Shown here in pieces: positions 1 through 34,957 of a DNA stretch of 34,957 nt. Source of the DNA: an uncultured Alphaproteobacteria bacterium (GTDB lineage Bacteria; Pseudomonadota; Alphaproteobacteria; RF32; CAG-239); the NCBI GenBank assembly GCA_905235385.1, contig CAJOLB010000003.1:1-34957 (forward strand), read 5' to 3'. The notes under the pieces are model-generated. The model ran no database searches. It saw only the letters and a list, made by a program, of their open reading frames with translations, and had not been told where the DNA came from. The stretch's first letter is position 1. The number at the start of each line of letters is the position of its first letter. A program made the position numbers and the translations under genes.

Positions 1-6
1 AAGAAA

Positions 7-414
7 ATGGACAAAACATATATATTATGCGTATTTAGGTCTGCTGATGAATACAAAGAAAAACACATGCAGAGTTTCCAATTACCAAAAACTAAAGAAA
101 ACCTTAAAAGAAGAGCACAATGCAGATGGGAAAATAAAGAATTCAGAGAAAAAATGACAAAATGGTGGGAAGCACAAAGACTTGCTTGGGACAGACATCC
201 TGAACTTACGGAACAAAAGTCTGAGATAGCAAAATCATATCCGGGATTGGCGAAAATATTGGAGAAAAAAAGGAAAAAAATTCCTTTGATGCAGGGGGAA
301 AAAATATATCTCTATAAATATTATAGAGAATGTCAAGAAAAAATGCCTAATCATATAAAAATAATAGAACAGGAAGCACGCAATATCTATTACAATGAGT
401 GGGGATTAAAATAA
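7..414 (+). CDS. hypothetical basic/charged protein
   Basis: 135-aa ORF, Lys/Trp/Glu rich (RAQCRWENKEFREKMTKWWEAQRLAWDRHPEL); no confident family; no clear Shine-Dalgarno. Confidence 0.5.
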   Translation: MDKTYILCVFRSADEYKEKHMQSFQLPKTKENLKRRAQCRWENKEFREKMTKWWEAQRLAWDRHPELTEQKSEIAKSYPGLAKILEKKRKKIPLMQGEKIYLYKYYRECQEKMPNHIKIIEQEARNIYYNEWGLK

Positions 415-440
415 AAATTTTTTGATATATAATAAACTTT

Positions 441-977
441 ATGGGTAGTTCAATTAAATCAATGAAACTTCATATCGGAATTTTTGGCAGAAGAAATGTC
501 GGGAAATCAAGCTTTCTTAATAAAATTACTTCTCAGGATGTTTCTATTGTTTCAGACATTGCAGGTACGACGACGGATATTGTTGAAAAGGCGATGGAGC
601 TTTTGCCGATAGGACCTGTTGTGTTTATTGATACGGCAGGACGGTTGCAAAATAAAAACGGTTTGATGGACGAGCTGAAAAAAGTTGTGCGTGTGATTAA
701 AAAGGTTATACCTGATGCTCCGCATTTAACGCTTTTGACTTTAGACGCAACGACAGGACAGAACGCTGTTTCTCAGGTTGATATTTTTAAAGAAATTGTT
801 GATGTGAACGGGCTTGTTGTTACAAAATTGGACGGTTCATCAAAAGGCGGTATTTTGGTTGCGATTTCACAAGAGAATCCGACTCCTGTTTATTTTGTCG
901 GTGTGGGTGAAAAAATCGATGATTTAGATGTTTTTAAGGCGGAAGATTATGCTCAAAATCTTCTTGGTCTTTCATAA
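441..977 (+). CDS. chimeric GTPase: HydF-like N-terminus ([19 protein letters not shown]...[30 protein letters not shown]) joined to FtsY C-terminus ([19 protein letters not shown]...[11 protein letters not shown]...[13 protein letters not shown])
   Basis: Motif reading of the ORF: G1/G2 of HydF type, G4/G5 of SRP-GTPase type; FtsY G1 (GxxGxGKTTT) and N domain absent. Confidence 0.75.
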
Positions 978-989
978 AGATTTTCTGAG

Positions 990-1023
990 ATAAAAAAAAG
1001 AGGTCGTTAAGACCTCTTTTTTT
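990..1023. terminator. intrinsic terminator (agaggtc-gtta-agacctct + T tract), possibly bidirectional
   Basis: Perfect inverted repeat followed by T8 between convergent genes. Confidence 0.85.
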
Positions 1024-1578
1024 TTAATAAAGTTGTATTCTTGACCATACAAACAGGACGTTTCCGTCATTTTTGATACCCGGAACATAAGCTGCTTGAA
1101 AATCAACTCTTTTATAGCCGATGCCAATCATAGGCAAAGGCAATGGAACCGGAATGTAGCTGTATTCATGACGTTGTGTCGCACCTATTGTAAAACCATA
1201 ACCTAAACGCAAATCATGCCAATATTTATTTTTTAGGAATGCATAGCCAAACATTGTCTCGCCGTAGCCGTTTGAATCTTTGAAATACATCGCATATAAG
1301 CTGTGCCAATCACCATCTTCATCAAAACGAGAAAAGCCTAATCCTGCTCCCCACGGATTTTCATTATATTTATCAATATGTTCTTTATCGTATGTGAGGC
1401 GGTTGTGCCAAGCATAAAGAGGAACATAAGCATCATAAGAATGCTCGTTCCATGTTTCAATAACATTGTAGCGAATCGTACAATACCAATCACCTAATGT
1501 GTCGCATATTCCGGCTTTTGCGGAAAAAGGTGTCGCAAGAACAAGAGTTAAAATAAAAATTTGAAAGAGTTTTTTCAT
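1024..1578 (-). CDS. pagP: lipid A palmitoyltransferase PagP
   Basis: Signal peptide; YxxYVPLYAWHNRLTYDKEHIDKYNENPWGAGLGFSRFDEDGDWHSLYAMYFKDSNGYGE... PagP signature with His and Asp-Ser conserved. Confidence 0.88.
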   Translation of the reverse strand: MKKLFQIFILTLVLATPFSAKAGICDTLGDWYCTIRYNVIETWNEHSYDAYVPLYAWHNRLTYDKEHIDKYNENPWGAGLGFSRFDEDGDWHSLYAMYFKDSNGYGETMFGYAFLKNKYWHDLRLGYGFTIGATQRHEYSYIPVPLPLPMIGIGYKRVDFQAAYVPGIKNDGNVLFVWSRIQLY

Positions 1579-1589
1579 GTTATTTAATC

Positions 1590-2420
1590 CTATTTTTTTG
1601 AAATAATATATTTTAAATTTCCGTCAGCCGAAATTTTATCAATCACAGCTTTGATGAATTGGTCTATTTTTTTGCCTTCGCGGTAATCGGCGGGGGCAAT
1701 CATATGAGCTCTTCCATCGCGGTTAAGCGAAGAGGCACGCTCTTTTTGGCCTTCTCTATAAACAGCCAATGTATGTCCGCCCGCTTTGTTGAGCATAGAC
1801 ATACAGGGAATATCGGTGTTTCCGTCGCCTATATATATCATATTTTCAAAGGGCAGGGGTTTGCATTCTTTTTGCATATGGCGATTTACGCCTTCCGTAT
1901 CCGTGACATCTAAACAGCCTTTGTTGATTCGATACATATATTGAGTTTTTGATGTATAGTTTAAAATCATTGCGGGCCATACGGCGGCGCCGGTGTTATC
2001 ATATAAAAATGTTGAGGCAAAAATTTCGGTGAATTTGTCGGCGATAGATGTGCCCTCAAGCATTTCTTTTAAGCCCGACGAGATGATAAAATGTTGGAGT
2101 TTTATGCCTTTTGAACGTGCATATTTATTGATTCGGTCAAAGTAGCTTTCAACACCCGGGAAAAACTTAATGTTTTTGCCGTAGCTTTTGAAATCTTCGC
2201 GCGTAATCGGCAAATTTCTTTTACGCGACTCGTCAATGGTTACTTTCATATAGGTTAGGATTTCATCGCCTTTTTGGTTTTTTGCAAGCTTGTTCGCTGT
2301 TGTCCAAAATTCAGACGGTGTCATGCCCAGCTTTTGAACAAAACTGTATTCTTGCATATTTCCGGGAGCAAGCGTTCCGTCAAAATCATAACAAATTGCC
2401 ATAGGGATTAATGTGCGCAT
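1590..2420 (-). CDS. HAD-superfamily phosphatase-like protein (paralogue of 16832-17680)
   Basis: DFDGTLAPGNMQ motif I, IGDGNTDIP motif IV; co-linear similarity to the second HAD ORF in the window. Confidence 0.8.
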   Translation of the reverse strand: MRTLIPMAICYDFDGTLAPGNMQEYSFVQKLGMTPSEFWTTANKLAKNQKGDEILTYMKVTIDESRKRNLPITREDFKSYGKNIKFFPGVESYFDRINKYARSKGIKLQHFIISSGLKEMLEGTSIADKFTEIFASTFLYDNTGAAVWPAMILNYTSKTQYMYRINKGCLDVTDTEGVNRHMQKECKPLPFENMIYIGDGNTDIPCMSMLNKAGGHTLAVYREGQKERASSLNRDGRAHMIAPADYREGKKIDQFIKAVIDKISADGNLKYIISKK

Positions 2421-2429
2421 TTTCTTTTC

Positions 2430-2777
2430 CTATAATAAAACAAGAAACCAAATGGTAATTGCATTTATGAAAGAAAGCAATACTAAAAATGAGCCGATGT
2501 CTTTTGCCTTTTTTGACAAAGGATGTATTTGAGGCGAAATACGATCAATGCAAACTTCGATGGCGGTGTTTACACATTCGGCAAATAAAATAAAAATAAG
2601 CGAAAAAATGAGCAGGGCTTTTTGTTCGGAAGAAATATCCAAGAAGCAGGCAATCGGTGCAAAAATTATGAAAACAAGCAAATCTTCTCTAAAAGCCGGT
2701 TCGGACTTGAATATGGCTTTAAATCCGTCATATGAATAAATAAATGCTTTTAAAATGCGTTTCATCGGAGTGCTCAA
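2430..2777 (-). CDS. dgkA: diacylglycerol kinase
   Basis: Small tri-helical membrane protein with LFAECVNTAIEVCIDRISPQIHPLSKKAKDIGS signature. Confidence 0.88.
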   Translation of the reverse strand: MSTPMKRILKAFIYSYDGFKAIFKSEPAFREDLLVFIIFAPIACFLDISSEQKALLIFSLIFILFAECVNTAIEVCIDRISPQIHPLSKKAKDIGSFLVLLSFINAITIWFLVLL

Positions 2778-2901
2778 AATGATTTAATCAGGCTTAACGT
2801 TAGCTGATTAGAAGATAAAATCAAGTATTTTTTGTATATCTTAAACAAAAACACTTGACGAGAGATTTTTTTTAAGATATACGGATATCACTTTCGAAGA
2901 T

Positions 2902-2991
2902 GGAAAGGTGGCAGAGCGGTTTAATGCAGCGGTCTTGAAAACCGTCGAGGGTGCGAGCCCTCCCAGAGTTCGAATCTCTGCCTTTCCGCCA
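2902..2991 (+). tRNA. tRNA-Ser (anticodon TGA), CCA encoded
   Basis: Acceptor ggaaagg/cctttcc, anticodon loop cttgaaa, long variable arm, T-arm gttcgaat, 3' gCCA. Confidence 0.93.
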
Positions 2992-2999
2992 ACAAAAAA

Positions 3000-3027
3000 A
3001 CATCGACCTTGTGTCGGTGTTTTTTTG
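3000..3027 (+). terminator. intrinsic terminator after tRNA-Ser(TGA), copy 1
   Basis: acatcgac-cttg-tgtcggtgt hairpin flanked by A7/T7. Confidence 0.85.
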
Positions 3028-3056
3028 TTGACGGGAAGTGAGATAAGAACTCTGGG
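3026..3056 (-). repeat. inverted degenerate copy of tRNA-Ser(TGA) 3' end
   Basis: gttgacgggaagtgagataagaactctggg vs reverse complement of the tRNA 3' end gttggcggaaaggcagagattcgaactctggg. Confidence 0.65.
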
Positions 3057-3150
3057 GGAAGAGTTCGACGGCAAGCGAAAGGCGGGCGAAAGAACGCCGG
3101 TCGCATTTGCAATGAGCGCAGACGCGGCGCAGATTTTGATAAAATCAAGC

Positions 3151-3209
3151 CAATCCTGCCATTGAAGCCAACAAAAAAACATCGACATTGTGTCGGTGTT
3201 TTTTTGTTG
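3151..3209 (+). repeat. second, degenerate direct copy of tRNA-Ser(TGA) 3' end plus near-identical terminator
   Basis: caatcctgccattgaagccaacaaaaaaacatcgacattgtgtcggtgtttttttgttg vs gaatctctgcctttccgccaacaaaaaaacatcgaccttgtgtcggtgtttttttgttg; gcca offset 179 bp. Confidence 0.85.
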
Positions 3210-3277
3210 CAATTTTTTTAGTTTATGATACTTTCAAGCTCAGTTTTATATTTTTGTATCAATTAAATTCTTGTGCT

Positions 3278-3415
3278 ATGTTAAAACCGAGAGAAATGGA
3301 AGGGCCTTTTGATTCTATGCCCCGAGCCGTCTTTGTTTCGGAAAGAGTCAAAAAGAAGTATTGGGGCGAGGACGAAGAGAAAGAGTCGGAAAAAGATAAG
3401 CAAGAGGCTTTTTAG
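3278..3415 (+). CDS. small charged protein MLKPREMEGPFDSMPRAVFVSERVKKKYWGEDEEKESEKDKQEAF
   Basis: 45-aa ORF (trimmed from the 3188 start) followed by an intrinsic terminator. Confidence 0.4.
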   Translation: MLKPREMEGPFDSMPRAVFVSERVKKKYWGEDEEKESEKDKQEAF

Positions 3416-3435
3416 TCCTGCTCTTAACAATGCTA

Positions 3436-3475
3436 TTGAGAGTGTTTTTTTTCAAAAGAAACACTCTTTTTTTAT
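3436..3475 (+). terminator. intrinsic terminator
   Basis: gagtgttt...gaaacactc hairpin followed by T7. Confidence 0.7.
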
Positions 3476-3568
3476 TGTTTAAGTGTGAATAAAAATTCAT
3501 AAAAAAATTGATATTTTATCTTTCTTGTAATACTTTGAGGACAAGTTTAAGTTAATTGAGAGGTTAAA

Positions 3569-4414
3569 ATGGAACAAAAGATTGTCAAAGTTGGAAATGT
3601 TAATTTTTCAAACAAATTGCCTTTAGCGCTTATTTGCGGTCCGTGCCAGATTGAGAGCCGTGAGCACGCGATTATGATTGCCGGAACAATGCGCGAAATA
3701 ACACAAAAACTTAAGATGCCTTATGTTTTTAAGGCTTCGTTTGATAAAGCGAATCGTACATCCATTAACGGTGCGCGCGGTGTCGGCTTGAGCGAGGGCA
3801 TGAAAACTTTTGATGAAATCAAAAAGTTATATCCTGATTTGCCGATCGTAACTGATGTGCATGAAGTTTGGCAATGTGAAGAAGTTGCAAAGCACGTTGA
3901 TATGCTTCAGATTCCGGCGTTTTTATGCCGTCAGACCGATTTGGTGGTGGCTGCGGCTAAAACAGGCAAGGTTGTGAATATTAAAAAAGGTCAGTTTTTA
4001 GCGCCTTGGGATGTGAAGAATTTGGTTCAAAAATCTGTTGATTCGGGCAACAATCAAGTGATGATCACCGAAAGAGGCACAAGTTTCGGATATAACACAT
4101 TGGTTGTGGATATGCGCGGTTTTCCGCAAATGGCAAAGGATACGGGTTGTCCTGTGATTATGGATGCGACACACTCTGTGCAACAACCCGGCGGTAAAGG
4201 AAGTTCTACAGGCGGTCAGCGTGAATTTGCGCCGGTTTTGGCAAGGGCGGCCGTGGCTGTCGGTGTGGCAGGTGTGTTTATGGAAACACACGACAACCCT
4301 GATAAAGCATTGTCAGATGGTCCTAATACGATTGCCCTTCATGATATGGAGCGTGTTTTAACCGAACTGAAAGCTTATGATGACATCACAAAAAAGATGA
4401 TCCATGATTATTAA
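3569..4414 (+). CDS. kdsA: 3-deoxy-8-phosphooctulonate synthase
   Basis: ICGPCQIESREHAI, FKASFDKANRTS, VDMRGFPQM, DATHSVQQPGG motifs. Confidence 0.97.
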   Translation: MEQKIVKVGNVNFSNKLPLALICGPCQIESREHAIMIAGTMREITQKLKMPYVFKASFDKANRTSINGARGVGLSEGMKTFDEIKKLYPDLPIVTDVHEVWQCEEVAKHVDMLQIPAFLCRQTDLVVAAAKTGKVVNIKKGQFLAPWDVKNLVQKSVDSGNNQVMITERGTSFGYNTLVVDMRGFPQMAKDTGCPVIMDATHSVQQPGGKGSSTGGQREFAPVLARAAVAVGVAGVFMETHDNPDKALSDGPNTIALHDMERVLTELKAYDDITKKMIHDY

Positions 4415-4416
4415 AC

Positions 4417-4443
4417 AAAAGCGGTGATTTTCACCGCTTTTTT
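4417..4443. terminator. intrinsic terminator between kdsA and convergent gene
   Basis: aaagcggtga-ttt-tcaccgctttttt. Confidence 0.85.
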
Positions 4444-4804
4444 AGTCGTTTGTTGTTGTGGTTGTTGTGGTGCTGCCATCTGCATTCTGACGTTTGACGG
4501 TTGTTGTGCTATCATCTGTGACACCATCTTTAATGTCTGAGCCGACTTCTTTTGTGCCGTCCCAAACATCAGATGTTACTTTTTTCGTGCCGTCCCAAAC
4601 ATCTGAAACGACTTCCTTTGTGCCATCCCAAACATCAGATGTTACATTTTTTGTGCCTTCCCAAACACCGCCGGATTCATTTTGAGCCAAAATAAATTCT
4701 CCTTGATTATCATTTTCATGTATTTTTGCATATAGTTCCTCTCCGGCAAAAAAACCGCCGACAGCCAAAATGGCAAGAGAAATATATTTTGTGGTTTTCT
4801 GCAT
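4442..4804 (-). CDS. secreted or membrane-anchored 11-aa tandem-repeat protein
   Basis: N-terminal hydrophobic segment; repeats VWEGTKNVTSD VWDGTKEVVSD VWDGTKKVTSD VWDGTKEVGSD; Thr-rich tail. Confidence 0.6.
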   Translation of the reverse strand: MQKTTKYISLAILAVGGFFAGEELYAKIHENDNQGEFILAQNESGGVWEGTKNVTSDVWDGTKEVVSDVWDGTKKVTSDVWDGTKEVGSDIKDGVTDDSTTTVKRQNADGSTTTTTTTND

Positions 4805-4958
4805 AATGTCCTCCTTTTTGTTATAACGTTGTATGGTTAAAAATAAGCCGGTATTTATTTTTTTAAATAAAACTTTAGGAGGTTTGATAAAAAAAATTCA
4901 AAAAACAAAAAAAATCAGTTGACGGAAGAAAAAAGATAAGTTAAAAGTTCTTTACCAC

Positions 4959-5047
4959 GGAACGTTGGTAGAGTGGTAATACAGCGGATTGCTAATCCGT
5001 CATCCCCTTAAAAGGATGCAGAGGTTCGAGTCCTCTACGTTCCGCCA
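4959..5047 (+). tRNA. tRNA-Ser (anticodon GCT), CCA encoded
   Basis: Acceptor ggaacgt/acgttcc, anticodon loop ttgctaa, long variable arm, T-arm gttcgagt, 3' gCCA. Confidence 0.93.
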
Positions 5048-5093
5048 AAAAAAGAGCGCCTTTAAAGGCGCTTTTTTTTTGAGGGAAAAGTGA
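5029..5093 (+). repeat. 65-bp direct repeat copy 1 (tRNA-Ser(GCT) 3' end + terminator + gagggaaaagtga)
   Basis: Identical to 5243-5307. Confidence 0.95.
5053..5080 (+). terminator. intrinsic terminator after tRNA-Ser(GCT)
   Basis: agcgcctttaaaggcgct + T9. Confidence 0.88.
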
Positions 5094-5104
5094 GGTCTCG
5101 AACC
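5080..5104 (-). repeat. inverted degenerate copy of tRNA-Ser(GCT) 3' end
   Basis: gagggaaaagtgaggtctcgaacc vs reverse complement of tRNA end ggcggaacgtagaggactcgaacc (17/24 by eye). Confidence 0.55.
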
Positions 5105-5242
5105 GAAAGGCCGAAAGGAATTCAAAGCAACTTAATGTTGCTTTGAAACCTTGAGGGTGCTCGATTTGTTAATGAAAAAACGAGCGGGGGCGAAGTTTTT
5201 GAATGTTACAAATCAAACCGCACGAGCTGTTGAAAACAGCGT

Positions 5243-5307
5243 AGTCCTCTACGTTCCGCCAAAAAAAGAGCGCCTTTAAAGGCGCTTTTTTTTTGAGGGA
5301 AAAGTGA
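5243..5307 (+). repeat. 65-bp direct repeat copy 2 (partial tRNA-Ser(GCT) 3' end + terminator)
   Basis: Identical to 5029-5093, offset 214 bp. Confidence 0.95.
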
Positions 5308-5451
5308 TGTATCAATATCAATAATTGTGTTAATTTTTCCTTATCACATACAGTTATTATGACAACGGTTAATTAAAAGATTACATCTATATCGCGATAT
5401 TATCGGGAGAGCCGAGATTAGATATAAGAAGCTGTAATAATTATAATAAGA

Positions 5452-6756
5452 CTAACTTATTTCTTCCAAAACAACAGGCGTCGCTTGAGGTTTATCTCCG
5501 ATTTGAATAAATTGATGAATCTTGCTTTCAACTTTTTCAAAATCCGATTCACTTTGGGCGTGTATAAAGCACAACGGTGTTTTATTATCAACTTTATCAC
5601 CGATTTGGCAAAAGTTCGTAAAACCGGTGGCATGGTCAATTTCTTGCTTTGGATGCGTTCTTCCGCCTTTCAGTTCAATAAGCAAAAGACCGATATCGCG
5701 TGTCGACATCTTCCGAATATATCCCTCTTTTTTAGCAAAAACAGGTGCAACAAATGAAGCTTTGGGCATATAATCGCTCGCATGATCTGCAAAATCAGCC
5801 GGTCCGCCCAAGGCTTTAACCATTTTTGAAAAACGTTCTAAGGCTTCTCCTGATGATAAAACTTTTTCAATTTTTGCATATGCTTCATCTTTATCGAGAG
5901 CGAGTTTTGAGTTAATCAATGCCTGCGCACAAAGAGCCTTTGTAACTATATCAAGACGCGGATTAACATTCTGATTCTTCAAATATTGAACTGATTCAAT
6001 AATTTCTAACGCATTTCCGACTGTATATCCTAAAACAGAATTCATATCCGTTAAAAGCGCAGTTGTTTTTGTTCCCGCATCATTTGCAACTTGTGCAATA
6101 GAATGAGCCAGTGCCCTTGCATCATCTATATTTTCCATAAATGCACCGTTTCCGAACTTCACATCCATCACAAGCGTTTGCAAACCCGCCGCCAGTTTTT
6201 TAGACAAGATTGAGGCCGTAATGAGCGGGATAGACTCGACTGTAGCACAAACATCTCGAACAGCATAAATACGCTTGTCAGCCGGCGCCAAATTTCCTGT
6301 TTGTCCGATAATGGCACACCCGACTTTTTCAACCGTTTTCTTAAATAGCGAGTTTGAAGGAGCGGTTTGATAACCTTCAATTGAATCTAATTTATCAAGC
6401 GTTCCGCCCGTATGCCCTAAGCCTCTGCCCGAAATCATCGGCACATATGCCCCCAGTGCCGCCAAAATCGGTCCTAAAACAAGGCTGATCTTATCTCCCA
6501 CACCGCCGGTTGAATGTTTGTCAACCACAGGGCCGTTCAAATTCCAACTCAAAACATCACCGCTGTCACGCATCGAAAGCGTTAAATCAACGGTTTCGTC
6601 TTTATTTAAACCGTTCAGAAAACAAGCCATCGTGAACGAACCTATTTGAGCATCTGATATCTCTTCGTTTGTTACACCTTTAACAAAAAAACTAATTTCT
6701 TCTCGGCTTAAAACTTCATTATTTCTTTTATGGCGAATAATCTCTTGAGGTAACAT
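5452..6756 (-). CDS. deoA: thymidine phosphorylase
   Basis: VVDKHSTGGVGDKISLVLGPILAALG, SGRGLGHTGGTLDKLDSIEGY signature. Confidence 0.96.
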   Translation of the reverse strand: MLPQEIIRHKRNNEVLSREEISFFVKGVTNEEISDAQIGSFTMACFLNGLNKDETVDLTLSMRDSGDVLSWNLNGPVVDKHSTGGVGDKISLVLGPILAALGAYVPMISGRGLGHTGGTLDKLDSIEGYQTAPSNSLFKKTVEKVGCAIIGQTGNLAPADKRIYAVRDVCATVESIPLITASILSKKLAAGLQTLVMDVKFGNGAFMENIDDARALAHSIAQVANDAGTKTTALLTDMNSVLGYTVGNALEIIESVQYLKNQNVNPRLDIVTKALCAQALINSKLALDKDEAYAKIEKVLSSGEALERFSKMVKALGGPADFADHASDYMPKASFVAPVFAKKEGYIRKMSTRDIGLLLIELKGGRTHPKQEIDHATGFTNFCQIGDKVDNKTPLCFIHAQSESDFEKVESKIHQFIQIGDKPQATPVVLEEIS

Positions 6757-6757
6757 A

Positions 6758-7558
6758 TTACTTCTCCAAAAATTTCAAAACAAGACCTTGTAAATCGACT
6801 GCTGCCTGGCGCGCTTCAAAAAGGGTTTCTTCATGGCTCAAACCCGTAGTCTGAATATCGGCGCTTTGATTCGTAATTACCGAAATCCCCACAACTTTCA
6901 TCCCGAAATAAACAGAAGCAATCACCTCAGGAACCGTTGACATCCCGACCGCATCAGCTCCCATCAGACGAAAAGCTTTGATTTCGGCTTTTGTTTCAAA
7001 ATTAGGCCCGACAAGAAAAAAATATGTTCCCTCATAAAGCTTAATTTGATTTTCTCTTGCCGTCGTTCGCATTTTTTCTTGCAAATCTTTATCATAAGCA
7101 TTGCTCATATCCGGAAATCTCGGTCCTTCTTGGTCATTATTCAGACCGATTAACGGATTTTGCCCCGAAAAATTAATATGATCCGTAATCATCATCAACG
7201 AGCCGGCCGGCATATCGGCTCTCAAAGATCCTGCCGCATTCGTTGCAATCACTTCCCCTATGCCGATTTTTTCAAAAGACGACATCATATCCTTCACAAG
7301 AGCCGGTGAATGTCCTTCATATAAGTGATAACGCCCGTTCATACACAAAACTTTCTTTGAGCCAAGAGTTCCTGCAATCAATTCTCCTTTATGACCGGCG
7401 ACGCTGATTTTCGGAAAACCGATTTGTGTATATGGCACAACAATTTTATTTTCGATTTTATCTGCCAAAACGCTCAAGCCCGACCCGAGAATAATCAAAA
7501 TTTTTGGATCAAAGCCGTTTAAGGCCGTCTTTATATTTTGCACATAAGTTTCAATCAT
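6758..7558 (-). CDS. punA: purine-nucleoside phosphorylase
   Basis: LGSGL, GHKGEL, GRYHLYEGHSP, TNAAGSL, GPNFETKAEI motifs of trimeric PNP family. Confidence 0.93.
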   Translation of the reverse strand: MIETYVQNIKTALNGFDPKILIILGSGLSVLADKIENKIVVPYTQIGFPKISVAGHKGELIAGTLGSKKVLCMNGRYHLYEGHSPALVKDMMSSFEKIGIGEVIATNAAGSLRADMPAGSLMMITDHINFSGQNPLIGLNNDQEGPRFPDMSNAYDKDLQEKMRTTARENQIKLYEGTYFFLVGPNFETKAEIKAFRLMGADAVGMSTVPEVIASVYFGMKVVGISVITNQSADIQTTGLSHEETLFEARQAAVDLQGLVLKFLEK

Positions 7559-7952
7559 TTTTTAAATCCTCATGGAAAGAAAAGGGCAATAATTCATCGA
7601 TTCGATAAGACTGACAAATACCGTTCAGATCGGCGCTGTGAACAATCGTATCTTTATCCGAAAATTCTAAGATTCTCTGCAAACAAGCCCCGCACGGCAT
7701 AATCGGGTTTTGACTGTCAGCGACAACAACAATTTCAGCAATTTCATATTCCCCCTTGCTAACCATTGCCGCAATTGCTCCTGCTTCAGCGCAAGTTCCG
7801 CAAGGATATGAAACATTTTCCGCATTTGCTCCTTGATAGATATGCCCCTTTTTTGTTAAAAGAGCTGCCCCGACCTTGAAGTTTGAATATGGTGCATATG
7901 CATTATTTCTAGCTTCAAGCGCTTGTTTAAAAAGTTTTTTAAGATCCGACAT
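7551..7952 (-). CDS. cdd: cytidine deaminase
   Basis: NAYAPYSNFKVGAAL, CGTCAEAGAI, PCGACLQ Zn-binding motifs; overlaps punA. Confidence 0.95.
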   Translation of the reverse strand: MSDLKKLFKQALEARNNAYAPYSNFKVGAALLTKKGHIYQGANAENVSYPCGTCAEAGAIAAMVSKGEYEIAEIVVVADSQNPIMPCGACLQRILEFSDKDTIVHSADLNGICQSYRIDELLPFSFHEDLKND

Positions 7953-8056
7953 TTTATTTGCCTTTGTTTAAAAAAATTAATTGATTATAAAGATAATATA
8001 CATTATTCTAACAATTGGCAAAGACTTTTTTGTATTTGATACAGGAGAATTATTTC

Positions 8057-11000
8057 GTGTTTAAGAAAATCTTTTTTGGCTTACTATTACTGATAATATT
8101 AGCCCTCGGTGGCCTTTCATATTATGTTTCGACAATTGATTGGAACCGCTACAAAACAAAAATAACCAACCAAATTGAAGACCTTACCGGCAAAAAGGTC
8201 GTTATCAACGGTCAAATTAACTTAAAATTTTTGCCAAAGCCGCATTTACGCGCCAACAACATCAAAATCTATAATTCTGATGATAAAAAGCTTTCCGAAC
8301 CGATCGCCGAAATTAAAGAAATGGTTACGGATTTAAGCTTAATGCCGTTAATTCATAAACGCTTTGTCATTGACAAGATGAATTTAGTTGACGCTAAAGT
8401 TTTAATCGAATTTTTAAGCAATGGAAAAACCAACTGGTATTCCGACATTAATCAAAATCAAAACTTTAACTTGGCAGGTGTTGATATTGCTTTTAACAGC
8501 GTTATGCTCCAAAATTCAACGGTCCGCATCATTGATAAAGCTCTTAAGATGGATATTTTGCTCAACAAGTTGAACGCTGATATTTCTGCTCAAAGCTTGA
8601 TAGGACCGTTTAGAATTGACGGAAACTTTATCAAAGACAATACCCCTGCAGGCTTTGCTCTTAACGTCGGCACCTTAACCGAAAGCTTTGCAACCTCTTT
8701 AAACCTTGTTTTAACACACCCATCTTCTGACAGCTATGCCAGATTTGACGGTTCTGTTCAATCAAACAACAGCGAAATTCAAGGCAACTTCACAATTGAA
8801 TCCCAAAAGCCTTCAACATTCTTAAACACCATTTCAAGCCAAACACTTCTATCAGAACAGTATAACTACCCCTTAGCTGCTTCGATTGAACTCTCGGTTA
8901 ACCCACGCCAAGTAGACCTTTCAAGCTTTGTTATCAAATATGGCGAACATCTGGCCGGCTCCGGAAAAGTTTTAATTCCGCTGCAAAGCATAACAAATGA
9001 CCGTAAAAAAATTGATGTTGTCTTTGAGATGACAGACATTGATTTGATGCCGTTCGGCGAAATTTTAACAGAATATTTGAAAAAGTTTGATGAAGGCAGA
9101 AAAACTTTTGAGCCGGCGCTTGATTATGATGTTATAGCCGACATCACATCTACTCGTGCACACTATAATAATGATGTCATTCGCAATTTTAAGGTTAGTG
9201 CAGACATCGTCAACAACGTTTTAACCATTAAAGATTTGTCCGGTCTGTTCCCCGGCGACACCGAAATTTCACTGACCGGCGATATTTTTGAAAATGAAAA
9301 ACAATTATCATATAACTTAAAAACGAAAGCTCTAAGCCAAGATTTTCTTAAATTCCTCGAATTTACGGGATACAAACCCGAAACATATGCTCAAAGCACT
9401 TATCGAAATGCAAGATCTGTTTTTGAAATTTCAGGAAACTTAAAACAAATCAAAATCATGCCTTTTGAATTCGGCTTGGATAAAATAGATGTGACGGGTG
9501 CGATTGGTATAAAGCGCGACCGCAGAAATATGTATTTCTTATCTCTTCAAAGCGAAAACATTAATTTTGACAACTATCTGAAACCATTGTCTGACGAACA
9601 AGAAAATTTATCCTTAAGCGAAAAAACAAAACTTTTCTTAAATCGTTTCAAATTTTTCAATCAAACGGATATGCATGCCGAACTTGGGCTGAAACTTGGT
9701 ATATATAACAACACAGCCTTTGAAAATATGAATATTAATTTTGATGCAAATAATGGCGAGCTGAACATCAAAAAATTTGACATCGATCAAATTGCATCTT
9801 CAAAAGTTCAAATACAGGGAAAAATCTCAAATCTGGGAAACAATCCGACATTTGAAAACCTCAAATGCAATATTGAAACAGATAATTTTGAAACCCTAAA
9901 AAACAAATTAAACCTTGATTTACCAGATTGGCCCCTATTTAAAACGGCGAACGCAATTCAAACGCAAAGCATTATTTCCGGAACTCTTGATAATGCAAAT
10001 ATTAATCTTGTTTCTAAAATAGAAAAAATCAATACAAACTATACGGGCAAGATTTTCAGACAAGATCAAAAATTGTATTGGCGCGGAAATTTAGAATTAA
10101 AAGCACCTGATTTTGTAGATTTTGCAAACCAAATCAATTTAGATTATAATCCCATCAATCTTACCGCCAGCGTGTTTACTTTTAAGGCTGATGTAGAAGG
10201 TTCTTTTAACAATTGGCGTGCAACAAATGTGGATTCTTTTATCGGCGCGAACAACTTTACGGGAGCATTTGCTTATCTCAAAAAAGATGAAAGACCTGCT
10301 ATTAAGGCAAACATGGCAGCAAATATGTTTGAATTTGATCGTTTTATTTCCATGCCTGACAAGAAAACTCAAAAAACAAAAAAACAAGCTCACACATTTC
10401 TTGCCACACCCTCTTGGGAACAAGCTCCCGTCAATTATGATGTGTTCAAAAATTTTGATTTAAGCGGAAAATTTAAAATCAAAAATCTGAGCTATATCGA
10501 TTCCTATATTGAAAATGTTGACTTTTTAATGGATATTAAAAACGGAAACATTGAAGTTAAGAACCTGACGGCGACAAAAAACACAGCGCCGATGGCCTTA
10601 AACTTTGTAATCACAAATGCACAAACACCAACCATTAAAGGTAGTTTGAGCTTAACGGATTATCCTCTCGAAAATTTCGGCGGATCCGTATATAACATCA
10701 AAAAAGGGCAATTAAAATTCAAAGCAGATTATGAAGGCCAAGCCTCTTCGATACAAGCTTTTATCGATAATTTGAAAGCCAAGCTCTCTGCTGAAATTAC
10801 AAAAGCCGAAGTTGAAGGTATTGATGTTGAGGTTCTTGAAGATGATTTATCTAAGCGTGACCGCTCCGATAATTTTGATTCTTTCCTAAAATCAAACCTA
10901 TCTTCCGGTAAAAGTTCCTTTGAGATTATCTCAGCCACACTTGACATTCAAAAAGGTGATTTTGTAATTTCAGATGGTGCTATGCTTTCTCCGCTCGTAA

Positions 11001-12349
11001 CGATTGATATTTCCGGAAAAGGATCTCTCGTCGATTGGAATATGGATGCAGGCTTTAAGATGAGATTTAATCGCCTGACCGATCAAAATTTGCCGATAAC
11101 CTTTAATTTAAAAGACGATATCGCAAACCCGACATTATCTGTAAGTGCTGAAGAATTAAAGGGAAAGTATGATTCTCACTGGGCAAAGATTGAACAAGAA
11201 GCCAAGGAAAAAGAAGAAGCAAGACTTGCTGCCTTAAAGCAAAGAATGAGCGAAACTCAAGAAAGAAGACTAAAACAAGTCAATTTAATTACGGCTGAAA
11301 TTAGTCCGCGTATTCAAAGATATAAACCCTTCAGTTCTGATGCGCGCATTCGAAGCGTTTATGAAAGTATTGACATCCAGTCTCAAGAAATGTTAGCCGA
11401 GCTTCGCAAAATTGAAAACAAGGCCATGGGAGAATATGAAGATAAAGATATCGATGACTTCAATTTAAAGCTTGATATTTATGATCCGCTCTTAAATGAA
11501 CTCATTACCCAGTTAGATGATAATTACATTTTCGATTTAAGACTCCATATTGCAAATACCTATAAAACGATTTCAGATATTTACGAAAATTCTGTCGAAA
11601 AATCAAATAATTATCAAAATACTCTGAATTCATATTCAACGCGCTTAGTTCAGCTCAATTCTCTCGTTGTGCTCAACGACTTGATTGAGGTCAAAAGCGG
11701 TAGGGATTCGATTGAGGAATCAATCAGAAAAATTGCCGATATGTATACAGAAGCCTTCAAAATTAAAGAAGTTGCCGACAGTGAAAATAAAATTCCGATG
11801 CTTGATAAACATTATTCTTCATTATCAGATATTTATCAAAAAGCATCTGCTGAATTAAGAAAGTTGAATACAAATCTGGAAGACCTCTTTATTTTCATTC
11901 AAGATGTGATCTATTTTGAACAAACCGGAAAACATAAAACACAATCCAAGCAAAATACTCAGGTTCAAGAACAACCGACTATTGAACATCTTGAAACGGA
12001 AGCGCCGTCTGTAAAAGAGGTAATGACCACCATTGAAACGCAGACACCGCAAAAATTTGAAGCCCTGAAAGAACCTGAAATAATATCTGAGCCAGCTCAG
12101 CAAAAACAGGAAGATGAACTTGAAATTCCTGAAATAATTCGAGATATTCCTGAAATCGAAATTGAACAACCGGCTCGACCTCTCTTAATCGAAATAACAG
12201 ATGACTATGCTTCCAAAGCAACGGTCAGCGGAACAGTAACCAAAAAAGGTCAAAAAATTGAAATAACACCGCAAAAACAATATGATAAGCCATTGTTAAG
12301 GCCGATTGCGGGCGAAGTCTTAATTGACGGAAATGTAACAAGAAATTAA
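8057..12349 (+). CDS. AsmA-family protein with long C-terminal helical/disordered extension
   Basis: N-terminal TM helix, GKKVVINGQINLKFLPKPHLRANNIKIYN AsmA signature; GTG start preceded by aggag is favoured over the upstream ORF start at 8015. Confidence 0.85.
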   Translation: MFKKIFFGLLLLIILALGGLSYYVSTIDWNRYKTKITNQIEDLTGKKVVINGQINLKFLPKPHLRANNIKIYNSDDKKLSEPIAEIKEMVTDLSLMPLIHKRFVIDKMNLVDAKVLIEFLSNGKTNWYSDINQNQNFNLAGVDIAFNSVMLQNSTVRIIDKALKMDILLNKLNADISAQSLIGPFRIDGNFIKDNTPAGFALNVGTLTESFATSLNLVLTHPSSDSYARFDGSVQSNNSEIQGNFTIESQKPSTFLNTISSQTLLSEQYNYPLAASIELSVNPRQVDLSSFVIKYGEHLAGSGKVLIPLQSITNDRKKIDVVFEMTDIDLMPFGEILTEYLKKFDEGRKTFEPALDYDVIADITSTRAHYNNDVIRNFKVSADIVNNVLTIKDLSGLFPGDTEISLTGDIFENEKQLSYNLKTKALSQDFLKFLEFTGYKPETYAQSTYRNARSVFEISGNLKQIKIMPFEFGLDKIDVTGAIGIKRDRRNMYFLSLQSENINFDNYLKPLSDEQENLSLSEKTKLFLNRFKFFNQTDMHAELGLKLGIYNNTAFENMNINFDANNGELNIKKFDIDQIASSKVQIQGKISNLGNNPTFENLKCNIETDNFETLKNKLNLDLPDWPLFKTANAIQTQSIISGTLDNANINLVSKIEKINTNYTGKIFRQDQKLYWRGNLELKAPDFVDFANQINLDYNPINLTASVFTFKADVEGSFNNWRATNVDSFIGANNFTGAFAYLKKDERPAIKANMAANMFEFDRFISMPDKKTQKTKKQAHTFLATPSWEQAPVNYDVFKNFDLSGKFKIKNLSYIDSYIENVDFLMDIKNGNIEVKNLTATKNTAPMALNFVITNAQTPTIKGSLSLTDYPLENFGGSVYNIKKGQLKFKADYEGQASSIQAFIDNLKAKLSAEITKAEVEGIDVEVLEDDLSKRDRSDNFDSFLKSNLSSGKSSFEIISATLDIQKGDFVISDGAMLSPLVTIDISGKGSLVDWNMDAGFKMRFNRLTDQNLPITFNLKDDIANPTLSVSAEELKGKYDSHWAKIEQEAKEKEEARLAALKQRMSETQERRLKQVNLITAEISPRIQRYKPFSSDARIRSVYESIDIQSQEMLAELRKIENKAMGEYEDKDIDDFNLKLDIYDPLLNELITQLDDNYIFDLRLHIANTYKTISDIYENSVEKSNNYQNTLNSYSTRLVQLNSLVVLNDLIEVKSGRDSIEESIRKIADMYTEAFKIKEVADSENKIPMLDKHYSSLSDIYQKASAELRKLNTNLEDLFIFIQDVIYFEQTGKHKTQSKQNTQVQEQPTIEHLETEAPSVKEVMTTIETQTPQKFEALKEPEIISEPAQQKQEDELEIPEIIRDIPEIEIEQPARPLLIEITDDYASKATVSGTVTKKGQKIEITPQKQYDKPLLRPIAGEVLIDGNVTRN

Positions 12350-12396
12350 CTAGACAACTCAAATTTTGTATTATAAAATGAAATTGTGAGGTTGAA

Positions 12397-12882
12397 ATGA
12401 AGAAATTATTAGCATGTTTGATGATAGCAATTTTGCATACTGCCGCCGTCCATGCGTCGACGGAAGATGGCAATATGCCGATTACAACCATCAAACATCT
12501 CTATTGCAACACGGAACACGGCATTACCATTTGCACGAATCACAAATTTGAGCCCTACACAGGTATTATCAAAGAAGAATATCCGAACGGACATTTGAAG
12601 ATGATGGCCTACTATAAAAACGGCAAAGCAAACGGCCTGAGAAAAGAATATTACGACAACGGTCAGTTAAAAGAAGAGGGTTACTACAAAAACGGAAAGT
12701 TGGACGGTCTTGTTATTTCATATTATAAAAACGGACTGCTTGAAGAAGAAGCCTATTATAAAGACGGAAAGATCGATGGTCGTTGGAAATTATACAACGA
12801 TAAAGGCGGTATCCAAAACGAAAAATATTTTGATAACGGCACAGAAACATCAACCGCGGCATACGGTTATCAATATCAATAA
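12397..12882 (+). CDS. secreted MORN-like / YwqK-type repeat protein
   Basis: Signal peptide; repeats YPNGHLKMMAYYKNGKANG, YDNGQLKEEGYYKNGKLDG, YKNGLLEEEAYYKDGKIDG. Confidence 0.8.
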   Translation: MKKLLACLMIAILHTAAVHASTEDGNMPITTIKHLYCNTEHGITICTNHKFEPYTGIIKEEYPNGHLKMMAYYKNGKANGLRKEYYDNGQLKEEGYYKNGKLDGLVISYYKNGLLEEEAYYKDGKIDGRWKLYNDKGGIQNEKYFDNGTETSTAAYGYQYQ

Positions 12883-13415
12883 GTTTTAAGCCAATAACCA
12901 CATTCAATATTTTCACCTGCTTTATGCGGTTCTAAGCGTTTGCCTCCAAAATATTCCAAAGCTTTTTCCAAAACTTTATGCGAGGCAATATTCCGCTCAT
13001 CACAAAAAAGCAAAACCTCATCAAGGTCCAGGTTTTGTTTACACCAGTTCAAAACAAGTTTTAAACCCTTTAGCGTATAGTTTTTGCCGCGTTTTGAGGG
13101 AATAATTTCATAGGCAATGTGTCCGCCTCTTTGAAGCAAAAAAGCATTCAAAGCGTGGCGAACATCGAAAACTCCGACAAATATTTCGTCATCAAAGAGC
13201 CATAAAACAGTTGATGGGACGCGGCCCTCCGGTTGTTTTTCAGATGCGTTTGCTTTCAAATAGGCTTCATATCCTACAAAATGTTGTGTCGCAAACTCAG
13301 CCCCTTTTGGGGCGGCACTAATATCAAACGGTGAAGGATTTACTTTAATTTCAAGTAAACCGTCTTTGGCCTGATTAAACAAATCAGTTGACGGTTCTTT
13401 AATCAAAAGTGTCAT
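12876..13415 (-). CDS. GNAT-family N-acetyltransferase
   Basis: Length and fold-like pattern: GGHIAYEIIPSKRGKNYTLKGLKLVL...RNIASHKVLEKA. Confidence 0.8.
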   Translation of the reverse strand: MTLLIKEPSTDLFNQAKDGLLEIKVNPSPFDISAAPKGAEFATQHFVGYEAYLKANASEKQPEGRVPSTVLWLFDDEIFVGVFDVRHALNAFLLQRGGHIAYEIIPSKRGKNYTLKGLKLVLNWCKQNLDLDEVLLFCDERNIASHKVLEKALEYFGGKRLEPHKAGENIECGYWLKTY

Positions 13416-14743
13416 TCTTTAACTTCTTTTTTAGTTTTTTTAGTTGTTACTTTAACACGTTTCACGCGCATTTTTCCGGCAGAAATAACTTCATAAATGC
13501 AATATTCGTCTTCAACCTTATCACCGATTTTAGGAGCTCTGCCCAAAAGGGTAAAAACATAACCGCCAATGGTGCTTTCATCTCTTTCACATTCAGGCAA
13601 AGCCATACATTCATAAACATCTTCAACCAAAACCTTACCGTCAAATTCGCATACACACTCATCAATTTTTCGGATTTCGGCGACCTCGTTGATATCGTGT
13701 TCATCCATAATTTCACCGACCAGCTCTTCTAAAATATCTTCCATAGAAAGCATACCCGCCGTTCCGCCATATTCATCCACAACAATCGCAAGGTGGGTAT
13801 GTTTGCGCATCATCAGGTGCAAAACTTCCGAAATAGATTGATTTTCAGGCACAAAAAGAACTTGACGTGCAATTTTGTTAAGACGTCCCTTATCTAATTT
13901 TTCTTCTGCATGTTCCAACAAATCTCTGATATGAATCATCCCGACAACATTGTCTTTATCTTCGCCGCAAAGAGGATAACGCGTATGTTTGGTGCGTTTG
14001 ACAAGGCTCATCACATCATTAAAATCATCATCTAAATAAAGACATTGCATATCTTGTCTGGGGATCATCACTTCATGAGCAAAAATCTCCGAAAAAGTAA
14101 TGGCATTTTCAATAATATCACGCTCGGTATCATCAATCACACCGCCTTTTTGAGAAGCATTGACAATCAGCTTAATTTCTTCTTCAGAGTGCGCCATATC
14201 TTCTTCTTTGGCCGGCTCAATTTTCATCAAATGTAAAATTTGAAGTGTAAGCATATCTAAAACCCAAATAAACGGATAAAAGGCACGCTTAAATAAATAA
14301 AGAGGATAAGCAATATGCAAAACAAAAGTTTCCGTTTTTTGAATAGCCAAAGACTTCGGAATAAGCTCACCCAACACAACGTGCATTAACGTAATCAATC
14401 CGAATGCAACACCGAAACTGATGGAGTGCAACAAGATCGGATTATCTGCAAAAAATCCGCCCATCAAATCTTCAAAAAGTTTAGCCACCGCCGGTTCACC
14501 GATCCAACCTAAACCTAAAGACGCTAAAGTGATACCAAGCTGAATGGCGCTTAAATAACTATCCAAATGCTCGGTAATTTTTAAGGCAATAGCTGCGCGC
14601 TTATTGCCCAAACCGACCAATTCTTCAAGCTTTGTATGACGGATTTTAACAATTGCAAATTCTGAAACAACGAAAAAAGCATTAAATAAAACTAAGATTA
14701 AAACAAAAATAAATTTGAAAAAATAAATATAAAACGGATCCAT
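13412..14743 (-). CDS. hemolysin/CorC-type CNNM-domain protein with CBS pair and CorC_HlyC domain
   Basis: NAFFVVSEFAIVKIR N-terminus, VMIPRQDM, VVDEYGGTAGMLSMEDILEELVGEIMDE. Confidence 0.9.
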   Translation of the reverse strand: MDPFYIYFFKFIFVLILVLFNAFFVVSEFAIVKIRHTKLEELVGLGNKRAAIALKITEHLDSYLSAIQLGITLASLGLGWIGEPAVAKLFEDLMGGFFADNPILLHSISFGVAFGLITLMHVVLGELIPKSLAIQKTETFVLHIAYPLYLFKRAFYPFIWVLDMLTLQILHLMKIEPAKEEDMAHSEEEIKLIVNASQKGGVIDDTERDIIENAITFSEIFAHEVMIPRQDMQCLYLDDDFNDVMSLVKRTKHTRYPLCGEDKDNVVGMIHIRDLLEHAEEKLDKGRLNKIARQVLFVPENQSISEVLHLMMRKHTHLAIVVDEYGGTAGMLSMEDILEELVGEIMDEHDINEVAEIRKIDECVCEFDGKVLVEDVYECMALPECERDESTIGGYVFTLLGRAPKIGDKVEDEYCIYEVISAGKMRVKRVKVTTKKTKKEVKE

Positions 14744-14819
14744 TTTATTCTTTTATTACCTTTGATAATTGACAATTAAGGCTTATCTTATGATTTTATA
14801 AGCGACTTGTCAACAAACA

Positions 14820-15440
14820 TTATTTGAAGCGAATAAAAATACGACATAATCTTGTTTCTTCACAAACATTGCAAAGATCTTCTAAATCAGAAACCGTCAA
14901 ATTTTTAAGACAGTTATCGGGAAATGAACTGCAAGCTTTATCACCATACCATGTACTCGTATAAAGCGAAGGACTGCCTGAATAATCTCTCAAAATTTGA
15001 ACTTGCAACAATTCTGATGACCAAGAAATCAATGTTTTATAAATATTTCGGCAAGATGCCACACTCACATCACTGTTATCTATCTGAGCCGTAATTGCCA
15101 CATATCCGGTATCATGATGATAAATGCGGTATTGCGTCTTAAAAGCATCTTGTAATACTTCCCGATAAGAATCCTCTTTGAAATACATATCCTGCGGAAT
15201 TTCTCCCATCGCTTTTAAAAGAGACACCCAAGAAGTTCTGTCACTATTAACAGGTATGTCCTTCAAATCATCCCAATGTCGAACAACCGCGGAAACAATC
15301 GTATTTACCTGCTCGGTTTGTCTGTTTAAACGGTGCTGTTTCATTGCTTTTGAATAACCCGATAATGCTCCGACGGACAACACACCGATAATTGCCAAAA
15401 CGCCGAGCATTTCAACCATACTTCTGCCATTGTTATTCAT
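14820..15440 (-). CDS. pseudopilin / type IV pilin-like protein
   Basis: MNNNGRSMVEMLGVLAIIGVLSVGALSGYSKAM prepilin-type N-terminus. Confidence 0.75.
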   Translation of the reverse strand: MNNNGRSMVEMLGVLAIIGVLSVGALSGYSKAMKQHRLNRQTEQVNTIVSAVVRHWDDLKDIPVNSDRTSWVSLLKAMGEIPQDMYFKEDSYREVLQDAFKTQYRIYHHDTGYVAITAQIDNSDVSVASCRNIYKTLISWSSELLQVQILRDYSGSPSLYTSTWYGDKACSSFPDNCLKNLTVSDLEDLCNVCEETRLCRIFIRFK

Positions 15441-15458
15441 TTATTTTCCCCTTTTAAT

Positions 15459-15589
15459 GCGTAAAGAAAAAAACGAACCTATTTTTTTTATACTTTTTAA
15501 AATTTCATTTTAATTGATTCTTAAAGAAATTTTTGATATACTGATACAAAAGGAATCGTAAAAATTTAAGGTTCCTTTTTTCTTTACGC
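15459..15589. repeat. ~20-bp inverted repeats (15459-15479 and 15570-15589) flanking ~90 bp AT-rich core
   Basis: gcgtaaagaaaaaaacgaacc / ggttccttttttctttacgc. Confidence 0.8.
15514..15542 (+). promoter_or_regulatory. sigma70-like promoter TTGATT-N17-TATACT inside the inverted repeats
   Basis: Sequence match. Confidence 0.45.
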
Positions 15590-15617
15590 TTTTTGTAAAA
15601 AAAATGAGAAAAAGGAC

Positions 15618-15644
15618 TTGACAGATGATTTTTTTTCATATAAA
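15618..15644 (+). promoter_or_regulatory. candidate rplJL promoter (TTGACA ... TATAAA, 15-nt spacer)
   Basis: Sequence match upstream of L10 leader. Confidence 0.45.
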
Positions 15645-15649
15645 AGGTC

Positions 15650-15765
15650 GCTCAAGTGATAACCTTTCATAAGTTGTCACTCTGTCCAAGACTGTAGGCG
15701 GACAAACTCGTTTTGACCTTAATTTCCTACATAGACGGAGTTCAAAAGAAGGTTTTTTATAATCG
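15650..15765 (+). promoter_or_regulatory. ribosomal protein L10 leader (autoregulatory mRNA element)
   Basis: gtccaagactgtaggcgg...ccttaatttcctacatagacgg upstream of rplJ, resembling alphaproteobacterial L10 leaders. Confidence 0.75.
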
Positions 15766-15867
15766 TTTTTTTCTCCCTTTAATCGGACAGATTTGGTTGC
15801 CGCAAATATTGGCAAGCGATTGTTTTTGTTTGCGGTATGGTAAAAATTTTTTAGTGGAGACCATAAA

Positions 15868-16350
15868 GTGAACCGCGATGAAAAGAAACAATTACTCGAC
15901 GAATTGCACGAGCTGATTAACGGTTCTGAAATTGTCGTTATTTCTCACTATAAGGGATTAACGGTTGCTGAAGTTTCAGAGCTCCGTAACGCAGTCCGCA
16001 AGGCAGGCGCCGGGTTTAGAGTAACAAAAAACCGCATTACAAAATTGGCTCTTAAAGATACAAAATTTGAAGGCTTGGCTGATTTATTCAAAGGTCCGAC
16101 AGCAATCGCTTATTCAAGTGATCCTGTTGCTGCTTGCAAAGCTTGTGTCAACTTCGCTAAAGATAACGAAAAACTCGTTATTGTCGGTGGCGCGATGGGG
16201 ACTGGCGCTTTAACGATTGATGAAATCAAACGTTTGGCAACCATTCCGTCAATGGACGAACTTCGAGCAAAACTTATCGGTCTGTTGCAAGCTCCCGGTG
16301 CTCAACTTGCCAGAGTTACAAAGGCATACAGCGAAAAAGAAGCCGCTTAA
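15868..16350 (+). CDS. rplJ: 50S ribosomal protein L10 (GTG start)
   Basis: VVISHYKGLTVAEVSELRNAVRKAGAGFRVTKNRITKLAL signature. Confidence 0.96.
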   Translation: MNRDEKKQLLDELHELINGSEIVVISHYKGLTVAEVSELRNAVRKAGAGFRVTKNRITKLALKDTKFEGLADLFKGPTAIAYSSDPVAACKACVNFAKDNEKLVIVGGAMGTGALTIDEIKRLATIPSMDELRAKLIGLLQAPGAQLARVTKAYSEKEAA

Positions 16351-16407
16351 GGTTTTTGAGTTATTTAACAAAAAAAGTTTTAATTTTATTTTATTTGGAG
16401 AAAAAGA

Positions 16408-16779
16408 ATGGCAGATTTAGCCAAATTGGTAGACGAATTATCAGCTTTAACAGTTATGGAAGCTGCTGATTTATCAAAAATGTTAGAAGAAAAATGGGGC
16501 GTTTCAGCCGCTGCTGCTGTTGCAGTTGCAGCTCCTGGCGCTGCCGGTGCCGCCGCTGCGGAAGAGAAGACAGAATTTGATGTTATCTTAGCCGATGCCG
16601 GTGCAAACAAGATTAATGTTATTAAAGAAATCCGTGCAATCACACAACTCGGTTTGAAAGAAGCTAAAGATTTGGTTGACGGTGCTCCGAAGACTGTTAA
16701 AGAAGCTGCTCCGAAAGCTGAAGCTGAAGAAATCAAAGCTAAGCTCGAAGCTGCCGGTGCTAAAGTTGAGTTGAAGTAA
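16408..16779 (+). CDS. rplL: 50S ribosomal protein L7/L12
   Basis: [61 protein letters not shown]. Confidence 0.98.
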
Positions 16780-16797
16780 TTTCTTTGACAACGCTAT

Positions 16798-16835
16798 TAA
16801 AAAATCCTGATGGAAAACATCAGGATTTTTTTTAA
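16798..16835. terminator. intrinsic terminator after rplL
   Basis: aaatcctgatg-gaaaa-catcaggatttttttt. Confidence 0.88.
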
Positions 16836-17680
16836 TCTTTTATCTTTTTATATTCCGCTTTTTGTAATTGCTCTAAGTCACGCAAGACGGCAATCCGGTA
16901 TAAAACGGCCTTTACGGCAATGTCTATGCCTTTGCCTTCGCGGTAATCGGCAGGCAGAGCAAAATCGACACGATTGTCTTTGAGCATTTGGGTTGCTTTG
17001 CGTTTTTTATGGCTTTTGGGTTTGTAGACAGCGATGGGCGTTCCTTTTCTGTCTTTAACCATTTTCATGGAAGGGATATCGGTCAATCCGTCGCCAAAGT
17101 AAATAATTCGTGAATACGGAATGCGTCGGCTTTCATCGGGGGTGTATTCGTTCACGGCTTTGTCATCAAGTTTTCTTAGACCTTTGTTGATTTTAGATAA
17201 ATATTGCACTTTTGCCTGATAGTTTACAACGCGTGCCGGCCAAACAGGAAAACCGTTTTCATCAAATGCAAATGCACAACCGGCAACTTCTTTAAAATAT
17301 GGTCTGATTGAGCAGCCTTCGATAATTTCTTCGTAGCCTGATGAGATGATGTAGTGTTCAATATCTAAATCCAAATATTTCCCAAAATGATTGATCCGCT
17401 CGAACCATTCTTCGACGCCATCGTAATATTCAATGTTCTTTCCGCAATCTTTGAGCATTTCTTTTGAAAGGTGAATGTTTTTTTCTTTGGCGATTTTTGT
17501 GAAATAATACATACTGCCGGTTACTTGGTCGGCTTGGTTTTCCAAAGACCATGCATTTGCTCTTTTCCAAAATGTTTCAGGCTTTAGACCAAGCTTTGGA
17601 ATAAGCAAATAATCCTGCATATATGTGGTGCTTAAAGTTTCATCAAAATCGTAAACAAGGGCAACTTTTGTTCGTTTCAT
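16832..17680 (-). CDS. HAD-superfamily phosphatase-like protein (paralogue of 1590-2420)
   Basis: VYDFDETLSTTYMQ, FGDGLTDIPSMK, PADYREGKGID. Confidence 0.8.
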   Translation of the reverse strand: MKRTKVALVYDFDETLSTTYMQDYLLIPKLGLKPETFWKRANAWSLENQADQVTGSMYYFTKIAKEKNIHLSKEMLKDCGKNIEYYDGVEEWFERINHFGKYLDLDIEHYIISSGYEEIIEGCSIRPYFKEVAGCAFAFDENGFPVWPARVVNYQAKVQYLSKINKGLRKLDDKAVNEYTPDESRRIPYSRIIYFGDGLTDIPSMKMVKDRKGTPIAVYKPKSHKKRKATQMLKDNRVDFALPADYREGKGIDIAVKAVLYRIAVLRDLEQLQKAEYKKIKD

Positions 17681-17767
17681 TGTTTTAACTCTTTACTTGC
17701 ATTTTTCAAAGCTATAATATAAAACGAAGAAGTTAAAATTTAATCAATAATAAAGGATTTTTTTAAA

Positions 17768-19132
17768 ATGGCAGCAACAACAATGGATCAACTGGTCTCA
17801 CTTTGCAAACGCAGAGGATTTATTTTTCAGAATGCAGATATATACGGCGGTATGCAAGGGGTGTATGATTATGGTCCTTTGGGTGTTGAGCTCAAAAATA
17901 ACCTTAAAGCGGCTTGGTGGCGTGCAATGGTTTATGAGCGTGATGATGTGGAAGGGTTGGATTCTGCTATTTTGACGAATCGAAAAGTTTTGAAATATTC
18001 AGGACATGAAGACACATTTTCAGATCCGATGTGCGATTGTAAAAAGTGCAAGGGGCGTTTTAGAGCAGACCATATTACAGACGGAAAATGTCCGAATTGC
18101 GGATCTACGGAATTAACGGAGCCGAGGCCCTTTAACTTAATGTTCAAAACGCAGGTCGGCCCTGTCGAATCGGACGAAAATTTGGCATATTTGCGCCCCG
18201 AAACGGCTCAAGCCATTTTTACACAATTTAAAAACGTTGTTGATGCAACATCGCGCAAGTTGCCGTTCGGCATTGCTCAAATCGGCAAGTCATTCAGAAA
18301 TGAGATTACACCGCGAAATTTTATCTTTCGTGTGCGTGAGTTTGAACAGGCTGAGCTTGAATATTTTGTTTATCCGGGAGAAGATGAAAAATATCATGAG
18401 CTTTGGAAAGAAACACGTATTAACTGGTGGGTTGAACAAGGACTTAAACGCGACCATATGAATATTTATACAACCCCAAAAGATGATTTGGCACACTATG
18501 CAAAAGCCTGCTATGATATTGAATATCAATTTCCGCACGGTATGGAAGAATTAGAGGGAATTGCAAACAGAAGAGATTATGATTTAGGCAACCATACCAA
18601 AGGTCAAGATGAATTTGATTTGGAAGCACATTGTCATAAAAATCAGGATTCAACGACAAAACTTTGTATTCGAGATGAAGAGAATAATAAGTGGGTTATT
18701 CCTTTTGTGATTGAGCCTTCAATGGGTATTGATCGCGGTGTCTTGGCGGTTATGACCGAGGCCTATACCGAAGAAGATTTGGGAGGCGGTAACAGCCGAA
18801 TCGTTTTAAAACTTAAAAAACACTTGGCTCCGATTAAGGTTGCGATTATTCCGTTGAAGAAAAACAGCGAAGAGATTATGGCTAAATGCCATGAGCTTAA
18901 AAACAAATTGATGAAGCTCGGTATTGGTCGCGTTGCTCTTGAAAATACGGGAAATATCGGAAAAGCTTATCGCCGCCATGATGAAGTCGGCACGCCGCTT
19001 TGTTTGACGGTTGATTTTGAAACGCTCGAAAATAAGCCCGAATCGGTTACGCTTCGTGATCGTGATACGATGGAGCAGATTAGAGTTAATACAGAGGATT
19101 TGGCGACGTATTTAAAAGAGTATTTTTTATAA
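17768..19132 (+). CDS. glyQS: glycyl-tRNA synthetase, single-chain (alpha2) type
   Basis: [79 protein letters not shown]. Confidence 0.96.
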
Positions 19133-19167
19133 AAAAAAGAGAGGAACATTATTTCCTCTCTTTTTCC
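19131..19167. terminator. intrinsic terminator between glyQS and fmt (convergent)
   Basis: aaaagagaggaa-cattat-ttcctctcttttt. Confidence 0.85.
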
Positions 19168-19306
19168 CTTTTTTACAGCCCAATGCCGTAAATACTTAAA
19201 GGGACCTCTCGCCTAAAGCCGGAGCATTTTCCATCTCCCATAACGCTCTAAGCTTACTTAATGTAATGATGATTTTTTGAATATCAATGCGGGCTAGACG
19301 AATTAT

Positions 19307-20218
19307 CTATTTTATCATGTCGCCGGTTTTAAATTCGAATCCGCGCAAAAGTTCGTCAATTGTCATCGCGCGTTTTCCTTGTCGTTGTATCTCAAGGATT
19401 TCTAAAGCTTTATCGGCGCAGGCAATAATGAGTTTTGATTTTCCTTCTATAATTTGAGCCGGTTTTGCGCTTTTATCTATAACTTTTGCTCTTAGTATTT
19501 TAAAGCGTTCACCGTTGTATTCAAAATAAGTCGCAGGGAAGGGGTTAAAAGCTCTGATTTTGCGTTCCAAATATTCAGCGGATAAGTTAAAATCAAGCTT
19601 TTCTTCCTCTTTTTCAAGTTTTTTGGCGTATGTTACCAACGACTCATCTTGAGGTAATGGTGTTATTTTATCAAAATTTTGCAAAACATGGCTCATCAAA
19701 TCTGCGCCTAAAACCGAAAGCGAATCGTGGAGCGAACCGCCTGTTGTTTCTTTTGTTATCGGAACGATGCCTTTTTCATACATTCTGCCGGCATCTAATG
19801 CTTCAACAATTTCCATGATGGTAACGCCGCTTGAAGAATCGCCGGCTTCAATGGATCGCTGAATAGGGGCAGCTCCGCGCCAGCGAGGTAAAAGAGAAGC
19901 ATGCACATTTAAACAGCCCAGAGGAAAAGCTTCGATAATCGGTTTTGGTAAAATCAGGCCATAAGCGGCCACAACAGATATATCTGCATTCAAAGCTTTG
20001 AACGATTTTTGAGCTTCTTCATCACGAAGGGTTTTGGGCGTTCTGACCTCAATGCCGTTTTTTTCGGCAATTAAATGAACAGGGGTTTTTCTTAATTCAT
20101 TTCCCCTGCCGGATTGTTTCGGTTCTTTTGTATAGACACAGACAACATCATGCTCTTTAATCAATCGCTCTAAAACAGGAGCGGCAAAATCAGGCGTGCC
20201 CATAAAAACAATTTTCAT
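19307..20218 (-). CDS. fmt: methionyl-tRNA formyltransferase
   Basis: MKIVFMGTPDFAAPVLERL; NVHASLLPRWRGAAPIQRSIEAGDSSSGVTIM. Confidence 0.97.
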   Translation of the reverse strand: MKIVFMGTPDFAAPVLERLIKEHDVVCVYTKEPKQSGRGNELRKTPVHLIAEKNGIEVRTPKTLRDEEAQKSFKALNADISVVAAYGLILPKPIIEAFPLGCLNVHASLLPRWRGAAPIQRSIEAGDSSSGVTIMEIVEALDAGRMYEKGIVPITKETTGGSLHDSLSVLGADLMSHVLQNFDKITPLPQDESLVTYAKKLEKEEEKLDFNLSAEYLERKIRAFNPFPATYFEYNGERFKILRAKVIDKSAKPAQIIEGKSKLIIACADKALEILEIQRQGKRAMTIDELLRGFEFKTGDMIK

Positions 20219-20238
20219 TTTCTTTTTCCTTTTTAATG

Positions 20239-20265
20239 AAGCCGCCTTTCGGCGGCTTTTTTTTA
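20239..20265 (-). terminator. intrinsic terminator
   Basis: gccgcctttcggcggc hairpin; T tract on + strand and A/T-rich flank on - strand, so direction uncertain. Confidence 0.55.
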
Positions 20266-22149
20266 ATCTTCAATGCCCATCAGTTTGTACTTGATTTTAA
20301 TTTTGTAGTCTTTTGCATAAGAATCGAGCATTGCTTTTTGCAAGTCAGCACTCAGGCTTTGCTTGTTTTTAAGCATAACCAGTGCCTTTTCATTATCATC
20401 CAACGGAGCAGAGTTTTGATAATCTTGTTCGGCAACGGCGATAATGTAGCTATCACCTGATTTTGCCTGATAAGGAACATTGAGTTCTTGCATAAAGAGT
20501 TCCTTGATGTCGGCATAATTCAAATCAGCAAAAGTTTCGTTACGTGTGATCGGTTGTGATTTATATGAAGTTAAACCATAACGACGCACTGTTTGGGCAA
20601 AGTCCGAACCATTTTCTAAGTCATGCATGATATCGTTAATTTTTTCTTGTGCAATGGCATCTTTTTCGTTTGATTCCCATAAGGCTTTAATTTCAGGAGA
20701 AACTTGTTCAATGCTCTTTTGGTGAGACTCGTTGATTGCATCAATACGCAGTATCGCAATGCCTTCATCTGTTTCGATTGTTTGGCTCGTTTCGTTTTCA
20801 GCATAAGAAAAGGCTGCGTCAATAAAATCAGATGAGCTAATGAGGTTGGTGAGTTTTTCAGGTTTTCCGGAAGCTGTTCCTTCATCATTTAAGGCTTGAA
20901 CTTTTACGACAGAAGTATTAAACTTCGACGCAATTTCTTCAAGCGTTTTTCCGGCGCCGAGTTCGTCTTCAATTTTGCTCACCGTTGCATAAATCTGATC
21001 ATACAGGCTTTCATTTAAGATTTCATCTTTGATTTCTTTGGAAACTTTTGCATAATCGGCTTTTGACGGAGGCGTTACCTCGGTTACTTTCATAATTTGC
21101 CAAATTTCGCCGACTTGAACGGGTTTTGTGTATGTGCCTTTTTTCAAGGCAAATACATCTTCTGCGATTTCAAAAACAAGTTCGTTTTCAGAAACGACAC
21201 CAAGGTCTGTTTCTTCTTTTGTTTGGTGCGCTTTAGAATCGGCAACAGCATAAAAATCACGACCTTTTTGAAGTTCAAGATAAGCGTCTTGTGCATCTTG
21301 TTCGTTTTCAAACATCATTTGAAGAACATTGCGTTTTTCAGGAGTTTCATAATTTTCAATGTGTTCGTCGTAGTATGCTTTAATTTCATCATCGGAAACA
21401 TTGATTTGAGATAACACATCATCAACAGAAAGATAAACAACCGACAAATCACGCGTTTCGGGCGCGATGAAAGAAGAAGCAAAGTCATCATAATATTGCT
21501 CAATTTCATCTTGAGATATTTGGCGCTCCACTTTCATTTCCTGAGGGTTAATCAGAACATATCTGAATGTGCGACGTTTGTTGTCTATTTTTAACTCGGC
21601 ATTTAAGAGCGCTTGAGGAACGTTAATGTTTCTGGTCGGCCATGAAATTAAGATTTGTTCGGCTAAACCGCGCTCAACAGAACGTGTGTATTCCGACTCG
21701 CTGATGTGGTTTTCAGATAAAACGCGACGAAAAACATCACGATTGAATTGACCGGATAAATCTTGGAAAGCAGGTTCGCTCATGACAATGCGGCCAATCA
21801 GTTCGGGGCGGAAAGAAACATGATGTTTTTTGGCGGTGCGGTCAATGATGGCATCTTTGATCATCTTTTGAGCGACAGCGTTCATTAATGAGGAACGAAT
21901 CTGTTCATTCTGTTCTTCGTTTAAGTCAATGTTCATAATATTTTTTGCGGCATTCAATTCTTTTTGAAATTCGTAAGAAAATTCTGCCTGAGAAACCTCA
22001 ATGTTGTCAACTTTAATGACGGTGCGGTTGTTTGAGGCACTGGAGATATATCCCGTAATGCCGAAGAGAGACATAAAACTTAAAGCGGTTAATGTTAAAA
22101 TTAATTTTGCGATCCAGCTTTTTTGTGCTTTTGCTAATTTATTAATCAT
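20263..22149 (-). CDS. ppiD: PpiD-like SurA_N/peptidyl-prolyl isomerase, inner-membrane anchored
   Basis: Single N-terminal TM, SurA_N-like region, rotamase-like region, 628 aa; upstream of tpiA. Confidence 0.82.
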   Translation of the reverse strand: MINKLAKAQKSWIAKLILTLTALSFMSLFGITGYISSASNNRTVIKVDNIEVSQAEFSYEFQKELNAAKNIMNIDLNEEQNEQIRSSLMNAVAQKMIKDAIIDRTAKKHHVSFRPELIGRIVMSEPAFQDLSGQFNRDVFRRVLSENHISESEYTRSVERGLAEQILISWPTRNINVPQALLNAELKIDNKRRTFRYVLINPQEMKVERQISQDEIEQYYDDFASSFIAPETRDLSVVYLSVDDVLSQINVSDDEIKAYYDEHIENYETPEKRNVLQMMFENEQDAQDAYLELQKGRDFYAVADSKAHQTKEETDLGVVSENELVFEIAEDVFALKKGTYTKPVQVGEIWQIMKVTEVTPPSKADYAKVSKEIKDEILNESLYDQIYATVSKIEDELGAGKTLEEIASKFNTSVVKVQALNDEGTASGKPEKLTNLISSSDFIDAAFSYAENETSQTIETDEGIAILRIDAINESHQKSIEQVSPEIKALWESNEKDAIAQEKINDIMHDLENGSDFAQTVRRYGLTSYKSQPITRNETFADLNYADIKELFMQELNVPYQAKSGDSYIIAVAEQDYQNSAPLDDNEKALVMLKNKQSLSADLQKAMLDSYAKDYKIKIKYKLMGIED

Positions 22150-22309
22150 TTTTCTTTCCTGCTAAAAAATTATTTTTGAGGGCATTATAGAAGTATTCGA
22201 TTTAGAATGCAAATAATAAATATTGATGTTGAAAAGTTTTTTAAACTGGAAAAATGAAAAGAGGTATGTTAGAAAATGTTCAGTTTAAATTTTTTTATAA
22301 GGAATTGAT

Positions 22310-23065
22310 ATGTCTCGTAAAGTTCTTATTGCCGGAAACTGGAAAATGAACGGCTTAATTAAAGGCAGCCAAGCGCTTGCCAAAGAAATCGCGCTTGCAA
22401 CAAAGAGTTTAAAACCTCAGGCGGAGGTTCTTGTTTGTCCGCCTTTTACATTGCTTACAACCGTAAAAAAAGCGCTTCGCGGTTCGAGGGTTATGCTTGG
22501 GGCACAAGATTGCCACATGGAAGAAAAAGGAGCCCATACAGGTGATGTCAGTCCTTATATGCTCAAAGATGCGGGGTGCGATTATGTTATTTTAGGGCAT
22601 TCGGAGCGCCGAACAGACCATAAAGAATCGAGTGCGCTTGTTAAAGCAAAAGCCGAATCGGCATTGAAAGCCGGCTTAAAGGTTATTATTTGTGTCGGTG
22701 AAACACTTGATGAACGCAACAAAGGAAAGGCTTTAAGCGTTACGGAAAAACAAGTTAAAGACTCATTGCCGGACGGTGCGACAGCTAGCAATACGGTTAT
22801 TGCTTATGAACCTGTTTGGGCAATCGGTACGGGTAAAACAGCGACTCCTCAAGATGCGCAGGAAGTCCATGCGCATATCAGAAAAGTTCTTGCGCAAAAA
22901 CTGTCTAAAAGTGTTGCAACGCGTATGCGTATTTTGTATGGTGGTTCTATGAAACCGCAGAATGCGTCTGAACTTTTGAATGAGGAAGATATCGACGGCG
23001 GTTTAATCGGCGGTGCAAGTCTTAAAGCTGAAGACTTTATGACAATTGTAAGCAAAGCTAAATAA
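22310..23065 (+). CDS. tpiA: triosephosphate isomerase
   Basis: AGNWKMNG, VILGHSERR, AYEPVWAIGTGKTATP, YGGSMKPQNA. Confidence 0.98.
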   Translation: MSRKVLIAGNWKMNGLIKGSQALAKEIALATKSLKPQAEVLVCPPFTLLTTVKKALRGSRVMLGAQDCHMEEKGAHTGDVSPYMLKDAGCDYVILGHSERRTDHKESSALVKAKAESALKAGLKVIICVGETLDERNKGKALSVTEKQVKDSLPDGATASNTVIAYEPVWAIGTGKTATPQDAQEVHAHIRKVLAQKLSKSVATRMRILYGGSMKPQNASELLNEEDIDGGLIGGASLKAEDFMTIVSKAK

Positions 23066-23085
23066 TAAAGAAAGGAATTTTTAAT

Positions 23086-23400
23086 ATGGGTTCTATTTTA
23101 CTTGTTGTACATTTGATGACAGCCATCTTTCTGGTTGCAATTATTTTAATGCAACGTTCGGGTGGCGGTGCGCTGAACGGATTGGGCGGCGGTAGCGGTG
23201 CGAACAGCTTTTTGAGCGCACGCGGTACGGGAAATTTGCTCACGCGTTTAACGGCTATTTTGGCAACGATATTTTTTGTGACAAGTATTTCTCTTTGCCT
23301 CTATTACAGAGGAGCAGAGCGCAAGCCGACTTCGGTTGTTCAGAGTGTGCCTGTTTCGCAAAATGTTCCTGATGTTCCGACAATTCCACTCGGAAAGTAA
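23086..23400 (+). CDS. secG: preprotein translocase subunit SecG
   Basis: ILMQRSGGGALNGLGGGSGANSFLSARGTGNLLTRLTAILA. Confidence 0.95.
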   Translation: MGSILLVVHLMTAIFLVAIILMQRSGGGALNGLGGGSGANSFLSARGTGNLLTRLTAILATIFFVTSISLCLYYRGAERKPTSVVQSVPVSQNVPDVPTIPLGK

Positions 23401-23482
23401 GGTAATGGGTATTTGATCAAAACATAGGCATCTTATCAAGATAAGGTGCCTATTTCACTTTAAATGATGAGGGGTTTATATT

Positions 23483-25123
23483 ATGACAGCAACGCAGACA
23501 AAGTTTATTTTTATTACGGGCGGGGTGGTTTCATCGCTCGGAAAGGGGTTGGCATCGGCTTCTCTTGCAACAATTTTACAAGGCAGAGGTTTTAAGGTCA
23601 GACTTCGCAAGCTTGATCCGTATTTGAATGTTGACCCCGGAACAATGAGCCCTTATCAACATGGTGAGGTTTATGTGACCGATGACGGAACGGAAGCTGA
23701 TTTGGATTTGGGACACTATGAGCGTTTTTCGGGTGTGGCGGCTACAAAATATGATAGTGTTACATCAGGTAAAATTTATCAAAATGTGATTAATCGCGAA
23801 CGCAGAGGAGAATATTTGGGTGCGACTATTCAGGTTGTGCCTCACGTTACAAATGAAATTAAAGATTTTATTTTGTCTCATTTAACGGATGAAGATTTTG
23901 TTTTGTGTGAAATCGGCGGAACCGTCGGCGATATTGAAGGGCAGCCGTATTTGGAGGCCATTCGTCAAATTGCGTATGATTTAGGACGCGAAAGAGTGAT
24001 GTTTGTGCATTTGACGTTGTTGCCGTATATTCCGACAGCGGGCGAATTAAAGACAAAACCGACTCAACACTCCGTTAAAAAGCTTCAGGAATATGGTATT
24101 CAGCCTGATATGCTTTTGTGCAGAAGCCAAATCCCTGTTGAGCAAAATGAAAAAAGAAAGCTTGCTTTGTTTTGCAATGTAAAAGAAGAAAATGTGATTA
24201 CCGCTTTGGATGTGTCTAATATTTATGAAGTTCCGCTTGCATATGCCAAGGAAGGAATCGACCGGGCGGTTTGTAACCATTTCGGTATTGAGTGTCAAGA
24301 ACATCACACAGATTTGAGCAAGTGGCAAAACATTGTTGATGTGGCAAAAAATCCTTCAGGGATTGTTAAAATTGCGGTTGTGGGTAAATATACGCAACTT
24401 CTGGAGGCTTATAAGTCTTTGCACGAGGCAATTAAGCACGGAGCAATTGCCAACCATTATAAGGCAGATATTTCGTGGATTGATTCTGAGCTTTTGGAAA
24501 AAGATGAGCCGGAAAGATATTTAAAAGATGCTCTGGGTATTATTGTTCCGGGCGGGTTCGGTAAACGCGGAACATTGGGCAAAATCAATGCTATTAAATA
24601 TGCAAGAGAACATAAAATTCCGTTTTTGGGCATTTGTTTTGGAATGCAGATGGCTGTGATTGAGACGATGCGCAATGTGGCAGGGGTTAAAGATGCGGAT
24701 ACGACTGAATTTAACCCGACGTGTACACCTGTTGTCGGTTTAATGACCGAGTGGCAAAAGGGGGATGTGACCGAAAAACGTTCGAAAAACGGCGATTTAG
24801 GCGGTACAATGCGCTTAGGTGCTTATCCGTGTGTTTTAAAAGAGGGGAGCAAGGTTAGAGAGATCTATGGGCAAAATGAAATTTCAGAACGCCACCGCCA
24901 TCGCTATGAGGTCAATATGAATTATGAACGAACCTTAAAAGACAGTGGTATGGTTGTGAGCGGAAGATCGCCTGACGGAGAGTTACCTGAAATTGTGGAA
25001 AGGGTTGATCATCCTTGGTTTATCGGGGTACAATTTCATCCGGAGTTGAAATCAAAACCGTTTGCACCGCATCCGCTGTTTGTTTCATTGATTAAGGCCG
25101 CAATTGATTTAAAAAAATCTTGA
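23483..25123 (+). CDS. pyrG: CTP synthase
   Basis: [43 protein letters not shown] glutaminase site. Confidence 0.98.
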
Positions 25124-25169
25124 TTTTGTAAGGAAAGTATGTTTTAATTATTCTTATGGGGAAAAAGAT

Positions 25170-26105
25170 ATGAAAAAGATGATAAGTTTATTTGCATTTA
25201 TGTTTTTGTTGCCGGCGATTGTGCGTGCAGATTCATGTTCTACATTACCTGACTGTGAAAGTATGGGGTATTTTTTAGGTTATAATGCGGCTTGCGGGAC
25301 TGATGATTCTCGCTATATTTTCTGTCCGTATGATACAGATTATCGCAAGTGTGTGGATTATGACTGTGAGGGTATGGGATTTACACAAACAGATAAAACA
25401 GAGTGGTGTAAGACAATTGTCAATTGTTTATATGATTCTGCTTATACGCTTTGTGATGAACCTAAAGATATTGACCCTGAGCCGCAGCAAGGGACTTGTG
25501 AAGTTGTGACTTGCAATCCCTTAACATTTCCATTTACAGATAAGAGTGTTGAACCGCATGGTAAGTGGAGCGCAAAATGTGTTCCGCAAGATGAGGATTG
25601 TGCGAAGGGGGATCCGAGATGGGCGTTGGTTGGTTGCGTGGAAGGCTGGCACCTTAACAGGAGCCATACGGCTTGTGAAGAGAATTGTGAGCCGATTATA
25701 TGCGATCCAACTGAATATCCGTATACTGATGTGTGGATTCAATCTCAAATATCTCTACATGCTCATGGTTCCGGCGATATTTGTTATCCGAGATTAGAAA
25801 CTTGTGATTATCAAGGTAGTAAACGTTACACCGATTGGACATGTGATAGCGGCTATCATGATGAAGATGGTACTTGTGTGGAAGATGAATTCGTTTGTAA
25901 CGAGCCAGATGAAGATTGTAGTGATTTAGGAAGTGGTGCTGTTATATATACACCAGGTGTTAATCCGCCTTCTACATTTGCTCTGTTTTATATCTGTACA
26001 CCAAAAGTAAATTGTGAACGAACCGGTCCGGATATTCATTATTGGAGATGTCCTCAAGGTTGGGAACGAGATATGAGCATACCGGGGTGTGTTGTATCAA
26101 ATTAG
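25170..26105 (+). CDS. secreted cysteine-rich repeat protein
   Basis: Signal peptide MKKMISLFAFMFLLPAIVRADSC; 27 Cys in regular cassettes. Confidence 0.75.
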   Translation: MKKMISLFAFMFLLPAIVRADSCSTLPDCESMGYFLGYNAACGTDDSRYIFCPYDTDYRKCVDYDCEGMGFTQTDKTEWCKTIVNCLYDSAYTLCDEPKDIDPEPQQGTCEVVTCNPLTFPFTDKSVEPHGKWSAKCVPQDEDCAKGDPRWALVGCVEGWHLNRSHTACEENCEPIICDPTEYPYTDVWIQSQISLHAHGSGDICYPRLETCDYQGSKRYTDWTCDSGYHDEDGTCVEDEFVCNEPDEDCSDLGSGAVIYTPGVNPPSTFALFYICTPKVNCERTGPDIHYWRCPQGWERDMSIPGCVVSN

Positions 26106-26198
26106 CTTCAGAGTTGTTCTGATTTGACCGCTTAGAGCTAGGAGACAGATTTCTTTGTCAATTATATCGAGTGTGAAGCTGATTAAGAATGCATGAGG

Positions 26199-26240
26199 CA
26201 AAAAAGAAGCCCCTCGCTGATGCGAGGGGTTTCTTTTTAA
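26199..26240. terminator. intrinsic terminator
   Basis: aagcccctcgc-tgat-gcgaggggtttctttttt. Confidence 0.85.
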
Positions 26241-26252
26241 GCATTTTGGCCG

Positions 26253-26957
26253 TTAACGCAGGGTTTTGACCTTGACGATTCCGACGCCGGATTTCGGCCA
26301 AGGGGTCTTGTTGGTCTCAGCCTCCTTTTTCATGGCGTTCAAGTTGGCATTCGAGACGACCTTTTCGGTGCCGTTTGCGAGCTTTTTGGTTGACTTGCCG
26401 TCAACAATGTAATAAGCAGACTGACCGGCGTCGGTGTAGGCATAGATAATCCCCTGATATTTCTGTTCGAGGATAACGTTGCCGTTTTCGGGGTCGTAGA
26501 TGCCGTATTTGCCGGTTTCGTTTTCGGCGAACAGGAGACCAAGCATCGGATAATATGTAAAATCCTTGGCAGGTCCGCAAAGTTCGCGATGGGGCAGGAA
26601 GAAGTATTTGCCGGCAGATGTCTTAAAGATAAAATTGTTTTTGCCGGCGCCGGCTTCGGTGATGTTCAGGTCCTCGAATATCCGCTGTCCCGTGTTGTCG
26701 AAAATGGCGAAGTTGTTGGCCTTGGCGGCGATGATGTAGTCGAACTTGTAGTGGACGATTTCATAGACAGGTTCGACGATGACGACGTTCGAAAGGGTGT
26801 TCTTCACGCCGACATACTCGGTAGTCTTATCAATCTTCTTGGTGAAGGAGACGAGGTTGGTGTTTTCGCCCAACTCTTCAACTTTGGATTGATAACAGGA
26901 AGTGGCACAAATGGCCAAAGTGGCAGCGCATGCCACAAAGAACAAAAATTTCTTCAT
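26253..26957 (-). CDS. lipoprotein with WG-repeat-like segments (Bacteroidota-like character)
   Basis: MKKFLFFVACAATLAICATSC lipobox; KYGIYDPENGNVILEQKYQGI; visibly higher GC than neighbours; start trimmed from 27074. Confidence 0.7.
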   Translation of the reverse strand: MKKFLFFVACAATLAICATSCYQSKVEELGENTNLVSFTKKIDKTTEYVGVKNTLSNVVIVEPVYEIVHYKFDYIIAAKANNFAIFDNTGQRIFEDLNITEAGAGKNNFIFKTSAGKYFFLPHRELCGPAKDFTYYPMLGLLFAENETGKYGIYDPENGNVILEQKYQGIIYAYTDAGQSAYYIVDGKSTKKLANGTEKVVSNANLNAMKKEAETNKTPWPKSGVGIVKVKTLR

Positions 26958-27166
26958 AATTGAAAAGTATTTTGAAGGTTCGAAATAATAGTCATAATCT
27001 GATTGAAATATAGACAAATTTATCAAAATTTCAGATATTGTCAAGAATAAATTCATTTTGTTTTTTATACACATGTAACAATTCGTTACGTATTGTGTTT
27101 TTACAAAATGATGATGTTTGCATATTCTCGTTGTCAGTATTGGATTAATATATAAGGACTATTAAA

Positions 27167-27997
27167 ATGGCAAAAATTCATGCCTCAAGTGTCGTCGAAG
27201 ACGGTGCTCAAATTGCATCAAGTGCTGAAATCGGACCTTTCTGTTTTATCAGCGCAAAAGCAAAAATCGGTGAAAATGTTAAATTGATTTCTCATGTAAC
27301 TGTTTATGGAGATACAACAATCGGAGAAGGAACTGTCGTATTTCCGGGAGCTTGTTTGGGAACAGGTCCGCAAGATCACGGCAACGAGTTTCAAGAAGGA
27401 GCCAGACTTGTAATCGGTAAGCACAACGTTATCAGAGAAAATGTAACAATGCATGCAGGAACGCCGAAAGGTCAAAATCCGATTAAGGGCGAAGAACCTC
27501 AAAAATTGATTACGATTGTGGGTGATGACGGTATGTTTATGGCAGGTTCACACGTTGCGCATGACTGCGTTGTCGGAAATAATGTGATTATGACAAATAA
27601 TGCGGTTATCGGTGGTCACGTTCGAGTCGGAGATGGTGCTATTTTAGGCGGAAACTGTGCCGTTCACCAATTCTGCCGTATCGGTCGAAAAGCTATGATC
27701 GGGGGTTTGTCGGGTGTTACACGTGATGTGATTCCTTTCGGTATTGTAACCGGCGACAGAGGCAAATTAAGAGGTTTGAATGTTATCGGCTTGAAACGCA
27801 GCGGTTTTGATGAAGCTACAGTCAAGTCTATCACACGGGCTTATATGTATATCTTTAAAGGCAAAAGCGGCACTTTTGAAGAAAGAGTTAAGCTTGCACG
27901 CGAAAAGTTTAAAGATAACTCGATGGTTATTGAACAGCTTGATTTTATTGATGAAGCGTTGGAAGGGCGACGCAATATTATGACCGCCGAAGTTTAA
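27167..27997 (+). CDS. lpxA: UDP-N-acetylglucosamine acyltransferase
   Basis: Hexapeptide repeats; GTGPQDHGNE, IRENVTMHAGT, AHDCVVGNNVIMTNNAVIGGHVRVGDGA, HQFCRIGR. Confidence 0.95.
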   Translation: MAKIHASSVVEDGAQIASSAEIGPFCFISAKAKIGENVKLISHVTVYGDTTIGEGTVVFPGACLGTGPQDHGNEFQEGARLVIGKHNVIRENVTMHAGTPKGQNPIKGEEPQKLITIVGDDGMFMAGSHVAHDCVVGNNVIMTNNAVIGGHVRVGDGAILGGNCAVHQFCRIGRKAMIGGLSGVTRDVIPFGIVTGDRGKLRGLNVIGLKRSGFDEATVKSITRAYMYIFKGKSGTFEERVKLAREKFKDNSMVIEQLDFIDEALEGRRNIMTAEV

Positions 27998-28034
27998 AAA
28001 TGCGTATAGGGGGCTTGTATAATTGACCACTAAC

Positions 28035-28087
28035 GAGGGCTTTTCCTTCTTGTGTAACTATTTGTACACGTCGGCGGAAAAGTCCTC
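28035..28087. other. long hairpin gagggcttttcc...ggaaaagtcctc with inner gtgta/tacac stem
   Basis: Inverted repeat by eye; no poly-T tract. Confidence 0.6.
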
Positions 28088-28161
28088 ATTATTTGTTTAA
28101 TTCTCCAAGCCCATGGATTCCATAATTTTTTCGTACGCTCTCCGCATTTAAAAAAAATATA

Positions 28162-28190
28162 TTGACAAAATTTCTAAAATTTGCTAGATT
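28162..28190 (+). promoter_or_regulatory. sigma70-like promoter TTGACA-N17-TAGATT
   Basis: Sequence match upstream of 28223 ATG. Confidence 0.5.
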
Positions 28191-28222
28191 CAGAATCGGA
28201 AAACCAATTAAATAATATAGCA

Positions 28223-28621
28223 ATGAAAAAATTATTACTTTTGCTTGCTTTCGTTGCGAGCCTGTGTGCATGCACAACTCAAACCCAAAGGGCTAATGCT
28301 CTGATTGGAGAGTATGAGGAAAAGTATGAACTTGCAAACTGTGAGCTTAATGAGCTGATGGTGTCTTTTTCACCTGAAGAATGGGACTATGTAATTGCCA
28401 ACGCAAATTATTGGGCTAATGAAACCATAATTGCCGTTGGCAAAAATTGGAAGCTTGAAATGCAGCCGATGGAAGAGCAAAGATTATCTCTTGCCGGCGA
28501 AGTTGAGAAGGCCAAATGTCCTCTGACAAGTGAGCAAGATGTCGTTCTTCACAAATACGCGGAGGCAACTATGTATCTAGCCACTGTCAAAGTGTTGAAA
28601 CGGTGGCTTGAGTTAAATTAA
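28223..28621 (+). CDS. small lipoprotein
   Basis: MKKLLLLLAFVASLCACTTQTQ lipobox; start trimmed from 28181; no Shine-Dalgarno. Confidence 0.6.
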   Translation: MKKLLLLLAFVASLCACTTQTQRANALIGEYEEKYELANCELNELMVSFSPEEWDYVIANANYWANETIIAVGKNWKLEMQPMEEQRLSLAGEVEKAKCPLTSEQDVVLHKYAEATMYLATVKVLKRWLELN

Positions 28622-28653
28622 AAAAAAGCGGCTTTCAAGCCGCCTTTTTTTTA
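28620..28653. terminator. intrinsic terminator between convergent genes
   Basis: aaaagcggctttcaagccgccttttttt. Confidence 0.85.
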
Positions 28654-29526
28654 CCAAATTTTGTAATCCGTTTGATAGCCGAGTGACAAACCGACTGTCG
28701 TGTTGCTGCGGTATTTGTCAGCCGCACGTGTTTTGGCAATTTTGTAATTGACAAACGGCGCGAAAGATAAGTTTCCGACAATTGTGACATCTAAACGATT
28801 GTTCGTTTCAGCTTCATATTTGAAATCTGTGTTACGATATTTGTCGTAAATGAAAAATTTTCTGAAAAATCCGTCTGAAACAAATTTCATATCATCTCTG
28901 ATTTGATATTCAAACTGATAGCCTACCTCACCGGCGGTTTTCATATTTGTATCGCCATAAGTGAAATCGGCTTCTTCAACGGCTGCGACATATAATTCTT
29001 TGAAATACTTGCCTTCATAAAGCTTCAAACCTGTTTTACCGCGCAAAATTTTGGTGCGGTATTTTTCACCGTCCTGTGCATCTCTGAACTCTGTAAATTC
29101 GGTTTGATAACCCAAATTAACAAACGGACCGACAATCCCTTGATCTAATTTCCAAATTTTATGTGTATAATCTGTGGTAAGCAAAATTTTATCAGCGTTT
29201 TCACTTTTGGTCTTTTCGCCGTTGTTGTCCGTTTCGCTTCGTCCATATTCCATAAAGAGACTGTTGAGCCAAACGAGCGATTCGTTGTTGTATTCGATAT
29301 TTCCGTCAAAAATGCCCGTAAACACTTCTTGTTCGTCAGATGTAAAAGTTCCCGGATAGTTCGGGTCTTCTCTGTTGGTGACTGAATTTTGATTATATTG
29401 AACGGCAATGCGTTTTAAGTTTGCCGTTAAACTGCTTGCATTTTCAGCGACTTCAGTTTCTTCGGCCATGGCGGCGATCGGAAAAAGAAGAATTGAACTT
29501 AAAAGTGCGAATTTAAATTTTGACAT
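28651..29526 (-). CDS. outer-membrane beta-barrel protein, DUF481-like
   Basis: Signal peptide, alternating aromatic beta-strand pattern (EYNNESLVWLNSLFMEYGRSET..., C-terminal ...SLGYQTDYKIW). Confidence 0.65.
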   Translation of the reverse strand: MSKFKFALLSSILLFPIAAMAEETEVAENASSLTANLKRIAVQYNQNSVTNREDPNYPGTFTSDEQEVFTGIFDGNIEYNNESLVWLNSLFMEYGRSETDNNGEKTKSENADKILLTTDYTHKIWKLDQGIVGPFVNLGYQTEFTEFRDAQDGEKYRTKILRGKTGLKLYEGKYFKELYVAAVEEADFTYGDTNMKTAGEVGYQFEYQIRDDMKFVSDGFFRKFFIYDKYRNTDFKYEAETNNRLDVTIVGNLSFAPFVNYKIAKTRAADKYRSNTTVGLSLGYQTDYKIW

Positions 29527-29621
29527 ATCAAAAACCTTTCCTTGAGTTAATGTTATATGAGGAAAGCATAGAATATATTATATCTTTATAAAGAAGTTTT
29601 CTTGAATTTCTCACAAAAAAC

Positions 29622-30458
29622 TTAGCTGCGATCAAAGATCGTGTTTACCGCAATCATAATCTTGTCAATTCTTTTAATCGTGGGTTTGGGGGACATAATT
29701 TCCCAACCGCGATGGGACATGATGTCAAAATAGCGTTTATATATATGAAAAATAAAACGCAAAGGTCTCATGGTCTTTTTGTTAGAAGCACTGATCATCT
29801 TATGGGCTCTCGTAAAACATTGAGCGGCTTGTTTTGCAAGTATTTCTCGAGCGTATGTCAGATTTTTGTCGGTAATGACTGTTGTGGGAATATGAGATGA
29901 GATATCGGCCTGTTCTAAAATTTCTTTTGGGATATATAAATGTTGGTTCAGGGCATCGTCCTTAATGTTGCGCAAGATGTTGGTAATTTCCATGGCCATG
30001 CCGAAATTAGATGCTAATGTGCGCTTTGAGGCTTCTTTCATTTCGTCCATAATCAGCAAGGTGATATATGTCGGGATAACAGCAGAACCTTGGCAGTATT
30101 TGTTAAAAATTTCTGTCGTCGGGGCTTGAAGCGGCTTTGGAAAGTCAAGCAAAGATGCTTCTAAGATTTTTGAGAAGTCCTCTTTTTGAATTTTAAAACG
30201 CATACAGTTTTTATAAATTTTTTGCCCTATTTTTGTTGCCGGAACTTTCTTTTCATATATGTTGTCAAGCTCAATTTTCCATGCACTTAAAAGGTCTTCT
30301 TTTTCATTTTGAGGCAGGTTGCTTTGAACGATATCGTCTAAATGTTTAACAAATGTATAGAGCGTGTATATGGCTTCACGCTTTGCCTTTGGCAGACCTT
30401 GCATACACCAAAAAAGCGTGGCTTGAGATTTTCGAACAATACGGCTGACAGCACTCAT
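29622..30458 (-). CDS. squalene/phytoene synthase family protein
   Basis: YTLYTFVKHLDDIVQ; GMAMEITNILRNIKDDALNQHLYIPKE. Confidence 0.85.
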   Translation of the reverse strand: MSAVSRIVRKSQATLFWCMQGLPKAKREAIYTLYTFVKHLDDIVQSNLPQNEKEDLLSAWKIELDNIYEKKVPATKIGQKIYKNCMRFKIQKEDFSKILEASLLDFPKPLQAPTTEIFNKYCQGSAVIPTYITLLIMDEMKEASKRTLASNFGMAMEITNILRNIKDDALNQHLYIPKEILEQADISSHIPTTVITDKNLTYAREILAKQAAQCFTRAHKMISASNKKTMRPLRFIFHIYKRYFDIMSHRGWEIMSPKPTIKRIDKIMIAVNTIFDRS

Positions 30459-30504
30459 TGATATTTATCCTTTTGATTTAACTTAATTGAATATTTTTTG
30501 TGTG

Positions 30505-31860
30505 TCAATGTTTTTGTATTTGTTGTAGCCAGTCTTGAAGGCTTTCAAGGGCGCGTGTGCAATATTGTTCTTTTCGTTCAAGACCTTTAAGATGCTTGTA
30601 TTTTCCGCTTTTTGTGAGAACCGGAGGAATTTCGGGAAACAGACCGAAATTGATATTCATCGGCTGATAGTTTTCAATGTTTTCTTTGTCTTGCAGGTGT
30701 GCTAACATAGAGCCGAACGCCGTTTCTCTCGGAGGTAAAACGGGTTCTTCATTTTTTATAAGAAAAGACGAAAAGATACCGGCTAAGAATCCGACACAAG
30801 CGCTTTCGACATAACCTTCACAGCCCGTAATTTGGCCGGCGAACATGATATTTGGTTTTGTTCTTAAACGCAAATAGGGATCTAAGAGGAGCGGACTTTT
30901 TATAAATGTGTTTTTGTGAATGCCGCCAAGTCTTGCAAATTGAGCGTTTTCAAGCCCCGGAATAGTGCGAAAAATTCTTTCTTGTTCGCCGTATTTGAGT
31001 TTTGTTTGAAAGCCGACAATGTTGCGAAGCGTATCTTCTTTGTTGTCTTGACGAAGCTGAACAACAGCATACGGGCGCTCCGAACTGTGCGGATTTGTAA
31101 GGCCGACGGGCTTCATGGGACCGAAGCGCAATGTTTCAAGACCTCGTTCGGCCATGACTTCAATCGGCAAGCATCCGTCAAAATATTGAGGCTTTTCAAA
31201 TTCATGAAACTGAACGGTTTCAGCATTTAAGAGTTCCGAAACAAAATTTTCGTATTGAAGTTTGTTCATCGGGCAGTTGATATAATCTTTTTGCTCACCT
31301 TTGTCATAACGGGATTGATACCATGCTTTTTCAAAATCAATGCTTTCTTTGTAAACAACGGGTGCAATGGCATCATAAAATGAAAGCGTTTCATCGCCGA
31401 CATTTTTTAAGATATCTTTTGCTAATTTTTCAGCGGTGAGGGGACCTGTGGCGATAATAATGAGCGGATAATCGAGCTCATCAATTGATTCAATTTCTTT
31501 TTCTATGATGTTGATTTTTGGCTTGTTTTTCAGCGCTTTTGTGATTTGAAGCGCAAAATTTTTTCTATCGACAGCCAGAGCACCGCCGGAGGGAACTTTT
31601 GTTTTTTCGGCTATGTCTAAAATCAAAGAGCCGGCTCTGCGCATTTCTTCATGCATTAAGCCGACGGCATTATGCATAAAATCATCTGATCTTAAAGAAT
31701 TAGAGCAAACAAGTTCGCCAAAATTTTCATCTTTGTGGGCGGGTGAAAATTTAAGCGGTTTCATATCGTATAAATCAACTTCTATGCCTCGTTTGGCTAT
31801 TTGCCAAGAGGCTTCCGAGCCGGCAAGTCCGGCACCGATAACAGCAATTTTATCAGGCAT
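30505..31860 (-). CDS. trmFO: methylenetetrahydrofolate-tRNA-(uracil-5-)-methyltransferase
   Basis: IAVIGAGLAGSEASWQIAKRGI; LVCSNSLRSD; MKPVGLTNPHS; GQITGCEGYVES. Confidence 0.97.
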   Translation of the reverse strand: MPDKIAVIGAGLAGSEASWQIAKRGIEVDLYDMKPLKFSPAHKDENFGELVCSNSLRSDDFMHNAVGLMHEEMRRAGSLILDIAEKTKVPSGGALAVDRKNFALQITKALKNKPKINIIEKEIESIDELDYPLIIIATGPLTAEKLAKDILKNVGDETLSFYDAIAPVVYKESIDFEKAWYQSRYDKGEQKDYINCPMNKLQYENFVSELLNAETVQFHEFEKPQYFDGCLPIEVMAERGLETLRFGPMKPVGLTNPHSSERPYAVVQLRQDNKEDTLRNIVGFQTKLKYGEQERIFRTIPGLENAQFARLGGIHKNTFIKSPLLLDPYLRLRTKPNIMFAGQITGCEGYVESACVGFLAGIFSSFLIKNEEPVLPPRETAFGSMLAHLQDKENIENYQPMNINFGLFPEIPPVLTKSGKYKHLKGLERKEQYCTRALESLQDWLQQIQKH

Positions 31861-31988
31861 TTTTTTTCCTTTTTTTTTGTTTTATTAGCAATTTTATGGG
31901 GTTATGTAAATAAAAAAAGCCTTGTTTTATTAATTTTTTTTTAAGTCTCGTGGGTTATCCTTTAATCAAGTTTAGTCTGAGGATCTTT

Positions 31989-32948
31989 ATGAAAAAATTT
32001 ATTTTTATTTTTTCTTTTTTGTTTGTGTTTTCATCTTATGCACAAGATGGAAATATGTCGGTTATGGACGAAGAAGATTTGAATTTTGACTTAGAAGAAG
32101 ATGCCTTTGGCAATAAAGTTGAAATTGAAGTCGAACCGAAAAAGGAACCGCTTAAAATAGATACGAGACGATCTCTTTCTCAGAATTTGAAAGAAACAGC
32201 TCCGACCGAGGAAATTAAATCAGAAGTTAAAGAAACCGTTGATTCGGCGCAAAACTGGGTTAAGAATCTCTTTAAGGGCAGTAAAGGACAATCCGAATCT
32301 ATTCAAACTTTACTTAATGAAAGTCAAAAAAAATCAAAAGTTAAACGTTCTAATGCCGCTGTTTTTGATATATCGGGTGTGATGCTTCAGATGAGCTACA
32401 AACAAGCGGAAGAGCAACTTCTAAAGCATGGTTATCGAAAAGTTACTCAAAAAATGGATATTCCGAACTTTATCCGTTGGCGAAATGAAGAAACTTGTCG
32501 AAATCAAGGTGTCGTCGGCTATGAAAGGCTGGAAAATTGTGTGATACGTTTGGCGCAAAAAGGAAATTATCAATATATCTCTCAGGCAAGTTTTAATAAG
32601 TTTGATACAAAAGAAACAGTCAATATTTTTCTTTCTTCAACTTTTACAAACAATAAAGTATATAAGGTTTTATATAGAAGCGAAGCTGCCAATAAAACGG
32701 GAAACAGCACAAAAGCGATTTATTTGCAGCGTTTGAAGATTTTTGATTTTTGGAAGAAAATTAATCAGAAATACGGGGTTCCCGACAACAAGGATGAAGT
32801 AACTTGGGGTTTGGGGGCTAATAAGCCTTATTTGCAGGCTTCGACCGGCATTTTGAAACTTGAAGATCCTGTTTTAGAGCAGCTTGATGTGAATCGTATG
32901 TCAAGAGAAGATCAGCGTTTTATTCATTCTGATATTTATACATTTTAA
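31989..32948 (+). CDS. secreted hypothetical protein, acidic N-terminal region
   Basis: Signal peptide MKKFIFIFSFLFVFSSYAQ; start trimmed from 31950; 13 bp upstream of chpT. Confidence 0.7.
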   Translation: MKKFIFIFSFLFVFSSYAQDGNMSVMDEEDLNFDLEEDAFGNKVEIEVEPKKEPLKIDTRRSLSQNLKETAPTEEIKSEVKETVDSAQNWVKNLFKGSKGQSESIQTLLNESQKKSKVKRSNAAVFDISGVMLQMSYKQAEEQLLKHGYRKVTQKMDIPNFIRWRNEETCRNQGVVGYERLENCVIRLAQKGNYQYISQASFNKFDTKETVNIFLSSTFTNNKVYKVLYRSEAANKTGNSTKAIYLQRLKIFDFWKKINQKYGVPDNKDEVTWGLGANKPYLQASTGILKLEDPVLEQLDVNRMSREDQRFIHSDIYTF

Positions 32949-32960
32949 GGTTTTAAGAAA

Positions 32961-33572
32961 ATGGGTATTTCACCAACTCTCATTACGGAACTTGTTTGCA
33001 CGCGTATCAGCCATGATTTAATCGGCAATATCGGCGCAATTTCCAACGCTATGGAACTTTGGGATGATGATCCCTCTGATTTGGGGGATTTGAAACCTTT
33101 GTTAGAGGGGAGCTCTAAAACCCTTTCTGCAAGATTAAAGTTTTTCAGACTTGCCTTTGGCTTAAAAAATGCTGCACCCAAAGAATTAAGCGAACTTAAT
33201 GCAATTATTGATGCTTATTTGGCCACTATCGGAAATCCTCAAATGCCGATTAAGATGAAATCAGGTGTTGCAAATGTTTCACTTTATAAAATTGTGATGC
33301 TCGCCGTTATGGGACTTTCTGATGTTTTTGTGCGCGGCGGACAGATTATTGTTGATGAAACGGACGAGGGGCTGTCTTTTGAGGCTGTCTCTGATTTTGA
33401 GTTGTCGGCATCAAAACTTGAAAATATCAATAAAGCGATTAAAGGTATTTTGCCTGATGAAAATCCTGCATTGCTTGCGCCGATTGTTTATCTTTCAAGC
33501 CTTCTAGGCGAGGTCGGGGTTAAGCTGATATTGGAATATCAGGCTAAAAGAGCTGTCTTGAGCGTGAGATAA
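32961..33572 (+). CDS. chpT: histidine phosphotransferase ChpT
   Basis: ELVCTRISHDLIGNIGAISNAMELWDDD; alphaproteobacterial ChpT-type HPt fold. Confidence 0.85.
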   Translation: MGISPTLITELVCTRISHDLIGNIGAISNAMELWDDDPSDLGDLKPLLEGSSKTLSARLKFFRLAFGLKNAAPKELSELNAIIDAYLATIGNPQMPIKMKSGVANVSLYKIVMLAVMGLSDVFVRGGQIIVDETDEGLSFEAVSDFELSASKLENINKAIKGILPDENPALLAPIVYLSSLLGEVGVKLILEYQAKRAVLSVR

Positions 33573-33577
33573 TTTAT

Positions 33578-33838
33578 TTATATCTCTTCTATATTTTCAA
33601 CGGCAATTTGGCATACATCTTCTGCAATTTCTGCCACGCCGCCGCTGATTTTCCATTTTTTGAAAGCTTGATTGCTCGCGTCAAGCAAGGCAATCACGCC
33701 GGCTTGAAGGAGCTGAGAACGAGGTGCGCGCTCATGAATAATTGTCAGGTTGCCCTCATCGACAGGCAACAGGATTTTGTCTGCCGATGTTTGAACATAG
33801 ACCTTATCAGGTAAACATATTTTAAGCTCAATCGCCAT
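33578..33838 (-). CDS. atpC: F1F0 ATP synthase epsilon subunit, short form
   Basis: Epsilon beta-sandwich domain (LPVDEGNLTIIHERAP...ISGGVAEI), directly downstream of atpD. Confidence 0.88.
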   Translation of the reverse strand: MAIELKICLPDKVYVQTSADKILLPVDEGNLTIIHERAPRSQLLQAGVIALLDASNQAFKKWKISGGVAEIAEDVCQIAVENIEEI

Positions 33839-33841
33839 TTT

Positions 33842-34957
<1,116 letters not shown>

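Follow-up and report, generated by a model that had tools for sequence, protein, structure and literature searches.

Structured repeat units of the tRNA-linked repeat kind at serine and other tRNA genes of gut Alphaproteobacteria

What is a stretch of DNA that repeats the 3' end of a tRNA gene and its terminator shortly downstream of the gene itself, and does it belong to a recurring system? The question is raised by tRNA-Ser(GCT) in a 34,957-nt stretch of contig CAJOLB010000003.1 (hereafter the window) from an uncultured alphaproteobacterium (GCA_905235385.1; genome G000), for which an initial annotation had claimed a 65-bp perfect duplication, an inverted tRNA-end-like segment and several perfect stems in between, and an architecture shared with a second tRNA-Ser gene.

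One layout at two serine tRNA genes

The duplication is exact in both coordinates and identity: positions 5029-5093 equal 5243-5307 over 65 bp each, starting in the T-loop of the intact tRNA. The parts of the locus are:

4959..5047, plus strand: intact tRNA-Ser(GCT) with encoded CCA (ARAGORN; Rfam RF00005, 59.7 bits)
5029..5093, plus strand: first 65-bp repeat copy, comprising the tRNA 3' end from the T-loop, the terminator and 13 bp
5049..5080, plus strand: first terminator-like hairpin, intrinsic type (GAGCGCCTTTAAAGGCGC and a T run), read from sequence
5081..5104, minus strand: inverted, degenerate copy of the tRNA-Ser 3' arm (gagggaaaagtgaggtctcgaacc), an inverted repeat with 80% complementarity in a position that recurs after many tRNAs
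5114..5152, plus strand: hairpin H1, caaagcaac/gttgctttg at 5123-5145 with an outer extension (fold, alignment)
5163..5214, plus strand: type A core with P1 (gatttgt/acaaatc), P2 and a short apical P3 (model R2; covariation; cmsearch 66.6 bits)
5226..5240, plus strand: hairpin H3, gctgtt-gaa-aacagc, just ahead of the second tRNA end (sequence)
5243..5307, plus strand: second 65-bp repeat copy, again tRNA 3' end, terminator and 13 bp, with terminator hairpin 2 at 5263-5294

The unit thus runs from tRNA to terminator, inverted tRNA 3' arm, structured core, second tRNA 3' end and second terminator. The stems that had been pointed out are real (H1; P1, with 5163-5169 paired to 5208-5214 within a longer imperfect hairpin spanning 5163-5214; and H3), and the unit is more specific than described. 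Its inverted segment is the reverse complement, in degenerate form, of the tRNA 3' arm as a whole and extends beyond the T-arm. The 149-bp spacer holds the inverted arm, hairpins and type A core only, with no integrase or remnant of one. The RNA fold of 5082-5307 is far better than dinucleotide shuffles (z = -6.6). Including the tRNA gives z = -10.5; in the minimum free energy structure the 5' acceptor strand of the tRNA takes the second 3' copy as its partner, and the inverted copy takes the first 3' end. This pairing is a prediction for the full-length RNA, and the tRNA would normally be expected to fold first during transcription.

Elsewhere in the window, positions 4503-4667 hold four in-register tandem repeats of 33 bp, also spaced 33 bp start-to-start. 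On the minus strand these would encode an 11-residue repeat (SDVWDGTK-like), which matches a repeat-bearing small protein 5' of the same tRNA in another genome (G004, locus L006).

The companion locus at tRNA-Ser(TGA) is laid out as follows:

2902..2991, plus strand: intact tRNA-Ser(TGA)
3028..3056, minus strand: inverted copy of the tRNA-Ser(TGA) 3' arm (own-arm score 13/17)
3063..3119, plus strand: type B (RtT-like) core (model R1; cmsearch 65.3 bits; covariation)
3132..3146, plus strand: hairpin gatttt-gat-aaaatc (6-bp stem, 3-nt loop) before the second tRNA end
about 3150..3209, plus strand: second, degenerate tRNA 3' end and second, near-identical terminator (50/60 identical to the first copy of tRNA end plus terminator)

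The two layouts match, down to the 6-bp/3-nt hairpin before the second copy, as had been suggested; the second tRNA end is degenerate here (50/60), against the exact 65-bp copy at Ser(GCT). The earlier description of the loci as unrelated in sequence is right insofar as their cores represent two distinct families, type A at Ser(GCT) and type B at Ser(TGA).

Ser(GCT) in the relative G005 (L002) bears on how the copies stay alike: reverse-complementing its first terminator gives exactly its second (GACACCTTTACAAGTGTC / GACACTTGTAAAGGTGTC). Since the tRNA arm and its inverted copy form a palindrome centred on the terminator, flipping between the arms is the simplest reading, and the G005 terminators point to fold-back or inversion. 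The 65-bp identity is consistent with the recent duplication or ongoing conversion that had originally been proposed. Together, flipped terminators and long identical repeats suggest ongoing local exchange.

Recurrence and structure of the units

We asked how often a tRNA is followed by copies of its own parts, taking every tRNA match in the window genome (40) and in a congener, G008 (38), which left 77 after de-duplication. Against arms of tRNAs with other isotypes as control, an inverted own T-arm (at least 12/17, 25-70 nt downstream) follows 29 of the 77 tRNAs where 2.9 are expected, and a direct copy of the own 3' end (at least 14/18, 90-260 nt downstream) follows 18 where 0.1 is expected. 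Units with both arms and a core could be extracted automatically at many tRNAs. One to three tandem copies were seen (L012, L016, L031, L033, L171). What is inserted is a conserved, structured unit of 130-190 bp that is common to different tRNAs. In the window genome, tRNA-Asp (L059) and tRNA-Pro(CGG) (L066) carry the inverted arm 3' of the terminator without core or second tRNA end; such partial units are possibly remnants or precursors of full ones.

Cores of the two families were aligned separately (model R2 for type A, R1 for type B). Type A occurs at Ser(GCT) in the window and at Gly, Arg, Pro, Asp, Val, Lys, Ala, Thr and other tRNAs, and type B at Ser(TGA) in the window and at many others. 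In a type B unit the inverted arm is followed by one direct half of the T-arm, GGTTCGA, then by the core and the other half, ATCC..CCA, which reads as a core inserted in the T-loop of the second tRNA copy. The split point of type A units varies, falling in the T-arm or variable loop, or, in copies on the 5' side of tRNAs, in the D-loop or anticodon loop.

Both cores are supported by compensatory change, in alignments that were hand-chosen from related sequences and with shuffled values that serve as controls and not as p-values. In type A, 86% of cells are paired, 12 of 19 pairs have changed on both sides, and covariation is 0.266 against 0.102 when shuffled; the figures for type B are 97%, 8 of 11, and 0.440 against 0.154. 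Shifting the partner by 1-3 columns abolishes the signal in either family. At one type B pair, 15 of 18 sequences have a G-U; read on the opposite strand it would be A-C, which favours the tRNA-sense strand as the structured one. Core identity averages 0.68 within genomes and 0.67 between them, giving no signal, on average, of intragenomic homogenisation; the best within-genome pairs nevertheless reach 0.88-0.90, above the 0.63-0.72 of same-tRNA pairs across genomes.

Among 100 genomes sampled from the order, which comprises uncultured Alphaproteobacteria of gut and rumen, 94 contain type B (1-21 copies each) and 68 contain type A (up to 32 copies), and the window genome has 11 type B and 5 type A, about 16 in all; these counts, being model matches in metagenome-assembled genomes (MAGs), could be underestimates. 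The initial annotation had supposed a system that recurs at tRNA genes, and this is borne out by the own-arm tally, covariation and order-wide occurrence. The outcome named there as pointing to coincidence, no other tRNA with this layout and no covariation in the spacer, was examined on both counts, each with the opposite result.

Over 240 genomes of the class, R1 matched 16, and apart from the three members of this family only L182 and L183 look convincing. L183, from another alphaproteobacterial family, has two type B units 3' of tRNA-Glu(CTC) with no recognisable terminators between them, which shows that a unit can do without the terminator. Further R1 matches in other alphaproteobacterial families (L184-L190, 24-34 bits) were set aside as chance, lying in apparently ordinary coding stretches that lack the layout. 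The exact type B core pattern occurs in 68 stretches among 84,980 species genomes, all titled uncultured proteobacteria, mostly Alphaproteobacteria and many from rumen or gut, and had no match in a scan of viral contigs.

Placement, empty sites and mobility

The families differ in where they lie. Type B is on the 3' side of a tRNA and on its strand in 51 of 51 non-edge matches in one sample and in 66 of 73 in an overlapping one, the seven others being mostly arrays with a truncated tRNA end, and it was on the opposite strand in neither sample. Type A is found on the 3' side in the same (35) or the opposite (10) orientation, on the 5' side (6), with no tRNA within 600 bp (3), and at a contig edge (1). 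The 5'-side copies lie within a truncated 5' tRNA copy, which they split at the D-loop (L176, L038) or the anticodon loop (L157, L158, L160, L173), with the leader duplicated and the intact tRNA following. Copies away from tRNAs lie in or beside palindromes (L154, L032, L165).

One of these, L154, is filled in genome G002 and empty in the relative G007, and lies outside any tRNA. The empty site reads ..GCAAGGGGG TT GGGGGATTATAATATC.., and the filled one has GCAAGGGGG, then an insert running from CGTGAGGATGAAAA through the core to CAATGCTAGA, then GGGGGGGATTATAATATC. The difference is a clean insertion of about 130 bp beside a hairpin, with no long target duplication, and its left end, GG|CGYGAGGAT, is found again at Ala, Lys, Met, Val and Ser(CGA) tRNA loci. 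A deletion in G007 would be compatible with this one comparison, but loss exactly at the element ends would be a coincidence. Other sites vary too: Ser(GCT) is empty in G002 (L008), and at Lys(CTT) the core is of type B in the window genome but of type A in G008 and G003. Adjoining the type A insertion at L154 (query 145-223) is a repeat of about 80 bp (CGTCATGGCTCGTCCGG...), an interspersed sequence that matches G007 dozens of times.

These features (either orientation, positions 5' of tRNAs, palindromes outside tRNAs and a precise empty site) lead us to read type A as a small non-autonomous mobile element, a first sign that one core family may move. Against mobility, no enzyme family that we tested could be tied to the elements: Y1_Tnp is present in 37 of 100 genomes and absent from the copy-rich G008 and G075, RVT_1 occurs in 6 of 18 genomes, and no IS110 lay above cut-off in 18 genomes. 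The absence of a Y1 transposase from carriers would be compatible with one acting in trans or with a source since lost. Small non-autonomous elements with hairpins near both ends are known as the REP/PATE-like elements associated with IS200/IS605 and RAYT. The type A insertion resembles these in lying beside a palindrome without a long target duplication, but differs in that no Y1 transposase, which elements mobilised by IS200/IS605 or RAYT would call for, is consistently present across carriers, and that no conserved foot tetranucleotide could be shown.

Relation to E. coli tRNA-linked repeats and rival readings

The closest known counterparts are the tRNA-linked repeats (TLRs) of E. coli K-12, reportedly known since 1978 and said to have been described by Egan and Landy in that year and by Rudd in 1999. 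Stenum et al. (2021; PMC8144298) describe 22 of them at ten loci, including tyrTV/rttR, argVYZQ and rrnB, each with the same 3' end as the upstream gene; they have no known function, an early claimed phenotype having later been retracted, while rrA, rrB and rrF, between dual terminators, are transcribed by read-through and their RNAs bind Hfq and CsrA in vitro (PMC8144298). In TLRs the repeat shares the last 18-19 bp of the upstream gene and lies directly 3' of it in a tRNA or rRNA operon, in one to five copies. Here, 5243-5261 equals the last 19 bp of tRNA-Ser(GCT), and units occur directly 3' in one to three tandem copies; by this defining sequence feature the window loci belong with the E. 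coli TLRs.

The likeness goes further. E. coli TLRs likewise lie directly 3' of a tRNA gene, or of a 5S gene, singly or in tandem arrays of several, and end as that gene ends; a core common to different tRNA loci has arms that fit the local tRNA; and rrA, rrB and rrF sit between two terminators, as do the two window cores. Our comparison of E. coli K-12 found a single unit 3' of tyrT and three 3' of tyrV, of which the first carries the annotation rttR, all with the form GGGGAAGGATGAGAAGCTTCG (inverted arm) ACC AAGGTTCGA - core - GAGTAATCCTTCCCCCACCACCA; the argVYZQ units read GGGAGGAT - core - ATCCTCCCGGATGCACCA and share the core stretch AACGTTGC..GCAACGGCCCGAAGGGCGA with the tyr units. In contrast to the 22 repeats at ten E. 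coli loci, however, the window genome has about 16 model matches and type B reaches 94% of the sampled order; the repeat takes in the terminator, with 65 bp identical; there are two core families; and type A is also found in opposite orientation, 5' of tRNAs and outside them. We found no description of the inverted-arm rule, of type A cores or of copies away from tRNAs in the literature consulted, chiefly PMC8144298, a later account than the original TLR papers (1978, 1991, 1994, 1999).

Type B has the fold order of RtT/RttR RNA (Rfam RF00391): inverted arm, GGTTCGA, core, ATCC...CCA. A unit at Ser(CGA) (L042) matches RtT over its full length at 36.6 bits, under the Rfam gathering score of 45, and type B shares the stretch GTTCGA..C.AGCGAAAGCGAGA.AACG with the E. 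coli tyrT-tyrV spacer unit, on which the reciprocal R1 score is weak (15.5 bits, and 9 bits on rttR). RF00391 had no match in the window and none at E 0.01 in 34 genomes of the order. Homology of the type B core to RtT is likely, with the units outside the RtT family by Rfam score. At gathering threshold, Rfam finds only the two tRNAs in the window; low-threshold miRNA and sRNA matches there were rejected as palindrome noise.

We consider it probable that both loci are TLRs, with type A a small non-autonomous mobile element and type B a tRNA-locked, RtT-like form. The layout, its recurrence across genome and order, the conserved core structures and one precise filled/empty type A site outside tRNAs are observed directly. 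At each locus an intact tRNA with its terminator precedes an incomplete second tRNA 3' end that bears a structured core of about 60-130 nt; an inverted copy of the same tRNA arm lies ahead of it, so that the core is flanked by an inverted repeat whose arms come from the local tRNA. We infer that type A enters hairpin loops or palindromes and that, within tRNA genes, the only insertions to survive may be those that leave an intact tRNA next to the partial duplicate; arms and terminators would be kept alike by fold-back, conversion or unequal exchange acting locally. The empty site at L154 is outside tRNAs and has no flank duplication, and the origin of the tRNA arms is therefore not explained by it. 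Tentatively, and with rather less confidence, we suggest that TLRs generally, those of E. coli included, could be footprints of tiny mobile elements. These would use an as yet unrecognised mechanism to enter the loops of DNA or RNA that folds into hairpins (tRNA arms, REP palindromes or terminators), and would leave an intact tRNA beside a split copy; one lineage, type B/RtT, may have settled permanently 3' of tRNAs as an RNA gene.

The units might instead be functional sRNA genes, vertically kept and derived from tRNA read-through transcripts, as RrA, RrB and RrF are from rrn operons, with their spread reflecting use and not mobility. Covarying structure, the near-invariant G-U pair on the tRNA-sense strand, the locked orientation of type B 3' of tRNAs and a two-terminator placement like that of rrB, whose read-through RNAs bind Hfq and CsrA in vitro (PMC8144298), speak for this reading. 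We hold it unlikely, however, given type A copies in opposite orientation, 5' of tRNAs or in REP-like or intergenic palindromes, sites empty in relatives, and the same tRNA, Lys(CTT), bearing different core families by species.

Direct repeats that begin in the T-loop, as att cores often do, also recall attL and attR of a decayed prophage or ICE integrated at the tRNA 3' end, and translations indicate integrase-like reading frames directly 3' of tRNA-Ser(GCT) in G019 (L013) and G024 (L024), where this tRNA apparently doubles as an attachment site for larger elements. For the units themselves this origin is highly improbable, and is in large part already refuted by cores that different loci share: a structured unit of 130-190 bp, conserved and with an inverted arm, recurs across different tRNAs, gene remnants are absent, and mirror-image units lie at tRNA 5' ends. 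Chance tandem duplication or mis-assembly of repeats deserves mention, as the genomes are MAGs and several contigs end within units, but is scarcely credible when dozens of independent assemblies share the layout with the complete E. coli K-12 genome, and own arms are enriched over the control.

The architecture is real and recurrent, and carries the TLR kind into a further proteobacterial class, where it is far denser; the kind is known, while the variant found here is new and much larger. An order with TLRs in nearly every sampled genome and at dozens of isoacceptors offers covariation-backed structures, two core families and filled/empty comparisons, with which two old questions become testable: whether TLRs are mobile elements or sRNA genes, or indeed both, and what makes their ends agree with the adjoining tRNA.
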